This document shows positions 1-64,000 of a stretch of 64,000 bases of DNA, one piece after another. Location of the stretch: the NCBI RefSeq assembly GCF_003574315.2, contig NZ_AP025739.1:3286001-3350000 (forward strand), given 5' to 3'. How positions within the stretch are numbered: the stretch's first letter is position 1; every line of letters starts with the position of its first letter. The DNA is from Capsulimonas corticalis. Its GTDB lineage: Bacteria; Armatimonadota; Armatimonadia; Armatimonadales; Capsulimonadaceae. A program made the position numbers and the translations under genes. The notes beneath the pieces are model-generated. The model worked only from the letters and a program-made list of their open reading frames with translations, was not told the DNA's origin and ran no database searches.

Positions 1-713
1 GTCGGCGTGGAAGAATCTTCGAGGCGCTGGATCAGATTACCGTCGATGGGATTGGCGCTGTCGTCCGGCCAATCGATCTTGCGGCCGCCGACGAAGACGA
101 ACGAGGCGCAGGGCGCGGCCACGTCGCCGTCGACCGTCAGGAGCCCCTGCGTTTGAAGGATTTGCAGCGCCTGACCGAGGCTCGGCTTGCTCGTGGAGCC
201 GCTGCGCAGGATGGAGGCGATCGCCGCCAAAATGGGGCCGTTATCGGCGCTGTTGGCGCCGGCGTCGGGCGTCTCCGCCGGCGCGGGGTAGGAGTCCGCG
301 GGGAGGGTGCCAAGCAGGGTGGTGATCTGCGAACTCGTCAGCGCGTCCATCTTGTCCTCGATCACGACGGTCGCCGCGACATTGGCGCCCGAAAGCTGAA
401 GGGCGGCGGCGGCGGACGCGGTGGCCTGCGGGTAGTCGCCGCACTGGACGACCACGACGCGACGGCCCGTGAGCTTGCCGTGGGTCAGCTTGGGGCGCAA
501 TGAGTTCAGGGCGCGCTCCACCTGCACGAGCTGGCTTTTGGCATCCCGGCCCTCCTGAACGGCGCCGTCCACCTGGACTTGCAGCGCCGCCAGGCTCTTG
601 GCCTGCTGGATGACCTGCACCGGCAGGGTAACGTGCTCGCCGATCAAAATGCCGAAGCCCAGCATGAGAAAGACGGCGCAAAGGTAGACAATATGGTAGC
701 GGACATCAAGCAT
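1..713 (-). CDS. MctB/SteB-like copper transporter family protein (3' end outside window)
   Basis: The reverse strand reads open from an ATG at 713 to the window edge (237 codons, no stop). The protein starts with MLDVRYHIVYLCAVFLMLG, giving one membrane helix at about residues 7-26, followed by a probable coiled coil (residues 35-70) and an alternating alpha/beta region. This is the layout of the MctB/DUF3186 family (Rv1698 in Mycobacterium), an envelope protein proposed to act in copper export and in SteA/SteB cell separation. The gene lies 8 nt after the SteA-like stop, so the two are probably translationally coupled. The steA-mctB gene order matches actinobacteria. The copper role is family knowledge only; no metal site can be judged in the partial protein. 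Confidence 0.75.
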   Translation of the reverse strand, partial: MLDVRYHIVYLCAVFLMLGFGILIGEHVTLPVQVIQQAKSLAALQVQVDGAVQEGRDAKSQLVQVERALNSLRPKLTHGKLTGRRVVVVQCGDYPQATASAAAALQLSGANVAATVVIEDKMDALTSSQITTLLGTLPADSYPAPAETPDAGANSADNGPILAAIASILRSGSTSKPSLGQALQILQTQGLLTVDGDVAAPCASFVFVGGRKIDWPDDSANPIDGNLIQRLEDSSTP

Positions 714-721
714 AGTGAGGG

Positions 722-1909
722 TCAGTGGCTGTGGAATCGCCATCCGAAATGGAGCTGCCACCAGATGTGGAACATCTCCGTGATGTTGCGCCAGATCGGC
801 GACTTCGCGAGCAGAACGACGAACGGAAACATAGCCGAGAGAATCACGGCGACAAAGGCGCTGAAGGGCGGCTTGGGCCGGTAAAGCTTGAAGACGCCCC
901 GGGCGTCCACCAGACGCGTTCCGATCTTGAGCCGGACGAGAAAGGTGCTCGCCATCCCCGCGCGGCCCTTGTCGAGAAAGTCTTCCAGGTTTGAATGCGT
1001 GCCGACGGCGACGATCAGGTCCGCGTTGTGCTCGTACGCCAGCAGCATCGCCGCGTCCTCGCTCGTGCCGGGAACGGGAAACGTGTCGGCTTCCAGGCCA
1101 AGCTCGCGAATACGCGCCATGCCGGGCGCTTCGCCGCCGCGCCGCGCGTAGGCGTGGACGATCAGCTGGGCGCCGCACTCCAGCGCTTCGTCCGAGACGC
1201 TGTCCATATCGCCCAAAATGATCTCGGGCGTGCAGCCGATGGCGAGCAGCGCGTCGGCGGCGCCGTCCACGGCGATGACAACAGGGCGAACCTCGGTCAG
1301 ATAGGCGCGCAGCAGCGCCAGGTCTTCTTTATAGTGCGCGCCGCGAACGACCACCAGCACATGCCGTCCGGCCATCTTGGTCCCCCGCAGCATGGGAACA
1401 TTGGTCGGATCGAGCAGCAGGTCTTTGTCGGCGTCGAGATATTGCAGGGTGTTGCGCGCGAACTTCTCCAGTTCCGCGCCGAGATTGGCCCGCGCGTCCT
1501 GTGTAGCCGTTAAGATCGCGGAATCGTCCCAGAGCTTCACCGGGCCGACCGCAGAGTCGCCTTGATAGAGAATGCTCTCGGAATCCAGCGCCAGCGCCGA
1601 GCCCTCCCGGATGCGCGCAAACGCCTCCGCGTCGGACAGCTCATACATGGGGATACCGGCGTCCGCCAGCACGCCGGGGCCACGGTTGGGATACTTGCCG
1701 CTGATGAACGGCCGCGCATTGATCACCGCCGCCACGCGCGCGTCCGCCAGCGAGCGCGCCGCCAGCGCGTCCAGGTCCGAATGGTCGATCACCGCCACAT
1801 CGCCCGGCCTTAGCCGCGCGGTCAGGTTTTTGGTGCGTTTGTCCACGCGCGCCGAGCCCAGCACGGTATGCTCCAGGCTCGTCGAAGGCTGTGGCCGGGT
1901 AGTCGCCAA
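722..1909 (-). CDS. SteA-like protein (thiamine pyrophosphokinase-like fold with C-terminal membrane helix)
   Basis: This is a 395-aa protein with a putative TTG start at 1909; a GGGAG lies about 9 nt upstream. The centre (about residues 180-310) has the thiamine pyrophosphokinase-like pattern, with the segments VVRGAHYKEDL, VIAVDGAADALL and EIILGDMDSVS, followed by a hydrophobic helix near residues 340-365. That domain order is typical of the Rv1697/SteA family, which works with SteB/MctB in septal cell separation in corynebacteria. Loss of free thiamine-kinase function is inferred from family knowledge. The next gene on the same strand is the MctB-like partner, which supports the assignment. 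The start codon is uncertain because no better in-frame ATG lies nearby. Confidence 0.8.
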   Translation of the reverse strand: MATTRPQPSTSLEHTVLGSARVDKRTKNLTARLRPGDVAVIDHSDLDALAARSLADARVAAVINARPFISGKYPNRGPGVLADAGIPMYELSDAEAFARIREGSALALDSESILYQGDSAVGPVKLWDDSAILTATQDARANLGAELEKFARNTLQYLDADKDLLLDPTNVPMLRGTKMAGRHVLVVVRGAHYKEDLALLRAYLTEVRPVVIAVDGAADALLAIGCTPEIILGDMDSVSDEALECGAQLIVHAYARRGGEAPGMARIRELGLEADTFPVPGTSEDAAMLLAYEHNADLIVAVGTHSNLEDFLDKGRAGMASTFLVRLKIGTRLVDARGVFKLYRPKPPFSAFVAVILSAMFPFVVLLAKSPIWRNITEMFHIWWQLHFGWRFHSH

Positions 1910-2035
1910 ATTTCCAAACTCCCTGATGCGGCTCTTTCACGCAGACGAATAATTTTATAGTATAGCACACGCCGCGATACAGACGCGCAAGACGCCCTCG
2001 CCTTTGGAGTGGAGATGGGAATGTCCTGAGACAAA

Positions 2036-2068
2036 GACGCCCCCGGCCCTGTGAGGGCCGGGGGCGTC
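2036..2068 (-). terminator. Strong hairpin terminator after the CHASE2 gene
   Basis: A perfect 15-bp inverted repeat (GACGCCCCCGGCCCT, loop GTG) lies 23 nt past the CHASE2 stop. On the minus strand it is followed by TTTGTCT, a modest T tract. It would separate the CHASE2 transcript from the steA-like gene. Confidence 0.75.
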
Positions 2069-2090
2069 TGGGACTGGGGGAAACCTATAT

Positions 2091-3485
2091 CTACACCGTA
2101 TGCACTTTGTCCGCCGGGGGCGGAACGTACATCGGGGAGGCTTCCAGGGCGACGGGGCGCATGGGTCCCAGGAACAGGAGCATTGAGATCAGGTAGGCGG
2201 CGAGAATGGCCGCGACGCCGGGCAGGATCGGCAGCATGACGTGGCCGAATGCGTAGAGCGCGTACGACAGGGCGAACCATGCGAGCAGCAGAACAATGGC
2301 GATCATGGTGGAGCGCACGCCGCTGACAAGCATCAGCGACAGGCCCGCCACGACGCCAAGGACAAGCAGGATCGGTACGATGCGGCCTTCGTAGCGGCTG
2401 TAGAACGAGCGGTCCATAAAGGTGGAGACGGCGTTCGCCGTCACCTCCACGCGCGGCATCTGGCCGGGGAACGGAGTCGTGCGCGCATCCGTCGCCGCAT
2501 CGCCCGCCGCCGTCGCGCCCAGGAAAACGACTTTGTTCTTAAAGACGTCGGGCTTGACCTTGCCAGAGACAACGTCGGCAAACGAATAAGTGATGTAGTG
2601 GCCGGGCGCGCCGTAATAACGGATCAGCATGCGGCCCTGATTGTCGATCGGCGCATCGACCGGAGGATCGAGCTTGGCGTTGAAGTGGACCGTGTCGCCC
2701 GAGACGACTTGAACGAAATCTTTGTCCAGATCGTAAACGCGCAGCGCGGTCACGAGGGCAAGGTTCGGCAGCGCCACCGGCGCGCCGTCCGCGAGATTCG
2801 ACGTCGGGAATTTGCCGCGAATTGGCGCGGACGCGGGCGGGTAGGTGACGGTGCTGCGATAAAACAAGCGGGCGCTGCGCAGCGTGTCATCCGGCTCCGT
2901 TTCGCGGACGAAGACGCCGACGCCGGCGGACGATCCGGTGAAATCCGAGACCGGCGGCTCAAACAGCGGGTATTGGAAGACTTGATTGCGCTTGTCGAGC
3001 GTCAGCTTGTCGGCGATCGCGTACTTCTCCAGGAAGACGAGCGATCGGATATCGTCCGGCGTATACGTCTGGTCGCGCGTCGCGTCGTAGGACATCCCTA
3101 GAACGACGTTTTTGTGGTTTGCCATCGTGCGCCACAGGTCCGAGTCGCCGGTCTGCGTGCGCTTATCCAGCGCCAGATCGAGGACCGCGACTTTCGCGCC
3201 GCCGTCCTCGATTTTGGACAGGCCCTGCGCCAGCAAAGAGCGCGGCCAGGATTTGATGGGGCCGTACTTGGCGACGGAAGCGTCATCCATCGCCACGATC
3301 GCCACATCCGCGCGGGCCGCGCGCGGCGCCAGTCGCGCGAGCGCATCCTCCGCCTTCGCTTCCGGGATCGCGCGCGGGGAGTGGACCGCGAGCACGCCGA
3401 GCGCGATCGCGAAGAGAACCGCGGCGATAAAGACAATCGCGCGGTACGAGAGCAGGCGCTCCGGGCCGATTTTTTGAATTATCAT
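2091..3485 (-). CDS. CHASE2-domain membrane protein without an output domain
   Basis: The protein is 464 aa from the ATG at 3485, chosen because AAGGA sits 10 nt upstream; an ATG at 3512 would add nine residues but has no visible ribosome site. A helix near residues 11-33 precedes a large extracytoplasmic region (about 45-335). That region carries CHASE2-like segments (DVAIVAMDDAS, WPRSLLAQGLSKI, KVAVLDLALD, and late VVFLGATAAGDAATD with TPFPGQMPRVEVTANAV). Three more helices (about 345-430) and a short tail end the protein. CHASE2 normally feeds a cytoplasmic cyclase, kinase or GGDEF domain; none is present here. The next gene upstream on the same strand is a diguanylate cyclase, but it has its own membrane sensor. 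The ligand is unknown. Confidence 0.8.
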   Translation of the reverse strand: MIIQKIGPERLLSYRAIVFIAAVLFAIALGVLAVHSPRAIPEAKAEDALARLAPRAARADVAIVAMDDASVAKYGPIKSWPRSLLAQGLSKIEDGGAKVAVLDLALDKRTQTGDSDLWRTMANHKNVVLGMSYDATRDQTYTPDDIRSLVFLEKYAIADKLTLDKRNQVFQYPLFEPPVSDFTGSSAGVGVFVRETEPDDTLRSARLFYRSTVTYPPASAPIRGKFPTSNLADGAPVALPNLALVTALRVYDLDKDFVQVVSGDTVHFNAKLDPPVDAPIDNQGRMLIRYYGAPGHYITYSFADVVSGKVKPDVFKNKVVFLGATAAGDAATDARTTPFPGQMPRVEVTANAVSTFMDRSFYSRYEGRIVPILLVLGVVAGLSLMLVSGVRSTMIAIVLLLAWFALSYALYAFGHVMLPILPGVAAILAAYLISMLLFLGPMRPVALEASPMYVPPPADKVHTV

Positions 3486-3712
3486 TGTCTTGTCATCCTT
3501 AACCTGAGACATAAGTTAATTCGTTGTTCCCGGCGCGCCTCCTTGCTTAAACGCGCCGTCCTGCGTTTGTGATAGGTAGGATAGATCTGATCGGAGGGGG
3601 TTCATTGAAGTAGGTTTTTGTTCGGCCTATTTCACCGGCATGCCACCCGATAGCACGACGCTGACGATAAGAAATACAGAAAATCTACCCTTGAGAGGAG
3701 TGGATGGGAGGG

Positions 3713-3744
3713 AGGCGGCCTGAGGCGCAAGCCTCAGGCCGCCT
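3713..3744 (-). terminator. 14-bp hairpin overlapping the diguanylate cyclase stop
   Basis: AGGCGGCCTGAGGC and its exact reverse complement flank a GCAA tetraloop. The distal arm contains the stop codon of the cyclase gene. No T tract follows on the minus strand, so it may be a weak or factor-dependent terminator or only an mRNA-stabilising hairpin. Confidence 0.5.
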
Positions 3745-4855
3745 TGGAGATGTCTTTCACGTCCGTCGATCCGGCGATCAAGCCGACTTCGATCTGGCCG
3801 TGAACGACGCGATTGCGGCCCAGCGACTTGGCTTTGTACAGAGCTTCGTCGGCCGCGGCGATCAGGTGGGCGCCGTCGGTGATGGCGGACGTCAGGCTGG
3901 CGACGCCCAGACTGATGGTCACGGGACGCTCCGGCCAGGCGTGCCCCTCGATTGCGGCGCGGAACCGCTCCGCCGCGCGGCAGGCTTCCGCCGCTTCGGC
4001 GCCCGTCAAAATCACGACAAACTCTTCGCCGCCGTAGCGCGCCACGAGATCCGTGTCGCGCGCCGCCTGCTGAAGAAGCGCGCCGACGGATTGCAGCACC
4101 GCGTCGCCGGCCAGGTGCCCGTAGGTGTCGTTATAGGTCTTGAACTTATCCACATCCAGCAGGATCAGCGAGAAGGTGAGATCCTCGGCGGCGGCGCGCT
4201 CCCATTCTTTCGCCAGACGCTCCTGAAACGTTCGCCGGTTCGCCAGCCCGGTCAAACCGTCTTGAGTCGCGAGCAGCTCCATTCGGGCGTAAGCCTGCTC
4301 CAGATCCTCCCGGCTGTGCTCCAGCGCCTGCGTCATCCGGTTGAAGGTGACCGCGAGGTCGCCGATTTCGTCCGGCGCGTTTTCGGAGACCCTCTTTCCA
4401 AAGCGGCCGTCCGCGATCTCATTCGCCGCCCGGCTCAGGAGCATCAGCGGCCGTGTGATGCGGCCGGCCGTGGCGAGCGCCATCAAATAGCCGACGACGC
4501 AGCAGCCGAGGGTGACAATGATTGTCGCCTGCCCCATCTTCTTGTCGATCTGACGGCATGTCTCATCGAGCGCCTTTCGCATATGGCGGCCCTGCGCCTC
4601 GGCGTCATCCGGCTTGGGGGAGAGAGCTGCGGCCCGATCGCTTTGCGCCTGGGGGAGTTTGGAACTCGCGACGGAGGAGTGAGCGAAGGATGCGGAGAGA
4701 TCACTCGCTCCGTGCATCCATAAAGTCCGGGCGAGATTACCAAGAATAGCGTTGCCCGCCAGCATGGTCATCAAAATAATGCCCATAAATAAGCGAGTCA
4801 GACGGCGCGCGATGCGGCTTTTGGCGACAGGCGCTTTAGATGCGGAAATTCCCAC
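3734..4855 (-). CDS. Membrane-bound HAMP-GGDEF diguanylate cyclase
   Basis: The 373-aa protein appears to start at a GTG (4855) with GGGAG upstream. It has a first helix (about residues 22-45), a periplasmic stretch of about 85 residues, a second helix (about 110-130) and a HAMP-like linker including NEIADGRFGKRV and DEIGDLAVTFNRM. A GGDEF domain follows: DGLTGLANRR starts it, DVDKFKTYNDTYGHLAGD is the metal and substrate region, and YGGEEFVVIL carries an intact GGEEF active site. It should make cyclic di-GMP from two GTP. The short sensor region has no recognisable domain. No PilZ or EAL partner is seen nearby. Confidence 0.9.
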   Translation of the reverse strand: MGISASKAPVAKSRIARRLTRLFMGIILMTMLAGNAILGNLARTLWMHGASDLSASFAHSSVASSKLPQAQSDRAAALSPKPDDAEAQGRHMRKALDETCRQIDKKMGQATIIVTLGCCVVGYLMALATAGRITRPLMLLSRAANEIADGRFGKRVSENAPDEIGDLAVTFNRMTQALEHSREDLEQAYARMELLATQDGLTGLANRRTFQERLAKEWERAAAEDLTFSLILLDVDKFKTYNDTYGHLAGDAVLQSVGALLQQAARDTDLVARYGGEEFVVILTGAEAAEACRAAERFRAAIEGHAWPERPVTISLGVASLTSAITDGAHLIAAADEALYKAKSLGRNRVVHGQIEVGLIAGSTDVKDISKAA

Positions 4856-4956
4856 GACGATAATACTCCCTGGACCGAAGCGCTTGCTTGGTCTGGTTTG
4901 AATTATCGGTCGTGGAGCACAAGATCTCTATTCCCGCGTATTTGCGGGGGCGCGCT

Positions 4957-7599
4957 TCAGGTTTCCCGGAGCTTCACCAGCGTCGCGCCCGCGCCGCCTT
5001 CATCGGCGTCAGCGGTGGCGTACTCGGAGACCAGCGGGTGGCCCTTGAGGTAGTCCTGCACGGCGCGGCGGAGCGCGCCGGTGCCTTTGCCGTGGACGAC
5101 GCGGGCGTGGGTGAGGCCGGCGGCGTAGGCGTCGTCCAGATACTTTTCGACGTTGCGCACGGCTTCGTCGGCGCGCTGGCCGAGCAGGGAGATCTGCGAG
5201 GTGATCCCCATGGTCTTCTGCATGGCGATGTTTTGCTGGTCTTCGGCGTGGATGTCGAGCAGTTTGGGGCGGTCGGGAGGCGCGACGGCGGTGTGGCGGG
5301 CGCCGACGCTGCGTTCGGGCCGGGGCGCGCGCTCGGATTTCGGGGCGCGCTCGGGCCGGGGGCCGCGTTCACGCGCGGGGCGCTCGGGTTTTCCATTGCG
5401 CTCCGGCTGGCCGCCGCGCGCGGGGCGCTGGGCGGATTCACGCGGCGGATCCGCCGGAGCCCCCTGCGCGGCGGCCGCGAGGGAAGGCGGAAGCGGGACT
5501 TGCTTTTCGATCGTGACGACGGGAAGCTCGTCCGGCTCGCCGATCAGGCGCAGGGTGGCGGCGGGGACGCTGACGCGCATCGCGCCGACCTGTACGGGAA
5601 GATGCGTGTTGGGCTCGCCCGCGCGCTCGTCCTCCAGCACTTCGCCCGTCATGCCCAGGGAGGGAATGCGGACTTTATCGCCGCGCCGCAGCAGGCGGTT
5701 CGGGACGATCTCCACAACCGTCATCATCTGTTCTTCGGTCTGCCGCTCGATGGCGCTCTGGAGATCGTCTGCGATATTTCGGATGGCCTGGCGCGCCCGC
5801 TCGGTCTGTTTTCCTTCGGCGTTGGCGTGGCGCAGCTGGCCGATGATATTGTCGACCTTGTCCTGCGCGCGTTTGATCAGCGCGCGCGCCTCCTCGGCCG
5901 CCTTCAGGCGCGCATCGCGCCGCAGGCTTTCCAGATTGGCGAGTTCTTCTTGATAGCGGCGGCGCAGCATCTGCGCCTCGATCCGCGCCCGCTCCGCCTC
6001 GCGGCCTTCGGCGACGGCCTGGCGGCGTCCCTCCTCCAGCTCACGGAACAGATCGGCGGTGCTGTCCGTCCCAGTGAGCTCCTGGCGCGCTTCGGTCAGG
6101 ACGCTTTCCGGCATTCCCAGCCGTCCGGCGATGGCGAAGGCGTTGGACGATCCCGGCACGCCCTGGAGCAGCCGATAGGTCGGGCTGAGGGTGGCTTCAT
6201 CGAACTCGACGCTCGCGTTCTGAACGCCGGGAGTCACGAAGGCGTAGCTCTTTAACTCTCCGTAGTGCGTCGTCGCGATGACTCGCGCTCCCGCCGCGCG
6301 CAGATGGTCCAGAATCGCGCGCGCCAGCGACGCGCCTTCGCCGGGATCCGTCCCCGCGCCGACTTCATCGAGCAGCACGAGCGCGTTTTTTCTCAGCGTC
6401 TTCAAGATGCGAACGATATTGGAGATGTGGCCCGAAAACGTGGAAAGGGATTGCTGGAGGCTTTGTTCGTCGCCGATGTCCGCGTAGATCTGATAGAAGA
6501 GGTTCATCTCGGCGTGCGCCGCCGGAACATGCAGACCGCACTGCGCCATCAGGGTCAGCAGGCCCATCGTCTTCAAACTGACGGTCTTGCCTCCGGTATT
6601 CGGACCGGTGATCAGCAGGAGCTGGTTCTGATCGCCGCCGAGCTCGATGTCGATCGGAACGACGATCGCCGGGTCGATCAAGGGATGCCGCGCGGAGACG
6701 AGCCGCGTATAACCGTTCGTGTTGAGATCGGGCGCCGTCGCGTTATGCTCCATGCCGAGCTTGGCGCGGGCGGAGATAAAGTCGATCTGCGCGAGGATGC
6801 CGACGCTTACCATCAGCGGCGCCGAGACGCGCCGGACGCTTTCCGTCAAACGCGCCAAAATCTTGGCGATCTCCTGCGTCTCCTTGATGTCCAGCTCCTT
6901 GAGCTCATTGCCGTAGTCCACGACGGACTGCGGCTCCATGAACAGCGTGGCGCCGGACGCCGAGGTGTCGTGGACGATGCCGCCGAAGGCGCCCCGGTGC
7001 TCGGCCTTGACGGGGACGCAGTAGCGGTCGCCGCGCTGCACGATCACCGGATCCTGGAGCATCGAGCGCATGGGGCCGTTGACGATCGCGTTCAGCCGCT
7101 CCAGCATCCGCTGGTTCGCCACTTTGCGGCGGCTGCGAATGCGGGCAAGGTCCGGCGACGCCGAATCCAGGATCAAGCCGTTGGGGCCGACGCTGGAGAC
7201 GATCTCGGATTCCAAAGATGGAAACTGGCCCAGGTTCGTGGCGAGCGCCGCCATGATAGGATAGTCCGGCGCGATCTTTTGCAGGAACGCTTTGAGAATG
7301 CGCCCGCCTGCCGCCGTCGAATAGATATCGAGCAGCCCGCGCGCATCGAGCGACGAGCCGATCTCCGCCTGCCGCAGATGGGGGCGAATATCCGTGATCC
7401 CGCCCAGAGGCAGGTTCCCCTTGATCTCGATCATCTGCCGGCATTCGGTGGTCTCATCCAGGCGAGCCTTGACCTGGAGGAGGTAATCCGAAGGCTCCAT
7501 CGCCTCCGCGAGCTCCCGCCCCAGCGAGCAGGCCGTGAGATCCATCAATTGATGGCGGATCGCGTCAAATTCCAAAACGCGTAATGCATGATTGTCCAT
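4957..7599 (-). CDS. mutS2: MutS2-family ATPase with Smr domain
   Basis: The ATG at 7599 gives 880 aa starting MDNHALRVLEFDAIR, the usual MutS2 start. A longer open frame runs upstream to 8451 but crosses a repeat and the divergent gene, so I rejected it. The protein has a MutS-like core with Walker A GPNTGGKT at 332-339, LDEVGAGTDPGEG as Walker B/signature region, a long coiled coil, a small KOW-like segment (RRGDKVRIPSLGMTGEVLE) and a C-terminal Smr nuclease domain with HGKGTGALR. MutS2 acts in recombination control and in rescue of collided ribosomes. Oddly, a linker of about 70 residues rich in Arg, Pro and Glu sits between the KOW and Smr parts, and the Smr N-motif reads LLGQRADEA. Confidence 0.95.
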   Translation of the reverse strand: MDNHALRVLEFDAIRHQLMDLTACSLGRELAEAMEPSDYLLQVKARLDETTECRQMIEIKGNLPLGGITDIRPHLRQAEIGSSLDARGLLDIYSTAAGGRILKAFLQKIAPDYPIMAALATNLGQFPSLESEIVSSVGPNGLILDSASPDLARIRSRRKVANQRMLERLNAIVNGPMRSMLQDPVIVQRGDRYCVPVKAEHRGAFGGIVHDTSASGATLFMEPQSVVDYGNELKELDIKETQEIAKILARLTESVRRVSAPLMVSVGILAQIDFISARAKLGMEHNATAPDLNTNGYTRLVSARHPLIDPAIVVPIDIELGGDQNQLLLITGPNTGGKTVSLKTMGLLTLMAQCGLHVPAAHAEMNLFYQIYADIGDEQSLQQSLSTFSGHISNIVRILKTLRKNALVLLDEVGAGTDPGEGASLARAILDHLRAAGARVIATTHYGELKSYAFVTPGVQNASVEFDEATLSPTYRLLQGVPGSSNAFAIAGRLGMPESVLTEARQELTGTDSTADLFRELEEGRRQAVAEGREAERARIEAQMLRRRYQEELANLESLRRDARLKAAEEARALIKRAQDKVDNIIGQLRHANAEGKQTERARQAIRNIADDLQSAIERQTEEQMMTVVEIVPNRLLRRGDKVRIPSLGMTGEVLEDERAGEPNTHLPVQVGAMRVSVPAATLRLIGEPDELPVVTIEKQVPLPPSLAAAAQGAPADPPRESAQRPARGGQPERNGKPERPARERGPRPERAPKSERAPRPERSVGARHTAVAPPDRPKLLDIHAEDQQNIAMQKTMGITSQISLLGQRADEAVRNVEKYLDDAYAAGLTHARVVHGKGTGALRRAVQDYLKGHPLVSEYATADADEGGAGATLVKLRET

Positions 7600-7734
7600 A
7601 ACTGCTTTCAGTGTACCCGAATGGGAAGCGCGCGAAGAATTCGCGCAACCTTTCATGAGTTTTGTCGTCTGACAAGGCATCCATGCTAAAGAAGGCCGCC
7701 CTCGCCCAAAGGTGTGGGAATTCACTTCCTCTGA

Positions 7735-7779
7735 CTCCCCCTCTCCCAAAATTGGGAGAGGGGGCCGGGGGGTGAGGGC
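7735..7779. repeat. Dispersed palindromic repeat, copy 1
   Basis: The core is CCCCCTCTCCCAA, four-base centre, TTGGGAGAGGGGG, followed by GCCGGGGGGTGAGGGC. A near-identical copy in the opposite orientation lies at 34786-34828. Here it sits in the intergenic space between the divergent mutS2 and DUF1571-like genes, so it is not a normal gene-end terminator. Confidence 0.8.
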
Positions 7780-7842
7780 CTCCCAGGAACATTCCTGCGT
7801 TTTATGACGTTTAAACTTGGGTACATCAAGGAGTTTCGACGA

Positions 7843-8580
7843 ATGCTTACAAAATGGAACGAGCGATTTGTGTCCGCTTTTTGGACTTTGATACTGACGG
7901 CGGCGGTCGCCGGGGCGGCTTCGGCCGCGCCGAACATCACTTCTTTGACGTCGACGAATATCAAAACGCTGTCGATGGATACGGAAGTCGTTCAGGAGAA
8001 TCACGACGAGCTGAAGCGGATCGAGGGCGATTTCGCGCAGGCGTATCGGATCCACAATATCGCGATCTCGTACGCGTATCCGGACAAGCTGCACTTTGAG
8101 TCCGTCATTCTGAAGGCGCATATCGCCTACACGATCAACGGCAATAAAAAGTATACGTCCGTGCCGACGTTTCATGTCCACAAAGTCGAGGATGTGACGA
8201 ATGCGCCGGGCAAGAAGCAATCGCTTCTGGACTGCGGCATGGTGCCGCCGGAGCTGCTGTCGGTCTACAACGCGACTTACTTGCGCAAAGAAGGCGGCAA
8301 CTACGTATTCCAGATCATGCCCAAGCAGCAGGACCAGAAGTTTCGGGACGTTGTTTGGATCGATCCGATCACCAAAGTCACCGCGAAGCGCGAGCACTAT
8401 GACAGCCAGGGACACTTGATCGCCTGGTATCAATATAAGAATCCGCTGCAAATTGTTCCGGGAGTATACGTTCCCACGCGCGTGGAAGTGTATAATCCTT
8501 ATAATAAACTCGCCGCCGTGACGGCATATAGGAACATCCGCGTCAACAAACCGCTGGATATGTCAATCTTCGACTTTTGA
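7843..8580 (+). CDS. Exported DUF1571/LolA-like protein
   Basis: The ATG at 7843 is preceded by AAGGAG with a 9-nt gap, so I prefer it to the upstream ATG at 7804. The 245-aa product has an N-terminal hydrophobic signal segment (about residues 10-30, ending AASA). It continues with beta-rich sequence of the outer-membrane lipoprotein-sorting/DUF1571 type: periodic YAYPDKLHFES, RKEGGNYVFQIMPK, VVWIDPITKVTAKREHY and PGVYVPTRVEVY. Such proteins have a LolA-like half-barrel and are periplasmic. The downstream glycosyltransferase overlaps its stop codon, which suggests one transcript. The substrate is unknown. Confidence 0.7.
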   Translation: MLTKWNERFVSAFWTLILTAAVAGAASAAPNITSLTSTNIKTLSMDTEVVQENHDELKRIEGDFAQAYRIHNIAISYAYPDKLHFESVILKAHIAYTINGNKKYTSVPTFHVHKVEDVTNAPGKKQSLLDCGMVPPELLSVYNATYLRKEGGNYVFQIMPKQQDQKFRDVVWIDPITKVTAKREHYDSQGHLIAWYQYKNPLQIVPGVYVPTRVEVYNPYNKLAAVTAYRNIRVNKPLDMSIFDF

Positions 8581-10139
8581 ACCCACAATCTTCGCTTCGC
8601 GCAAACACATCGCCGCTCGATCCGAGCACACGCCGCCTGGACAGGGCGGCGTGTGTTTTGCTGTTCGCGCTCACCGTATTCCGACTCTGGTATGGCGGCG
8701 CGCACCAACTGCTTCAGGATGAGGCGTACTACTGGCAATGGTCCCGTCATTTAGACTGGGGCTATTACGACAACACGCCGCTGCTCGCCGTGGTCATCCG
8801 CGTCTTCACCACGCTGCTTGGTCCCACTGAACTGGGCGTGCGCGCCGGCGCGGTGTTCTGCGCGCTGGTTGTCTCGATCTTTATCTACCTGATCATGCGG
8901 CGGCTGGCCGGCGCGCGGGTCGCTCTCGCGTCCGTCGCCATGGCTTCGATCCTGCCGCTGTTCGCCCTGGGCGCGGACACGATGACGCAGGATCCGGTCC
9001 AGCTCGCGTTCTGGGCCGCGACCCTTTATGTTGTGCTGCTCGCGCTGGACGGGCGCGGCTGGCTCTGGATCCTGGCGGGCGCCCTGGCGGGGCTGACGGC
9101 GATGGCGAAGCTCAACGGTCTGTTGCTGCTGCCCAGCATTCTCCTCTTCCTCGCGCTGTCGCCGGCGCATCGTCACTGGCTGCGCCGACCGGAGCCGTAT
9201 CTGGCCGCCGCGATCGCGCTGGCGATCTTCAGCCCATTTGTCTGGTGGAACCATACGCACCAGAACGCCTTCTGGCTGCATATCCATGCGATGGGAACGC
9301 GCAACGGCGAACACGATCCGCCGCTCAAGTGGTTCTGGCGCTTTCTCGGCGATCAGCTCTTCTTGATGTCTCCCTTGCTGATGCTGATGTTCCTGCGCGG
9401 ACTGTGGGTTGATGGAAAGCGCTCGGTGGGTGGAAAAAACGACGCGCTTTTGTTTTTGTGGTGCCCCAGCGTCGTGGTGTTCGGCGCCACCGCGCTGCTG
9501 TCGCTCAAAAGCAAGGTCGAGGGAAACTGGCCGGCGGCGGCGTACGTCACCGCCGCCTGTCTTCTGGCGTGGGCGCTGACGGAAGCCTGGGACAGCGGGG
9601 CGCGAGGCCGCCGATGGGCGGCCGCCGCCGTGGGGCTCTCCGTGCTGATCTCCGCCGTGATCCTAATGCCCAACTTGATCTACGCCGTCGGGTACCGATT
9701 TCCCAACCCATCGAAGGACCGCACGTCCGAACTCTACGGCTGGCGTGACATGGCGGCGCGCGTTCAATCCGAGCGCAGCGCCATGGGCGGCGACCCATTC
9801 GTGTTCAGCGTCAATTACCGAATGCCGTCCGAGATGGCGTTTTATCTTCCCGGCAAGCCGCAAACGTATTCGCTGTTCTTGAAGGATCGCCCGAATGAGT
9901 ATATGTTCTGGGAGAATCCGGACGCTCTCAAAGGCCGCGACGCCGTCTACGTGGAGGACACCGACGATCTCAACCACCTTGACGATCTGAAGGCCGTCTT
10001 CACCCGAGTGGAGCCACAGCCCGAACTGCTGCTTTATCGCGACCCGCCCTATGGCCGCAAGCCGATCCGCACGATCCAGATCGTCCGCTGCTACGGCTTC
10101 AAAGGTTATGATCCTTTGCAGTGGCGCGACGGCTGGTAA
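8577..10139 (+). CDS. PMT-type (GT39/ArnT-like) membrane glycosyltransferase
   Basis: The frame opens at a TTG (8577) that overlaps the previous TGA by four bases and gives 520 aa. The sequence has about nine to ten hydrophobic helices. Its first periplasmic loop contains LLQDEAYYWQWSRHLDWGYYDNTPLLA; the D-E pair is the catalytic acidic motif of dolichyl/undecaprenyl-phosphate-mannose transferases and ArnT. The soluble C-terminal part (after about residue 390) resembles the periplasmic domain of such proteins. It likely transfers a sugar from a polyprenyl-phosphate donor to a lipid or protein outside the membrane. The acceptor cannot be told from the sequence. A strong terminator follows at 10171. 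Confidence 0.85.
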   Translation: MNPQSSLRANTSPLDPSTRRLDRAACVLLFALTVFRLWYGGAHQLLQDEAYYWQWSRHLDWGYYDNTPLLAVVIRVFTTLLGPTELGVRAGAVFCALVVSIFIYLIMRRLAGARVALASVAMASILPLFALGADTMTQDPVQLAFWAATLYVVLLALDGRGWLWILAGALAGLTAMAKLNGLLLLPSILLFLALSPAHRHWLRRPEPYLAAAIALAIFSPFVWWNHTHQNAFWLHIHAMGTRNGEHDPPLKWFWRFLGDQLFLMSPLLMLMFLRGLWVDGKRSVGGKNDALLFLWCPSVVVFGATALLSLKSKVEGNWPAAAYVTAACLLAWALTEAWDSGARGRRWAAAAVGLSVLISAVILMPNLIYAVGYRFPNPSKDRTSELYGWRDMAARVQSERSAMGGDPFVFSVNYRMPSEMAFYLPGKPQTYSLFLKDRPNEYMFWENPDALKGRDAVYVEDTDDLNHLDDLKAVFTRVEPQPELLLYRDPPYGRKPIRTIQIVRCYGFKGYDPLQWRDGW

Positions 10140-10170
10140 GCGGACGCCGTCGGCGGGACACGAATCAAGA

Positions 10171-10203
10171 AGGCGCCGGCGGTTATCCGCCGGCGCCTCT
10201 TTG
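10171..10203 (+). terminator. Rho-independent terminator after the glycosyltransferase
   Basis: AGGCGCCGGCGG and its perfect complement flank a TTAT loop and are followed by CTTTTG. It ends the 7843-10139 transcript. It may also work for the convergent FMN reductase gene, whose stop is only 10 nt away. Confidence 0.85.
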
Positions 10204-10208
10204 TTCGC

Positions 10209-10787
10209 TCAGACTGCCGCAAGCCGCCGCGCGTCTGCGTCCCGCGCTTCGCGCAGGGCGGCCGCCCACCACTGGAGCTGCTCCAGCATCAGCGCGGCGG
10301 TTTTGGCGGCGCGTTCGGGCTGGAGCAGTTTGCCGCCGGGGCCGAACTGCTCCCAGGGATTGGCGAAGCTGACGCTGTCTCGGATCGTCATGGCGTGCAG
10401 CTCGGCGAAGACGGGCCGGAGCTGCTCGACCGCGCGCAGGCCGCCGGAAACGCCGCCATAGGAGACAAACGCGACCGGCTTGCCCCGCCACTCTTCGTAT
10501 ACAGAATCGATCAGGAACTTCAGGGCGGCGGGATATCCATGATTGTATTCGGGCGTGACGACGACAAAGGCGTCGGCGGCGGCGAGGCGTTCTTTCAGGG
10601 CGCTCAATTCGGGGCTTTGCCGCGCTTCATGGCGATGCGGCAGATCCAGCTGGGCCGGATCGACGAGGTCGAGCGCGAAGCCGTCTTGACTTAAGATCTC
10701 TCCGGCGATCCAATCGGCGATCGTATCACAAAATCGGCCTTCGCGCGTGCTTCCATAAATCAGCGCGACGTTCAGTTTCGCGGTCAT
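10209..10787 (-). CDS. NADPH-dependent FMN reductase family protein
   Basis: The ATG at 10787 has AGGAGAAGAAGAG just upstream and gives 192 aa. The N-terminus NVALIYGSTREGRFCD is the flavodoxin-like FMN phosphate-binding loop. VVVTPEYNHGYPAALKFLIDSVYEEWRGKPVAFVSYGG-type sequence (split here by the usual loops) is the signature of NADPH:FMN/azoreductase-like proteins. The enzyme uses NAD(P)H to reduce flavin or quinone-like compounds. It lies 20 nt after the NmrA-like gene and shares its SoxR-controlled promoter at 11731-11761. This matches the Streptomyces SoxR regulon, which also includes an FMN reductase, and supports a role against redox-cycling compounds. Confidence 0.9.
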   Translation of the reverse strand: MTAKLNVALIYGSTREGRFCDTIADWIAGEILSQDGFALDLVDPAQLDLPHRHEARQSPELSALKERLAAADAFVVVTPEYNHGYPAALKFLIDSVYEEWRGKPVAFVSYGGVSGGLRAVEQLRPVFAELHAMTIRDSVSFANPWEQFGPGGKLLQPERAAKTAALMLEQLQWWAAALREARDADARRLAAV

Positions 10788-10807
10788 TCTCTTCTTCTCC
10801 TTTTGTC

Positions 10808-11680
10808 TTAACCTTTTTGAAAATCGGCGGCGTGGTCCGCCGCCCATGTTCGGTAGGGATGCGCCGGCGCTCCCGTGATTTGCGCCACCGTGTCCGTGAC
10901 TGGCGGCGCCGCGTTCACCTGACCGGCCCAGACGCCGAGCAGCACATCCACGATGGGCGGCGGCATATTGGCGAGCATTTGCGGCCGGGCGGCTTCCGGT
11001 GAAATTTCCTCAAAGCGCAGCGGTCGGCCGAGCGCCTCGCCGATGGCGCGCACCTGCTGCTGCTGAGTGAGGGACTCGGGGCCGGTGAGGTGGTATTTGG
11101 CGCCGGCGTGGCCTTCCTCGGTCAGCGCGCGCACGGCGACGGAGGCGATATCGCGCTCGTGAATCGGGGACGAGGAGGCGTTCGCGTACGGCCAGCGCAC
11201 GACGTCTCCGGCCCGGATCTGCGGCGCCCACCATAATGTGTTGATCGCAAAGCTGCCGGGCCGCAGGATCGTCCACTCCATTCCCGATTGCTCCACCAGT
11301 CGCTCCATCTCCGCGTGCAGCCTGCCGATAGGGGCCATCTGCGCCATGGCGTCGTCACGCACCGCCGACGAGGACAGCAGGACGATGCGGCGCGCGCGCC
11401 GTGCGAACGCGTTCAGCATGGCCGGCGCGGTTTCCAGGGGCAGCAGCCGCCAGACAAGAAATACCGTATCGATCCCGTCCAGGCATTCGTCCAGCGTCGC
11501 GGCGTCCGTCAGGTCGCCCAGTGCGAACTCGACATGATCCGGCAGATCGCGAGGCGCGGTGCGATGCGTCAGCGCGCGGGCAGGGATATTCGCCCTGGCG
11601 AGCTGCGCCGTCACTTCACTTCCAATATTGCCGCTCGCTCCCGTCACCAAGATCCTCTTGTCCTGAGCAAGTGTGTTCAT
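10808..11680 (-). CDS. NmrA-like NAD(P)-binding oxidoreductase (SoxR-controlled)
   Basis: The ATG at 11680 is preceded by GGGAGGAAACGAAAC and gives 290 aa. The N-terminus ILVTGASGNIGSEV is the Rossmann glycine motif of atypical short-chain dehydrogenases. Further landmarks are EFALGDLTD, VLLSSSAVRD, WTILRPGSFA and the late substrate-loop region. It lacks the YxxxK pair of classical SDRs, as NmrA/HSCARG and TMR-type proteins do. It is the first gene of the unit read from the SoxR-type promoter. Activity is probably NAD(P)H-dependent reduction or redox sensing. A related gene lies at 63103-63987. Confidence 0.85.
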   Translation of the reverse strand: MNTLAQDKRILVTGASGNIGSEVTAQLARANIPARALTHRTAPRDLPDHVEFALGDLTDAATLDECLDGIDTVFLVWRLLPLETAPAMLNAFARRARRIVLLSSSAVRDDAMAQMAPIGRLHAEMERLVEQSGMEWTILRPGSFAINTLWWAPQIRAGDVVRWPYANASSSPIHERDIASVAVRALTEEGHAGAKYHLTGPESLTQQQQVRAIGEALGRPLRFEEISPEAARPQMLANMPPPIVDVLLGVWAGQVNAAPPVTDTVAQITGAPAHPYRTWAADHAADFQKG

Positions 11681-11730
11681 GTTTCGTTTCCTCCCGCCCT
11701 GAATGGGCCGTCGATTTTGAGATATCACGG

Positions 11731-11761
11731 ATTATACAAGTTCAAGTGAACTTGAAGTCAA
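11731..11761 (-). promoter_or_regulatory. SoxR box inside a 19-bp-spacer promoter
   Basis: On the minus strand a -35 TTGACT (11756-11761) and a -10 TATAAT (11731-11736) are separated by exactly 19 nt. The over-long spacer is the hallmark of MerR-family activated promoters. TTCAAGTGAACTTGAA (11741-11756) is a perfect 7-2-7 palindrome matching the SoxR-box core TCAAGTnnACTTGA. It drives the NmrA-like and FMN reductase genes; soxR starts 27 nt away on the other strand. Confidence 0.92.
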
Positions 11762-11787
11762 GAGGAAAAATCGGGTATTGTGAAACC

Positions 11788-12240
11788 ATGGACAATTTGA
11801 TTGCGATCAGTGAAGTTTCGCGCCGAAGCGGCGTGGCGGCCTCGGCGCTGCGTTTTTATGAGGAGCGGGGGCTGATTTCGTCACAGCGGTCTGGATCGGG
11901 CCATCGCCGCTATCCGCGCTCGGTTTTGCGCCGGATCGCGTTTATTGTCTTCGCGCAGCGGATCGGTATGACGCTGGAGGAGGTGGGCGAGGAGCTGCGG
12001 AAGCTGCCTGACGGCCGGGCGCCGGAAGGGGAGGACTGGGCCAAGGTCTCGGCCGCCTGGACCGAGCGGGTCGACGCCCGCATTGACGAGCTCCGCCGGC
12101 TTCGATCGGGCCTGACCGCATGCATCGGCTGCGGCTGCCTATCGCTCGAACGCTGCAAGCTGGTCAACCCCGACGACCGCGCTGCGCGTTTCGGCCCCGG
12201 CCCGCGTTACTGGATCGGCCCCCCGCGCCGCTCGGAATAG
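11788..12240 (+). CDS. soxR: SoxR redox-sensing MerR-family regulator
   Basis: This 150-aa protein starts at the ATG 11788. It has a MerR winged-helix N-terminus (AISEVSRRSGVAASALRFYEERGLI), a dimer helix and a C-terminal cluster with Cys112, Cys115, Cys117 and Cys123. The spacing C-x2-C-x-C-x5-C is that of the SoxR [2Fe-2S] site. Oxidation of the cluster by redox-cycling agents activates transcription by untwisting a 19-bp-spacer promoter; just such a promoter lies between this gene and the divergent pair at 10209-11680. There is no soxS, so it should act directly on reductase genes as in actinobacteria. Confidence 0.95.
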   Translation: MDNLIAISEVSRRSGVAASALRFYEERGLISSQRSGSGHRRYPRSVLRRIAFIVFAQRIGMTLEEVGEELRKLPDGRAPEGEDWAKVSAAWTERVDARIDELRRLRSGLTACIGCGCLSLERCKLVNPDDRAARFGPGPRYWIGPPRRSE

Positions 12241-12268
12241 CCAGGCGCGGGTCGCGTATTAGAAATTC

Positions 12269-12307
12269 TTAATCGAGATTTAACCTTAACTTAACACCTT
12301 CTTAATA
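12269..12307 (+). promoter_or_regulatory. Pho-box-like array of four 11-bp-spaced hexamers
   Basis: TTAATC, TTAACC, TTAACA and TTAATA start at 12269, 12280, 12291 and 12302, each exactly 11 nt apart. This is the arrangement of Gram-positive PhoP boxes (TTnACA repeats about one helical turn apart). A possible -10 (GATAGA, 12315-12320) follows 7 nt later. The alkaline phosphatase gene lies in the operon downstream. Confidence 0.7.
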
Positions 12308-12361
12308 TCGCGGTGATAGACTTCTCTCGGTCAATCGCCGGTATCTTAGGAGGTCCGCCTG

Positions 12362-12874
12362 ATGTTGTTCCCCCTCGTCCTTCTGCTCGCATCTCAAGAT
12401 TTGACGGCAAACGCTGTCAAATCCGCCCCGTCCGCAAAAATGCTCAAAACAGTCTCCCAAGGAACCGGGCCGGCGACCGTGCTGAAGTTCCAGGACTTCT
12501 ATGAAACGAAAAATGGGACGCTCGACTTTTCGGACAAGCTGCGAAGTTTGAACGGTAAGCACGTGCGGATCACAGGTTTCATGGCCCATATGGAGGACGC
12601 TCCGCTCGGCGCTTTCTACGTATGTCCGCACCCGACGTTCTGCGATGAGGAAGGGGGCGGGTCCGCCGACCTTCCTCCGGACGCGGTGCGCGTCATCGTC
12701 CGCGGCGCGAAGGGGCGTACGGTGGAGTTTGTGCCTCGCCCCGTGTTGGTGACCGGCGTCCTTCAAGTCGGGCCGCAGGAAGACGAAAAGGGCGATATTT
12801 CCCGTATTCGCATCATTCTGGATCAGGCTCCTGTCAAGCCATCTCCCGTGCTCGCAAAATCCAATCATAAATAA
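12362..12874 (+). CDS. Small exported protein, possibly OB-fold/DUF3299-like
   Basis: The ATG at 12362 follows AGGAGG (12350-12355) and gives 170 aa. A short hydrophobic N-terminus (MLFPLVLLLASQDLTANA) looks like a signal peptide. The middle (LNGKHVRITGFMAHMEDAPLGAFYVC through LPPDAVRVIV, then PVLVTGVLQVG) has the strand pattern of small OB-like proteins. It vaguely resembles DUF3299, with two cysteines (CPHPTFC). It precedes the alkaline phosphatase by 38 nt on the same strand and behind the Pho-box-like array. I cannot assign a function. Confidence 0.6.
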   Translation: MLFPLVLLLASQDLTANAVKSAPSAKMLKTVSQGTGPATVLKFQDFYETKNGTLDFSDKLRSLNGKHVRITGFMAHMEDAPLGAFYVCPHPTFCDEEGGGSADLPPDAVRVIVRGAKGRTVEFVPRPVLVTGVLQVGPQEDEKGDISRIRIILDQAPVKPSPVLAKSNHK

Positions 12875-12912
12875 ACGCGCAAAGACGACGTATTCTTTAA
12901 GGAGATATCATC

Positions 12913-14853
12913 ATGCGACCGATGAACAGGCAGTGTATTTGCCTTGGACTCGCCGCCACCGCCCTTCTGGCGGGGCATGCGAGCTTTGCCGCCCCTACGG
13001 TCTCCCTCGCGCCGGTTGACGGCGCCCGGTTCCTTTCCGACCAGCGCTTTGATATCCGGATCGAAGCCGCGCCGGCGGCCGGAGCGGTCACGTTGACTTC
13101 GCTCAAAATCGACGGCGCGAACGTGGCCCCGACCTCCACCGACACGACCGGCGTCTACACCGGCTTCAATGTGCGCGGCTACCATGCGCCGATCGCGGCC
13201 GGGATGCACACATTGACCGCCGTCGTCGCCGACGGGTCGGGAAGCGTCACCGCGACGGCGACGTTTGAAGTGATTAACCCGCTCGGCAACCGCCGCCCGG
13301 CGAAGAACATCATCATCATGCTCGGCGACGGTATGGGCGCCGCGCACCGCACGGCCGCCCGCATCGTGCGCTACGGCGCCGTGAACGGCCGCCCGCTGGG
13401 CTTCCTGAATATGGACAAGTTCCCCGGAACCGGGCAGATCTTGACCGAGTCCCTGAACTCCATCATTACGGACTCCGCCCCCGGCATGTGCTGCTATACG
13501 ACGGGCAACCATGCGTTTAACGGCCAGGAAGGCGTCTACCCCTCGCATCTGGCGAATACGTTCGCCTATCCGCGCGTCGAGTACCTTTCGGAATACATGC
13601 ACCGCACTTTGGGCAAGTCGACCGGCATCGTCTCGACCGCCGACATTGAGGACGCCACGCCGGCCGCGAACGCCGCGCACACCGGCAACCGAGGTGCTGG
13701 AACCGGCATCTGCGATCAGTACTTCGATGAGCGCGGCAGCACAGGACTGACGGTTCTGATGGGCGGCGGACGCCGCTGGTTCCTTCCTTCCTCGGATCCG
13801 TTCTCCAGCCGCACCGCCGCCACCGACTATGCGCCGCTTCCCGCCGATATGGTCACGAAGTGGGGCATTCCCGCCGGCGCCCAGGATCCCACGCGCAACT
13901 TGATCGCCGACTTCACCGGCGATGGATTTACCTATGTCACCGACCGCACGCAGTTGACCAGCGCCGCCGCGACGAGCGGAACCAAGCTGCTGGGCCTGTT
14001 CGGTTACGGCAACATGAATGTCGCGCTGGACAAGGTCGCCAAGCAGCGTAACCCGGGCGCTCTGGGGATCGTGGATGATTACCATGCGCCCAACCAGCCG
14101 ATGCTGGACGAGATGACCGACGCGGCCCTGACCGTGCTCGCCAAGAACCCGAAGGGCTTTGTCCTGACGGTCGAAGGCGCGCATATCGACAAGCAGTCGC
14201 ACGCGATGGACGCCGACCGCGCCATCTGGGAGACGATCGAGTTCGACGCCGCCGTCAAGAAGGCGCGCGACTTCGCCGACCGCGTCGGCGACACCGTCGT
14301 GATCGTCCTCGCGGACCACGAATGTTCCGGCTTCAGCATCATTGGCGCGCTGAACACCTCCATCGCCAACCTGAAGGCCCTGCCCAGTGATAAGAACACC
14401 CTGGATCCGGCCATCCAGCCGAACCGCCAGAAGGTCGTCGGCACCTACGACGCCGCGTCGTTCCCGCACTATGCGATCGCGGCCGACGGCTTCCCGGTCA
14501 ACTCGGACATCGACGGCAAGCTGCTGGTCGGCTTCGGCGCGAGCGGCGACCGCTACGAGGACTGGCTGACCAAGCCGCTGGTCATTATCGATAGCCTGCT
14601 GCCGAACAACATCAAGGCGGAGCTCGCCGGCAAAGGCTACTCGGTCACCCCGCGCGATCGACATCCCGAGAGCGACAACGGCTTCTTCCTGCGCGGCCAA
14701 GCCGCGGCGAACGATCAGGCCGTCCATACCGCGACCGACATTCCGATTTCCGCTTATAGCTCCAGCAGCCGCGCCTTTGAACAGTTCATCGGCGTGCAGG
14801 AGAACACGGATGTGTTCTTCAAGCTGGCGAAGAGCGCGATGGGCGGATATTAA
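12913..14853 (+). CDS. Secreted alkaline phosphatase with N-terminal Ig-like domain
   Basis: The 646-aa protein has AAGGAG upstream, a signal peptide (residues 1-27, ending ASFAA), an Ig-like beta domain (about 28-118) and a PhoA-family catalytic domain. Visible active-site elements are MLGDGMG (metal-binding Asp139), ITDSAPG (nucleophile Ser188), VEGAHIDKQSHAMD (metal site near 420) and LADHECSGF (metal site near 467). It should hydrolyse phosphomonoesters outside the cytoplasm using zinc and magnesium. The promoter-proximal TTAAyM array suggests induction by phosphate limitation. The protein is longer than E. coli PhoA because of the Ig-like domain and several loops. Confidence 0.93.
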   Translation: MRPMNRQCICLGLAATALLAGHASFAAPTVSLAPVDGARFLSDQRFDIRIEAAPAAGAVTLTSLKIDGANVAPTSTDTTGVYTGFNVRGYHAPIAAGMHTLTAVVADGSGSVTATATFEVINPLGNRRPAKNIIIMLGDGMGAAHRTAARIVRYGAVNGRPLGFLNMDKFPGTGQILTESLNSIITDSAPGMCCYTTGNHAFNGQEGVYPSHLANTFAYPRVEYLSEYMHRTLGKSTGIVSTADIEDATPAANAAHTGNRGAGTGICDQYFDERGSTGLTVLMGGGRRWFLPSSDPFSSRTAATDYAPLPADMVTKWGIPAGAQDPTRNLIADFTGDGFTYVTDRTQLTSAAATSGTKLLGLFGYGNMNVALDKVAKQRNPGALGIVDDYHAPNQPMLDEMTDAALTVLAKNPKGFVLTVEGAHIDKQSHAMDADRAIWETIEFDAAVKKARDFADRVGDTVVIVLADHECSGFSIIGALNTSIANLKALPSDKNTLDPAIQPNRQKVVGTYDAASFPHYAIAADGFPVNSDIDGKLLVGFGASGDRYEDWLTKPLVIIDSLLPNNIKAELAGKGYSVTPRDRHPESDNGFFLRGQAAANDQAVHTATDIPISAYSSSSRAFEQFIGVQENTDVFFKLAKSAMGGY

Positions 14854-14871
14854 TTCGAAAGGCCACATCCC

Positions 14872-15462
14872 ATGCGTAACCGCATCCTGCGAACTCTGGC
14901 CTTGGGAACCGTGCTGGGCGCCTGGGCGCTCGGCGCGGCGGCCCACGCCGATATCACAATCAACTTCGACGACGTTTACGCCGGTGAAGTTGTGAACAAT
15001 ACCTATAGCGCGTCCAAGGGCGTCACGTTTATTGGCGAGGGCGGGGCGTTCTATACCGACGTGCAGGCCATCGACACGACGTCCAGCTCGGCTCCGAACT
15101 CGCTCGACGGCTCCAACGGCGCCGTTGACATCCTCTTCGACACAACGAAGTATAAATCGGGGATCGACAAGTTTTCCGTCGATCTCGTTGCGGATCCGCT
15201 CGGTTACGGAAGCTCCAACGCAAGCTACGGCTTCTATGACAAGAACGGCGCGCTGCTCTTCTCGCTCGACCATGTCGATCAGACGTTCAGCCATACCCTG
15301 ACGGTGACCGGCAGCGGAATCCAGAAGGTCGTTCTCGCCGGCGACGCATACTACGATAATGTCAATTTCCACCCCGTCCCGGAACCGGGCACAGTCGCGG
15401 CGATGATCGTCGGACTGGCCGGCCTCGGCGCGCTGATGCTTCGCCGAAAGCGGCTTAGCTAA
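14872..15462 (+). CDS. PEP-CTERM sorted exported protein
   Basis: The gene begins 18 nt after the phosphatase and encodes 196 aa. It has a signal peptide (residues 1-25, ending AAHA), a beta-rich middle (INFDDVYAGEVVNNTY, DILFDTTKYKSG) and the C-terminal sorting tail VPEPGTVAAMIVGLAGLGAL followed by RRKR. The tail is the PEP-CTERM signal: VPEP box, membrane helix and basic end, recognised by exosortase. No exosortase gene is in the window. Its place in the phosphatase operon suggests a surface role in phosphate scavenging, but this is only inference. Confidence 0.85.
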   Translation: MRNRILRTLALGTVLGAWALGAAAHADITINFDDVYAGEVVNNTYSASKGVTFIGEGGAFYTDVQAIDTTSSSAPNSLDGSNGAVDILFDTTKYKSGIDKFSVDLVADPLGYGSSNASYGFYDKNGALLFSLDHVDQTFSHTLTVTGSGIQKVVLAGDAYYDNVNFHPVPEPGTVAAMIVGLAGLGALMLRRKRLS

Positions 15463-15488
15463 CGCGCGTCCTCCTCAAGTTCCTCATA

Positions 15489-15530
15489 GAAAACCCCGGC
15501 GTATCCGCGAGGCGGACACGCCGGGGTTTC
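15489..15530. terminator. Bidirectional terminator between the PEP-CTERM gene and tilS
   Basis: GAAACCCCGGCGTATCCGC pairs with GCGGACACGCCGGGGTTTC across a short loop, with one mismatch. TCTTGTGT follows on the plus strand. It separates the convergent 12362-15462 and gatCAB-tilS transcripts. Confidence 0.8.
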
Positions 15531-15558
15531 TCTTGTGTCTGGCGCTGCCGGAGCGTGG

Positions 15559-16971
15559 TCACTCCGGCGCTCGCCGCGCCGACAGGCGCAGAAACCGCGT
15601 GGTCGTCTCCGTCGTCCGCGCGCGCTCCGCGATGCGCAGCCCCACGACCCAGAGCGGGCCTTGGGAGTCCGCCACGATTGGGATGGCGCCGCGCTGCTCT
15701 TGGGGGATCTTTGCGTCCGTGAAGAGGTCCGAAAGCTTCTTGGTTTTTCCGCCCAGGCTGAATGGGGCGATCCGGTCTCCCATCAGCCAGGCGCGCACAT
15801 GCAGGCTGGCGAGATCGACGCAATCGGCGTCGAGAATCTCGATATAATCGGCGTCGTTTTGTTCGGACGTAAGCTGAGATTCGATCGTCCATCCATTTTT
15901 ATCGAATACACATGTTCCCGGTGTTGTGAGAGAGGCGAGTTCAACAGTTGGGATGACCACGTTGGGAACGCTCAAATCGATGATGTCGCCTCTGAGGATC
16001 AAATGACACGGAGGCCGGGGCGTCACGATTGAATAGGACGCGACCTCGGAATGCGATGCGGCGGCGAGGAAATTGGCGATGTGTTCCTCTTGAATGTCCT
16101 GTGACGACTCGCGCAGGCGCGCGAGCGCCATGCGCAATGCCCGGCGCTGGAGCGCCGGCGCGAGCTTTGTCAGCTTTTCCCGATCTAAGAGGATGTGTTT
16201 GTCGGTCACCGAAGTTTGAACGCCGTCCAGCGCTTCCGCTGTTTGCGATTGCAGGTAGTCGTCGTCCAGCGCGGCGGTGCGGGAAAGACGGAGCAGAGCG
16301 GCGCGGACGCCGGGGGCGTAGTTCGCCTCCAGCTCTGGCAGTAACTCCAGGCGCATGCGGTTGCGCAGGTAGTGGCGGGAGTCGGCGTTGGAAGGATCGC
16401 GCCGGGGATTGAGATTATGCTCCGCGCAGTAGGCTTCGACTTCGGCGCGTGTGACGTCGCGCAGGGGGCGGATAATGTCGCCGCGCTGGTAGGGGATTCC
16501 GCGCAGGCCCGCCAGGCCCGAGCCGCGCAGGATGCGCATCAGGATCGTTTCGACCTGATCATCCTGCGTGTGGGCTGTGGCGATCCGGTCGGCGCGCATC
16601 TGCGCGGCGGCGCGGTGAAGAAAATCGTACCGCGCATCGCGCGCGGCGGCTTGCAGACCCGATGAACTCGCCTGCGCCAGCACGTCTTCGCCGAGAGTTT
16701 CGATCGCGCAGGGGATGCCCCGCTCGGCGCAGAACGCCGCGACAAACGCCGCTTCGGCGGCGGATTCCGCGCCGCGCAGGCCGTGGTCCAGATGGGCGGC
16801 GAAGAGGGAGGAGATTTGCAGCTCGCCTTGCAGAAGGTGCAGGGCGTGGAGGAGGCTCAGGGAATCGGGGCCGCCGGAGACCGCCGCCATCACGCTTTGC
16901 CCCGGCCGCAGCAGATCGTGAAGATCCAGCGTGCGGCGAAGAGTATCCAAAAGCGCCATGGCGGTAGACAT
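15559..16971 (-). CDS. tilS: tRNA(Ile)-lysidine synthetase
   Basis: This is a 470-aa N-type ATP pyrophosphatase with PP-loop SGGPDS at residues 32-37, GLRGAESAAEAAFV and TAHTQDDQVETILMR. A C-terminal TilS domain (GDRIAPFSLGGKTKKLSDLFTDAKIPQEQR) completes it. It converts C34 of tRNA-Ile2 to lysidine so that the tRNA reads AUA. It is the last gene of the gatC-gatA-gatB-lipoprotein-tilS series, 28 nt after the lipoprotein gene. The start at 16971 is taken as the first ATG; another lies 12 nt inside. Confidence 0.95.
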   Translation of the reverse strand: MSTAMALLDTLRRTLDLHDLLRPGQSVMAAVSGGPDSLSLLHALHLLQGELQISSLFAAHLDHGLRGAESAAEAAFVAAFCAERGIPCAIETLGEDVLAQASSSGLQAAARDARYDFLHRAAAQMRADRIATAHTQDDQVETILMRILRGSGLAGLRGIPYQRGDIIRPLRDVTRAEVEAYCAEHNLNPRRDPSNADSRHYLRNRMRLELLPELEANYAPGVRAALLRLSRTAALDDDYLQSQTAEALDGVQTSVTDKHILLDREKLTKLAPALQRRALRMALARLRESSQDIQEEHIANFLAAASHSEVASYSIVTPRPPCHLILRGDIIDLSVPNVVIPTVELASLTTPGTCVFDKNGWTIESQLTSEQNDADYIEILDADCVDLASLHVRAWLMGDRIAPFSLGGKTKKLSDLFTDAKIPQEQRGAIPIVADSQGPLWVVGLRIAERARTTETTTRFLRLSARRAPE

Positions 16972-16999
16972 TTCTGTGGCGAAGGACGGCGCCGTCGGT

Positions 17000-17410
17000 T
17001 TAAAGCGGTGGGGGCGGCGGGCCGTCGGTCGAGTAGACGTACTTGTCGGCCGCGCTGACCGGGGACGTCCCGGAGCTGGTCGAAACCGTAATATCCACCG
17101 TGCCGGCTCCCGGAGGCGATGTGGCCTTTATGGTGGTGCTGGAGACATAGGTGATGCTGGCGGCGCTGCTGGTTCCGAACTTCACTCCCAGACCGCTGCT
17201 GGAGCTGCCGAAGAACGCCCCATTGATGGTGATGATCGTGCCGCCGAGAGCCGTGCCAGTCGTCGGGCTGATGCTGGTGACGGCCGGCGCCGGATCGGAG
17301 GAGCCTCCGCCGCCTCCGCCCCCGCCGCAGCCGGCGAGCAGAACGATCGGAAGGGCGGCGAGGACGCCCAGGGCGCACACTCGGCGCATCGTCGGATGGA
17401 TTGCGGTCAT
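17000..17410 (-). CDS. Small IPT/TIG-domain lipoprotein
   Basis: The ATG at 17410 gives 136 aa with a lipoprotein signal: ALPIVLLAGC puts the lipid cysteine near residue 26, followed by eight glycines. One IPT/TIG Ig-like domain follows, with VTSISPTTGTALGGTIITING, IKATSPPGAG and VDITVSTSSGTS. The protein ends in PPPPPL. An upstream in-frame ATG (17473) overlaps gatB and would bury the signal peptide, so it was rejected. It lies between gatB and tilS on the same strand, 25 and 28 nt from each. The role is unknown. Confidence 0.75.
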   Translation of the reverse strand: MTAIHPTMRRVCALGVLAALPIVLLAGCGGGGGGGGSSDPAPAVTSISPTTGTALGGTIITINGAFFGSSSSGLGVKFGTSSAASITYVSSTTIKATSPPGAGTVDITVSTSSGTSPVSAADKYVYSTDGPPPPPL

Positions 17411-17435
17411 GCTGAGTTCCAATTCTTCCAGGTTC

Positions 17436-18872
17436 TTATTTGATACGGTCCGCGAGAAGACGATTGACGACATCGGGGCGCGCCTTGCCCTTGGTGGCGC
17501 GCATGACCTGACCGGTCAGGAAGGCCATGCTCTTGTCGTTGCCGGCTTTGATCTTGGCGACGACGTCCGGGTTCGCTTCCAGGACTTTGTCGACTTCAGC
17601 GGCGATTGCGCCTTCGTCATCGACCGCCGCCAGCCCCTCGGCCTCGACGATCTCCGGAGCGCTCTGGCCCGTCTCGAACATCTTTTCCAGGACGGTCTTC
17701 GCGACGCCGTTCGTGATCTTGCCGCTGTCGCGCAGCACGATCAGATCGCGTAGCGCGGCGGGCGTCACTTTGGTCTGCGTGATGTCCTGCCCAGAGGCGT
17801 TCAGCAGACGCGCCAGCTCGCCGGTGACATAGTTCGCGATCGCTTTGGGATCGACGCCATCGGTCGCGGCGGCCTCATAGAAATCGGCGACCGAACGCGA
17901 CGATGTCAGCACGGCGGCGTCGTACGGCCGCACGCCGTACTGGGTGACAAAGCGCTCGCGCTTGGCGTCGGGCAGCTCCGGCAGCGCCGCGCGCGCCGCT
18001 TCGATGTCGGCGTCGTGGAAGTGCAGCGGGACCAGGTCCGGCTCGGGGAAGTAGCGATACTCCTGCTCTTCTTCCTTGAAGCGCATATGGTAGGTTTCGC
18101 CGCGCAGGTCGTTCCAGCCCAGGGTCTCCTGCCGGACGACGCCCCCTTCATCGAGCAGAGCGCTCTGGCGCTCGACTTCGTATTGCACGCCCTTGAAGAC
18201 GGACTTGAAGGAGTTCAGGTTCTTGATCTCGGTCTTGACGCCGAACTTGTCCGAACCGACCGGGCGGATGCTGAGGTTCGGCTCGGCGCGCAGGTGTCCT
18301 TCTTCCATCTTGCCGTCGGAGACGTTCAAGTAGACCAGGATCGTGCGCAGCTTCTCCAGGTACGCGCGCGCTTCTTCCGCGGAGTGCAGGTCCGGCGGGA
18401 ACTCAGTGACGATCTCCATCAGCGGCACGCCGCTGCGGTTGTAATCGACTTCGCTTTCGTTGCCGCCCGCATGGATCAGCTTGCCGGTATCTTCCTCCAG
18501 GTGAACGCGCCGGATATGCACGCGCTTCGACGAACCGTCCTCCAGCGTGATATCCAAGTATCCGCTATGTCCGATCGGATCGTCGTACTGCGAGATCTGG
18601 TAGCCCTTGGGGATGTCGGGATAGAAGTAATTCTTGCGCGCGAAGAGGCAGTCCCGCGACACCTGGCAGTTCAGCGCCAGCGCGGTGCGCAGCACCAGCT
18701 CCACCGCCAGCTTGTTCATGACGGGCAGAGATCCGGGAAGCCCAAGACAGACGGGACACGTGCGCGTGTTCGGCGCGCCGCCGAACTCATTGGCGCACCC
18801 GCAAAACATCTTGCTCTCCGTCAATAGCTCGGCATGGCACTCCATGCCGATGACCGTTTCGTAATTGCTCAT
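17436..18872 (-). CDS. gatB: Asp-tRNA(Asn)/Glu-tRNA(Gln) amidotransferase subunit B
   Basis: The 478-aa protein starts [20 protein letters not shown]. Its catalytic cradle contains the zinc cysteines in [21 protein letters not shown], followed by the usual [20 protein letters not shown]-like region (interrupted here by normal variation), a cradle domain and a C-terminal YqeY-like tail domain. GatB phosphorylates misacylated Glu-tRNA(Gln) and/or Asp-tRNA(Asn) for amidation. It is separated from gatA by 221 bp containing a multi-hairpin repeat. Confidence 0.97.
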
Positions 18873-18920
18873 AAGGGGTTTTATCCTAAGCGTGATGTTG
18901 CCGTTGGGGCGGACACATTA

Positions 18921-19069
18921 CCCCGCACTGAAGTACGGGGCTAGGGGTGGCTTCGCCACCGACCGTCCGTGCCGGACGGAGGAAAAGGAAACGTTGGCGA
19001 TTGCGCTCTTCCGTCCGGCACGGACGGTCGGTGGTGGAGCCACCCCCAGCCAGGTACTTCAGTGCCTGG
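18921..19069. repeat. Multi-hairpin inverted repeat (family A) between gatA and gatB
   Basis: Two arms of 60 nt (18921-18980 and 19010-19069) are inverted copies with seven differences and a 29-nt centre. Each arm consists of three small hairpins: CCCCG/CGGGG (or CCAGG/CCTGG) around CACTGAAGTA, then a GGTGG/CCACC stem, then CCGTCCG/CGGACGG. The CC-to-AG and GG-to-CT differences between arms are compensatory. A relative lies at 34875-35079. The 221-bp gatA-gatB gap holds nothing else recognisable. Confidence 0.9.
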
Positions 19070-19093
19070 TCTCAGCGCGTTGCGATTATTTAT

Positions 19094-20551
19094 TTACAAA
19101 CTCGCCCGTCGCGTGTGCCAGTCGGTTGACTGCTCGTAGGCATGGGCCGCGCGGAGCAGTATTTCTTCGCCGAAGGCGGGGGCCATGATCTGCAAGCCGA
19201 TGGGCAGGCCGTTGGTGAAGCCGCAGGGCAGCGAGATCGCCGGGATGCCGGCCATGTTCGCCGGGATCGTCAGGACGTCGCTCAGCTTCATCGCCAGCGG
19301 ATCGCCGGTCTTCTGGCCGATCGGGAAGGCGACGGTCGGGGCGGTCGGCGAGAGCAGGACGTCGTACTTTTCGAACGCCTGGTCGAAGTCGCGCTTGATC
19401 AGGGTGCGGACCTTTTGCGCCTTGAGGTAGAAGGCGTCGTAGTATCCGGCCGAGAGCGCGTAGGTGCCGAGCATGATGCGCTGCTTGACTTCGGGGCCGA
19501 AGCCCTCTTCGCGGGTCTTTTCAAACAGATCGATATGGCTGGTCGCGCGGGCGGTGCGATGCCCGAAGCGGACGCCGTCGTAGCGCGCCAGATTGGACGA
19601 CGCTTCGGCGGGGGCCAGAATATAGTAGGTCGGCAGCGCGTATTCGGAGTGGGGGAGGCTGACTTCCTCGGCGATAGCGCCGAGCGAGACGAGCTTGTCC
19701 ACGGCCGCGCGCACGGCGTCGGCGATCACGCCTTCGACACCCTGCGCGAAGTACTCTTTCGGAACGCCGATGCGCAGGCCCTTCACGTCGCCCGTCAGCG
19801 CCTTGGTGTAATCGGGCACGTCGCGGACGATGCTGGTGCTGTCCATGTCGTCGTGGCCGCTGATCGCGCCAAGAAGAAGGGCGGCGTCACGGACGTCCTT
19901 GGTGATCGGGCCGATCTGGTCCAGCGACGAAGCGAAGGCGATCAGACCGTAGCGGCTGACGCGTCCGTACGTGGGCTTGAGACCGACGACTCCGCAGTAG
20001 GCGGCGGGCTGGCGGATGGAGCCGCCGGTGTCCGAGCCGAGCGACCAGACGGCCTCGCCGGCCGCCACCGACGCGGTCGAGCCGCCGGAGGAGCCGCCGG
20101 GCACGTAGTCCAGGTTCCAGGGATTGCGCGTCGGGAACAGTCCGGAGTTCTCGGTGCTGCTGCCCATCGCGAACTCGTCCAGGTTCGCCTTGCCGACGAA
20201 CACGCTGCCGGAGGTCTTGAGCTTCTCGACAACGGTGGCGTCGTAGGGCGGGTGGAAGCCGCGTAGGATCTTCGACGAGCAGGTCGTTTCGACGCCGATC
20301 GTGCAGAGATTATCCTTGAGCGCCAATGGAATCCCGGCGGCGGCGGAGACGGTTTCGCCGGCGGCGATCTTGGCGTCCACGGCGTCGGCCTGCGCGAGCG
20401 CCTGCTCGCGCGTCACGGTCACGAACGATTGGACGCGGGATTCGACAGCTTCGACGCGGTCCAGAACGCTCTGGGCGACCTCGCGCGCGGAGATCTCTTT
20501 GGCGCGGATCTTGTCGGACAGCTCATGGGCCGTCAGTTCGAATAGTTCCAA
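19094..20551 (-). CDS. gatA: Asp-tRNA(Asn)/Glu-tRNA(Gln) amidotransferase subunit A
   Basis: This is a 485-aa amidase-signature protein. The catalytic Lys is Lys79 in PLALKDNLC; the signature GGSSGGS spans about 152-158 and [16 protein letters not shown] supplies the cis-serine and nucleophile serine. It releases ammonia from glutamine for the GatB reaction. The gene follows gatC by 6 nt, so the two are certainly co-transcribed. Length is normal for the family. Confidence 0.97.
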
Positions 20552-20557
20552 AATGGG

Positions 20558-20854
20558 TTAGCCCTCCACAATCTGAGGGACGATAAAGCTTCCGTCCCGC
20601 TTCTCCGGCGCGTTCTGCAAGGCTTGATCGCGGGGCAGGGAGGGGCGCACGGCGTCGTCCCGGAGCACATTTTGCAGCGGCAGGGAGTGCGACGTCGGCG
20701 GCACGTTCTCAGTGTCGAGCTGCTGGAGACGTTCGAACTGCTCCAGGATCCCGTTGAGATCGGTGGTGAGGCGCGTCTTCTCCGCATCGGTCAGCTGCAG
20801 CCGCGCGAGGAACGCGACGCGGGAGACTTCTTCCAAAGTGAGTTGAGCGGGCAT
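20558..20854 (-). CDS. gatC: Asp-tRNA(Asn)/Glu-tRNA(Gln) amidotransferase subunit C
   Basis: The ATG at 20854 gives 98 aa beginning MPAQLTLEEVSRVAFLARLQ. It includes the typical helical start, LNGILEQFERLQQLDTENVPPTSHSLPLQN split by usual spacing, and the ending DGSFIVPQIVEG, where FxVPxIVE is the family hallmark. GatC wraps around GatA and stabilises GatA-GatB. It heads the operon. A further in-frame ATG at 20878 would add eight residues and is less likely. Confidence 0.95.
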   Translation of the reverse strand: MPAQLTLEEVSRVAFLARLQLTDAEKTRLTTDLNGILEQFERLQQLDTENVPPTSHSLPLQNVLRDDAVRPSLPRDQALQNAPEKRDGSFIVPQIVEG

Positions 20855-20965
20855 AGGATTCCTTCGTCGGGGAGACAATCGCGGCTCATGCCGCGTTCTG
20901 ACCCACAGTATACCCGCCGCCTCCGCCGTGATGACAGCCTTTGGCGCGTTTTTGGCCTCAAAAAC

Positions 20966-21007
20966 GCAAAAAACGCGCTCCGGGAGAGTTCCCGAGGCGC
21001 GTTTTTG
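20966..21007 (-). terminator. Terminator after the zinc-ribbon gene
   Basis: An AAAAACGCGC-type stem with an inner CGGGA/TCCCG pair is followed by an A/T-rich stretch on both sides. It lies 24 nt past the stop at 21031 and just upstream of gatC, so it separates the two transcripts. Confidence 0.75.
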
Positions 21008-21030
21008 TGATTGCTATTATGAGGACCGTT

Positions 21031-21399
21031 CTACGCCTGGGGCGTGGAACGCGGCTTCTTCTTTGGCGGAGGCATCGCTGCTTCCAGCGATTTCAGATCC
21101 GACAGGTTTTCCAGGGCAAAATGAAAATCGATGACTTCATTAATATCGATGGGGCCTTGAACAGTGAACTGCTCGCGCTCCTCCGTCGACACTTCAATAG
21201 CGACATCCTTGAGGATGCCCTCTTCCCACTCTTCTTGCTTGATAAATTGCTCACCGAGCTTTTTACAGCGCGAACAGCGGAACTTGACGTACACGAAACT
21301 GGGACCGAAGAGGCGCAGGTAGTACCCGTGCTGAACGACGTCCTTGGCGATAATTCGCTGGCCGCAGTTACACTTGATCGATGTTCGCATATTACTCAT
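21031..21399 (-). CDS. Conserved zinc-ribbon-like protein of unknown function
   Basis: This 122-aa protein has two cysteine pairs, KCNCGQ near residue 9 and FRCSRCKK near residue 41, that could bind one zinc ion. An acidic middle (EEWEEGILKDVAIEVSTEEREQ), a segment rich in Asp, Glu and Ile, and a basic Pro/Lys tail (PPPKKKPRSTPQA) follow. It has its own terminator and no operon partner. The fold suggests a nucleic-acid or protein adaptor, but I do not recognise the family. Confidence 0.7.
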   Translation of the reverse strand: MSNMRTSIKCNCGQRIIAKDVVQHGYYLRLFGPSFVYVKFRCSRCKKLGEQFIKQEEWEEGILKDVAIEVSTEEREQFTVQGPIDINEVIDFHFALENLSDLKSLEAAMPPPKKKPRSTPQA

Positions 21400-21583
21400 A
21401 AGTGTCCACCTCCCGGTTACGTTTCAGACGCAGGCTCTGAATAAAGGCTTGCCGAACGGCAGATGAGGTAAAGTACGGGCGGCGATAGAAACAGGTTTCT
21501 CGATCGTAGATCCCTACTCAACTCTCATTATAGCATATATTATGGCGGAACCGCCCCAAAACTTGACTCCGAATCCTGAGTCC

Positions 21584-22597
21584 TCAAAACCCGGGAATCG
21601 GTCTCATTGCGCCAAATTCAATCTGTCGAGCAATATCCCGGCGTAGCTTCAACAAGGCGACGTCCTTCGCTTTCGCCTCCAGCATCATATCGAAGGATCG
21701 GCGCTTGTCTCCTTCGACAGCCTCCCAAAAGAGCGCGAATTCCATCGGATCGATGAAATCCGAGTGCGCTTTCGTGGGTGGGACCTTCCATTTTTGGACG
21801 GTTTTCGCTCGTCCCGTGTTCCCCGTTTCTTTGGTTTCGACGACATCGAACGACGTGCTGGGGGAGGAGTAGTGGATCTTGGGAATCACGCTCTCCGGCC
21901 ACGTTCCCAGCGCCGCTGTCAATGCGTCTCGCATGGAAACGCCTTCGGGGTTGAGGCAGAAGTGATGAAGATTGTCGAAAATGACGGGGCATCCGGTCGC
22001 TTCGTGAATCTTCATGGTTTCTGAGTGGGAAAAAGAAACGTCGTCATTCTCGACGACCAGGCGGCGTTTCGTCGCCTCCGGTAGATTTTTGTATCTACTG
22101 ATAAAACGTTTTAAACTCTCCTCGCGTTCCCCGTAGACCCCGCCGACATGAGTCACGACGACCGCTTCCGGTCCGCACCCCATGGAATCGAGGATTTGGG
22201 CCTGCGCGTTCAGATCCAGGATCGATTTGCGCGCCACTTCCTCATCCAGGGCGTTCAGGAGAATATACTGCGAGGGATGCAGACTCAGGCGAATATCGTA
22301 CTTGCGCGCGAGCGCGCCCAGCTCCGCAAGCTCGGAGGCCGCCTCGGTGAGCTGATGATGGAACTGCGGGAGATCGGGATGGGTGAGATAGGGCGCGAAG
22401 TCCGACGACATCCGGTACATATGGATATCGCTTTTGTAAAGATAGTGGAAGATCTCGGCGACATATTCGATGGACTGCCGAACGTGAGGCTCGCTCTGCC
22501 AGCGCCGGGCGTCGTTCGATTTCAAGACGGACACCGGGTCCACCGTGGTTTGATTGCCGCCTGCCCCCAATACTTTGACCGCAAATCCCAGCCGCAT
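21584..22597 (-). CDS. uvsE: UV damage endonuclease
   Basis: The 337-aa protein has the UVDE/UvsE TIM-barrel pattern: LGFAVKVLG, HMYRMSSDFAPYLTHPDL, RLSLHPSQYILLN, VVTHVGGVYGEREESLKRF, LVVENDD, PVIFDNLHHFCLN and KIHYSSPS. These supply the metal-binding His, Glu and Asp residues. The enzyme cuts 5' of cyclobutane dimers, 6-4 products and some abasic sites. A BlaI-type operator identical in core to those of the blaI unit lies about 105 bp upstream (22703-22717), between this gene and the abrB-like gene. Only about 150 bp separate the two. Confidence 0.95.
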   Translation of the reverse strand: MRLGFAVKVLGAGGNQTTVDPVSVLKSNDARRWQSEPHVRQSIEYVAEIFHYLYKSDIHMYRMSSDFAPYLTHPDLPQFHHQLTEAASELAELGALARKYDIRLSLHPSQYILLNALDEEVARKSILDLNAQAQILDSMGCGPEAVVVTHVGGVYGEREESLKRFISRYKNLPEATKRRLVVENDDVSFSHSETMKIHEATGCPVIFDNLHHFCLNPEGVSMRDALTAALGTWPESVIPKIHYSSPSTSFDVVETKETGNTGRAKTVQKWKVPPTKAHSDFIDPMEFALFWEAVEGDKRRSFDMMLEAKAKDVALLKLRRDIARQIEFGAMRPIPGF

Positions 22598-22702
22598 CGT
22601 AGCGCCTCTTTTCTGAGTCTCTTATACCCAGAATCGAGGCGCATGGATGGGATGAGAAAAAAAAGTCAGTCTGCTTGATACTTTTAAGATCGTTTCTATG
22701 CA

Positions 22703-22717
22703 GTTACTCTGTGTAAC
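22703..22717 (+). promoter_or_regulatory. BlaI-type operator upstream of uvsE
   Basis: GTTACTCTGTGTAAC, extended to 7-bp arms as CAGTTAC/GTAACTG, matches the other two sites of the cluster (consensus GTTACnyTGTGTAAC). It lies after the abrB-like stop and ahead of uvsE. Confidence 0.75.
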
Positions 22718-22754
22718 TGATAGGGCGCGCAAATGCTTCGCCCTAAAAGTGAAG

Positions 22755-23027
22755 TTAGTCGAGTAGCGCGTCAGAAATCGCCGGAGTCGATGCGACTTCG
22801 GCGATTGGCTTCAAGTCCTCTTGCCATTGCCGCAGATGTCGTCCGAGGGCGGAGGAAGAGATCAATATCAATCCCGCTCCGTAAAATAAACCCGGACTTA
22901 TTCCGCACATTTGCCCGATCAGCAGGCAGTCGCCTGGACGTAAATCGCACCGCTGCCGCACCCAGGATGGAAGTGTGATTTGTCCTTGATCATCCACCAC
23001 TACTATGCTCATTTGTGTTTTCTTCAT
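22755..23027 (-). CDS. AbrB/SpoVT-type regulator, module copy 1
   Basis: The ATG at 23027 gives 90 aa. Residues 1-45 read KKTQMSIVVVDDQGQITLPS then WVRQRCDLRPGDCLLIGQ, the swapped-hairpin AbrB DNA-binding pattern. The C-terminus (ALGRHLRQWQEDLKPIAE) is a predicted amphipathic helix. It follows the barrel-protein gene by 37 nt. A close paralogue (61406-61678) follows the paralogous barrel gene in the same relative order. Both have the run AAGCAGAAG shortly before the ATG. The middle (GLFYGAGLILIS) is unusually hydrophobic for AbrB. Confidence 0.85.
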   Translation of the reverse strand: MKKTQMSIVVVDDQGQITLPSWVRQRCDLRPGDCLLIGQMCGISPGLFYGAGLILISSSALGRHLRQWQEDLKPIAEVASTPAISDALLD

Positions 23028-23064
23028 CGCTTCTGCTTCCGTGATTTCCAATGGCGTTGTCCTT

Positions 23065-23724
23065 TCAAAGCCGAACTCCCAGATCGAAATTGAATCCCGA
23101 GAGATCGAGTCCGCGAACTTTGCCTATTCCTAAATATCGAGCTTCGACAAAAACGCGTTTCCCGACCGTCGCGCCTAAAAAGATGCTGCCGCCCTCCGTA
23201 AATCGAGTTCGAGAGTGGATGTCTTCTGTTGGGACACATAATTCTGTGGCGACGATATTGAGCGTGGCCCCCGCATATGGAATAAACGCAGGGCGATGGG
23301 TTGGATCAAATGCCCTCAATGCCCGGCGGTACTCAATTCCTATAGGCGCGAGAAAGGCGTGATTGTCTCCCGATTTGTTCGAATAGATGCTCAAATCGAA
23401 ACTGAGCTTGCCTTGGGAAAGCGCGCTCTTAACCCCTCCGACGCCCAGACCGATTTTGGTCCATGACCCGCCGAACGTGTCGCGTGAGTGTCCACTCGTG
23501 GGAGTGAAGATACCAAGATTCACGCCGATAGGCGGAAGCTTTCGCTGTTTTTTCGTGGATGGCTGATCCGCTCCATCCTCTTGAGGGGGCTTTGACTCCG
23601 TATCGCCAGTTGCTGTGGGTGTCGAGGATGTGTCCTGAGCCCACGCGGGTGAGGCAATCAAGATGATCAATAGGATCAAAACCGCAGTGGTGAGAGTGTA
23701 TGGGCGAATTCTTAACTTTGACAT
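23065..23724 (-). CDS. Outer-membrane beta-barrel-type protein, module copy 1
   Basis: The ATG at 23724 has GGAGG 4 nt upstream and gives 219 aa. It has a signal peptide (about residues 8-30, ending AWAQ), a polar linker rich in Thr, Pro, Glu and Lys (31-60), then alternating strands: IGVNLGIFTPTS, KIGLGVGGV, KLSFDLSIYSNKSG, APIGIEYRRAL, PYAGATLNIVATELC, SIFLGATVG and FVEARYLGIGKV, ending FDLGVRL. This is a small outer-membrane-barrel pattern with an aromatic/hydrophobic end. A palindrome at 23764-23778 lies 40 bp upstream. Its paralogue at 60078-60785 is highly similar from the barrel onward. Confidence 0.75.
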   Translation of the reverse strand: MSKLRIRPYTLTTAVLILLIILIASPAWAQDTSSTPTATGDTESKPPQEDGADQPSTKKQRKLPPIGVNLGIFTPTSGHSRDTFGGSWTKIGLGVGGVKSALSQGKLSFDLSIYSNKSGDNHAFLAPIGIEYRRALRAFDPTHRPAFIPYAGATLNIVATELCVPTEDIHSRTRFTEGGSIFLGATVGKRVFVEARYLGIGKVRGLDLSGFNFDLGVRL

Positions 23725-23763
23725 GAAACCTCCATTGTTCAATACGGGGCTTTTTAACAATCT

Positions 23764-23778
23764 GTTACACAGCGTAAC
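23764..23778 (-). promoter_or_regulatory. BlaI-type operator upstream of the barrel-protein gene
   Basis: On the minus strand this reads GTTACGCTGTGTAAC, with outer bases making a perfect 7-bp-arm palindrome (CTGTTAC/GTAACAG). It lies between the BlaR1-like gene and the barrel gene, 40 bp from the start codon. It could let the barrel-abrB pair be transcribed separately from blaI-blaR1. Confidence 0.8.
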
Positions 23779-23847
23779 AGATTGTCGCAAAGGCAGAAAG
23801 TTTCATCACTATCATCGGTGATTTGCGGCGTTTGCGTCGCTGGAAGT

Positions 23848-24804
23848 TCACGCGATGATATTGATGAGAACGTAAATCGGAACGAACCAGAGCCAGAAAC
23901 GCGAGGATGGATGATGGTTCGGAGGATTTGCCAGGTCATGGGCGCGCGCCAGCAGATCGTAGGTCTCATTGCGTTCGGTAACGGAAAGAGGCCGGGCGAA
24001 CGCAGATCCGAATTCTAGGGAGGCGGAGCCCCCGCCATGTTCGGCGAAGGCCAGCAGCGCGCGCGTATAGCGGACACGTCCAACGGCTGCGGAGGCCTGG
24101 CGGTCGCAGACGCGCTCCGCCTCAAACTCCGCCTGGGCGAGAATAGGCTTCCAGCCGGGAAAATACCAGAACAGCCGTCGCATTCCGTGAAGCAGAAAAC
24201 GCAGCAAGGGATCACGTCGTCTGGCATGCGCGCGTTCATGCGCGACCACCGCGTCTCGATGTTCGCTGCGCCAGATGGGAGCGCTGATAAAAATTTGTGG
24301 ACGCACCAATCCAAAGGTAAAAGCCGTCCATGCGGTCGTTTCTAGAATCCAGAGGCCCGGGCCGGCGCGTCGGGGCAGACGAGAGATCGCGAGCGCCGCG
24401 CGCGCGTAGTCGAGGATCCCGCCGCCGACCGCGAAGATATGTCCAGAGATTCGAATGCCCATCAAAACGGTGAGCGCCGCGAGCAGCAGGCATGGGGTCT
24501 GATCCGTGACGGCCGTTGGAGGATGACTTAAGTAAATGGGCGGCGCATGTATTCCTTGATGATTAAGCCCGCCGACGCCAACGGAAATGCTATGGATCAG
24601 ATCTTCGCGCCAGTTCGGTTCTACTCGGACCCAGACTTGGCAGGCGACTGGGAAGAAAGCGAGCCACCAAAGAACGCGGCATCGCTGTTCTGGATCGGTC
24701 ATACCCGCGCGCGGGACAACCCAGCGCCAGACGGCGTAGATACACAGCGGCGCGAGTAAGCCCACGAGCAGGCGCAGCTGTGGAAAGAATGGCACAATCA
24801 GCAT
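23848..24804 (-). CDS. BlaR1/MecR1-like M56 membrane metallopeptidase without sensor domain
   Basis: The 318-aa protein has hydrophobic helices at about residues 5-30, 43-60, 104-130 and 155-175. It carries a zinc peptidase motif HERAH at 189-193 and the downstream metal ligand region AEFEAERVCDRQAS near 225-235. A final helix sits at the end (about 300-318). In the family, signal sensing triggers self-cleavage and then cleavage of BlaI. The gene starts 6 nt after the blaI stop. It lacks the roughly 250-residue penicillin-binding sensor of classical BlaR1 (about 600 aa), so the signal is not obviously a beta-lactam. No beta-lactamase is present. Confidence 0.85.
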   Translation of the reverse strand: MLIVPFFPQLRLLVGLLAPLCIYAVWRWVVPRAGMTDPEQRCRVLWWLAFFPVACQVWVRVEPNWREDLIHSISVGVGGLNHQGIHAPPIYLSHPPTAVTDQTPCLLLAALTVLMGIRISGHIFAVGGGILDYARAALAISRLPRRAGPGLWILETTAWTAFTFGLVRPQIFISAPIWRSEHRDAVVAHERAHARRRDPLLRFLLHGMRRLFWYFPGWKPILAQAEFEAERVCDRQASAAVGRVRYTRALLAFAEHGGGSASLEFGSAFARPLSVTERNETYDLLARAHDLANPPNHHPSSRFWLWFVPIYVLINIIA

Positions 24805-24810
24805 TCGTGC

Positions 24811-25209
24811 TTACTCCGATTCGATCTCACTCAGCAGCGCGCGTAATTCTTCCAGCCGCTCCGGCCTTTCTTTGAGAAGATCGGCAAACTGGCTGATTGC
24901 GGTGGACCCAAATCCCGTCAGCAGGCTGTCCAGCATTTTTCGCGATACCTGTGTCTCCAGTGTTTCCTGAGAGATCGCGGCTCGATAGACATAGGCGCGT
25001 TTGTGGAGTGTTCTTAGCAGCAGCTCTTTTTCGACGAGGCGCGCCATGACGGTCTTGACCGTCTCATAAGAGATTTGCGATTCGATACGCTCATGCACTT
25101 CAGAAACTGTGGCTTCGCCTAACTCCCAGACCACCGACATGATCTGCCGTTCCAGCGTCCCCAGGACGCCGTCCAGCCCATTCTTATTGATTTTATACTG
25201 GCTCCACAT
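24811..25209 (-). CDS. BlaI/MecI-family repressor
   Basis: This 132-aa protein has a winged-helix domain (LERQIMSVVWELGEATVSEVHERI, then SYETVKTVMARLVEKELL) and a C-terminal dimerisation helix region (about 85-130). BlaI represses its targets until cleaved by BlaR1-type peptidases. A palindrome GTTACTTTGTGTAAC lies 18 bp upstream, so autoregulation is likely. The same motif stands before the barrel-protein gene and uvsE. The start ATG at 25209 has AGAGGAAAAAGAG just upstream. Confidence 0.93.
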   Translation of the reverse strand: MWSQYKINKNGLDGVLGTLERQIMSVVWELGEATVSEVHERIESQISYETVKTVMARLVEKELLLRTLHKRAYVYRAAISQETLETQVSRKMLDSLLTGFGSTAISQFADLLKERPERLEELRALLSEIESE

Positions 25210-25227
25210 CTCTTTTTCCTCTGGTCC

Positions 25228-25242
25228 GTTACTTTGTGTAAC
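25228..25242 (+). promoter_or_regulatory. BlaI-type operator upstream of blaI
   Basis: GTTACTTTGTGTAAC lies 19-33 bp upstream of the blaI start. Its minus-strand context contains a possible -35 TTAGCA and -10 TAACGG, the latter inside the palindrome, so binding would block the promoter. Confidence 0.8.
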
Positions 25243-25295
25243 AGATATTGCTAATCACTGGGCGCCGATACGGTATGGCGCGGCGGCGCTTTGAT

Positions 25296-25559
25296 TTAAG
25301 AGCGTTTGATACGGCTGCGCCAATGTCGGCGCGCCATCTGAATGGCTCCTAACACCGCGATTGTGACGAGGGAGGGAATCGCCATTCTCCAATAAGAGCC
25401 CATCGCCAAAAGCGCAAAGATGACGGGCGCGGCAAGCCGCGCGAAGAAACCGGGCGACTCTGGATAGAAGCGGCGCGAAAATTGCGGCGTCAACCCCAGA
25501 GCGAAAATTGCTGCGAGGGCGGCGAACATTCCGGCGAATGCAATGTTGAGTGTATCCAT
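25296..25559 (-). CDS. Small membrane protein of unknown function
   Basis: Starting at the ATG 25559 (GAAGG upstream) the product is 87 aa with two or three hydrophobic helices (IAFAGMFAALAAIFALG, FARLAAPVIFALLAMG and MAIPSLVTIAVLGAIQM) and a very basic tail (RRHWRSRIKRS). A longer frame to 25631 would overlap the helicase gene. It sits between the helicase and the BlaI unit on the same strand. Nothing indicates its role. Confidence 0.5.
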   Translation of the reverse strand: MDTLNIAFAGMFAALAAIFALGLTPQFSRRFYPESPGFFARLAAPVIFALLAMGSYWRMAIPSLVTIAVLGAIQMARRHWRSRIKRS

Positions 25560-25612
25560 AAATACCTTCAACGGATCGCGTGCGGAAATGTTGCGCCGAT
25601 GGGCATACGATT

Positions 25613-26890
25613 TTAGATAAATCGGCGCCACTCTTCGGGCAGGAACAGTATGTTTTGCGCGGCGCGCAGATAGGCGAGATAAGCGCTGGCCTGCGTCAAA
25701 TTTAACGTGCGCGCGGCGTGTTCGATCCCGGCGCCGACGACGATGAGCTTCGCGTCGGGAAGGTCTCCGCGACGGTTACAGCGGCCGGCCCGGCGGATGA
25801 GGTTTTCGGGCGGGCAGACCGTGCTTATCAGCACGGTGGCGTCGAGGTCGCTGGACTCGACGGCGTTCCCGGTCGTGAGGAGCAAGTAGCCTTCGCCTTC
25901 TTTCTCCAGTTCGCGCAGCTGCGCGTAGATGCGCCGGCGCTCGGAGGGCGGCTGCTCCGTATGGTAAAGAAAGACGCTGTGTGGGTAGGAGCCGGCGAGG
26001 CGCGAGCGCAGCGTGTCGGCGTCGCTGGCGGTTTCGCAGACCGCGAAGACTCGGGAGTTGATATAGTACGAGTGGCGGATCTGCTGCTCGATCTCCGCGA
26101 GCGGATCCTCAGTCATCAGATACTGGATGGTGGGGGCGACGGCGTTCAAAACTCCGGGCGCGTCGATCGCCTCCAGGAAGCTCAATTCTTCCTGGAACGG
26201 CGGCGGCATCGTGCTGCTCGCCACGATCACATCCGTGTCCTGAGCGAACAGGAATTCGACCAGGCGGTGGAAGCGCGAGAAGGCGTCCACCGAGTAGCCA
26301 TGCGCCTCGTCGAAGAAGAAAAGGTCGCGGCGCAGCGCCTCGCCCTCGGCGGGGGCGAACGCCGACGCCAGGCCATGCACGCCGCCGCCGCCGAAGAAGA
26401 GGTCGAGGAATCGATGGAACGTCGTCACGACCAGATCGACATCCGCCTCCAGCGGGTTCATCTCCTCCGTCGGCTCCTCGGTCCCATCCGCGCAGTATCG
26501 CACGCCAAAGCACTCTTCCGCCGCGGCGTCGGGAACGACCACCAGGGTGCGGGGAACTTCGTCGGCGCTTGCCCAGGACTTCAGATAGGGGCCGATGCGG
26601 TAGAGGTAATCATCGAGCGGGGAGCCGTCCTGCGCGATCAGGAACAAGCGGCGAGGCGCGCCGCCTCGCCGTACGCCGAGCGCCGGGATCACCACGGCTT
26701 CCGTTTTTCCGGCCCCGCAGGGCGCGGCCAGCAGGTATCCCGCGTCGCTTTCCTGCTGAGACAATTTTTCGTAGAGCTCCGCCTGCCATTCGCGCGCGCG
26801 GGGCAGGAAACCGGCGCTGCTGAGCCGGTAGGAAGCGCTGGCGACGCTGCCTGCGTCGATCGAGGTCGCGAGTTCAGGGGACATAGCCAT
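25613..26890 (-). CDS. Cas3-like DEAH helicase without Cas neighbours
   Basis: This 425-aa superfamily-2 helicase has Walker A APCGAGKTEA (residues 56-65), Walker B DEAH (194-197), a motif III equivalent ASSTMP (about 224-229), a late motif V region TGNAVESSDLDATVLIST and motif VI IRRAGRCNRRG (about 364-375). The wording of motifs I, V and VI is that of Cas3-type helicases. There is no HD nuclease domain, no other cas gene and no repeat array here. The upstream neighbour is pyrE. It may be a defence or housekeeping helicase; its role is open. Confidence 0.8.
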   Translation of the reverse strand: MAMSPELATSIDAGSVASASYRLSSAGFLPRAREWQAELYEKLSQQESDAGYLLAAPCGAGKTEAVVIPALGVRRGGAPRRLFLIAQDGSPLDDYLYRIGPYLKSWASADEVPRTLVVVPDAAAEECFGVRYCADGTEEPTEEMNPLEADVDLVVTTFHRFLDLFFGGGGVHGLASAFAPAEGEALRRDLFFFDEAHGYSVDAFSRFHRLVEFLFAQDTDVIVASSTMPPPFQEELSFLEAIDAPGVLNAVAPTIQYLMTEDPLAEIEQQIRHSYYINSRVFAVCETASDADTLRSRLAGSYPHSVFLYHTEQPPSERRRIYAQLRELEKEGEGYLLLTTGNAVESSDLDATVLISTVCPPENLIRRAGRCNRRGDLPDAKLIVVGAGIEHAARTLNLTQASAYLAYLRAAQNILFLPEEWRRFI

Positions 26891-26954
26891 CAGGATTGAT
26901 TATCTCTTTTGGTCGTGCGAGCGCGGGATGAATTGCGCGTTTCTTCAGTGGCGG

Positions 26955-27551
26955 TTACGCGGTCGGCTTGAGCAGATGGCTGCTGCCGCGCTCCGTCAGC
27001 GGAATGGCGGCGAGCCATTCGGGGAGGGCGTCGGGCGCGAACTTCTCGACGTCGAGCGTCAGGAGCGCCTCCAGCGGAACGCCGAACTGAGTCTTGCCGC
27101 CGCTGCGGTCGGCGAGGACGGCGACGCCCATCAGTTCGCCGCCATGCAGCCGCACCGCGTCGATCGTATCGCGGACACTGCCGCCGGTGGTCAGAATATC
27201 ATCCACCACCAGGACGCGCTCGCCGGGATTGATATGGAAGCCTCGGCGCAGCACGCGCCCCTGGCCGTCGTCGCCGCGCTCGGCGAAGATGCTGCGCGTT
27301 CCCAGATGCTTGGCGACCTCATAAGCGAGCAGCATGCCGCCCGTGGTCGGCCCGACAACGAGCTCCACATTCTTGTCCTTGAACCGCTCGGCGATCTCGC
27401 GGCAAAGCCGCTCGACATGCTGGGGGTACTGCAATACCTGGAATTTCTCCAGATACGTCGCGCTGTGATATCCGGACGCCAGAAGGAAATGTCCCTCCAG
27501 AAGCGCGCCCGATTCCTTGAAAATCTCTAAAGCCTGATCGTTGGTCAACAT
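26955..27551 (-). CDS. pyrE: Orotate phosphoribosyltransferase
   Basis: This 198-aa protein starts MLTNDQALEIFKESGALLEGHFLLASG, the usual PyrE start. The PRPP-binding motif is VLVVDDILTTGGSV (about residues 115-128), and VVGPTTGGMLLAYEVAKHLG is the flexible-loop region. It makes OMP from orotate and PRPP in pyrimidine synthesis. It is 64 bp upstream of the helicase on the same strand. No other pyr gene is nearby. Confidence 0.95.
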   Translation of the reverse strand: MLTNDQALEIFKESGALLEGHFLLASGYHSATYLEKFQVLQYPQHVERLCREIAERFKDKNVELVVGPTTGGMLLAYEVAKHLGTRSIFAERGDDGQGRVLRRGFHINPGERVLVVDDILTTGGSVRDTIDAVRLHGGELMGVAVLADRSGGKTQFGVPLEALLTLDVEKFAPDALPEWLAAIPLTERGSSHLLKPTA

Positions 27552-27700
27552 AGTGCCTATGGGTTTCGGCCCGTACTCCGATGATTCCTGCTTTCGGGAA
27601 CGGAATTTGCCTCAAGAATTGGAATCGCTTACCCGCTTCCCATTCGGTATACCCATTTTGCGCGCCGCGGTTCATGGGAATCCGTGGAGATTGCATTTTC

Positions 27701-29281
27701 CTATTGAGGGTGGTGCTGATAGACTCTCGCGCGGCGGACGCAAGGCGCGGCGCCCAGTTGTACGGCGTATTCGTCGCCGTTCAGCCGCCGGCCGGGGATC
27801 CATTGGCCGTCGGCGTAATCGCCTTCGGTGATATCGAGGAAATCGACTTCGCCGGGAGTGTGGGGATCGGCGTGAAACTGGACGGAGAACCCAAAGCCTG
27901 CGATGAGGTAATCGCCGGGGCCGAGCGTGATGATCAGGCCGCCGGCCGGCGGCTGTCCTGGCGCGAGCGCTTTTGGGAATCTGATCTGCAATCGAAAGCC
28001 GCCTAAGTCCAGGCCCGCCTCGGGGGCGGGTGTTTGGAGAATACCGCGCATCGTGTTTGTGTTGAAATGCGGCGCGAGGACGGGCGCCATGCCGGAAAGC
28101 AGGCGATAGGATTGGGCTAGGAGGGAGCCGCTCGGATCGGTCTGGATGCCGAGGGAAGCGTCCGCGACCGGTCCCGCGATGACTTCCTCCAGAGCGCCGC
28201 CGATGCTCTCGATGCCGAACGGAGAGAATCCCAGCGCGGAATGTTCGCCGATGGCGTAAAAAGCGCAGGCGGGCGCGGTGTGGTCGCGCCGCGCCTCCGG
28301 GATAAAAAGAGGGTTGCCATTGCGGGCGTAGTCGGCGCAGACGCAAGCGAAGTCATCAATATAGATGTCGGGGGCGAGAAGTTCGATCGCGGGCGCGGCG
28401 GCGCGCCAGATGTCCATCATGCGCGAAACGGGACCGCCGTTGGGATACTCGCCCGGCGGCTGGCCTTCGTACTGTACGAGCCAGGCGTTGGCGAAGTGCG
28501 GAAGGGGGTACTCGGCGCGGCCGGCTTCGGCGACGCGTCCTACGAAGCGTCCAAATCCCCACGACATAAACGCTTCGCTGGCGTCACTGCCGAAGATGTC
28601 GGCCCACATTGCGTTTGGACCAGAGTTTAGGCGTGCGTGCGCGAGGCCGGGATGCAGTGCGCCGGCGTTTTCCTGGAGGGAACCGATGAGCGAGGAAGGG
28701 ACCGGCTGCGAGAAGACGCGTTCGGCGGGCGCGGAGTAGTCGCGCTGGGCGCGCATCAAGCCGACTTCATTCTCCACCTGCATCATGACGACGGTTCGGC
28801 GCTCGGAATCGACCTCGCGCAGATGGCGCATCAGGGCGGCGAAGGCGCGCGCGTCGGCTTGCACGGTCTCTTCACAGAAACTGCTCAGGGGAAGAACGTC
28901 GTGTCCGGGGCGGGACTGGGCATGGATAAATCTCGCTGGGTTTGTCTTGACCCACTCCGGGGCGTATGTCGAGCGTCCGTTTTTGAAGGCGCCGAACCAG
29001 AGCGGGACGAGACGCATGCCGTGCCGGCGCGCGCCTTCCAGTAACCCATCCACCAGCCTGAAATCGAATTCGCCTTCGACGGGCTCGATCAGCTCCCAGC
29101 TCACCGGCGTCAGCGCCGTGTTGCAGTGGAGTGACGTCATGCGCTCCCAGACACGCTCCATATAGGCAAGGCTGCTGGAACTGGAGTTATGGACTTCGCC
29201 GCCGAGCATCAGAAACGGCGCGCCGTCCACAATGAGCTGCGCGCCGCCGTCGGCGCGCTGAAGATAGGGCAATGGTTTCAT
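27701..29281 (-). CDS. GH35-like glycoside hydrolase (DUF5597-type C-terminus)
   Basis: The ATG at 29281 gives 526 aa; the open frame extends further upstream but into non-coding sequence, and the family start MKPLPYLQRADGGAQLIVDGAPFLMLGGEVHNSS fits this ATG. The TIM barrel begins with FLMLGGEVHNSS (split here as usual), SLHCNTALTPVSWELIEP, RLVPLWFGAFKNG, and VVMMQVENEVG, where the NE pair is the likely acid/base of clan GH-A enzymes. A C-terminal beta domain follows. The substrate is probably a beta-galactoside, but exact specificity is unknown. There is no signal peptide, so it is cytoplasmic. It follows the GH36-like gene by 98 nt. Confidence 0.8.
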   Translation of the reverse strand: MKPLPYLQRADGGAQLIVDGAPFLMLGGEVHNSSSSSLAYMERVWERMTSLHCNTALTPVSWELIEPVEGEFDFRLVDGLLEGARRHGMRLVPLWFGAFKNGRSTYAPEWVKTNPARFIHAQSRPGHDVLPLSSFCEETVQADARAFAALMRHLREVDSERRTVVMMQVENEVGLMRAQRDYSAPAERVFSQPVPSSLIGSLQENAGALHPGLAHARLNSGPNAMWADIFGSDASEAFMSWGFGRFVGRVAEAGRAEYPLPHFANAWLVQYEGQPPGEYPNGGPVSRMMDIWRAAAPAIELLAPDIYIDDFACVCADYARNGNPLFIPEARRDHTAPACAFYAIGEHSALGFSPFGIESIGGALEEVIAGPVADASLGIQTDPSGSLLAQSYRLLSGMAPVLAPHFNTNTMRGILQTPAPEAGLDLGGFRLQIRFPKALAPGQPPAGGLIITLGPGDYLIAGFGFSVQFHADPHTPGEVDFLDITEGDYADGQWIPGRRLNGDEYAVQLGAAPCVRRARVYQHHPQ

Positions 29282-29379
29282 GGCGCAGGGTTCGCTCCCG
29301 CCGCGCAATGTTCCTGCGTTATTTCGTGTCCCACGCGTCCCACGCTTGAGCATGGGGGTCTGCACGATTGCAACAATGA

Positions 29380-32004
29380 TTACGGCGTGAGGCGCGATGA
29401 CGATTTCGTGGCTTGATCGGCTCCCACCTTCCGATAAAACAGCAGCACGCTGCTCTTGGGCTGCGCCAGCGTGATCGATACCCCGCGCTCCATTGCCTCG
29501 CGTCCGCTCATGCGCCATTTTTTGCCCGTGAGGGAATCCTCGAACTCATACTGCCCTGCTGGATCCAGGGCGCTGAGCGGGAACGTCGCCGAGGAGTAGG
29601 GGCATGAAGCGCGGCGCATGGCGACGATGAGGCCGCTGTTGAGATCGTCGCGGTGCATCTGGTAGGCGCCCCAGACGGTTTCTTCCGAGGAATAGGGCGT
29701 GAGCGGGTAGTAGCCGCCTTCGTAGTAGGGTCGTGCGCGGGTGAAGTCCGCCATTCTCGCTTTGTGATAGCCGAGCGAGTAATCTTTGGGGATATCTTTG
29801 GGCGCGGGCAGGCCGAAGCCCATCGCGGCGCTGAGGGCGCCGTGGAAGTTATAGAGGTCGCCGAGCCGCGCTTGCGGGGTGGTTCCGTTCAGCGGCAGCC
29901 AGTAGGAAAGGCCGAGCGTGTGGAGCTGGACGCCGAGCGGGTTTTCGCCGCCCAGCGACAGATAGTCGCTGCGCCAGAGCGGGATGGCGCGTCCGGCCAG
30001 CTCGATGTCCAGACGGCGGCCGCCGCTGGCGCAGTTATCGATCAGTAAATGCGGGAAGCGGCGGTGGAGTTCGTCCCAGAAGGAGTACAGGCCCATGATG
30101 TGCCGGGTTTCCGTCAGGCCCACGTGATCGGGCGCGTCGGCTTTTTGCCAGAACTCTAGTGGCGCGACGTTGAAATCCTGACGCAGACAGTCCACATGAT
30201 AATCTTTGATCATGTGGGACGTAAACTCGATCAGCCACTTCAATGCGTCGGGATTGCCCAAGTTGAGCAGACGCCGCTTGTCGCCGGGATCTCCCATGCT
30301 GAGGAACCAGTCCGGGTGCTGCGTCGGCAGCGCCGTTCCCTCCATGGCGCGTTCGGGTTCGAACCAGAGCAGGAACTTCATGCCGGCGGCGTGCGCGGCG
30401 TCGCTGATCGGGCGCATGCCGTGCGGGTGCGCGATCGGGTTCGCATTCCAGTTACCGACCTGGTCATACCATTTCGCGCTGGCTTCTTGCTCGGAAAAGC
30501 TTTCCGCCGTTCCATACCAGCCCGCATCGATCCAGAAGTAGTCGTATTTCAGACCCAGATCTTTGATATGCTGGATGGTTTGCAGCGTGGTCTGGTCTTT
30601 GACGCCGCCCCAGGAACCCTGCGTGAGCGGCGGCGTCTGAATGCGCCCATCGACGCGCGGCGTGTGGTGGTCGATGATGAACTGGCGAAGATTGTTGTTT
30701 CCGTTGATCGGTTTTCCGCTCCAGAAGACGAGGGAGATGCTGGGAGTGCGGACCTCTTCGCCGGGCGCGAGCGTGAAGTGCGTGTGCTGGAGACCGGCGG
30801 TGATCGGGATGCGATCTTCATAGCCGCGCGTGATGCTGGACGCCCACTGTCCGCTCCAGCCGATGGCGACGACCACGCCGTTGTCGCCGGTCTGCAAATT
30901 ATAGTACGGCATCCAGTTGTCGGAGGAGCGGCCGCCGCCCGCGATCATCTCAAAGTCCGTCGGCGTCAGGCCCGGCTGCGTGGGCGTCACGGGATCGGCC
31001 TGATAGCGGAAATCGTCGATATCGCCATGTGAGCCGTGCGAGCGATACAGAAATGTCGTGTCGTTGTCGCCGGCCCAGTCCAGGCGCAGCGGCAGGACAT
31101 TCTCAATGATCGGCGTATTTTGCGTCCCGTCGTTGCGCAGGCGCAGCACCCACTCCGCGGCGGGGCTGGCGGCGTACTGTTTGAACTCTTCGACCAGAGT
31201 CAGGCCCGTCGCGGGGTCGTGAAAAGTCTGCGTATGGAGTGTGACGCCTTGGGAGAGAGCGCCAGTCTTGGCCTTCTTGCTCCATGAAGACAAGAAATCA
31301 TCGGATGATTTGCCATCGTAAACGAACGAGAAAATCTGCTTTTTGGGCGTCTGCTGCTCCGCGAGCGTTTCGCCGATCCAGTAGGACTTTCCGTCCGCGC
31401 ACTCCACTCGGGCGTCGCCCCAGTCGGCGTGCGCGTAGGTGATTCGGCCGTCGAGCGCATGGACTTTGAGCGTAAACTCAGTCACATCGGGCAGCGGGAC
31501 ATCGACTTCATACGCGCCGTCGCTGGGCCTGCGGGTCGGGCTGGCCCAGATCTGTTTGCCGCCCGCCTCCACGGAGAAGACTAACCGCGCCGGTATGCCG
31601 TGATAGGAGAGCGTCGCCTTGTTGCGATCTAGGCCCACCCAGGCATGAAAACGCCTGGCCGGAAGGCCCGTCACGATACGCACCTCGGAATCGGCGTGCG
31701 TGCCGAGCCCATGCGTGAACGTGCGGTCGCCGATATCAATGGGTGTTCCCTGAAAGGCGCGTCCCTGCGTGAGGTATCCCCATTGCTGATGCACCCCGAT
31801 CACCTGGACCATGGACGGACGCGGATTAAGCGCCGCCTCCGTCCAGCGTTGCGAGATTGCGAGCGAAGAGTGCGAATCGGACATCAGCGTTTGCCTTGAA
31901 AGAATCGAAGCGCCGGATGCGGGCAGGGGAGTTCCGCTCAGAAGAAGGGACACGCCGCAAAGAAGCAGCGCCGGAATTTCCGCGCGAATGTGTGGGATGT
32001 TCAC
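29380..32004 (-). CDS. Exported GH36-like alpha-galactosidase with NPCBM domain
   Basis: I take the GTG at 32004, giving 874 aa with a signal-type helix (ALLLCGVSLLLSGTPLPASG, about residues 12-31). An NPCBM carbohydrate-binding domain (about 50-205: FTHGLGTHADSEV and YAHADWGDARVEC) leads into a beta supersandwich and a GH36 barrel. The catalytic region holds YFWIDAGWYG, DCLRQDFNVAPLEFW (likely nucleophile Asp in RQDFN) and NCASGGRRLDIEL. It hydrolyses alpha-galactosides outside the cytoplasm. The longer frame to 32094 would put the signal helix internally. The gene leads the GH36-GH35 pair. Confidence 0.85.
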   Translation of the reverse strand: MNIPHIRAEIPALLLCGVSLLLSGTPLPASGASILSRQTLMSDSHSSLAISQRWTEAALNPRPSMVQVIGVHQQWGYLTQGRAFQGTPIDIGDRTFTHGLGTHADSEVRIVTGLPARRFHAWVGLDRNKATLSYHGIPARLVFSVEAGGKQIWASPTRRPSDGAYEVDVPLPDVTEFTLKVHALDGRITYAHADWGDARVECADGKSYWIGETLAEQQTPKKQIFSFVYDGKSSDDFLSSWSKKAKTGALSQGVTLHTQTFHDPATGLTLVEEFKQYAASPAAEWVLRLRNDGTQNTPIIENVLPLRLDWAGDNDTTFLYRSHGSHGDIDDFRYQADPVTPTQPGLTPTDFEMIAGGGRSSDNWMPYYNLQTGDNGVVVAIGWSGQWASSITRGYEDRIPITAGLQHTHFTLAPGEEVRTPSISLVFWSGKPINGNNNLRQFIIDHHTPRVDGRIQTPPLTQGSWGGVKDQTTLQTIQHIKDLGLKYDYFWIDAGWYGTAESFSEQEASAKWYDQVGNWNANPIAHPHGMRPISDAAHAAGMKFLLWFEPERAMEGTALPTQHPDWFLSMGDPGDKRRLLNLGNPDALKWLIEFTSHMIKDYHVDCLRQDFNVAPLEFWQKADAPDHVGLTETRHIMGLYSFWDELHRRFPHLLIDNCASGGRRLDIELAGRAIPLWRSDYLSLGGENPLGVQLHTLGLSYWLPLNGTTPQARLGDLYNFHGALSAAMGFGLPAPKDIPKDYSLGYHKARMADFTRARPYYEGGYYPLTPYSSEETVWGAYQMHRDDLNSGLIVAMRRASCPYSSATFPLSALDPAGQYEFEDSLTGKKWRMSGREAMERGVSITLAQPKSSVLLFYRKVGADQATKSSSRLTP

Positions 32005-32132
32005 AAAACCTCGTCCAGAGCCAGCGCTCTTTTCATTGCCGACGGTAATCTGTTGTGCTATCACAATTATACTATGACAGCAGAGTTCTGGCAATGGGGA
32101 ATTTTACCTACCGCCGGCCTTCGCGCAACCCC

Positions 32133-32283
32133 TGGCAAACCCACCCCCGGCCTTCGGCCGACCCCTCCCGCGACGGGAAGGGTTTGTAAGATTGCCTCGT
32201 ACGAAAGCCGCCTGCGACATCAATCCGAATTACCCTTCCCGTCGGCGGGAGGGGTCGGCCGAAGGCCGGGGGTGGGTTTGCCA
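32133..32283. repeat. Long inverted repeat (family B) upstream of the GH36 gene
   Basis: Two arms of 51 and 52 nt (32133-32183 and 32232-32283) are inverted copies differing by one inserted G, with a 48-nt centre. Arms contain internal CGGCC-TTC-GGCCG and CCCG/CGGG hairpins. More degenerate copies of the CCGGCCTTCGGCC module flank it on both sides. It fills most of the 336-bp gap between the GH36-like start (32004) and the ArsR-methyltransferase stop (32341); the rest shows only an AT-rich possible promoter near 32040-32090. Confidence 0.85.
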
Positions 32284-32340
32284 GGAGGTGGCCGAAGGCT
32301 GGGGGAGGTCACTCGCGGCGCGCAAAGCACTGGGGGTAGA

Positions 32341-33264
32341 TCACTTCTCCGCCACCGCCATCACCGTTTCAAAGTGCGGGGCGTCTTCCTCGCGGCCGAC
32401 GATGGAGACGTCGATGGCCTGGAACTTTGCGCCGCGCAGCAGTTCGATCAGCTCGACCTGGGAGAAGCCGAGCCAGACGTCGCCGTACAGTTCGCGCGCG
32501 CCGTCGAAGTCGTGTTTGAGCAGGTCGAGAATGGCGATGCGGCCGCCGGGACGTAAAATCCGCCAGGCTTCGGAGATCGCCTTCTTGGGGTGCAGGGCAT
32601 GGTGGAGCGCTTGATGCATCAGGACGAGATCGACGCACTCATTGTCCATCGGCAGTTCTTCTAAGTCGCCGAGGCGATACTCTAAGTTTGTGACGCCGTT
32701 GCGGCGGGCGATGTCCGCGCCGTACTCCACCATCTTGACGGAGTTATCCACGGCGATGACGCGTTTGGCGCGCTGGGCGAGCGAGAGCGAAAGCGTGCCT
32801 TCGCCGGCGCCCAGGTCCGCGATATCGATCGGGGGCAGCAGGCGCAGAAGCATCTCGGAAAGGGCTTTCCAGCTTCGCCCGGGAACGTAATCGCGGCCGA
32901 AGCGGCCGGCGAGTTCGTCGAAGTAGCCGCGCAGGTCGTCCTTGCGCCGGGTGAGGATCAGCTGCAAACCCTCGTCGTCGTGCGCCGCCTCGGCGATCTC
33001 TTCCGTACATCGGCTCAGGACCTCCGTGAGGATCGTCTGCGCCCCCGGCGGAGCCGAAGCCCGATAAATGCTTTTTTGGCCGACGCGCCTTGCCTCGACA
33101 AATCCCTCCTGCTTCAGTTGCGAAAGCTGCATCGAGATGCTGCTCTGGCCCACGCCGAGAATCTCCTGAAGCTCGGCGACGCTCAGATCTTCCTGCGCGA
33201 GCAGCCGTAATACACGCACACGCCCCTTGTCGCCCAGCAGTCGTAACGATTTCAATAAGTCCAT
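32341..33264 (-). CDS. ArsR-type regulator fused to a SAM-dependent methyltransferase domain
   Basis: The 307-aa protein has an N-terminal ArsR winged helix (residues 1-75: [42 protein letters not shown]). A class I methyltransferase domain follows, with SAM motif [16 protein letters not shown] (near 147) and [11 protein letters not shown]. It is divergent from ahcY, which clears S-adenosylhomocysteine, and a 24-bp palindrome lies between them. This layout matches SahR-like control of the methyl cycle, where the methyltransferase-like part would sense SAH or SAM. Whether it still methylates anything is unknown. Confidence 0.85.
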
Positions 33265-33275
33265 AAAACTATTAT

Positions 33276-33299
33276 ATCAAGAAATCATGATTTATTGAT
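33276..33299. promoter_or_regulatory. 24-bp palindromic operator between the ArsR-methyltransferase and ahcY
   Basis: ATCAAGAAATCA pairs with TGATTTATTGAT with one mismatch in 12. The centre AAATCATGATTT is perfect. It stands 11 bp from the regulator start and 46 bp before ahcY. A possible -10 TATAAT (33322-33327) lies downstream, though its distance to the GGAGG at 33334 is very short. Confidence 0.8.
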
Positions 33300-33345
33300 G
33301 ATTTTATTTGCAAGAGTGCGGTATAATCCGAGCGGAGGAAATTTT

Positions 33346-34776
<1,431 letters not shown>

Positions 34777-34785
34777 GAGGGGAGA

Positions 34786-34828
34786 GCCCTCACCCCCGGC
34801 CCCTCTCCCAATTTTGGGAGAGGGGGAG
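34786..34828. repeat. Dispersed palindromic repeat, copy 2 (after ahcY)
   Basis: This is the reverse complement of the copy at 7735-7779: GCCCTCACCCCCGGCC, then CCCCTCTCCCAA and TTGGGAGAGGGG around TT. Placed 10 nt after the ahcY stop, it could end that transcript here. Confidence 0.8.
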
Positions 34829-34874
34829 TAAGATGCCCCCCGGCCCCCACAGTTCACAGGGGTAGGTTTTTCCG

Positions 34875-35079
34875 ACCCCGCATTGAAATACGGGGCTGGG
34901 GGTTGCTTCGCAACCAGTGCCCAAAGGGCGCCCATCGTCCCGGACGGAAGACAAAGAACCGCATACGATTGCACTCTTCCGTCCGGGACGGACGGTCGGC
35001 GCGAAGCGCCCCCAGCCCCGTAATTTATTGCGGGGTCCTTAATGCGAAGCGCCCCCAGCCGGGTAATTTATTGCCCGGT
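34875..35079. repeat. Multi-hairpin inverted repeat (family A) between ahcY and metE
   Basis: It shares with 18921-19069 the CCCCG-loop-CGGGG-CTGGGGG module, a GC-rich TTC-loop hairpin (GGTTGC/GCAACC on one side, GGCGC/GCGCC on the other) and the CCGTCCCGGACGG end. The centre keeps GATTGCACTCTTCCGTCCGG, matching GATTGCGCTCTTCCGTCCGG in the first copy. A third, partial unit (35041-35079) has CCGGG/CCCGG stems. With the palindrome at 34786 it fills most of the 388-bp ahcY-metE gap; the last 85 bp hold the probable metE promoter (TACAAT near 35142). Confidence 0.88.
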
Positions 35080-35164
35080 ACGCGAAAAACCTACCGTTAT
35101 GAGACCCTTCACAGGGGCACACATATCACAGATTTATTTGTTACAATCGCAATTTAGGATAGCC

Positions 35165-37483
35165 ATGTCTCTGAAAACACACAACCTGGGATATCCACGC
35201 GTCGGCGCGCGGCGGGAATTGAAAAAGGCGCTGGAATCTTACTGGGCCGGTCGATCCACGCAGCAGGAACTGCGGGACACGGCGGCCGCCTTGCGCAAGG
35301 CGCACTGGATCACGCAGCGTGATGCGGGGATCGAATGGATTCCTTCCAACGACTTTAGTTTCTACGATCAGACGCTCGACGCCAGCGTTCTTTTTGGCGT
35401 GGTTCCGGCGCGCTTTGCGCATTCCCCGGGACGGCCGGTCGATCTCGATACGTATTTCACCATGGCGCGCGGCATTGACACCGAAAACCACGCGACGGCC
35501 GGCGTCGCGGCGCTGGAGATGACGAAGTGGTTCGACACGAACTACCATTACCTCGTTCCGGAGTTTGCCGCGGGGCAGACGTTCGCGCTTTCGTCGTCCA
35601 AGCCGCTGGAGGAATATCGTGAGGCGCTGGCGCTTGGGATCAAGACCACGCCGGTTCTGCTCGGGCCCGTTTCGTTCCTAATGCTTGGTAAAGCGTACGG
35701 CGAGAACCCGGACGATTTGAAAGAAATGCTTCTGCGCGATCTGCTCCCTATTTACGCTGATCTGCTCGGTCAATTGAAATCCGCCGGCGCCGAGTGGGCG
35801 CAGATCGACGAACCATGCCTGTGTTTGGATTTGACCGATCGGCAGCGGCGTTGGTATGACGATGCGTATCGCATGCTCGCCGGCGCCGATACGCCGAAGC
35901 TTTTGCTGGCGACGTATTTTGGAGAACTTCGCGACAATCTGCCGCTGGCGTGTCGCCTGCCGATTGATGGGCTGCATATCGACGCCGTACGCGCGCCCCA
36001 GGAAGTCGAGCGCGTTTGCGATGGGCTGCGGGACGATGTGCTGCTGTCGGTCGGCGTGGTGGACGGCCGTAATATCTGGCGCAATGATTTTGCGCGGTCG
36101 CTCGACATTCTTCGGACGGCGCGTGAGAGCATCGGTGCGGATCGGCTGATCGTCTCGCCCTCATGTTCGCTGCTGCATTCGCCGTATTCTTTGAAATATG
36201 AGAAGGCGATGGATGCGGAGATCAAGAGCTGGCTGGCGTTTGCGGAGGAGAAGTTAGGGGAAGTCAAAACTCTGGCCCGGCTTGCTGGGGCTGATGGCGC
36301 CCACTCTGAACTCGACGCCGCATTGCGTGAAAACCGAGCGATGATCGCCGCACGCCGGACGAGCGCGCGTATTCACGATGGGGCGGCGCAGGCGCGACTG
36401 GCGATGGTGTGTGAGGACGATTGGCGGCGCGCCACGCCCTTCGCCGAGCGCGTGAAGGCGCAGCAGGCGCATCTGAACTTGCCGTTGTTTCCCACAACGA
36501 CGATCGGCTCATTCCCACAGACCGCCGAGGTTCGCGGGGCGCGCGCTCGTTTTAAGAGCGGCGAACTGTCTGCCGAGCAGTACGATGCGTTCTTGGAGGA
36601 GCAAACGCGGGACGCCGTGCGCTGGCAGGAAGAGCTTGGCGTCGATGTCCTGGTCCATGGCGAGTTCGAGCGCAACGATATGGTGGAGTACTTTGGCGAG
36701 CGCCTGTCGGGATTTGTCTTCACGCAAAATGGGTGGGTGCAGAGTTATGGTTCGCGCTGTGTCAAGCCGCCGGTGATCTTTGGCGATGTCAGCCGTCCCG
36801 CGCCGATGACGCTGCGCTGGTCGGAATTCGCGCAGTCGCTGACGAAACTGCCGATGAAGGGGATGCTGACTGGGCCGATCACCATTTTGCAGTGGAGCTT
36901 TGTCCGCGACGATCAGCCGCGATCCGTGACCGCCAGGCAGATCGCGCTGGCTCTGCGCGATGAGGTTCGCGATTTGGAAGCGTCGGGGATTTCCGTCATC
37001 CAGATCGACGAGCCGGCCCTGCGCGAAGGTCTGCCGCTGCGCCGCGCGGACCGGGACGCGTATCTCGACTGGGCGGTCGCGGCGTTCCGGCTGGCCTCAT
37101 CCGGCGTCCGGGACCAAACGCAGATCCACACGCATATGTGTTACTGCGACTTCAACGACATCATCCAGAGCATCGCCGACCTGGATGCGGACGTGATCTC
37201 CATCGAGACCGCCCGCTCGCAGTCCGAGCTGCTGGAGGCGTTCGCGCAGTTCCAATATCCGAATGACATTGGGCCCGGCGTATGGGATATCCACTCGCCG
37301 CGCGCGCCGTCGGCGCGGGAGATGCTCGCGCTTTTGCAAAGCTACGCGGAAGTCGTTTCACCGGAGCGCCTGTGGGTGAACCCGGACTGCGGCCTCAAAA
37401 CACGCGGCTGGGAGGAAGTGCGGCCGGCGATGCGCCATCTGATCGAATGTGCGCGGGAGGCGCGTCGCAAATGGGAACAATGA
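35165..37483 (+). CDS. metE: Cobalamin-independent methionine synthase
   Basis: The ATG at 35165 gives 772 aa starting MSLKTHNLGYPRVGARRELKKALE, the standard MetE start. The zinc site is seen in HTHMCYCDFN (about 652-661) and NPDCGLKTRGW near the end; FPTTTIGSFPQTAEVR starts the second barrel. It moves a methyl group from methyltetrahydrofolate-triglutamate to homocysteine. It completes the cycle with ahcY upstream and the MetF-like enzyme downstream. The segment ATATCAC-GATTTATTTG (35123-35140) faintly recalls half of the ahcY operator. Confidence 0.97.
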   Translation: MSLKTHNLGYPRVGARRELKKALESYWAGRSTQQELRDTAAALRKAHWITQRDAGIEWIPSNDFSFYDQTLDASVLFGVVPARFAHSPGRPVDLDTYFTMARGIDTENHATAGVAALEMTKWFDTNYHYLVPEFAAGQTFALSSSKPLEEYREALALGIKTTPVLLGPVSFLMLGKAYGENPDDLKEMLLRDLLPIYADLLGQLKSAGAEWAQIDEPCLCLDLTDRQRRWYDDAYRMLAGADTPKLLLATYFGELRDNLPLACRLPIDGLHIDAVRAPQEVERVCDGLRDDVLLSVGVVDGRNIWRNDFARSLDILRTARESIGADRLIVSPSCSLLHSPYSLKYEKAMDAEIKSWLAFAEEKLGEVKTLARLAGADGAHSELDAALRENRAMIAARRTSARIHDGAAQARLAMVCEDDWRRATPFAERVKAQQAHLNLPLFPTTTIGSFPQTAEVRGARARFKSGELSAEQYDAFLEEQTRDAVRWQEELGVDVLVHGEFERNDMVEYFGERLSGFVFTQNGWVQSYGSRCVKPPVIFGDVSRPAPMTLRWSEFAQSLTKLPMKGMLTGPITILQWSFVRDDQPRSVTARQIALALRDEVRDLEASGISVIQIDEPALREGLPLRRADRDAYLDWAVAAFRLASSGVRDQTQIHTHMCYCDFNDIIQSIADLDADVISIETARSQSELLEAFAQFQYPNDIGPGVWDIHSPRAPSAREMLALLQSYAEVVSPERLWVNPDCGLKTRGWEEVRPAMRHLIECAREARRKWEQ

Positions 37484-38427
37484 TACTCTCTGAAACCGCC
37501 GACGCGAGGACATCCGTGACGTTCCAGCAGGATCCGCAAAATCCGAATCGCATTCCGTTCCTTTACAGCGCCACGCCGCCGCGCGCCGATATCGCGGAGG
37601 ACCGCCGACAAAGCGCCGCGATGCGATTAGCGCAGCGCGCGAACCAGATGCGTCTCAGCGGCGTCGTGGTCTACGATGTCCAGGACGAAGGGGATCGGAC
37701 GCAAGCGCCGCGTCCGTTCCCCTTCCGTCCCGCCGTCGAGACGCAAGCCTACGCGCAGCAGCTGCGCGGCCTGGTGTCGGCGCCGCTCATCACCTACAAA
37801 TGCATCGCGGGGATGCAGGCGTGGGAATGGGAGCGCTGGCTTTGCGAGACCGTCCACGCCGGCGTCGAAGCCGTTTCCGTCGTCGGCCTCGCCAGCTCCA
37901 CGGCGCATCGGGAAGGGATCACGCTGACGCGCGCTCTGGAGTTCGCATCCGAACACGCTCCCAAGCTCGCGCTCGGCGGCGTCGTTATCCCGGAGCGGCA
38001 CGCCCGCCAGGACGAATGCGCGCGGCTCCTGCGCAAAGCCGACCTGGGATGCCGCTACTTCATCTCCCAGGCCATCTACGACCCGGCGCTGACGATCAAG
38101 CTTTTGGGCGACTACGCCCGCGCCTGCGAAGACGCCGGCGTCGCGCCCCAGCGCATCTTCCTGACCTTCGCCCCCTGCGGCTCGGAGAAGACGCTGGAGT
38201 TTATGCGCTGGCTGGGGGTACAGATTCCCGAAGAAACGGCGCAGCGGATTTTAAAGTCCGATGCGCCGTTGACGGAATCAATCCGTGTCTGTGTTTCGCA
38301 CTTTCGCGAGATCCGGGAGGCTTCGGCCGATCTTGCGATCCCGCTGGGCGTCAATATCGAGAGTGTTTCCTCGAAAAAGGACGAAAGCCAGGGGGCGCTG
38401 GACCTGTACCGGGCGCTATGGATTTGA
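37471..38427 (+). CDS. MetF-like methylenetetrahydrofolate reductase
   Basis: The ATG at 37471 is favoured because GGGAGG lies 10 nt upstream; it overlaps metE by 13 nt. A second ATG at 37480 overlaps as ATGA. The 318-aa protein has the MTHFR barrel features: GVVVYDVQDEGDRT near the N-terminus, CRYFISQAIYDP (FxxxQxxYD motif), IFLTFAPCGSEKTLEFMRWLGVQIPE and a C-terminal VNIESVSSKKDE. It would make the 5-methyl-THF used by MetE. It is more divergent than classical MetF at the N-terminus, so exact activity is inferred mainly from the operon. Confidence 0.75.
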   Translation: MGTMILSETADARTSVTFQQDPQNPNRIPFLYSATPPRADIAEDRRQSAAMRLAQRANQMRLSGVVVYDVQDEGDRTQAPRPFPFRPAVETQAYAQQLRGLVSAPLITYKCIAGMQAWEWERWLCETVHAGVEAVSVVGLASSTAHREGITLTRALEFASEHAPKLALGGVVIPERHARQDECARLLRKADLGCRYFISQAIYDPALTIKLLGDYARACEDAGVAPQRIFLTFAPCGSEKTLEFMRWLGVQIPEETAQRILKSDAPLTESIRVCVSHFREIREASADLAIPLGVNIESVSSKKDESQGALDLYRALWI

Positions 38428-38928
38428 CGCGGCGACGATCTTGCCGTCGATTTTCTGCGTGAACCGAAGCTGCTCGGCGGATTCCAGCGTGTAGTCGCCA
38501 TCAGCGTGGCTCCACTTGAAGACAATTGCCTCACTGACTTCCAGGCGCCGCCGCTTGCCGGCGGCGTCGGAAACCCCGCCTTGCGTGATGGCGGTGGCGT
38601 AACCCGTCGCTCCGTCCGCCGCCAGATCGAGTTTGTCGATCTTGATCTTCACCACAAGGTTGTCCTGGCTGAGCGCGGTCTTGACGACTCCGTTCAAAAA
38701 CTCCTGGCGTGAGAGAGAGCGGTTTGGCTCGACAAAAAAGACAAAGCGCTTGGGAAGCATGGACTGGAGCGCGGCGGAATCGTGTCGCATCGCGGCGGAG
38801 GCGAAGGTGTTGAGGTCCTTCTGCAGCGATTGCCGGACGGAGGCGGGATTGGTCTGCGCCGCCGCCTGTGTCGCCATGAGAGCGCCGGCGATCGCGAGCA
38901 GCGCTTGCGGCTTGAGTCGTGTTTTCAT
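38416..38928 (-). CDS. Exported DUF4440/SnoaL-like protein
   Basis: The ATG at 38928 (AAGGAT upstream) gives 170 aa. A signal peptide ends near residue 24 (MATQAAAQ). The rest has a cone-like alpha+beta pattern: VRQSLQKDLNTFASAAMRHDSAALQSML, VKIKIDKLDLAADGATGYA and EAIVFKWSHADGDYTLESAEQLR. Its end overlaps the convergent metF by 12 bp. The function is unknown; such domains often bind small ligands or act as immunity-like partners. Confidence 0.65.
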   Translation of the reverse strand: MKTRLKPQALLAIAGALMATQAAAQTNPASVRQSLQKDLNTFASAAMRHDSAALQSMLPKRFVFFVEPNRSLSRQEFLNGVVKTALSQDNLVVKIKIDKLDLAADGATGYATAITQGGVSDAAGKRRRLEVSEAIVFKWSHADGDYTLESAEQLRFTQKIDGKIVAASNP

Positions 38929-38951
38929 GGGGATCCTTTGTGACAGCCGTC

Positions 38952-39245
38952 TCAATCGGCGGAGAAATCGACGGTATAGACGCGCCGATCGCCGTTTGCC
39001 GTAAAGCGCAGATTGATTTTGTCGATCTTGCGTGAGTCGCGCAGTACGATCTTCCCATCCCCGTCCGCCCGGTCGCCGTCGAACGCGTCGTTGACGTCCA
39101 CGCGAACGTCCCTTCCGTCCCGTCGCCAGCGTCCTTGCAGAATGACGTCGTCGCGATCGACATCCAGCGTCATGCGGAAGTCGCCGTCGCGTCGAAGCTC
39201 GATCCGTATCTTATGGATGTCGTCCCGATAGCCGCCGGTGCGCCG
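38952..39245 (-). pseudogene. Coding remnant downstream of an in-frame stop
   Basis: This stretch keeps the frame of the upstream gene (39246-39854) after its TAA and stays open for 97 codons to TGA at 38952. It reads as a beta-strand-rich, charged sequence (DGDFRMTLDVDRDDVILQG, GRWRRDGRDVRVDVNDAFDG) that resembles the upstream protein (compare GKWRRSRDQDFTVSFD). The only ATG is mid-domain (39173). Either it is the severed second repeat of that protein, or a short gene of 73 aa. Confidence 0.5.
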
Positions 39246-39854
39246 TTACTCGCCCTTTCCATTCGATTCCGTGGTCAGGTCCTTGAAGTCTTCCTGATGG
39301 GAGGAATCATGGTGCTTGTTCGAGTTCAGCGCGATGATCGCGCCCAGCGCCAGCATGGCGGCGCCGATGATCAGGCCGTTATTGTTGCTTCGGCCCTTGA
39401 CGCGCGAGAAGCGAAAATCCGTGCGTTCTCCATAAAGACTGCGCTTGGCGCCGTCGAGCGATACGCGGTCGCCGTCGACATTGCCCTTGGTGAACATCCA
39501 CTCGGAATCGCTGCGTGAACCGTAGCGCAGTCGGTCGAATGAGACGGTAAAATCTTGGTCGCGCGAACGGCGCCATTTGCCGGCGTGCACGGCTTTCCCA
39601 TCCCGATCGATTCGATCCAGGATATCGCCATAATCGCGTTTGTTCCGCCAATCCAATCGCGGAGAATCCTGCTTTTCGCTGATCAGCTCCGCGTCGCCAT
39701 TGTCATTCAGCTTCAGCGTATACTTGACCGCGCCGCCGTCCACGCGCTGAGTCGTCGTGTACTCCCCGGGAATATCCGCCATGGCGGGAACGGCGGCAAG
39801 AAACGCCGTCACGCCGACCGCCAATTTCCACGCTGCCAATGAGCGCTTCTTCAT
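39246..39854 (-). CDS. Exported protein with C-terminal membrane anchor
   Basis: The ATG at 39854 (GAGAGGACA upstream) gives 202 aa. It has a signal peptide (ending AVPAMA near residue 26) and a beta-rich lipocalin/META-like middle (IPGEYTTTQRVDGGAVKYTLKL, GKWRRSRDQDFTVSFDRLRYG). A single helix (NGLIIGAAMLALGAIIALNS) precedes a His/Asp/Lys tail. The frame continues past its TAA into related sequence. I do not recognise the family. Confidence 0.6.
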   Translation of the reverse strand: MKKRSLAAWKLAVGVTAFLAAVPAMADIPGEYTTTQRVDGGAVKYTLKLNDNGDAELISEKQDSPRLDWRNKRDYGDILDRIDRDGKAVHAGKWRRSRDQDFTVSFDRLRYGSRSDSEWMFTKGNVDGDRVSLDGAKRSLYGERTDFRFSRVKGRSNNNGLIIGAAMLALGAIIALNSNKHHDSSHQEDFKDLTTESNGKGE

Positions 39855-40097
39855 ACAATGTCCTCTCTCCACGAACTGTATTTTCAGGGGAAAGCGCCAA
39901 AACCCTTCAACCGCCATTTTACTGATGCGGGGGTGAGAGGTCAAGCATTTGAACATTGTGTTATAAAACGCGGAAAAACATCGTTGCATGCTGTCTCGGG
40001 GGTAGAAACTGACGCTGATTACGAACGCTCCGAAGGGCATTCCGATATCGCCGACTTGCTGAACGGATGCGCGGCGTGACGATCCGCCGCGTTCCGC

Positions 40098-40571
40098 TCA
40101 GAAGTTATAGTGGTAGCCGTAAATCTTCATCCCCGCCGGCGTCTGCATCACGACGACATTGACCGGCTTCGCGCCGCCGGCGAACTGGGCCTGATAGTTG
40201 AGCGTCACCGTCGTGACTCCATTGTTCGTGTTGATGTACCATCCGGCCGCCCGCGCGAACGTCACTGGCCCGTGTCGCTTCTCCAAAAGCCCCTGCATGT
40301 CCTGCATCTCCGCCGCTGTGGTCGTCGCCTGAATCTGCGGCGCGAGCATGCTGTACGCCGTGGCGTATTGATGCGCGCTCAATGTCCCGAAGAACCGATC
40401 CGCGAACACGCCCGCTTCATTCGTCGTGCGAGCGCCCGCCTTGAACGCGATCACGCCGCCATAGATGGCGACGCCAAAGAGGGCAAGAATACCGATCAGC
40501 AGCGGGATAAGAAACTTAGGCGGTCCTGACGGCGGCGCGGTCTGAGCGTATGGCGGAGGGTAGTTGTTCAT
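40098..40571 (-). CDS. Small membrane-anchored protein, DUF4019/4864-like
   Basis: From the ATG at 40571 the product is 157 aa. A Pro/Tyr-rich cytoplasmic tip (NNYPPPYAQTAPPSGPPK) and one helix (FLIPLLIGILALFGVAIYGGVIAF) come first. An extracytoplasmic cone-like domain follows: FFGTLSAHQYATAYSMLAPQIQATTTAAEMQ, NGVTTVTLNYQAQFAGGAKPVNVVVMQ. The gene next to it (40614-41099) has the same layout and is probably a distant paralogue. The role is unknown. Confidence 0.6.
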   Translation of the reverse strand: MNNYPPPYAQTAPPSGPPKFLIPLLIGILALFGVAIYGGVIAFKAGARTTNEAGVFADRFFGTLSAHQYATAYSMLAPQIQATTTAAEMQDMQGLLEKRHGPVTFARAAGWYINTNNGVTTVTLNYQAQFAGGAKPVNVVVMQTPAGMKIYGYHYNF

Positions 40572-40613
40572 ACTCAAATATACCATGAGTGGCGACTGAA
40601 AATCGATGTGCGC

Positions 40614-41099
40614 TTACGAAGCCGGATCTTGAGGCTCGTAGTCATAGCTGTCGATCATCATTCCACTTTCAGTCGGAGTGATGTCTAAAACGAGCGTTTT
40701 TTCGCCTGTTTTGGATTGCACGTGATAGCGTAATATTATTAGCTTAAGATTTGAGAACGTAGCCGTTACTACGTCCGGATCCCTACGATAAATAACCGTC
40801 TGCTGGGTCGATTGCATCGATTCTGTGCAAATACGAAGCTGTTTGAGCGTAGTTGAAGTCTGAGCCTCTGGAGTCAGGATGGCAAATGCATCGTCGTATC
40901 GCTGTGCATTCAGCGCCTCCATGAAGTGATCGCCCGTTGAGGCGGCGTCCGCCGTCTGTTGGGCCTCACGCCTCATCTGCGCCACGCCATGAAAAGCAGG
41001 GAAGATAAACAATAGCCCTGCGGTCACAAGCGGCGGAATTCTGCGGCTCGTCTTATATGGTTTGACTTCGGGCTCTTGCGGCGGCTCAGAAGTTGTCAT
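40614..41099 (-). CDS. Small membrane-anchored protein, paralogue of its neighbour
   Basis: This 161-aa protein has a charged N-terminus (TTSEPPQEPEVKPYKTSRR), one helix (IPPLVTAGLLFIFPAFHG) and a domain matching the neighbour's pattern: DHFMEALNAQRYDDAFAILTPEAQTSTTLKQL, LKLIILRYHVQSKTGEKTLVLD. It lies 42 nt upstream of the 40098-40571 gene on the same strand, so tandem duplication is likely. No catalytic residues are apparent. Confidence 0.6.
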   Translation of the reverse strand: MTTSEPPQEPEVKPYKTSRRIPPLVTAGLLFIFPAFHGVAQMRREAQQTADAASTGDHFMEALNAQRYDDAFAILTPEAQTSTTLKQLRICTESMQSTQQTVIYRRDPDVVTATFSNLKLIILRYHVQSKTGEKTLVLDITPTESGMMIDSYDYEPQDPAS

Positions 41100-41189
41100 G
41101 AGGTATGTTACCTAAGTGGGAAGCTAGACGTGTCCATAGGGTTGCAACTTATGCCTCTATCGTGTATCTATAATGATCTAGGAGGCGTT

Positions 41190-41720
41190 ATGCAGCAAAT
41201 ATTTCCGATGGCCGCGCCAGGGCCGGCGACCAAGAATACCACGATGGCGATTTTTCTGTTTGTGGTGGTTGGATGTCTTGGCAGTATGATCGCCGTCCCT
41301 GGCGGCGGCGGCGTTCACTGGATCACCATCCTTGTCACGGCGCCAATTTTAGCGCTTGTCTATCGCTCTATAGCGAAAATTGGCAAGGTGACGTTTGAAG
41401 TCGGGGGCGGCGTGCTTGACATTCGAGGCGATTTCTTGCGTCACAAAATCGCCCTCAAAGACGTGAGATTGGCCGAAGCCCAGCGGATTGACCGCAAGAC
41501 TGCGCCGGAGGTGTCGCCGAGGGAGCGAATGGCGGGGACAATGATGCCTGGTTATATGGGCGGATGGTTCCAGATGACCGGTCGAGGGAAGGGGCTTGTT
41601 TATGTGACCGATTGGTCGAAGGCGATCTATTTGCCGACGAATCTCGGATATCCGATCCTGCTCACTCCCGACGATCCGCAGGCGTTTCTCGACGCCATTC
41701 AATCGAACCCTCAGAGCTAA
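41190..41720 (+). CDS. Membrane protein with PH-like domain, paralogue 1
   Basis: The ATG at 41190 follows GGAGG (41181) and gives 176 aa. Two helices (about 15-35 and 43-60) precede a bacterial PH-like (bPH) domain: KVTFEVGGGVLDIRGDFLRHKIALKDVRLAEAQ, GKGLVYVTDWSKAIYLPTNLGYPILLTPDDPQAFLDAI. The LTPDDPQAFL end is typical of the family. The function is unknown. It and the next gene are tandem paralogues. Confidence 0.65.
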   Translation: MQQIFPMAAPGPATKNTTMAIFLFVVVGCLGSMIAVPGGGGVHWITILVTAPILALVYRSIAKIGKVTFEVGGGVLDIRGDFLRHKIALKDVRLAEAQRIDRKTAPEVSPRERMAGTMMPGYMGGWFQMTGRGKGLVYVTDWSKAIYLPTNLGYPILLTPDDPQAFLDAIQSNPQS

Positions 41721-41787
41721 ATCGAATGCCGCGAGTTCATGCAACTTAATCGGAGGGCTCGGGGTCTGTAGTGATGGAGGCATCATC

Positions 41788-42306
41788 ATGCAGCGTGTAT
41801 TTCCCATGGCCGCGCCGAGGGCGATGGCCGCGAATGTCTTGCGCGGAGTGGTTGTGTTCACGGCGATTATGTCAGTGATCAGTGTCGCGACAGTTCCCGC
41901 TAGCGGACGTTGGATCGTCGCTCTGGTTTGGATTCCGACCTTTGGGCTACTCTTTCGCGTTGCGTCGCGCATGGGCAAGGTAACGTTTGAGGTCGAAGGC
42001 GGCGCGCTCCAGATCCACGGCGATCTCTTCCGTCGCAATATTCCGCTCAGCAATTTGCGACTGTCGGAGGCACGACATCTGGATCTCAGCGGTGAGCCGG
42101 CGCTTGCGCCGGTGATCCGCCTTGGCGGAACCGCGCTGCCGGGATATCAAAGTGGATGGTATCGACTGCGTAATGGCGAGAAGGCGTTTGTGTATTTGAC
42201 GGACTACACGAAAGCAATCCATCTGCCGACAACGCTCGGCTACTCGCTTCTTCTCAGTCCTGACGATCCACAGGCATTCCTCGACGCCGTGCGCGGCGCG
42301 CATTAA
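41788..42306 (+). CDS. Membrane protein with PH-like domain, paralogue 2
   Basis: This 172-aa protein begins MQRVFPMAAPRAMAAN and is alignable throughout with the previous gene (MQQIFPMAAPGPATKN). It has the same two helices and the same ending (LSPDDPQAFLDAV). The gap between them is 67 nt. Its stop overlaps the convergent VOC gene by four bases. It was probably made by local duplication. Confidence 0.65.
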   Translation: MQRVFPMAAPRAMAANVLRGVVVFTAIMSVISVATVPASGRWIVALVWIPTFGLLFRVASRMGKVTFEVEGGALQIHGDLFRRNIPLSNLRLSEARHLDLSGEPALAPVIRLGGTALPGYQSGWYRLRNGEKAFVYLTDYTKAIHLPTTLGYSLLLSPDDPQAFLDAVRGAH

Positions 42307-42656
42307 TGCGGCTCCGTCAATTCCACGCGATGCCCGTCCAGATCGGCGATGACGGCGCGGCGGCCCCAGGGCGAGTCTGTGGCGGGGGAGATGATGCGCG
42401 CGCCGGCTGCTTCTAAGCCGGCGATTACCGCGTCGATTGAGGGGATTTGAAAGCCGATGCGAGTCCCCGCCGAGCTTTCGCCTTGTTTGGGAGGATAGAT
42501 CTCAAACACGATGCCGCCGGTTTCGGACGCGCAGTGCTCCGGGCCGGTTCCGTGGCGATGCTTGTGGAATTCCAATCCCAGAATGCTGTAGAACTTTGCG
42601 GCGCGGTCGATATCTTCGGCCCGAATAACGACTAAATTGAGCTGAACGGTTGTCAT
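42303..42656 (-). CDS. VOC (glyoxalase/dioxygenase-like) family protein
   Basis: The ATG at 42656 gives 117 aa: TVQLNLVVIRAEDIDRAAKFYSILGLEF is the first beta-alpha-beta unit, and IDAVIAGLEAAGARIISPATDSPWGRRAVIADLDGHRVELTEP the second. The metal ligands typical of enzymes (His, Glu) are only partly evident (VELTEP keeps the Glu; the N-terminal His is replaced). It may bind antibiotics or small ligands, or be catalytic. No operon partner is seen. Confidence 0.75.
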   Translation of the reverse strand: MTTVQLNLVVIRAEDIDRAAKFYSILGLEFHKHRHGTGPEHCASETGGIVFEIYPPKQGESSAGTRIGFQIPSIDAVIAGLEAAGARIISPATDSPWGRRAVIADLDGHRVELTEPH

Positions 42657-42738
42657 CTTGCTTCCTCGCATTGATGGACCTTATTATATCCCCCGGCAGG
42701 CGGTTTTGCAGATTGTATTCTGGCGCAGCATATCTGTA

Positions 42739-42822
42739 AAATCCATATAAAATCCAAAATAATTCTTGTGTTTGAGATATGATTTGGATATAATGGAGCG
42801 AAATAAATCCAGATTAAATCCG
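42739..42822 (+). promoter_or_regulatory. GH78 promoter flanked by AAATCC direct repeats
   Basis: A -35 TTGTGT (42766-42771) and -10 TATAAT (42789-42794) are 17 nt apart. Two AAATCCA copies start at 42739 and 42750, and AAATCCA/AAATCCG at 42805 and 42816; each pair is spaced 11 nt. A regulator binding direct repeats one helical turn apart is plausible. Confidence 0.6.
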
Positions 42823-42853
42823 AATTTTGGTTCGAAAATATAGGAATACTTGC

Positions 42854-45800
42854 ATGAATGATAACACGGAAGCAGGAGCGCGGGGCGGCGTCCTGCGGAT
42901 GACGCGGCGGCAGGCCGTTACGCTAGTCGGAGCGGCGCTGGCGAATCCGGCGGGGGCCGCGACAAATGCGGCGAATTCCGGCGCGCGGGGCGTTCCAGGC
43001 GTTTCGATGTCGCTCCGAAATTTGCGCTGTGAGTATCGGGTGGATCCGCTGGGGGTGGACGCCCGGCGGCCCCGGCTGAGCTGGACGATCGAGGGCGGCG
43101 GTGCGCGCGGCGCGCGGCAGACGGCGTTTCAGGTGCTGGCGGCGACGTCGCCGGAGCTTCTGGCGCAGGGACGCGGCGATCTCTGGGACAGCGGCCGAGT
43201 GAAAAGCGATTGGTCTTCGGGCTTGGCGTATGCGGGAAAGCCGCTGACGTCGCGCACGCGCTGCTATTGGAAGGCGCGCGTTTGGGATCAGAACGGCGAA
43301 GCGACGCCGTGGAGTGAGGCCGCCTTATGGACGATGGGGCTGCTGAATGGGTCGGACTGGAAGGCGGATTGGATTTCGGACGCCGCGCTCGCCGATCCTG
43401 CGAACCGTCCGCGCACGCCCATCCATTGCTATCGCAGCGAGATCGCGCATTCCCCGGACGTCGTGAAATGGATCGTGCTGGATCTGGGAGCATTGAAGAC
43501 GTTTGACGGCGCGTGTCTGAGGCCCGCCAAGCCGGACGGGACCCATGGGGATATCGCCACCGTCTGGTATCCCGTGCGATTTCAGATTGAGGTTTCCGAC
43601 TCGCCGAACTTTGACGGGGCTAAGATAATCGTGGATCGGACCGCGAGGAACGTGCGGCCTCCGCATCCCGGCTTTTCCGATCCCGAGCGCTACCAATTCC
43701 CAAAAACGTCCGGCCGATATGTCCGCCTCACCGTCCGTCGCCTCGCGCTCTGGGACGGCGATGATTATGTGCTGGGACTGGGACGGTTTCAGGTCTTTGA
43801 TGGGGACACGGACATCGCCGTCGGCGCGGCGGCGAAGGCGTCCGATTCGGTGGAGACGGATCAGTGGTCCGCCAGGTTCCTGACCGATCCTCAGGCGCAC
43901 ATCGCGTACAGCGCCACGCCCGCCGTGCTCTCGCCGCGAATGGGCGGCCTGGATTCCGTGTCGCGTGTCCCCATGCTGCGGCGTGAGTTTCAGGTGCAAG
44001 GCCAGGTGAAGATGGCGACACTGTACTGTACGGCGCGCGGCTTTTACGCGGCGAGCCTGAACGGACAGCGCGTCACCGAGGATCTGCTGGAGCCCGGATA
44101 TACGGAATACGACCAGCGGCTGGAGTACCGGGCTTACGATGTCACCCCATCCTTGCAATCGGGCGCGAATGTCCTGGGAGCCTTGCTCAGCTATGGCTGG
44201 TATGCGGGACATATGAACCTCAACGACAACGAGTATATGTATGGCTACTTCCCCCAGCTGCTCGCGCAATTGGAGATCGAGTACGCCGATGGCCGGCGTG
44301 AGACCGTTGGCAGCGATGCGAACTGGACGACGATGCTTGAGGGGCCGATCCGCTGGTCCGACATATTGGATGGGGAAGGGTACGACTGCCGCCGGGAGAT
44401 GCCGGGCTGGGACAAACCGAACTTTGACGCCGCCGCGTGGAAGGGCGTCGCCGTGATTCCACGCGGAAATACGCCGATCGTGTGGGCGCGCGCTCAGCCG
44501 GTGCGCCGAATGCAGGAACTGAAGCCGGTCCGCCTCGCGCAGGTCGCGCCGGGAAAGACCATTTTCGATATGGGCCAGGAGTTCGCCGGATACTGCCGCC
44601 TGAACGCGGACGGCCCGGCGGGAACGCGCATTACCCTGAAGCACACCGAGATGCGGTACGCCGATGGGACCCTCGACCGCAATAATCTGCTGGGAACGGC
44701 CGCCCAGGAAGAGTATATTCTGGACGGCAAGGGACCGCGTGTGTTCGAGCCGCACTTCACCTATCATGGGTTTCGTTTTGTCGAGGTTACGGGACTGACG
44801 CAGCCCGCGACGCTGGATACGCTGGTCGGGGTGCACCTGCGGGCGGACGCCAAGCAAGCCGGTCACATCGAATGCTCGAACACGCTCTACAACAAACTGA
44901 TGTCGGCGTCGCGCTGGACACAGCAGAACATGATGTTCGACGTTCCCAACGGCTGCGCCGGCCGCAGTGAGCGACTGGGCTGGACGGGAGACATCCGTCC
45001 GTGCGTTCAAACGGCTCTGTTCCATTTCGACAGCGCCGCGTTCTTCGAGAAGTACTGCGCCGATTTGCGCGCGAGCCAATCCGACGAGGGCCGCTTCACG
45101 GATATCTGCCCGCGCGCGCATCTGCGCGATACCGATATCTGCATCGGCTCCCCCGGCTGGGCGGACGCCGGGGTGTCTCTGCCCTGGGATTTATATCTCA
45201 ATACCGGCGACACCCGCATCCTCTCGGACCACTACCGGTCGGCCTGCCGCTGGGTGGACTTCATCCATAGAAATAACCCCGATCTGATCTGGTCCAGAGA
45301 GCGCGGAATGAACTGGGGGGACTGGCTGAGCGGCGGGCCAGCTACGCCTAACGATATCGGAGCCACGGCGTTCTTCGGGCACGACGCCGATCTCGTCGCG
45401 CGCATGGCGCAAGTTCTGGGCCATAAGGCCGACGCCGCGCGCTACCGAACTTTGTTCCAGGGGATCAAGACGGCCTTCACCGATCGTTTCGTCACCCCCG
45501 AGGGCGTCATTCGGATACCCAGCCGGTCCAGTAATGTCACTGCGGCGATCCGAGCTCTCGTGAAGAATTCGAGCCTATCATTCCCGGTAACCAACACCGC
45601 GCTCGGCGGCGACCCCGCCCCGAACGTCGTGAAAGAATTGACCCTGACTTACCAAATCGGAGATCGCCGCGAAACGAAGAACTTCCCGGAAGACGCGGTT
45701 GTGGAGCTCAGCGGCGGCGGACAGTCTCTCGAAATCGTCCACGCGACCTACGGCGAGAAAACCGAGGGCGCCAATCCCGGCGACGTCCAAGGCAGTTATG

Positions 45801-46456
45801 CGCTGGCGCTGGATTTCGGTCTGCTGGACGCTCCGCTGCGCGCCCGCGCCGCCGCGCGCCTGGCCCAAGTTATCGAGCGCGACGGCGGGCATCCCACGAC
45901 GGGCTTCTGGAGCAGCGTCGAAATGCTCAAGGCCCTGACCGAAAACGGCCTGCACGATGTCGCCGCCCGGATGCTCACCTTAACCACGGTTCCCTCCTGG
46001 GGCTACATGGTGCAGGGAGACGGGACCACTCTCTGGGAAAGCTTCACCGCCAACACTACGGTTCTCTCCCTCAACCACTGGACCCACAGCGCCATCGGCG
46101 AATGGTTCTGGCGTCACATCGCGGGCATCGCCCCGGACGAAGCCCAGCCCGGATACCAAGCCATCGTGATTCGCCCTCGTCCCTGCGCCGAAGTCAACTG
46201 GTGCAAAGCCTCCTACGAATCCCTGCGCGGCCCCGTCACGGTGGACTGGAAACGCAGTGAGACCCAGTTCACTCTAAACGTCACGATCCCCGCCAACATG
46301 ACCGCCACCGTCTACATCCCCGCCGACGCCGGCGCAAAGATCACAGAAGGCGGCAAAGCGATCACCGACGCGCCCGGCGTACAACTGCTGCGCCGGGAGG
46401 CGCAGAGCAATGTCTACCGAGTGGAGGCTGGGGCATATCAATTCGCGGCGGTATGA
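42854..46456 (+). CDS. Multidomain GH78-family alpha-L-rhamnosidase
   Basis: The ATG at 42854 (AGGA upstream) gives 1200 aa. A Tat-like signal (MTRRQAVTLVGAALANPAGA, residues 16-35) suggests export. An N-terminal Ig-like domain (LRCEYRVDPLGVD), a discoidin-like insert (about 210-335), the rhamnosidase N domain, and a GH78 barrel follow. The barrel holds CAGRSERLGWTGD (general-acid region), GWADAGVSLPWDLY and late WGYMVQGDGTTLWESF and SLNHWTHSAIGEWFW. A second insert (about 890-960) with LTLTYQIGDRRETKNF splits the barrel. It should release rhamnose from plant polymers or glycosides. Confidence 0.9.
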   Translation: MNDNTEAGARGGVLRMTRRQAVTLVGAALANPAGAATNAANSGARGVPGVSMSLRNLRCEYRVDPLGVDARRPRLSWTIEGGGARGARQTAFQVLAATSPELLAQGRGDLWDSGRVKSDWSSGLAYAGKPLTSRTRCYWKARVWDQNGEATPWSEAALWTMGLLNGSDWKADWISDAALADPANRPRTPIHCYRSEIAHSPDVVKWIVLDLGALKTFDGACLRPAKPDGTHGDIATVWYPVRFQIEVSDSPNFDGAKIIVDRTARNVRPPHPGFSDPERYQFPKTSGRYVRLTVRRLALWDGDDYVLGLGRFQVFDGDTDIAVGAAAKASDSVETDQWSARFLTDPQAHIAYSATPAVLSPRMGGLDSVSRVPMLRREFQVQGQVKMATLYCTARGFYAASLNGQRVTEDLLEPGYTEYDQRLEYRAYDVTPSLQSGANVLGALLSYGWYAGHMNLNDNEYMYGYFPQLLAQLEIEYADGRRETVGSDANWTTMLEGPIRWSDILDGEGYDCRREMPGWDKPNFDAAAWKGVAVIPRGNTPIVWARAQPVRRMQELKPVRLAQVAPGKTIFDMGQEFAGYCRLNADGPAGTRITLKHTEMRYADGTLDRNNLLGTAAQEEYILDGKGPRVFEPHFTYHGFRFVEVTGLTQPATLDTLVGVHLRADAKQAGHIECSNTLYNKLMSASRWTQQNMMFDVPNGCAGRSERLGWTGDIRPCVQTALFHFDSAAFFEKYCADLRASQSDEGRFTDICPRAHLRDTDICIGSPGWADAGVSLPWDLYLNTGDTRILSDHYRSACRWVDFIHRNNPDLIWSRERGMNWGDWLSGGPATPNDIGATAFFGHDADLVARMAQVLGHKADAARYRTLFQGIKTAFTDRFVTPEGVIRIPSRSSNVTAAIRALVKNSSLSFPVTNTALGGDPAPNVVKELTLTYQIGDRRETKNFPEDAVVELSGGGQSLEIVHATYGEKTEGANPGDVQGSYALALDFGLLDAPLRARAAARLAQVIERDGGHPTTGFWSSVEMLKALTENGLHDVAARMLTLTTVPSWGYMVQGDGTTLWESFTANTTVLSLNHWTHSAIGEWFWRHIAGIAPDEAQPGYQAIVIRPRPCAEVNWCKASYESLRGPVTVDWKRSETQFTLNVTIPANMTATVYIPADAGAKITEGGKAITDAPGVQLLRREAQSNVYRVEAGAYQFAAV

Positions 46457-46467
46457 GGAAAAAACGG

Positions 46468-46809
46468 TTACTCATCGTACTCTATTGGGGCGACTGCATA
46501 ATCCACGCCCGGTTTCCTCGGAAGCCTCTGGTCTTGTGTGGGAGCCATTCGCACACTGGCTCCGGTGCGGAAGGTTTCGCGTCCGCAGATCGGGCAGCGC
46601 TGTTCGTCCATCGTGGGTAAGAGGATATCTCCTGTGCTGGTCGATTGACCGCCGTCGTTCTGAAACGCGCTTTCGACCATCCATCCTCCCCAGCCGCAGC
46701 TATCCTTAGTGACGGCGCACACGGCGTAGACGAGCCAGACGTAATCGGGAATCGTCACATCGCCGCGCTCGATTTCAAGCAGACTTTGGAATTTGCGTGG
46801 AAACGGCAT
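46468..46809 (-). CDS. Hypothetical protein with CxxC pair
   Basis: This 113-aa frame ends 11 bp from the convergent GH78 stop. It contains VTIPDYVWLVYAVCAVTKDSCGWGGWMVESAF and RCPICGRETF, with a zinc-binding-type CPIC. It is otherwise unrecognised and has no clear ribosome site. A real gene is likely but not certain. Confidence 0.5.
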   Translation of the reverse strand: MPFPRKFQSLLEIERGDVTIPDYVWLVYAVCAVTKDSCGWGGWMVESAFQNDGGQSTSTGDILLPTMDEQRCPICGRETFRTGASVRMAPTQDQRLPRKPGVDYAVAPIEYDE

Positions 46810-46851
46810 TTGCGCGTACTCTCTTTTGCAATATTGTAAATCTGTTGTTTT

Positions 46852-47364
46852 CTAAGTGTGCTTCTTGATCCCCTGAACCATCCTTGGACACTTGCTGATC
46901 TCTTTCGATTTGCGCCATGCTTCTTTGTGGCGGTGCCAGCTCGTCATGTAAATCGGCATCCATATTTGCACGGCGAACGGAGCGAACATAGGACAGCCGA
47001 TGGTCATCCCTTGCCCGCGCATCCACTCCACGATCTGCGCATTGCGGCTGAGCATATAGAGATGCCGTTCGCGCGAGACTGCCCGGTCCCACGCCGCGCG
47101 CAAAAGGCTTGCGCCCAGACCCGATCCCCGATAATCCGGGAGGACGTACACGGCGGCGATCTCCGTCCAGCCAAACGGCAAGTCCATGGTGAGCGCCGCG
47201 CCGGCGAATGCGCCTTCGACTTCGGCGACCTGTACGTCGCGCAGGCGCAGCAGTTCGCGGATGGTGAAGCCGAGGATATTCGGCGTCGACTTCAGCTCCT
47301 CATGCAGCGTGGCCGCTTCCTTCGGATGCAATCCCCGATGGGTAATGGTCGCGCTGTTCGTCAT
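46852..47364 (-). CDS. GNAT-family N-acetyltransferase
   Basis: This 170-aa protein has the GNAT core: GAALTMDLPFGWTEIAAVYVLPDYRG, then SGLGASLLRAAWDRA, where RGSGLG is the acetyl-CoA loop, and YMLSRNAQIVEWMRGQGM. It overlaps the macro-domain gene by four bases (ATGA), so the two are coupled. The substrate is unknown. Confidence 0.85.
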   Translation of the reverse strand: MTNSATITHRGLHPKEAATLHEELKSTPNILGFTIRELLRLRDVQVAEVEGAFAGAALTMDLPFGWTEIAAVYVLPDYRGSGLGASLLRAAWDRAVSRERHLYMLSRNAQIVEWMRGQGMTIGCPMFAPFAVQIWMPIYMTSWHRHKEAWRKSKEISKCPRMVQGIKKHT

Positions 47365-48020
47365 CCCGCCTCGACTTCGCCAATGAAATCCATATAATTG
47401 GTCTTATGCCGCTGGACGGCCTCCACCCATGACGTAGGGAACGCGACGCCTTCGCCGACGACTTCCTCAAGCGCCCGACTCACCTGATGCGCGCATGTAT
47501 TCGGGCCGACGCGGCCGACGCCCGTGCCGAGCCCGGGAAACGCGACGGATTGGACATAATCCGCGATCCGTTCGCCCGCATGCTCGCCGTCCGAAAAACG
47601 GCCGTGCTTGATCAGCAAAAGCACGGCCCGCGCGGCAAGATAGGGATTGACGGTATATCCCAGCACCATCGGCACGCGCATCGTCGGCGCGGCGATGATA
47701 TAGGGGAATCGCAAATCTTCCGTCTCGACAATCTCGGCGGCGCCGACCAGCAGCTCGCCATAATGCCGCGTCACAATCGCTTCCTGAAGGCGATTTTGCA
47801 CTTCCCAGCCGAATCGCTCGGTATAACGCATGTCGATCCCGCCGTCCATGAAACCGAAGCTATTTGCCGGACTCACAAGGGCGTCACACGAAATATCGAA
47901 GATCGAGCCGCGATGGATGGTTACATTCGGAAAATCGCCGCAATGCAGACGCCAGGCGTCTTCGAGCCCGGCGTCGAGGGCGGTAAGGATAATATGAGGT
48001 TGGAAATCGGTGCTGGACAC
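47361..48020 (-). CDS. Macro-domain protein
   Basis: This 219-aa protein has the macro fold: VTIHRGSIFDISCDALVSPANSFGFMDGGIDMRY (ADP-ribose loop near 35-65), ELLVGAAEIVET, YIIAAPTMRVPM, ALLLIKHGRF-type helices and VAFPGLGTGVGRV. Macro domains bind or hydrolyse ADP-ribose groups. It is coupled to the GNAT gene downstream. The pair may serve in nucleotide or protein deacylation; this is inference from general macro-domain chemistry. Confidence 0.85.
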   Translation of the reverse strand: MSSTDFQPHIILTALDAGLEDAWRLHCGDFPNVTIHRGSIFDISCDALVSPANSFGFMDGGIDMRYTERFGWEVQNRLQEAIVTRHYGELLVGAAEIVETEDLRFPYIIAAPTMRVPMVLGYTVNPYLAARAVLLLIKHGRFSDGEHAGERIADYVQSVAFPGLGTGVGRVGPNTCAHQVSRALEEVVGEGVAFPTSWVEAVQRHKTNYMDFIGEVEAG

Positions 48021-48125
48021 TGGAGCTCCTCTCGGGTACGGGACAATTCCAGTATACCCCGATGTTCGTGTTTTATTTACACATAGGTAACTTGAAGACT
48101 GATGATGGTCGATCTCCGCGTCGTT

Positions 48126-48746
48126 TCAATCTCCAAGCGTTGCCGAGGATGCGCAAATGGGGCAGATGATGTTCCCCATTCTAATCTCGCCTGGCAGTAA
48201 TCCAGCAAAATCCCAATGGGTCGCGGAATTCAAAAGGTACAGAACTGTCCATACGGACGCGTCCTGAAATCGATAGATGGAGTGAGCGTGTCGCCGATCG
48301 TCTGAAACGGACGATCCCCAGCTGGACCGATGTTGGCGTAAATCACCGAGTGACTGCTTTGCCGCGCTTTCGATGGCGTGGATGGTCGTGTCCCACAAAG
48401 CGATCTCAGCGGAACGCCGCTCCGAACCGCTCCAGCACTCGTAGGTCTCATGGATCGCGTCCATGGGGCTTTGTCCGAATGGCGTGGGCTGGTCCACAGG
48501 ACCAAGCAAGGCGAGCGTGTCCTTAATTGAGAGAAAGAACGCCCAGCGGAGATAAAGTGCGGCCAGCATACGAAATCCGCCGTCTTGATCTTGCTGACGC
48601 ATGTGCTTATCTATGTGATCGAAAAGATCGGATTGGTCCGCGCCGTCTTCCACAAACAACCGAAGCTGATGCAGCAGCGGCAGCTCCATCATAATCTCAG
48701 GAACGAGGGGCGTGATTGGCGCTGTCTTACGCGACGGGCGGTTCAT
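48126..48746 (-). CDS. Hypothetical protein, mostly helical
   Basis: The 206-aa product has helical segments (LLHQLRLFVEDGADQSDLFDHIDKHM, MLAALYLRWAFFLSIKDTLALLG, TTIHAIESAAKQSLGDLR) and a C-terminal CPICASS pair. No known domain is recognised. Its stop lies 105 bp from the macro gene start, and it starts 15 bp after the next gene's stop on the same strand. Confidence 0.55.
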   Translation of the reverse strand: MNRPSRKTAPITPLVPEIMMELPLLHQLRLFVEDGADQSDLFDHIDKHMRQQDQDGGFRMLAALYLRWAFFLSIKDTLALLGPVDQPTPFGQSPMDAIHETYECWSGSERRSAEIALWDTTIHAIESAAKQSLGDLRQHRSSWGSSVSDDRRHAHSIYRFQDASVWTVLYLLNSATHWDFAGLLPGEIRMGNIICPICASSATLGD

Positions 48747-48761
48747 GAGTGCCTTATTTGA

Positions 48762-49553
48762 TCAAATCGCGCGCCGGTAGTCCGCCAGCTCTCGCCGCGC
48801 CTTCATTTGCGAGTGGGCGAGTCGGAGCTGCTTGCAGGGCCAGAGCAGGGCCCAGGTCATGTAAAAGGCGCCGAACCATGTCGGCGCGTAGACGTCGCGC
48901 GCGGTGTCGACCCACATCAGGCCCTTTTTCACTTGATATGCGTGGACATCCACATTGGAGCGGTCGAACGCCTCCATTTCGCGGCCGGTCTCCGGGGCGA
49001 CGACCGGGCTTTGCGGCGCGTATTTCTGGATGAGAAATCGGTGGCGTTTGTACAGCTCGGGAGCGTCCACATCGTCAAAGGAGCGCCAGCTGTGGACATA
49101 GGGGCGATATTTGTAGCATGAGCCCGCGGAGTTCGGGGGCAGGATGCAGCTGGAGACGACTTCGCCGTTCGCATAATCCGTTGTGAAGAAGATACTGTTG
49201 TTTTGTATCTTGACCTCGCCGTTGATGTTGACGAAGAAGCAGGCGATGCTCGCCATATCCCCATTGGCGCGGTTGACCAAATAGACGACACACGGAGTGA
49301 CGTTCTGCGTCTCGTTCGGCTTCGTCACATAATCGATGACGGTGAAGCCGCATGTGACAAGAGCCTGCACCGCATGATAGAAAAAGGGCGCAACCTGCGG
49401 ATCCAGCGTCGCCGGGTCAAACCGATTTTGCGCGGGATGCCGCGCGATGGTTTGCTTGTTCTTAATGAGGATCGGCCCTCCGATGTACGGAACGCCGATG
49501 AGGATGGCAAGGAATACGATGCTAATCAGCGTGTGAACAGTGTGTGGCGACAT
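48762..49553 (-). CDS. Membrane-anchored hypothetical protein
   Basis: The ATG at 49553 (AGGAGACATTGC upstream) gives 263 aa with one N-terminal helix (VHTLISIVFLAILIGVPYIGGPILI). An alpha/beta region (FYHAVQALVTCGFTVIDYV, CVVYLVNRANGDMASIACFFVN, SIFFTTDYANGEVV) follows. The end (YAPTWFGAFYMTWALLWPC) may be a second membrane segment. The family is not recognised. Confidence 0.6.
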   Translation of the reverse strand: MSPHTVHTLISIVFLAILIGVPYIGGPILIKNKQTIARHPAQNRFDPATLDPQVAPFFYHAVQALVTCGFTVIDYVTKPNETQNVTPCVVYLVNRANGDMASIACFFVNINGEVKIQNNSIFFTTDYANGEVVSSCILPPNSAGSCYKYRPYVHSWRSFDDVDAPELYKRHRFLIQKYAPQSPVVAPETGREMEAFDRSNVDVHAYQVKKGLMWVDTARDVYAPTWFGAFYMTWALLWPCKQLRLAHSQMKARRELADYRRAI

Positions 49554-49734
49554 GCAATGTCTCCTGGCGTAGAGTGTTGGAATAGGACAAGCATACTTGG
49601 TCTGATCGACTCTCATTGTAACACAACTTGTCGGAACCGAAGCCGCTTGCGTTCCTGTGTTATAATACTCTTCGTCCTTTCGCCGCAAGTGTTTGCACGT
49701 AAGGAAAGCGTAGGAATTGCGAGAGTTTATCGAT

Positions 49735-50234
49735 ATGGGTGTTCAGCCGTCATCAAACAGCGCATTATTGAGCGAAATACGCCAATTGATCTTGGACGCC
49801 CGTCGCTAGACGGCGGTTGCAGTCAATGCAGTCAATGCCGAATTAACCCTTCTCTACTGGAATGTGGGACGGTGTATCCGTACGGAAATCTTGCGAGGAA
49901 AGCGGGCAAACTATGGCAAACAGATTGTCCTCAGTCTTTCTCAGCAACTGACAATAGAATATGGCAGAGGCTGGGGTGAGAAACAATTGCAGCATTGTCT
50001 TCGCGTTGCGGACATTTTTCTGGACGAAAAAATTCTCTCCGCAGTGCGGAGGGAATTGGCGTGGACACATATCAAGACGCTGATGTATATTGACGACTCC
50101 CTAAAGCGTGATTTTTATAACGAATCGCCGAATATCTGACGGTGCTCCGGCCGCGCGACATACTTCAAGCGAAGCTACATGAATCGATTGAAACGACGCG
50201 GCGACGCATGCTGGAAGATCGTGACGCGGGATAA
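49735..50234 (+). pseudogene. Remnant of a DUF1016/YhcG-type PDDEXK nuclease
   Basis: The frame from ATG 49735 reads SSNSALLSEIRQLILDARR, then TAG at 49807, then continues in frame with AVNAELTLLYWNVGRCIRTE, GKRANYGKQIVLSLS, YGRGWGEKQLQHCLRVADIF and WTHIKTLMYIDDSLKRDFY. This is the DUF1016 N-terminal domain (RVGRRI/YGKQ/WSH motifs). After a junction near 50120 the frame shifts; EYLTVLRPRDILQAKLHESIETTRRRM follows, the family's usual C-terminal end. The nuclease core between them is missing. A 9-bp tandem duplication (49819-49836) adds to the damage. Confidence 0.85.
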
Positions 50235-50266
50235 TAAGTGGCGGCAAGAAATAAGCAATTCGAACT

Positions 50267-52600
50267 ATGAACACAGAAACTGAAGTTATTCCCGAGGTGC
50301 TCGCGGAGCAAGAGTATTTGACGCACGTGCGCACAAGTATCGAGGCGCAGGCGGAGCGCCGGGCGGCGCAGATTGCGGGAGCGTCGCGGCAGTCGTTTTC
50401 GTCGGAGGATGTGAATGCGGCGCAGGGGAATGCGTGGGAGCTGAAGCTGGCGCAGAAGGCGGCGCGGGTGCTTCAGGATCAGAAGAATGAGCCGTACTTT
50501 GGACGGTTCGATTTTCAGGAGAATGAGGCGGGCGCGCCGCTGGAGACGTTTTATATCGGCAAGGCGACTTTGTATGATGAGAAGAACGCGTTCCTTGTGT
50601 ACGATTGGCGTGCGCCGGTCAGCAGCGTCTACTATCGTTATGGGGTCGGGCCGGCGTCGTACCGCGCTCCGGCCGGACAGCTCAATGGGCGGATCGATCT
50701 GAAGCGGCGCTATGAGATCAAGGAAGGCGCGCTAGTCAACGTCTACAACGACCGGGGCGCCAAGCTTGGGCATGAGGACGAAGAGGGCGATGAGATGCTG
50801 CTTGGCCTGCTTAGCCGCAACACGACGGGCCAGATGCGCCAGATCGTGCAAAGCATCCAGGGCGAGCAGGACGCGATTATCCGAACGGCGGCGGAGGTGC
50901 TGGCGGTGCAGGGACCGGCGGGCAGCGGTAAAACCGTCGTCGCGCTGCACCGGGCGGCGTACCTGCTCTATATGATGCGTGAGCGGTCGATGAACCCGTC
51001 GCAGCGCGATGAGTTCATTTCGGCGCAGCGCATGCTGGTCTTCTCGCCCAACGGCGTCTTTTCAAGCTATATCGCCCAGGTGCTCCCCGATCTTCAGGAA
51101 GACCAGATCCAGCAGGTCATTCTCGAAACCTTCTTGCAACGGGAGCTGCGGCAGATCTGCCAGGCGAATCGCGAGACGCTGGGAACCGTGTGGCGGATCG
51201 AGACCAAGGACGATCACAGCGAATACTTCTTAGAGTCGCAGGACGATCCCGCGTATGCCGCGCGCAAGGAGGGATCGTATTACAAATCCTCGCTGGCGAT
51301 GCGCGCCGCCGTGATGGCGTATGTGACGTCGCTGGAATCCGAGATCGACGCCGGGTTTGAGAACGTGATGTCCACGACGTCGTTTAACAAAAGCGGCAAG
51401 CCCGAGCCTCTGTTTCTGAAAGCCGATATGGCGCGCAAGTTCCATCAGCGCGCCGGTGACCACCGCGTCAGCCTCGTCGCGCGTGTGCGGGACTTGGTGG
51501 AGGCGATTGAGCAAGAGGCCGCGCACCTGACCAAAGCGCTCGCGCCGCCGCGCGGTCGTAAAAACACGGGCGCGCTGGAGCGTATTCTGACCCCCGAGCA
51601 GCGCGCTCGGATCGAAAGCGATATCGCGCTGCTGCGCGAGGCGGCGACGCGGCAGCGCGCGCACATCGCGCGTCTGGAATCCGTCGGACCACTGTCCCGG
51701 TATCGCGATTTCTGGGTGCAGGCGCGCGCGAACGTCCAGCTAGGCAAACTGCCTTCTGAAAGCGTCGAAGCGATGCGCGCCGGCCTGCTGACAGCGCTGT
51801 CCGAGCAGCGCTTGCCTTACGAAGACCTCGTGCCGCTGCTGCTGCTGCACGGCTTCGTTCGCGGCTTTCCGGGGATGGGCGGAATCGAACACGCCATCGT
51901 TGACGAAGCGCAGGACTACTCGCCGCTGCACTACGAATACCTGCGCAACTGTCTTCCCGACGGCTGCTCGATGACGATTGTCGGCGACACCAACCAGGCC
52001 GCGAACCCGTTTATGGGCCTGGACGATTACGCCAAGCTGCTCAGCGTCTATGGCAACGGCTCCGTGAAACGCCTGGAGCTGACGCGCAGTTACCGTTCGA
52101 GCCAGGAAATCACCGACTTCGCCGGCCGGATCCTCGGCGACCACATCCACGTCGAAAACGTCCGCCGCACTGGGACCAAACCCCAGCTGCACGCCCTGAT
52201 GTCCGAAAGCGATCCCTTGCCCACGCTCCAGTCGATCATCGCCGCCCTGACCGCCGCCGGCATGCAGACCGTCGCCATCCTCTGCCGCACCCGCCGCGCC
52301 GCCGAAGCCTTCCATCAAAAATACGGCGTCGCCCTGCACGCCACCCTGCTCTCCGGCGACTTCGACAAGCTTCCGCAAGGCGTCCTCGTCCTCTCCGTCC
52401 AGCTCGCCAAAGGACTCGAATTCGACTCCGTCATCGTCATGGACACCGACGCCGCCACCTACGGCCGCGACGAAGAACGCAAACTCCTTTACACCGCCTG
52501 CACCCGTCCCCTCCACGCGCTGCATCTCGTGTACCAGGGCTCGCCCTCGCCGTTGCTGCCGCTCGGGCATACGGAACTGTTTGAAATCATGCGTGAATAG
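50267..52600 (+). CDS. helD: HelD-like RNA polymerase-associated superfamily-1 helicase
   Basis: The 777-aa protein has an N-terminal HelD coiled domain (LAEQEYLTHVRTSIEAQAERRAAQ, YIGKATLYDEKNAFLVYDWRAPVSSVYYRYG). Walker A GPAGSGKT (about 216-223), the later DEAQDYSPLHYEYL and the C-terminal SVQLAKGLEFDSVIVMD complete it. That N-terminal signature (DWRAPVSSxYY) separates HelD from UvrD/Rep. HelD clears stalled RNA polymerase from DNA and can confer rifampicin tolerance. A decayed nuclease remnant ends 33 bp upstream, but the helicase looks intact. Confidence 0.92.
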   Translation: MNTETEVIPEVLAEQEYLTHVRTSIEAQAERRAAQIAGASRQSFSSEDVNAAQGNAWELKLAQKAARVLQDQKNEPYFGRFDFQENEAGAPLETFYIGKATLYDEKNAFLVYDWRAPVSSVYYRYGVGPASYRAPAGQLNGRIDLKRRYEIKEGALVNVYNDRGAKLGHEDEEGDEMLLGLLSRNTTGQMRQIVQSIQGEQDAIIRTAAEVLAVQGPAGSGKTVVALHRAAYLLYMMRERSMNPSQRDEFISAQRMLVFSPNGVFSSYIAQVLPDLQEDQIQQVILETFLQRELRQICQANRETLGTVWRIETKDDHSEYFLESQDDPAYAARKEGSYYKSSLAMRAAVMAYVTSLESEIDAGFENVMSTTSFNKSGKPEPLFLKADMARKFHQRAGDHRVSLVARVRDLVEAIEQEAAHLTKALAPPRGRKNTGALERILTPEQRARIESDIALLREAATRQRAHIARLESVGPLSRYRDFWVQARANVQLGKLPSESVEAMRAGLLTALSEQRLPYEDLVPLLLLHGFVRGFPGMGGIEHAIVDEAQDYSPLHYEYLRNCLPDGCSMTIVGDTNQAANPFMGLDDYAKLLSVYGNGSVKRLELTRSYRSSQEITDFAGRILGDHIHVENVRRTGTKPQLHALMSESDPLPTLQSIIAALTAAGMQTVAILCRTRRAAEAFHQKYGVALHATLLSGDFDKLPQGVLVLSVQLAKGLEFDSVIVMDTDAATYGRDEERKLLYTACTRPLHALHLVYQGSPSPLLPLGHTELFEIMRE

Positions 52601-52708
52601 CTCATAAGTGACGAGAAGAATAGCATCTCTTCATCTGGCTTACGCAATTGCCGTCTCGCGTTGTATAATGATTGCATCTTCGTACATCGCCGTTTTGAGG
52701 ACATTAGG

Positions 52709-53026
52709 ATGAATAATACACCCCTTCAGCGGACATGGATGAAATTTGCGGCGTCAGGTTTCATCAATTTGCTGTGCCTAATATGTGCGCTTAAGATCAC
52801 AGGTCTGTATCTTGTGGCGTTTGCGTTTATCAATCAGCATTCATGGCAAATCTGTATTGCTTTTTTGCTGTATCAGTTGTTACAAATTGTCAAGTATCCC
52901 GTGACTGCCCTTCCCATCTTCATCGTCGGAGGGCTGGCGATTCTACTCGTAAAGCTTGCGCCGGCGTCCCAGCCTTTCATTGAGCGTCAGTACAACCGAG
53001 CAATCGGGAAGCCGCTTCCTCACTAA
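52709..53026 (+). CDS. Small two-helix membrane protein
   Basis: The ATG at 52709 (GAGG 8 nt upstream) gives 105 aa with helices FINLLCLICALKITGLYLVAFAF and LLQIVKYPVTALPIFIVGGLAILLV. No family is recognised. It is isolated, 108 bp after helD. Confidence 0.55.
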   Translation: MNNTPLQRTWMKFAASGFINLLCLICALKITGLYLVAFAFINQHSWQICIAFLLYQLLQIVKYPVTALPIFIVGGLAILLVKLAPASQPFIERQYNRAIGKPLPH

Positions 53027-53080
53027 ACGAGTTTCTTATATTGTTTCCGCCGTCTCTCGATGCCGCCAATTGTGATCGAG

Positions 53081-53794
53081 TTAAGAACATCGCCCGTGTC
53101 GCGGAGGCCAATCGGTCAGCATTGCCTCCAGCACCTCGCGAGACTGGATAGGCGTTCGATAGAGATGGCGGCATTGTCGGCACTCGTCAATATGCGCGAG
53201 TATTTGTTCTGCGTTGTCGAGATACCCGAAGCGAATGTTGTAAGTCTGCTGCTGAATGGGCGACTGGTAGCGGATCAGTAGTCGGCCCGGTCGATACGGC
53301 GCGTATGTTTCTCCAAGCATCGCCGAGACTTTGGACGCGAGTATTACGGCAGAGTCTATTTTGCAACGCTGTTCATCGGTGGTCTGATCGTAGAAGCTGC
53401 CTGGGTGGCTGCCGACGCGATCCCAGAAGTCGGAGTCTTCATTTGACGACATTGTGATCAATAGACAATCGTCAAGGGAGTTCACCCAGACGTCCAGCAG
53501 CGACTGCATATCCCGGTAGGAATATGTGAACCATGTGTTCCAGCGCTCGGAATCAAAATACGCGGCGTTGCAGACTTCATTGAGCGCGTTATTTACCGCG
53601 AGGGATAGGACGTTCTGATCCTCAATGTTGTCGATGGCGGGCCAATGCGCCATCACATTTCGCACAAGTCCCCGATCCATTCCTATGCGTGCGGAGAAAC
53701 CGCCCACAAGCTCATCGCTCTCGGCGACAAAGCGCAGGCAGTCCAGAATCATTTCCTGAGTTTTCGTGATTGGATTCATGTCGAGTGTGCTCAA
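53081..53794 (-). CDS. Hypothetical protein with CxxC near the C-terminus
   Basis: The 237-aa product is rich in Asp, Glu and aromatic residues (RWNTWFTYSYRDMQSLLDVWVNSLDDCLLI) with a CRQCRHLY pair (about residues 211-218) and a Pro/Arg tail. I do not recognise it. The alternative start MNPITK (residue 6) is also possible. A divergent GH32 gene starts 89 bp away. Confidence 0.55.
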   Translation of the reverse strand: MSTLDMNPITKTQEMILDCLRFVAESDELVGGFSARIGMDRGLVRNVMAHWPAIDNIEDQNVLSLAVNNALNEVCNAAYFDSERWNTWFTYSYRDMQSLLDVWVNSLDDCLLITMSSNEDSDFWDRVGSHPGSFYDQTTDEQRCKIDSAVILASKVSAMLGETYAPYRPGRLLIRYQSPIQQQTYNIRFGYLDNAEQILAHIDECRQCRHLYRTPIQSREVLEAMLTDWPPRHGRCS

Positions 53795-53883
53795 AGATAT
53801 TGTAGCGTATAATATTCTGAGATCGCCGGTGTTCGAGTATGATGACGTCGCTGGGAATTCTTAGGAAAGTCGAGGCCGGGACA

Positions 53884-55737
53884 ATGAGGAGCTATTGGGT
53901 CTGCGGTCTTTTGGGGACCGTTTTGTTGTCCGCGCACGGCGCATCCGCCGCCAATAAGGATATCGTGATCGGGGAGTTTGAGGGTGTCGATTTCGGCGGC
54001 TGGACGACTACGGGGACAGCGTTTGGGAGCGGCCCGGCGCTGGGGGCGCGCCTCGGGGAGCTGGAGATTCAGGGCGCTCATGGGAATGGGGCGGCGAGCA
54101 GTGAGCTTGCGGGAGATGGGCCGACGGGGACGCTGACGTCGCCGGCGTTTAAGATCTCGCGGCGCTATCTTTCCTTTGTGATTGGCGGCGGGCGTTATGA
54201 GCACAGCGCATGTCTGAACTTGATCGTGGATGGTAAGGTCGTGCGCAGCGCGACCGGGGCGAATAGCGATCGGCTCATGCCCGTTAGCTGGGATGTGAGG
54301 AAGTTCCTGGGCCGTGAAGCACAAGTGCAGATTGAGGACGAAGCAAGCGGAGATTGGGGGCATGTGAACGTGGATCATATCTTACAGACCGATCAGCCGG
54401 AGCGGATGCCGGTGACGACGCAGGCGCTTTACCAGGAGACGTATCGGCCGCAGTTTCACTTTACGGCGCGTCAGTGGACGGAGGATCGCCTCAATCCCGG
54501 CATGCGTGAGGAGGGCTGGCTGAACGACCTGAACGGTCTTGTGTATTACGACGGCGAGTATCACCTGTTCGCGCAGCGCTGGAACAAGTGCTGGGTCCAT
54601 GCGGTCAGCCGCGATCTCATCCATTGGACGGAATTGGAGCCGGCCTTCTGGGAAGAGCATCTGGACAGCGGAGTGCAGTCCGGGAACTGTGTCGTCGACT
54701 ACGCGAACACTTCAGGACTGTCGCCGGACAAGGCCACGCCGCCGATGGTCGCGTTCTGGTCGCGCAACGATAACCGCAGCCATTGCATTACCTACAGCCT
54801 CGACCATGGCCGAACCTGGAAGTTCTACGACAAGAATCCCGTCCTGGTCGCGCCGGAGCGCGATCCGATGGTCTTCTGGCATGCGTCTACCCATAAGTGG
54901 GTGATGGTGATGTATGGGAACGATCAATACCACATCTTCACCTCTCCAAATCTTCTGGATTGGACGGATGAAAAGCATCCGATTCCCAACAGCTTTGAAT
55001 GTCCGGATATGTTCGAGATGCCGTTAGACGGCGATAAGGCGCGCATGAAATGGGTGCTGATCCGTGGAAATGGAAAGTATTCGGTGGGCGAATTCGACGG
55101 ATCCGAATTCCACGAAGAAACCCCGCAGCTCGACTCCGATGGCGGTCCGAACTTCTACGCGACTCAGAGCTGGGGCAACACCGAAACGGGCGACGGGCGC
55201 CGGATCCAAGCCGCATGGATGCGCGGCGGCGTTTATCCCGACATGCCCTTCAATCAGCAGGTGACGTTCCCGCGCGAGCTAACTCTGCGCACGACACCCA
55301 GTGGCCCGCGACTATTCCGCGAGCCGATTCGCGAGATCGCCACGCTTCATCAGCACGAAGACAAATGGACAAATCTTGCGCTCAAGCCGGGTGAAGATCT
55401 GCCGCTCCATACATCAGGCGATCTGTTTCACATCAATATGAACGTCGCGATCCCGGAAGGCGCAGCCCTCACCCTGAACGTTCGCGGCGTCCCGCTGATC
55501 CTGACTCATAACGCGATTGCCTGCGAAACGACTCCCCAAACGGTGCAAGGCGCCCTCACGTTCGTCGAGGTCTTGATCGACCGCACATCGATTGAGGTTT
55601 ACGCCAATCATGGAGAAGCCTCGACATCGACATGCTTCCTGCCCAACGACAGTGGATTGTCGCTGAAGGCTGCCGTGGAGACTGTCAGCCTACCGTCAAT
55701 CTCCGTATTTCCATTGAACTCCGTTTGGAAGCATTAA
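53884..55737 (+). CDS. Exported GH32-family levanase/inulinase-like enzyme
   Basis: I take the ATG at 53884 (GAGG 8 nt upstream; 617 aa) rather than 53839. A signal peptide (ending GASAA near residue 24) precedes an N-terminal beta domain (about 30-175) and the GH32 five-bladed propeller. The propeller shows WLNDLNGLVYYDGEYHLF (the usual WMNDPNG nucleophile motif with P to L), APERDPMVFW (RDP) and SFECPDMFEM (EC, acid/base). A C-terminal beta sandwich includes FVEVLIDRTSIEVYAN. It should split fructans or sucrose outside the cell. Confidence 0.9.
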   Translation: MRSYWVCGLLGTVLLSAHGASAANKDIVIGEFEGVDFGGWTTTGTAFGSGPALGARLGELEIQGAHGNGAASSELAGDGPTGTLTSPAFKISRRYLSFVIGGGRYEHSACLNLIVDGKVVRSATGANSDRLMPVSWDVRKFLGREAQVQIEDEASGDWGHVNVDHILQTDQPERMPVTTQALYQETYRPQFHFTARQWTEDRLNPGMREEGWLNDLNGLVYYDGEYHLFAQRWNKCWVHAVSRDLIHWTELEPAFWEEHLDSGVQSGNCVVDYANTSGLSPDKATPPMVAFWSRNDNRSHCITYSLDHGRTWKFYDKNPVLVAPERDPMVFWHASTHKWVMVMYGNDQYHIFTSPNLLDWTDEKHPIPNSFECPDMFEMPLDGDKARMKWVLIRGNGKYSVGEFDGSEFHEETPQLDSDGGPNFYATQSWGNTETGDGRRIQAAWMRGGVYPDMPFNQQVTFPRELTLRTTPSGPRLFREPIREIATLHQHEDKWTNLALKPGEDLPLHTSGDLFHINMNVAIPEGAALTLNVRGVPLILTHNAIACETTPQTVQGALTFVEVLIDRTSIEVYANHGEASTSTCFLPNDSGLSLKAAVETVSLPSISVFPLNSVWKH

Positions 55738-55771
55738 TTATCCCGCAATGAGATAATAGCCGACGCAAAAA

Positions 55772-55800
55772 AAACGCCCGTCTTTCAAAGACGGGCGTTT
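55772..55800. terminator. Bidirectional terminator
   Basis: AAACGCCCGTCTTT and its perfect complement flank one base; A- and T-rich ends surround it on both sides. It ends the GH32 transcript and the convergent PEP-CTERM transcript. Confidence 0.9.
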
Positions 55801-55828
55801 AATAGTTGGCCTAAGGTCGTGGTGTCGA

Positions 55829-56668
55829 TTAGTTCGACAGCGACTGGCGGCGGCTCTTGCGGAAGCCGGCGACGAACAGGCCGAAAGCGCCCAGCATCAG
55901 GGTCGCGATCTGGCCCGGTTCCGGAACGGCGGCCGGCGGGATGACAACCGGGAACGGTTCGACGGTGATGATATCGTCGATGCTGAACTGGTCAATCGTT
56001 TTGGTCAACGCAGCTTCCGTGAACGTCAGCGACGAAATGCTCTGGCCGTAGTCCGTGAAGCCAAAGAACTCCGCGCCGCCCTGCTTCGATCCATGGAGGA
56101 CGATCGATTGTGCGCCGGAGCCATCCGTGAACGATGCGGTGAGCGTGCTCGGATAAGCGGCGCCTACCTTCGTGTTTCCAAGTCCAGTGACATAGAAGCC
56201 GAACGCGGAGACCGGTTTGGTGAACGTGAAGTTCAGAGCTTCCGGCTGACCGTTGCCCTGAACGATGTAGAGGGACTTAGAGCCGCCAGCCGTCGTGTTG
56301 AAACCGACGGTCTGGGCGCCCTTTGACGGTGTGGCGTTCACCGAGTCCACGCGGCCCTTGCCCGAGCCGCTGAAGGTCAGGTTGAAGTCGGGAGACGCAA
56401 CGCCGGTTGTGGTGACGTTGGTTTTGGCTGCGGCATACGATTCGAAAGTGAAAGTCTGAACGGTGCCGTGCGTCGAGACGTCCGCCAGGAAAGCGTCATG
56501 GACGCCCTGAGCCTGTGTGGCTCCGGTTCCAAGGGTGGTGCTGCTCTTGGCGGTATTGGTGGTTCCGGTAAAATATGTCGGAGCAGCATGGACAGCTGCC
56601 GACGACGCGAAAACCGCCGAGACGCCCGCGACCAATGTCATAAGGCGATTTGAGTTGTGTAACGACAT
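55829..56668 (-). CDS. PEP-CTERM sorted exported protein
   Basis: The 279-aa protein has a signal peptide (VHAAPTYF follows near residue 28), a large beta-rich middle (FTGTTNTAKSSTTLGTGATQ, FNLTFSGSGKGRVDSV, SSLTFTEAALTKTIDQFSIDDI) and the tail VPEPGQIATLMLGAFGLFV with RKSRR. It is sorted by exosortase as for the protein at 14872. The role is unknown. It is convergent with the GH32 gene, with a shared terminator. Confidence 0.85.
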   Translation of the reverse strand: MSLHNSNRLMTLVAGVSAVFASSAAVHAAPTYFTGTTNTAKSSTTLGTGATQAQGVHDAFLADVSTHGTVQTFTFESYAAAKTNVTTTGVASPDFNLTFSGSGKGRVDSVNATPSKGAQTVGFNTTAGGSKSLYIVQGNGQPEALNFTFTKPVSAFGFYVTGLGNTKVGAAYPSTLTASFTDGSGAQSIVLHGSKQGGAEFFGFTDYGQSISSLTFTEAALTKTIDQFSIDDIITVEPFPVVIPPAAVPEPGQIATLMLGAFGLFVAGFRKSRRQSLSN

Positions 56669-56853
56669 TAGGATTCCTCGTCTATTGTGTCGAATTGATA
56701 CGGTGGCGCTTCACGACGGCTGGCAGGCCGCCATACAACTGATAGCGACCTTATTATACCACCGAACAAGCGGGCTATTAATTCTTTTCACTCTAAATTT
56801 AGTATAAATTACAGGGAATTGACTCTTGTGGCCGGCATCGGTACAATGAAGTT

Positions 56854-57687
56854 GTGAGATTAATTTCAAGTAATTTAAATTTTATGTCCGCCTGGCGTGG
56901 AATTCGTGTCCGCCGAGCGCATCGGCCGGCGGCGAATGTGTGGCTGCCTGCTATCGGCGAACATTACTTGTGCATAAATGCCGGGGCTCCGCATCGCCTT
57001 ACGTATGAATGTGAAGGGCGTTCGCATGCGGGGACGCGCATGACGGGGGATATGGTGCTAACGCCGGCTTCGCGTCCGAGTCATTGGAGCAAAGAGCAGG
57101 CGGGCGAGGGGCTTCATCTCTTTGTGGCGCCTTCGCTGCTGGCGAGCGTGGGGGAAGATCTAGGCGGCGGCGGGGATTTGCGGAGCGCGTTTTGCGTGCG
57201 GGACCCTCAAGTCGAGCACATCGGGTATGCGCTGCTGGACGAAGCGCGGCAAGGCTGCCCGAACGGCCCATGGTATGGCGAGGCGCTCGGAACGGCGCTG
57301 GCGGCGCATCTGCTGCGCCGCTACGGAGTCTCGGCCGGCCTTACGCGAGAGGACAAGGCTTACGGCCTCTCGCCGTCGCGCCTGCGCCGCGTGCTCGACT
57401 TCATGCAGGATCATCTCGATCAGGAGATCACTCTCGCGCAGGCCGCCGAGGTCGCGGGAATCAGCCCCTATTACTTCGCGCGTTTGTTTCGGCAGTCGAC
57501 GGGACTTTCGCCGCACCAGCATCTGATCGAACGACGTGTCGAACGCGCCAAAGAGATGCTGGCCGCCGGGGGCGTCTCCGTGGGCGAGACCGCCGTCGCC
57601 GTGGGTTTCTCCGATCAAAGCCATCTCGCGCGCCATTTCAAGCGCCTGGTCGGCGTCACGCCGTCGCGCTTTGTCCGCAATATTTAA
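56854..57687 (+). CDS. AraC-family transcriptional regulator
   Basis: The 277-aa frame opens at a GTG (56854); ATG 56884 is an alternative. A cupin-like N-terminal sensor (ECEGRSHAGTRMTGDMVLTP) precedes two helix-turn-helix units: LAQAAEVAGISPYYFARLFRQSTGLSPHQH and VSVGETAVAVGFSDQSHLARHFKRLVGVTPSRF. It is transcribed in the same direction as the following DUF4865-tautomerase-cupin genes and likely controls them. The inducer is unknown. Confidence 0.88.
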   Translation: MRLISSNLNFMSAWRGIRVRRAHRPAANVWLPAIGEHYLCINAGAPHRLTYECEGRSHAGTRMTGDMVLTPASRPSHWSKEQAGEGLHLFVAPSLLASVGEDLGGGGDLRSAFCVRDPQVEHIGYALLDEARQGCPNGPWYGEALGTALAAHLLRRYGVSAGLTREDKAYGLSPSRLRRVLDFMQDHLDQEITLAQAAEVAGISPYYFARLFRQSTGLSPHQHLIERRVERAKEMLAAGGVSVGETAVAVGFSDQSHLARHFKRLVGVTPSRFVRNI

Positions 57688-57796
57688 AGAATTACCGCAC
57701 GTTTCTCCTCAAATCCGCACGATCGTCCAAGCCTCCCCCCGTCCATCCCGGCCATAATCATTTCCAGCAACACAGACGCAGACAAGGAGTATGCTG

Positions 57797-58363
57797 ATGC
57801 TGGCGATGCAGTATTCAATCACGCTGCCGCGTGATTACGACATGGGGATCGTCCGCGATCGGGTCGCAAAGCGCGGCCCCTCGTTTGACGGAACTCCGCA
57901 TCTTGAATTCAAAGCCTTTTTGATCTCGGAAGTCGACATGGGCGGCGCTCGCGAGAACCGGTACGCGCCGTTTTATCTCTGGCGCTCGGAAGTGGGAACG
58001 CTGGATTTCCTGCACGACTTCAGGTTCGCCGGACTCACCCAGGACTTCGGCTGGCCGTCGGTCCATATGTGGATGCCCATGGCCTTTCGCCGAGGCGAGG
58101 CGTCCGATGCGCCCGTGACGGCGACGCGGGAGGCGATCTCCATTGCTCCGCACTCCGATCTTGCCGCGCTGCGCGCCGCAGAAATGGAGCGGCAGGAAAA
58201 GGCCATAGCCGTCCCCGGCGTCTATGCCCGCGTGGTCGCGCTTGATCCGCGTACTTGGGAGCTCGTGCGCTTCACGCTTTGGAGCGGCGATCCGCAGAGC
58301 GCCATCGCCGATGCGGCGGAGACTCTGCAATATGAGGTCTTACATTTATCCCTGGGAGAATAA
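57797..58363 (+). CDS. DUF4865 family protein
   Basis: The ATG at 57797 is favoured because AAGGAG lies 7 nt upstream (an ATG at 57791 is too close). The 188-aa product has LPRDYDMGIVRDRVAKRG, FKAFLISEVDMGGARENRYAPFYLWRSEVGTLDFL and WPSVHMWMPM, the DUF4865 pattern. The function is unknown. The tautomerase gene follows 4 nt after its stop, so they form an operon. Confidence 0.8.
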   Translation: MLAMQYSITLPRDYDMGIVRDRVAKRGPSFDGTPHLEFKAFLISEVDMGGARENRYAPFYLWRSEVGTLDFLHDFRFAGLTQDFGWPSVHMWMPMAFRRGEASDAPVTATREAISIAPHSDLAALRAAEMERQEKAIAVPGVYARVVALDPRTWELVRFTLWSGDPQSAIADAAETLQYEVLHLSLGE

Positions 58364-58367
58364 GTCC

Positions 58368-58790
58368 ATGCCGCTGGTGCGCATTTCACTCAAAAGAGGA
58401 AAATCCGACGCTTACGTGCAGGCCGTCGCGGACGGCGTGCATGAGGCGATGACCGCGACAATCCATGTCCCGGATGAAGATCGCTTTCAGATCATCTCGG
58501 AGCATGAAGAGGGCCGCCTGATCACGCATCCGAGTTACCTGGGGATTGCCCGCACGGAGAACGCTGTGATTGTCCAGATCACGATGCTGGCGGGGCGGAC
58601 GACCGAGCAGAAGCAGGCGCTCTACCGGCGCATCGCGGAGAACTTGCAGGCGAATCCGGGAGTGCGCCGCGAAGACGTGATGGTGGTTGCGAGCGAAAAT
58701 GGCGCCGACGATTGGTCGTTTGGGAACGGAGAGGCGCAATTCGCCTCCCGCACATACGAAGAGTTACGAGGAAAAGGGAAGCCGCAATGA
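58368..58790 (+). CDS. Tautomerase-family protein
   Basis: The 140-aa product begins MPLVRISLKRGKSDAYVQAVADGVHEAM. Pro2, after Met removal the N-terminal proline, is the catalytic base of 4-oxalocrotonate-tautomerase-like enzymes. The length and the second half (QITMLAGRTTEQKQALYRRIAENL) suggest a two-unit member. It lies between the DUF4865 and cupin genes, which is a common arrangement in soil bacteria. The substrate is unknown. Confidence 0.85.
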   Translation: MPLVRISLKRGKSDAYVQAVADGVHEAMTATIHVPDEDRFQIISEHEEGRLITHPSYLGIARTENAVIVQITMLAGRTTEQKQALYRRIAENLQANPGVRREDVMVVASENGADDWSFGNGEAQFASRTYEELRGKGKPQ

Positions 58791-59185
58791 TGGACAAGCA
58801 AACACAAAGCCCCGCGACGAAGCATGGGGCTTCCGAATACTTTACGGGAACGGCCTGGCTGGATGAAGTCATCACCACTCCGATAGAGATGGGCGTCAGC
58901 GTATTCCGCGTGACATTCGAGCCCGGAGCGCGTACAGCGTGGCATACGCATCCTGTCGGACAAATCCTCGTGGTGGAGTCGGGCGTCGGCCGGGCGCAGA
59001 TCCTGGGAGAGCCGGTCCGCGAAATCCACGCGGGAGAATCCGTCTACTTCGCGGCAGGCGTCAAGCACTGGCACGGCGCCGCGCCGGATCGGATCATGGT
59101 TCATCTCGCGATCCAGCGCGTGGACGAGGCCGGCCATTACATCGAGTGGCGGGAGCATGTCAGTGATGCAGAATATGTCGTCTAA
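58787..59185 (+). CDS. Cupin-domain protein
   Basis: It starts at ATG 58787, overlapping the tautomerase stop by four bases, and encodes 132 aa. The cupin metal site is in AWHTHPVGQILVVESGVGRAQ (first motif, HxH) and HAGESVYFAAGVKHWHGAAPD (second motif). It ends the operon. It may be a small carboxymuconolactone- or dioxygenase-related enzyme, or a metal-binding sensor. Confidence 0.85.
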   Translation: MMDKQTQSPATKHGASEYFTGTAWLDEVITTPIEMGVSVFRVTFEPGARTAWHTHPVGQILVVESGVGRAQILGEPVREIHAGESVYFAAGVKHWHGAAPDRIMVHLAIQRVDEAGHYIEWREHVSDAEYVV

Positions 59186-59328
59186 CCACAGTGGATCGAT
59201 TCCCTCATGACTACCGGGACGCCCACTGCAAGATAAGAGTGGGCGATACGATCGTGCGATTTCTTCATTCACGCCGCGCGAATCACAGAGTGCGTTTCAT
59301 TCTTAAGAGAAAATTAATTCTGCCTCTC

Positions 59329-59372
59329 TTGACAGCGGGCGCGGCGTGCTGGTATCTTGTTAACACTGTTAA
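59329..59372 (+). promoter_or_regulatory. TetR gene promoter with palindromic operator
   Basis: TTGACA (59329-59334) and TATCTT (59353-59358) are 18 nt apart. TTAACACTGTTAA (59360-59372), a perfect 6-1-6 palindrome, starts right after the -10, where a TetR repressor would block the start site. Confidence 0.75.
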
Positions 59373-59389
59373 TTAAAAGAGTGGTGTTA

Positions 59390-59998
59390 ATGTCTTCTGT
59401 CGAACGAAGAGAAGAAGAGCGGGAGAATTTGAGACGCGCGATCCTCACCGCGTCTCGGGAGTTGCTGGCGACTGAGGACATGGAGAAGGTTTCCATGCGG
59501 CGGATCGCCGAAAAGATTCGCTATTCCCCCACGACGATTTATCTGCACTTCAAGGATAAAGGCGAGCTGCTCGACGCTCTCGCCGAAGAGGGATACGCGC
59601 TGCTGGCGGAGCGCTTGGCGGCGGCCGCCTCCGGCGGAGGCGAGCCCGTGGAGCGCTTGCGAAGGATTGCGGACGCCTATATTGCCTTTGCGATGGAGTA
59701 TAAGCAGCACTATCGCTTGATGTTCCAATATGGCGAGGGGCCGAGTATCTACGGGGAATCGGTGAAACGCAAATTGTGGACCCGACAAATCAACGAAACT
59801 TTGGCCGCCGTGATCGAAGCCGCGCGCGGTCCGGCGCCGACGCTGGACGCGGCGGCGATTCGCTCGGTTCGGCACGTCCTCTGGGCGCACATGCACGGCG
59901 CGGTCTCACTGGTTCTCGCCGGCCGTGTCAAAGACCAGGAAATCCTGAAGCAGTCGTCGGAAACCGCGATCGCGGGCCTGCTGGCGCGGCTGCAATAA
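59390..59998 (+). CDS. TetR-family regulator
   Basis: The ATG at 59390 gives 202 aa. The N-terminal DNA-binding domain (LRRAILTASRELLATEDMEKVSMRRIAEKIRYSPTTIYLHFKDKGELLDAL) is followed by a TetR C-terminal ligand domain (AYIAFAMEYKQHYRLMFQYGEGP). A palindrome overlaps its promoter, so autorepression is likely. The target beyond itself is not evident; the next genes start 80 bp downstream. Confidence 0.9.
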   Translation: MSSVERREEERENLRRAILTASRELLATEDMEKVSMRRIAEKIRYSPTTIYLHFKDKGELLDALAEEGYALLAERLAAAASGGGEPVERLRRIADAYIAFAMEYKQHYRLMFQYGEGPSIYGESVKRKLWTRQINETLAAVIEAARGPAPTLDAAAIRSVRHVLWAHMHGAVSLVLAGRVKDQEILKQSSETAIAGLLARLQ

Positions 59999-60000
59999 TA

Positions 60001-60021
60001 CGCCGCCCACAATGGGCGGCG
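60001..60021 (+). terminator. Hairpin after the TetR gene
   Basis: CGCCGCCCA and TGGGCGGCG flank CAA immediately after the stop codon. No T tract follows beyond ATTTG, so termination is only likely. Confidence 0.55.
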
Positions 60022-60077
60022 ATCTGTCATTTGTATTGCAATAAGAACAAAAACATCATATACAAAAGGATTTCTGG

Positions 60078-60785
60078 ATGCCTATTACTGTCACAGGTCA
60101 CCTGTGTTCATTTGTCAGCGTGTTCGCGTTTGCCGCTGCGCCGGTATTCGCGCAGGATGTTTCTCCGCCGCCTAAGGCGCCATTGTCTCCGACTGTTTTG
60201 CCGCCAGGGCCATCGGCTTCTCTGGATGGCGCGGCGCATTCCTCGGACGCCGCGACCATGCCGAGCGCTGTGGATACGCCGGAGGCGTCGAAGCCGAAAA
60301 AACATCATTCCTTTCCTCGCATCGGCGTGGATTATGGGACGTTCGCGCCGGCGGACCACCGGACGAAGGACGCGTTTGGAGGAGCCTGGACAAGTATCGG
60401 TCTGGGAATCGGCGCGGTGAAGCAGCCGCTGTCGCATGGCAAACTCAGTTTCGATCTGAGTATCTACTCCAAGAAATCAGGGGATACGCACGCGTTTATG
60501 GCGCCGGTCGGCATCGAATATCGGCGGGCCCTGATCCCATACGCGCCGGGACATCGCCCTTCGCTGCTGCCGTATGCGGGACTGACGCTTGACTATGTGG
60601 CGACTGACCTGTGCGTCCCCAAGGACGACGTTCATTCGCGGTTTCGTTTTACTGAGGGCGGCAGCGTGTTTTTGGGGGCGACGGTCGGCGGGCGCGGGTT
60701 TGTCGAGTGGCGATACCTCGGGATTGGCAAGGTTCGCGGGTTCAATCTGTCGGGAGTTAAGTTCGATGCGGGAATCCGCTTTTAA
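60078..60785 (+). CDS. Outer-membrane beta-barrel-type protein, module copy 2
   Basis: The ATG at 60078 (AAAGGA upstream) gives 235 aa. It has a signal peptide (ending PVFAQ near residue 26), a Pro/Ser-rich linker and a barrel region closely matching the 23065-23724 gene: IGVDYGTFAPADHR, GKLSFDLSIYSKKSG, APVGIEYRRALIPYAPGHRP, and the ending FDAGIRF. It starts the second copy of the barrel-AbrB module. No BlaI-type palindrome is seen upstream, unlike copy 1. Confidence 0.75.
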   Translation: MPITVTGHLCSFVSVFAFAAAPVFAQDVSPPPKAPLSPTVLPPGPSASLDGAAHSSDAATMPSAVDTPEASKPKKHHSFPRIGVDYGTFAPADHRTKDAFGGAWTSIGLGIGAVKQPLSHGKLSFDLSIYSKKSGDTHAFMAPVGIEYRRALIPYAPGHRPSLLPYAGLTLDYVATDLCVPKDDVHSRFRFTEGGSVFLGATVGGRGFVEWRYLGIGKVRGFNLSGVKFDAGIRF

Positions 60786-60826
60786 TCGGGGGCTGATATC
60801 GAAGTATGAAAAAGGATCAATCACAT

Positions 60827-61369
60827 ATGGATACAAAGACACTTCTGTTAATCGCGTGCGCTGGCGCGCTGCTGGCGGGGGCGGCCTGCCCACCCGCAGG
60901 CGCTATCGGCGTTTCGGCGGCGCGTCAGGCGATCCAAGCCAGCTATCGCCGTTTCACAGTCGCGGAGTCTCGTTTGAGCTATCCTCCGATCAAGGATGCT
61001 TCCGAAGCATTTCTTGCCCCGGACTTCACGCTGCATACGGCGACCGGGCACACGCTGAACCTTGGCGAATTCCTGAAAGAAATGGAATTGACCACACATG
61101 AAGTCGTTAAGGTTCACGAAGATCGGTTCCAGACGACTGGGCTCAGGCGTCAGGGGAGCACAATCACGGAGACCGGAATCTATACCTTCGTCCGGAAGGC
61201 GCTGGATGTGGACGCCTATTACGGCAAGAAGAATCTGCCGCATCTTGTCAGTGAACGCATGCCCTATCGGGCGATATGGATTCTTATAGACGGCCGCTGG
61301 CGCCTTCGGACGCTCAGCTTGCTCAGTGATAAGCTGGTTGTCGACGGGAAGCCGCATCCCGTGGTGTAG
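60827..61369 (+). CDS. Exported SnoaL/DUF4440-like protein
   Basis: The ATG at 60827 (AAGGA 10 nt upstream) gives 180 aa with a signal peptide (MDTKTLLLIACAGALLAGAAC, perhaps a lipoprotein cysteine at 21). A cone-like domain follows: DASEAFLAPDFTLHTATGHTLNLGEFLKEM and ITETGIYTFVRKALDVDAYYG, YRAIWILIDGRWRLRTLSLL. It sits between the barrel and AbrB genes of copy 2, a place empty in copy 1. The role is unknown. Confidence 0.7.
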   Translation: MDTKTLLLIACAGALLAGAACPPAGAIGVSAARQAIQASYRRFTVAESRLSYPPIKDASEAFLAPDFTLHTATGHTLNLGEFLKEMELTTHEVVKVHEDRFQTTGLRRQGSTITETGIYTFVRKALDVDAYYGKKNLPHLVSERMPYRAIWILIDGRWRLRTLSLLSDKLVVDGKPHPVV

Positions 61370-61405
61370 CCGGCCGATCGGCGCCGCTCCGCGAAAGCAG
61401 AAGTC

Positions 61406-61678
61406 ATGAAGAATGCGAAAATGAGTCTGATGACGGTCGACGATGAGGGACGAGTCGCGCTGCCCGAATGGGTTCGCGGAACCTGCGATTTGAGGCCGGG
61501 AGATCAATTATTGATCGGCCAGAATTATGGGTCCGCCGGAGGGTTGTTTTTGGGAATGGGACTGATCCTGATTTCACCGTCAGCCATCGGGCGTCGATTC
61601 CGCCGTCTCGAGGAAACTCTGCGCCGGATCGATCCCGGCGGCGCCAGTGCGGCGCCATTCGACGATCAAGAAATCTAA
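61406..61678 (+). CDS. AbrB/SpoVT-type regulator, module copy 2
   Basis: This 90-aa protein aligns with that at 22755-23027 along its length (MKNAKMSLMTVDDEGRVALP, WVRGTCDLRPGDQLLIGQN, GLILISPSAIGRRFRRLEETL). It has the same upstream run AAGCAGAAG and ATG-AAG start. Its stop overlaps the convergent TMEM175 gene by four bases. It is expected to bind DNA as a dimer; targets may include its own operon. Confidence 0.85.
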   Translation: MKNAKMSLMTVDDEGRVALPEWVRGTCDLRPGDQLLIGQNYGSAGGLFLGMGLILISPSAIGRRFRRLEETLRRIDPGGASAAPFDDQEI

Positions 61679-62328
61679 GACAGCATGTCCGCGCCGTCCT
61701 TGCGGACGGCGCGGGTGAGCGGCGTGATGAAAAAGAACGGCGTGATCATATACAGCGCGAAGGCGGCGCGGGTGCTGAAACACGCGGCGCTCGCGCCGAG
61801 GAGATAGAAGAGCGGGCCAATCACCATCTTCCAGCGCAGATTTGTGACATTGACCGGCGTCAACTCGGGCTTGAGCAGATTGTGCAGAATGTACGTTTGC
61901 AGGATCAAAAAGAGCACGGTGTTCAGCGCCATCACGATTCCAAAGATGCTCACCGCGAGCGGATTGCCGGGGTGCTCGCCAAGCAGCGCCGTCGGGAAGG
62001 GAATTAACGACTGGAACATCAGAAAGAGCGAGTTTAACCACGCCATGCCGTAGGTCGCATGGCGGGCGAGTCCCAGAAGATAGTGGTGGTTCAGCCAGAA
62101 TTTGCAGACGATGATGAAACTGATCATCCAGCTGAGAAACTTCGGCAGCAGATCCAGCAGACGATGCCCAAGTTCGCCGACGTTATTCGTATCGCGCATC
62201 TCCGGAACTTTGAGCTCCAAAACGAGAAGCGTCACGACAATGGCGAAAACGCCGTCGCTGAACGCTTCAATGCGTCCTGTCTCAAGTTTTCCCTGCTGAA
62301 ATCGATCAAATAGGCGCATAGAATTCAA
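61675..62328 (-). CDS. TMEM175/DUF1211-type membrane protein
   Basis: The 217-aa protein has RIEAFSDGVFAIVVTLLVLEL, the RxxxFSDGVFAI filter motif of bacterial TMEM175 potassium channels, and six helices. Its start overlaps the PsiE-like stop (ATGA). Potassium conduction is the family activity; regulation here is unknown. Confidence 0.85.
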   Translation of the reverse strand: MNSMRLFDRFQQGKLETGRIEAFSDGVFAIVVTLLVLELKVPEMRDTNNVGELGHRLLDLLPKFLSWMISFIIVCKFWLNHHYLLGLARHATYGMAWLNSLFLMFQSLIPFPTALLGEHPGNPLAVSIFGIVMALNTVLFLILQTYILHNLLKPELTPVNVTNLRWKMVIGPLFYLLGASAACFSTRAAFALYMITPFFFITPLTRAVRKDGADMLS

Positions 62329-62771
62329 AGGTTTTCGTCACTTGCCGCAGCGGCGGTTTTTCCTTTCGTCTGCGCCTGGATATAGTAACACACGCCATAA
62401 GAGACGGACAGCGCCAGAATCAGCGCGGCGACTCCGACAAGCGTCGCGGGCGACTGCGCCTTCAGATCCATCGTCACCACCTTCTGGCCCACGCCGATCA
62501 GCGCCACTTCCACCACGGCGGTCATGGGGGACGAATGCCCCGGCATGTTGAGCAGCACCAGCTTGATAAGCTTCAGCCCCATCAAGATGATCAAAAACTC
62601 ACCGAACATATGAAACAGCGTCTCCGGCTTAACAACCATCACCGGCGGCAGCCGGAGAATTTCGACGAAGATAAAGATCAAATCGACTGTTCCCAGCACC
62701 ACGGCCGCCAGCAGCAGAAACGCCAGCACCCAAAGCAGAATGCTCTCGGTCTTCTCGATAAAGTGTTTCAT
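62325..62771 (-). CDS. PsiE-like (phosphate-starvation-inducible) membrane protein
   Basis: The 148-aa protein has four helices (ILLWVLAFLLLAAVVLGTVDLIFIFV, LFHMFGEFLIILMGLKLIKLVLL, MTAVVEVALIGVGQKVVTMDL, LVGVAALILALSVSYGVCYYI), the layout of PsiE family proteins. It overlaps the TMEM175-like gene by four bases, so they form a two-gene operon. No Pho-box array is seen before it. Confidence 0.75.
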   Translation of the reverse strand: MKHFIEKTESILLWVLAFLLLAAVVLGTVDLIFIFVEILRLPPVMVVKPETLFHMFGEFLIILMGLKLIKLVLLNMPGHSSPMTAVVEVALIGVGQKVVTMDLKAQSPATLVGVAALILALSVSYGVCYYIQAQTKGKTAAAASDENL

Positions 62772-62848
62772 ATTGCGGTTATTATAGCTCTAATTTAGGT
62801 CCAAATCCCCATGCTTCTTTTTCGCCGGCGCAGTACACTTAAAGCACG

Positions 62849-63106
62849 ATGACGATTACGAATTCCAGTGGCCGAGCCGCCAAAATATACCCCGCCTTGA
62901 TTGTTTTGGCGATGTGGCTTCCAATGATGTGGCTGATGCTTCGGCATAACGCGATGCTGCGCAGCCGTATCGATCGGAAGCCGGCCCTATGGCGCCGACG
63001 CGGGCGCAGAGGATGTGATATGACAGGTCCAGCATCCGCTGCGCGCCGGCGCGGGGGAGGTCTGAGGGGCAGCGCGCCGGAGGCAGTGTCTGCATATGCG
63101 GGCTAA
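62849..63106 (+). CDS. Doubtful small membrane ORF
   Basis: The 85-aa frame has one helix (YPALIVLAMWLPMMWLMLRHN) and an Arg-rich second half with low-complexity character. It overlaps the convergent NmrA-like gene by four bases. No ribosome site is visible. Retain as possible only. Confidence 0.3.
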   Translation: MTITNSSGRAAKIYPALIVLAMWLPMMWLMLRHNAMLRSRIDRKPALWRRRGRRGCDMTGPASAARRRGGGLRGSAPEAVSAYAG

Positions 63107-63987
63107 CGGCGATGGATCGATCCTCGAATGAGATCCGCACCGCTTTGTGTGAGCCATGTCTCTAAGCGGAGCAGGCCGGGGTGGGCGGCGCGGAGGGCCG
63201 GAATGTCGGATTGGACGCCGGCGTCGTTTGCCCACTGAAATGACGCGGCGACAAGTTCGTTGATTTGGCGGATGTCGGCGAGGGAGAGCTCGTGAAAGAC
63301 GATGGGACGGCCCAGCGCTTGCGTGAGGGCGTCCGCGATCTCAGGGCCGGTCAGCGCGTCGCCGGCGAGATCGACGGTCTTGCCGGCCCATGTTCCGGGA
63401 TCGGAAAAGGCGAGGGCGGCGAAAACGCCGATGTCGTCGACGGCGATGACCTCCAGCGCCGTGCTGGGAGCGGTGGCGAGCGAAAGGCGCCCGTCCGGCA
63501 CGCCAAAGAATGGCATCATGAGGTTCTCCAGAAAGAATGACGGGCGGACCACGGTGACTGGAAGATCCAGTGTCCAGAGATACTGCTCGATTTCCCACTT
63601 GGCTAGGCGCCGGTAAAGAGATTGGCCTTCAGAACCGCATACGGACGTGTAGACAAAATGCCGCGCGCCCGCCGCCAGCGCGGCGTCGGCGATCGCTTTT
63701 CCGTCGCGCGCTTCTTCGTTCTGCGTGTCATCGTTCGGGTCCCAGTAGGCGGCCTGGACACAGAAAACGCCGTAAACCCCCCGCGCTGCGTCGTCAAGGG
63801 ACGCGCGATCGCCGAAGTCTCCGCGCACGACCTCGGCCCCGGCGCTTTGCAGCGCCCGCGCCGCATCACTGCTGGGATTGCGCGTCATTGCCCGCACCCG
63901 AAATCCCGCTTCCAGCAGGCGCCGCGTCGCCGCCCCTCCCTGCTGCCCCGTTGCGCCTGTCACCAATATCGTTTTGTCGCTATTCAT
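63103..63987 (-). CDS. NmrA-like NAD(P)-binding protein
   Basis: The ATG at 63987 gives 294 aa with TILVTGATGQQGGAATRRLLEAGFRV (glycine-rich nucleotide motif), EVVRGDFGDRASLDDAARGVYGVFCV, FVYTSVCGSEGQ and VVRPSFFLENLMMPF. The pattern is that of NmrA/HSCARG redox-sensing SDR-like proteins. It is related to 10808-11680 but lacks a SoxR-type promoter within the window; its upstream region lies beyond the edge. Confidence 0.85.
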   Translation of the reverse strand: MNSDKTILVTGATGQQGGAATRRLLEAGFRVRAMTRNPSSDAARALQSAGAEVVRGDFGDRASLDDAARGVYGVFCVQAAYWDPNDDTQNEEARDGKAIADAALAAGARHFVYTSVCGSEGQSLYRRLAKWEIEQYLWTLDLPVTVVRPSFFLENLMMPFFGVPDGRLSLATAPSTALEVIAVDDIGVFAALAFSDPGTWAGKTVDLAGDALTGPEIADALTQALGRPIVFHELSLADIRQINELVAASFQWANDAGVQSDIPALRAAHPGLLRLETWLTQSGADLIRGSIHRR

Positions 63988-64000
63988 CGTGATTGCCTTC

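Follow-up and report, generated by a model that had tools for sequence, protein, structure and literature searches.

Multi-hairpin inverted repeats of Capsulimonas corticalis share their arms with IS200-superfamily transposase genes

Two palindromic elements in the window

The window, meaning the whole stretch of DNA that was analysed, covers 64,000 nucleotides, bases 3286001-3350000 of the single 7,645,051-base contig of the 7.65-Mb genome of Capsulimonas corticalis. It contains two copies of an inverted two-arm repeat, here called family A. Copy 1 is flanked by gatB (17436-18872) and gatA (19094-20551), both on the minus strand and recognised by the Pfam domains GatB_N and Amidase. Copy 2 sits between ahcY (end at 34776) and metE (start at about 35165), both on the plus strand. 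An earlier note on this DNA had described arms of three mini-hairpins at 18921-19069, and folding of the arms as single-stranded DNA (ssDNA) confirms exactly three in each. The stem CCCCG/CGGGG that it placed in one arm and CCAGG/CCTGG in the other are found at 18921-18940 and 19050-19069, the change of GGTTGC/GCAACC to GGCGC/GCGCC is present in the sequence, and the second copy that it saw near 34875-35079, with CCCCG/CGGGG and CCGGG/CCCGG units, occupies 34876-35078. The features are as follows.

18920-19070, no strand: copy 1 of the family-A element, inverted two-arm palindrome (arm complementarity and ssDNA folding)
18921-18940, plus strand: left outer mini-hairpin of copy 1, CCCCG-C-AC-TGAA-GT-A-CGGGG, with C.A mismatch and TGAA loop (folding, alignment)
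18946-18960, plus strand: left middle mini-hairpin of copy 1, GGTGGC-TTC-GCCACC (ssDNA folding)
18963-18979, plus strand: left inner mini-hairpin of copy 1, CCGTCCG-TGC-CGGACGG, common to families A and B (folding, alignments)
19011-19027, minus strand: right inner mini-hairpin of copy 1 (ssDNA folding)
19030-19044, minus strand: right middle mini-hairpin of copy 1 (ssDNA folding)
19050-19069, minus strand: right outer mini-hairpin of copy 1, CCAGG/CCTGG, compensated relative to the left arm (covariation, folding)
34860-35096, no strand: inverted boundary motif around copy 2, GGGTAGGTTTTTC at 34860-34872 and GAAAAACCTACC at 35084-35096
34876-35035, no strand: copy 2 of the family-A element, inverted two-arm, with an extra outer-type hairpin extending to 35078 (sequence)
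35059-35078, minus strand: extra outer-type hairpin of copy 2, CCGGG/CCCGG, added to the right arm (sequence)

Copy 1: The left arm (18920-18983) and the right arm (19007-19070) are 88% complementary across 64 nt. The fold of either arm alone beats 200 of 200 dinucleotide shuffles (z -3.3 and -3.8). When the element is folded whole, one long hairpin of -73.3 kcal/mol (z -14) is preferred, whereas the separate mini-hairpins of both arms sum to about -38 kcal/mol. Given the far greater stability of the long hairpin, kinetics or strand exposure must be invoked to explain local folding.

Copy 2: The outer-type stems CCCCG/CGGGG lie at 34876-34895 and 35016-35035, and the left arm has a fourth hairpin module in the GTGCCC-AAA-GGGCGCCC region. 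The GGGTAGGTTTTTC motif has 27 genome matches with at most one mismatch, against 4 for a reversed control, and several of these adjoin A elements. The GGGTAGGTTTTTC/GAAAAACCTACC boundary motif is probably a separate repeat in which copy 2 is nested, and possibly a repeat that A elements enter generally.

Other repeats are also present in the window. At 32111-32305 there is a different long palindrome with 61-nt arms (90% complementary), a 73-nt spacer and GGCCTTCGGCC-type mini-hairpins, which probably represents another repeat family. A near-perfect short palindrome, CCCTCTCCCAAAATTGGGAGAGGGGG, occurs at 7730-7770 and 34793-34833 in opposite orientations, and a query with this stretch matches the related genome G001, taken from its equal contig coordinates to be that of Capsulimonas sp. 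RYN_270, about 40 times.

Copies, families and insertion sites

A DNA search of the genome gives 72 matches, merged by hand into 40 places (best 40 of 64 candidates scored). The repeats form two families: A, the window type, and B, with the outer hairpin CCCGGTTATGAAACCCGGG; the inner hairpin CCGTCCGTNCCGGACGG is common to both. From the matches and the transposase loci described below, 33 A arms (28 distinct) and 22 B arms (one from a second species) were taken. Six further core matches that lack the outer-hairpin pattern were left out, five of which are, by eye, arms with small changes. The inner foot of the arms reads CT[GA]GGG or CTGGGAG. Most family-B elements (L040-L058) have unlike ends: the inner hairpin of one starts CCGTCCG, and that of the other starts GCGTCCG, has a changed partner and precedes AAATGCC.

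A covariance model of the A arms, proposed in the earlier note as a check, finds at least 100 arms at E <= 0.01 across the genome (best 150 of 9437 candidates), clustered into at least 58 places, rather than few copies, and the covariation is significant. Among the 58 places, 35 are two-arm palindromes, a plus arm followed by a minus arm, with arm starts 81-100 bases apart. The dispersal of the arms is thus directly observed. With stricter filters, arms at E <= 1e-4 are found in 11 of 41 genomes searched, the host included, and an exact-pattern scan of genome contigs finds two contigs, both from the MAG Capsulimonas sp. RYN_270 (a genus in Armatimonadota). A fourth hairpin module is present on one arm in 7 of the 19 complete A elements, copy 2 included; these are 159-161 nt long, against 144-149 nt for elements lacking it. 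On the chromosome, 32 of the 58 arm places fall in three tenths of its length (764505-3058020), which also holds both arm-flanked transposase genes.

The elements are mostly intergenic, with 35 of 38 examined lying between called genes, two overlapping an ORF call and one at an edge. In a near relative, a family-B element occupies the gatA/gatB site and an unrelated palindrome the ahcY/metE site, so that differing elements are seen at the same sites in two species. A clean empty site was not found at the gatA/gatB or metE site of this relative. As it carries other palindromes at both window sites, insertion is deduced from difference and not from a scar. No target-site duplication was detected in 19 A and 8 B elements, in which flank matches resemble those of shuffled pairs (P 0.11 and 0.84). 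The 25 nt outside the outer hairpin of the 33 A and 22 B arms contain no conserved tetranucleotide that could be a guide or target, and the GT[AG]G foot is absent from the same arms.

Covariation and the outer hairpin

In the A arms, 99.0% of 515 cells are paired, against 87.5% (sd 0.8) in shuffled arms. Two-sided change occurs at 8 of 19 pairs, and 50 cells are changed on both sides compared with 13.6 after shuffling. None of 500 shuffles matches the A arms in percentage paired, two-sided pairs, two-sided cells or covariation score, and one of 500 equals their count of pair types. Sliding the partners by 1-3 columns drops pairing to 23-48%. For the B arms, no shuffle of 500 reaches the cells paired, the cells changed or the covariation score, whereas the two-sided pair count is reached by 66 and the pair types by 144. 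In the outer stems of the 19 complete A elements, one of which belongs to the second species, local pairing is 262/266 and arm-to-arm pairing 187/266; therefore, the local hairpin is what is kept.

In 32 of the 33 A arms the outer hairpin contains a C.A mismatch, and in all 33 it has a T(G/A)AA loop, although the latter count is partly built in, as the extraction pattern demanded [TC][GA]AA at this position. Of the 22 B arms, 18 have a T.C mismatch and all 22 have AT(G/A)AA. The earlier note had read this region as similar ten-base loops. It is better taken as a C.A mismatch, two covarying pairs and a T(G/A)AA tetraloop. Selection for unlike arms was also considered and rejected: the outer hairpins differ in 19 of 19 A elements, yet random re-pairing expects only 2.1 identical (P = 0.07, or 0.27 without duplicate pairs).

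The structural covariation is itself a direct observation, and of the selection for structure as RNA or ssDNA that had been proposed from it, the constraint stands. The statistics show that structure is constrained, not which molecule is constrained, because related copies and module exchange inflate them; covariation alone cannot separate selection on RNA from selection on ssDNA, from mutation that corrects hairpins or from the exchange of modules. The conserved C.A mismatch and the link to ssDNA transposases favour folded ssDNA.

If the elements were structured RNAs, they would be operon-like intergenic elements kept as terminators, attenuators or mRNA stabilisers, with mobility ancient or incidental. 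Their hairpins are strong, and both window copies lie between co-directional, possibly co-transcribed genes. Around the 38 elements, 16 gene pairs are tandem and 12 convergent, but the gaps of the window itself are similar (21 tandem, 9 convergent and 9 divergent, by crude ORF calling); with no clear bias against these gaps, a terminator role judged by gene orientation was set aside. Moreover, Rfam has no match at gathering score in the window, and wobble pairs make up 1 of 515 A-arm cells. Wobble pairs are not so rare in most conserved RNAs. The positions are also unconserved, as the near relative has other elements at both sites. An RNA function as the reason for these repeats is hence improbable, and an RNA role of single copies after insertion is possible.

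A second alternative is that mutation rather than selection makes the covariation, through template switching in hairpins or whole-module exchange between copies. This would suit the scarcity of G.T intermediates, the recurrent types into which the stems fall and the fourth or extra outer hairpin gained by some arms. On the other hand, the C.A mismatch, which template switching would correct, persists in nearly every A arm, and the T(G/A)AA loop in all of them. Because it leaves the transposase association unexplained, the mutational account competes as an explanation of the covariation only, and it is considered rather unlikely.

Transposases between the arms

The host genome has five Y1_Tnp places, the fifth being a fragment with a stop. 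The gene at 2171961-2172299 occupies the loop of a family-B palindrome, with an inverted-repeat score of 133 for the locus against 24 for the best of 50 shuffles. The gene at 2822448-2822777 is preceded by a complete A element and followed by an A arm, with a score of 168. The two other Y1 genes of the host (L061 and L062) are without inverted arms in the flank test. Around the family-A transposase, A copies form a cluster within 4 kb. In Capsulimonas sp. RYN_270, a transposase 88% identical to the family-A enzyme occupies the loop of an A palindrome that has the same two neighbour genes on either side. From their translations, we take these neighbours to be a lutC-like gene and one for DAHP synthase. 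Both the arms around a transposase gene and the sharing of one transposase at the same locus by two species are therefore directly observed.

The A and B enzymes match Pfam Y1_Tnp (PF01797) and score 82.4 and 62.3 with the NCBIfam IS200 transposase model NF033573 (cut-off 55). Both have the DHVH (HuH) and Y...Q motifs, and the sequence of the A protein is related to those of IS608/ISDra2-type transposases with solved structures. The Y motifs of the two enzymes, YIENQKEHH and YIKNQKQHH, fit Y---Q--HH, given as the signature of TnpA-Y1 subclass 1.2 (PMC6006769). No tnpB was seen between the arms. Near-identical transposase copies are absent, as the four host matches are the query itself and three proteins of 27-53% identity. 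A single-copy transposase is a REPtron-like habit, unlike the multi-copy expectation for IS200/IS605.

REP-associated transposases had been suggested as a search target, and Y1 transposases do lie between the arms; however, with the NCBIfam REP_Tyr_transpos model NF047646 they reach 30.1 and 24.8 bits, far below the cut-off of 80. The suggestion of REP/BIME-like mobilisation survives in a changed form, since transposases of the IS200/REP superfamily are found between the arms, but they are IS200-like, of 'subclass 1.2', and outside the GTAG-REP/RAYT class. A classical REP/REPIN system with a RAYT (TnpA-REP, class 2) would account for inverted intergenic pairs, one transposase per repeat family and the same locus in two species. 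The absent GT[AG]G foot, the motif Y---Q--HH in place of Y---NP and the low NF047646 scores make it very improbable.

Transposase loci in other genomes

The family-A enzyme was searched against 61 genomes, of which 33 have a match. The locus set consists of the best locus from 30 genomes and three further host loci, 33 in total, with full flanks in 24; at 9 further transposase loci the flanks end at contig ends, and these are outside the 24. Of the 24 Armatimonadota Y1 genes whose flanks are complete, 15 have inverted arms at a score of at least 40 and 17 at a score of at least 30, compared with none of 48 control window pairs taken at these loci. The 9 of 24 scoring below 40 include two host loci. 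Arm sequences vary by genome, and in the loci inspected they are again hairpin chains. Locus L068, from another family of the phylum (genome G022), shares its outer loop with family A, and its transposase flank gives 141 matches in that genome (best 40 of 71 candidates scored). The motif Y---Q--HH is exact in 19 of 25 proteins recovered from the 30 best-match loci. Among hairpins with a four-base loop, 18 of 48 in the transposase flanks have T(G/A)AA, compared with 1 of 16 in the distal flanks of these loci. The counts are suggestive of a phylum-wide loop signature, but they are pooled and dominated by few loci, and this reading was set aside.

The plasmid records with a match number 62, and three of them were followed. 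Two Bacteroidota plasmid genes with Y---Q--HH both have inverted arms, with scores of 46 and 61, against 26 and 29 for the best of 50 shuffles. The third, a Planktothrix gene without Y---Q--HH and beside a second transposase gene, has no inverted arms. The Persicobacter arm is found at eight places on its plasmid, most with a second inverted arm close by, and at one place on another plasmid of the strain. Besides the host, arm dispersal is thus seen in at least two replicons: G022 and the Persicobacter plasmid.

These loci also bear on the idea that the repeats are MITEs derived from an ordinary DDE transposon, which happened to be captured by Y1 genes or in their vicinity. Although the two-arm inverted-repeat form and the A copies near the family-A transposase would agree with it, there is no target duplication, and Y1 genes are enclosed by arms in many genomes with differing arm sequences. 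Chance capture of this kind is hardly credible.

Proposed mechanism and related systems

The repeats are very probably non-autonomous miniature derivatives of single-strand transposons with multi-hairpin ends. The autonomous form would consist of a three-hairpin arm, a HuH/Y1 transposase gene (IS200 superfamily, subclass 1.2 motif) and an inverted three-hairpin arm, and the repeats of roughly 150 bp would be the two arms with just about 20-30 bp in between. When a strand becomes single, for example as the lagging-strand template, each arm would fold into its mini-hairpins, and the arms would serve as recognition sites in folded ssDNA. The transposase may recognise the outer hairpin through its T(G/A)AA loop, conserved mismatch and constant linker, and its tyrosine would cut near the foot of this hairpin. 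The single strand would then be excised and reinserted without target duplication. We infer transposition in trans, the strand used, the cut sites and the hairpin that is bound. IS200/IS605 and REP transposases are both described as contacting loop or stem irregularities (PMC8266576), and the fixed loop and mismatch would be consistent with such contact by the predicted binding enzyme.

REPIN/REPtron systems with TnpA-REP (RAYT): The shared features are inverted pairs dispersed between genes and a cognate HuH/Y1 gene between the same repeats, with one repeat family each and a conserved locus. In contrast, REPINs have single-hairpin repeats with GT[AG]G and a transposase of the Y---NP class, whereas the repeats here have three, sometimes four, hairpins per arm without GT[AG]G, an outer hairpin with a T(G/A)AA loop and an IS200-like Y---Q--HH transposase.

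IS200/IS605 and PATEs: IS200/IS605 elements share a TnpA-IS200 with HuH and Y motifs, hairpins at both gene ends and in gene-free copies, and the lack of target-site duplication. PATEs of IS605-type transposons in Haloquadratum are likewise described as non-autonomous, with palindromes shared with the transposon and no target duplication (PMC3119063). They are described as lacking terminal inverted repeats, whereas the ends here are long inverted multi-hairpin arms, and the Haloquadratum transposons are given as largely of the IS1341 (tnpB) type (PMC3119063).

TnpA-Y1 subclass 1.2: Y---Q--HH, a short core and low copy number are shared with this subclass as described (PMC6006769). The 2018 survey lists it as REP 'no', with IS properties not shared (PMC6006769). 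As published it is free of REPs and of terminal secondary structure, whereas members here lie between inverted multi-hairpin arms with dispersed gene-free copies.

TIRtron/TIRYT: These are described as a Y1 transposase between long terminal inverted repeats, sometimes self-complementary and repeated in some genomes (PMC3733652). The survey places 20 of 26 TIRYTs in subclass 2.1 with HTH tails and reports a GGGGWSAS motif shared by most of their TIRs (PMC6006769). The TIRYT class, mostly subclass 2.1, is thus not the class found here.

Significance

In the open-access literature, no report of multi-hairpin repeats for subclass 1.2 or Armatimonadota was found. On balance, we lean towards regarding subclass 1.2 as a third lineage of repeat-mobilising ssDNA transposases beside IS200/IS605 and the GTAG-REP RAYTs, present in at least Armatimonadota and Bacteroidota. 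Its cognate repeats would be inverted mini-hairpin chains whose outer hairpin often has a T(G/A)AA loop, and they may have been missed because searches sought single hairpins with a GT[AG]G foot.

A poorly understood group of HuH enzymes thereby gains candidate substrates, and its function becomes directly testable in vitro. The theme of ssDNA transposons is widened, as their recognition ends may be strongly covarying hairpin chains and not single hairpins. Where an intergenic palindrome shows covariation, a Y1 gene between the same arms should be looked for before an RNA structure is called. In addition, the compensated stems around a fixed mismatch and loop would amount to a natural mutational scan of the enzyme's requirements.

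Follow-up and report, generated by a model that had tools for sequence, protein, structure and literature searches.

Is a DNA-repair gene, uvsE, placed under the same repressor as a neighbouring BlaI/BlaR1-like unit in Capsulimonas corticalis? The window (the whole stretch of 64,000 nucleotides analysed here, 3,286,001-3,350,000 of the single-contig genome of 7,645,051 bases) contains five genes transcribed on the minus strand in the order blaI, M56, barrel gene, abrB and uvsE (Table 1). The first-pass annotation had placed copies of GTTACnyTGTGTAAC, with 13 of 15 positions identical, before uvsE, the barrel/abrB pair and blaI. Both the coordinates and the identity were recovered, and each copy lies in an intergenic gap of one same-strand cluster. 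One correction is needed: as all five genes sit on the minus strand, uvsE closes a run of genes that point the same way. Gaps measure 6 nt between blaI and M56, 123 nt between M56 and the barrel gene, and 157 nt between abrB and uvsE.

Table 1. Position of the genes and sequence elements of the cluster in the window.
Feature	Position	Strand	Description
uvsE	21584..22597	-	UV damage endonuclease, 337 aa; TIGR00629 E 6e-45, above cut-off; PF03851 above cut-off
Promoter-like element ATTCTGGGTATAAG	22621..22634	-	Before uvsE; identical in sister Capsulimonas, partly kept in family
Putative operator 1	22703..22717 (extended 22699-22721)	.	abrB-uvsE gap; GTTACTCTGTGTAAC; centre 113 nt upstream of uvsE ATG
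GC-rich hairpin, TAGGGCG...CGCCCTA	22721..22745	-	3' of abrB; no adjacent T tract; scan calls no terminator
abrB	22755..23027	-	AbrB-type DNA-binding protein; TIGR01439 E 5e-7
Barrel gene	23065..23724	-	Outer-membrane 8-strand beta-barrel protein, 219 aa, predicted N-terminal signal helix
Putative operator 2	23764..23778	.	Before barrel gene; GTTACGCTGTGTAAC on minus strand; centre 47 nt upstream of barrel ATG
M56	23848..24804	-	BlaR1-like membrane metalloprotease, 318 aa, without sensor domain; PF05569 E 1e-11 (above cut-off)
blaI	24811..25209	-	BlaI/MecI-family repressor, 132 aa; PF03965 E 5e-26
Putative operator 3	25228..25242 (extended 25225-25246)	.	Before blaI; GTTACTTTGTGTAAC; centre 26 nt upstream of blaI ATG

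The BlaI protein is covered over its whole length by the Penicillinase_R winged-helix domain (PF03965 positions 1-114 of 115). It aligns with the Staphylococcus aureus BlaI structure 1sd4 (E 2e-9), and in this alignment the N101/F102 cleavage position of the S. aureus protein corresponds to Q/F. In the M56 protein, HERAH (189-193), E230 and D234 are invariant in an alignment of 13 sequences. Its predicted model, of moderate confidence (pLDDT 70.5), finds S. aureus BlaR1 (8exq) as best PDB fold match. No penicillin-binding sensor domain was detected at the C-terminus: the M56 domain is the sole match and the chain ends in a terminal helix, after 318 aa, versus 554 residues for the S. aureus BlaR1 chain. 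Judged from sequence and model, this protein resembles the protease part of BlaR1, yet is not a beta-lactam receptor. Since the penicillin-sensing domain is missing, sensing of beta-lactams or of the cell wall cannot be assumed. The modelled barrel protein has eight strands (pLDDT 75.7) and matches NspA, OmpW and OmpA in structure. For abrB, the start at 23027 is likelier than the one at 23051, and was chosen by match to a paralogue at 61406. UvsE has the conserved H, E, D and K columns (alignment of 11) found in the UvdE TIM barrel.

The similarity between the three sites exceeds the 15-mer initially noticed. It extends to ATCWGTTAC-N5-GTAAC, and all three copies match ATCWGTTACNYNNNGTAAC in one orientation. 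An unprompted repeat search also recovered them as a single 22-nt family. The sites before blaI and uvsE agree at 18 of 20 bases (TATCWGTTACACARAGTAAC), and operator 2 has perfect 11-nt arms, CAATCTGTTAC and GTAACAGATTG (23758-23784). Intergenic sequence accounts for about 15% of the stretch from 22.6 to 25.3 kb, yet 3 sites out of 3 fall in it. A sigma-70 promoter scan showed no clear promoter overlapping any of the three sites, unlike at most paralogous blaI promoters, a point against the operator reading.

The genome-wide motif search, proposed as a check by the first-pass annotation, was done by pattern searches on all 7,645,051 bases. The exact extended form is confined to the three intergenic gaps of this cluster. 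The shorter GTTACN5GTAAC occurs four times, three of them in the cluster; GTTACCGGCGGTAAC, at 4,241,921, has only the arms in common with the motif. The next-best match to the extended form, with one mismatch, lies at 1,817,105 within a 606-aa ORF. The sole 15-mer site with one mismatch, at 960055, touches a small ORF at its end, ahead of a transporter gene, and it was left uncounted because, by our own estimate, the number is about that expected from composition. When up to 3 mismatches were allowed over the whole genome, the motif was not enriched relative to a reversed control (218 versus 542, and 152 versus 218), and of 13 near-matches examined in their context, most fell in ORFs. A scattered regulon was thus rejected: looser matching gives no excess over the control, and the motif is particular to this cluster.

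As an alternative to operators, the dyads might be repeats arisen by chance, hairpins in RNA or the ends of mobile elements. Two copies do lie near the cassette edges, and the barrel copy (operator 2) can form a 13-bp RNA stem. Such an origin is nevertheless highly improbable: the exact motif is found only in three gaps of 7.6 Mb, the third copy is inside the cassette, and none of 30 first-order Markov simulations of the window produced an AT-rich-arm dyad three times within 3 kb. The hairpins moreover have no T tract, on which ground the reading of the dyads as intrinsic terminators was rejected.

The three dyads very probably serve the local BlaI-family repressor as operators. Several observations lend good, inferential support to the earlier proposal that the sites share a BlaI-type repressor: the autoregulatory position of one site, the family-typical TTAC/GTAA dyad, the dyads of paralogues and the confinement to the locus. 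Operator 3 stands before blaI at the position expected for autorepression. Immediately upstream of seven of the genome's eight other blaI genes stands a perfect dyad with arms of at least 6 bases; the dyad of the remaining gene is imperfect. These dyads are of the forms GTTTACC-NN-GGTAAAC, TGCTAA-N4-TTAGCA, AATCTACC-NN-GGTAGATT and similar. Paralogues with HSTVQT-type recognition helices have half-sites TTTACC or TCTACC, those with SYSAVRA-like helices TGCTAA or TGCGAA. In relatives whose BlaI is about 40-44% identical and has the helix AYTT..MTT, the gene is preceded by a CTACTA...TAGTAG dyad that overlaps the -10. Since these relatives carry such dyads, the half-site seems to track the recognition helix, and the BlaI of the window has a helix (SYETVKTVMARL) and a half-site of its own. 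This apparent correspondence between helix and half-site is a correlation.

The AbrB protein encoded inside the cluster was also considered as the binder, AbrB-type proteins being DNA-binding. This is very improbable: the BlaI paralogues usually have a dyad directly before their gene, and no such site accompanies the paralogous barrel-AbrB unit at 60078-61678, an absence which led us to reject AbrB. That unit belongs to a plus-strand stretch of the window (59357-61678) in which a TetR gene is followed by a second barrel gene, a gene whose 187-aa product matches no Pfam family, and a further AbrB gene. The second barrel is 57% identical to the first (62% over the local match). As barrel and AbrB recur there behind TetR, barrel-abrB appears to be a module under two different regulators.

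Whether uvsE responds to the BlaI repressor is a separate matter. The element ATTCTGGGTATAAG precedes the start of uvsE by about 35 nt both in the window and in the sister Capsulimonas sp. RYN_270. It is located between operator 1 and uvsE, the operator being some 70-77 nt upstream of it. Weaker forms, TGGGTACAAC and TGGGGTACAAAC, are found upstream of uvsE in the family. More generally, a TGGG(G)TAYRA-type element, candidate promoter or operator, occurs some 30-40 nt before uvsE across the family (upstream regions L057, L058 and L059). Operator 1 is therefore in a poor place for simple steric repression of uvsE.

RYN_270 has a uvsE 93% identical over the part present. Between uvsE and a small ORF and helicase, it carries a zinc-type oxidoreductase gene (L056 593-1678); no blaI, M56, barrel, abrB or operator was found in this slot. 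The interval from uvsE to the DEAD helicase behaves as a variable slot: it holds the BlaI cassette in the window (22640-25310), and in G004 (L057 10288-13992) a gene for a 1234-aa repeat-containing (TPR-like) protein. A uvsE joined to BlaI/M56 was absent from the 290 other armatimonad genomes of the 291 searched, and among 80 uvsE loci of many phyla, with flanks of up to 6 kb, none had BlaI or M56 convincingly beside uvsE. As the linkage is present in this one genome only, the uvsE site has no footprint conservation. Because the sister lacks the cassette but shares ATTCTGGGTATAAG, the cassette seems to have been inserted beside a uvsE with its own pre-existing promoter. With the linkage absent elsewhere as well, we infer that a self-contained BlaI/M56 regulon was inserted next to uvsE.

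The operators may then be real BlaI operators while uvsE is no true target, being transcribed from its own conserved proximal promoter. Operator 1 would in that case serve as an auxiliary site, for looping or as a roadblock, or be left over from the edge of the cassette. We hold this account to be a serious but minority possibility. The RYN_270 configuration, the different genes found in the uvsE-helicase interval of relatives, the distance of the operator from the uvsE start codon and the low GC content of the cassette (rank 7 of 246 in the window) all speak for it. Against it, no co-directional gene other than uvsE lies directly downstream of operator 1, and the near identity of the blaI and uvsE sites argues for a maintained function.

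The best explanation of the whole is, in our view, a local BlaI regulon of the blaI-M56 and barrel/abrB units, with a site before uvsE (probability of about 0.55). A BlaI dimer bound to GTTAC-N5-GTAAC would repress its own blaI-M56 unit and the barrel/abrB unit, and would also sit in the gap before uvsE. An envelope signal would prompt the M56 protease to inactivate BlaI, by cleavage or in some other way, and all units would then be released together. At uvsE, the site would most likely gate a distal promoter or read-through from barrel-abrB, such distal control adding to the lineage-typical promoter nearer the gene. Operator 1 could still act in this way, since no clear terminator separates abrB from uvsE.

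The first-pass annotation had remarked that placing DNA repair under an envelope-type proteolytic sensor would be unexpected. The operator is indeed present, but the link to uvsE is weaker than the other two, because the operator is 113 nt from the start (26 and 47 nt for the others), a conserved promoter-like element stands between them, and the linkage is absent from relatives and other phyla. We give about even odds to a real effect of BlaI on uvsE transcription. DNA-repair control by an envelope protease is possible, the evidence for it being a single operator, in one genome, that lies awkwardly far from its gene. It is more speculative to suppose that UvsE has been recruited to the BlaI/M56 regulon, so that a protease sensing envelope damage would derepress barrel and UvsE as one non-SOS surface-damage response; we regard this as rather doubtful. 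If uvsE does respond, DNA repair would be coupled to a protease of the envelope; in a full-text literature search, no paper reported a UV endonuclease under BlaI control.

The cluster resembles the BlaI/BlaR1 and MecI/MecR1 systems of S. aureus and Bacillus licheniformis by its repressor family, its adjacent genes and its several probable TTAC/GTAA dyad operators, and its M56 protein shares with BlaR1 and MecR1 the HExxH...E motif and the predicted BlaR1 fold. Unlike these systems, it has no penicillin-binding sensor domain and no beta-lactamase or PBP2a target; its probable targets are instead an outer-membrane barrel, AbrB and perhaps uvsE. Half-sites of the BlaI/MecI family are four nucleotides apart, those of the window five. 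A set of three operators is also known for B. licheniformis BlaI (PMC3305447). Clostridium thermocellum BlaI_0696 recognizes inverted repeats five nucleotides apart, as in the window, and controls only three operons (PMC8457756). BlaI_0696 and BlaI_1845 have small local regulons with M56 (BlaR1) genes in the operon, as proposed here, but a GTCTAT half-site and paired motifs per promoter, and no DNA-repair gene is named among their targets (PMC8457756).

Armatimonadota commonly have BlaI/M56 pairs that lack a beta-lactam sensor, and for most of these no targets are known. Other such pairs (e.g. in G268, G271 and G041) have, like that of the window, a short M56 protein without sensor domain and an autoregulatory dyad; unlike it, they have the CTACTA/TAGTAG dyad and the AYTT..MTT helix. 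None of the pairs of relatives listed had barrel, abrB or uvsE beside it, the Pfam matches of their neighbours corresponding to unrelated genes. The clear operator code and the closed set of three target gaps make the regulon of the present cluster directly testable. In Deinococcus, the metalloprotease IrrE (PprI) relieves the repressor DdrO of DNA-repair genes, much as may happen here, but there a cytoplasmic protease and a repressor of unrelated families are involved.

Two further observations concern the genome and the locus. The nine BlaI genes of C. corticalis, nearly all with their own helix-tracking dyad type, offer a ready data set for deciphering the BlaI operator code. Upstream of the cluster, a stand-alone Cas3-like DEAD helicase gene (25613-26890, minus strand) lies beside pyrE, other cas genes being absent from the stretch read; the helicase-pyrE arrangement is kept in the sister Capsulimonas, and the helicase alone is also present in G004.
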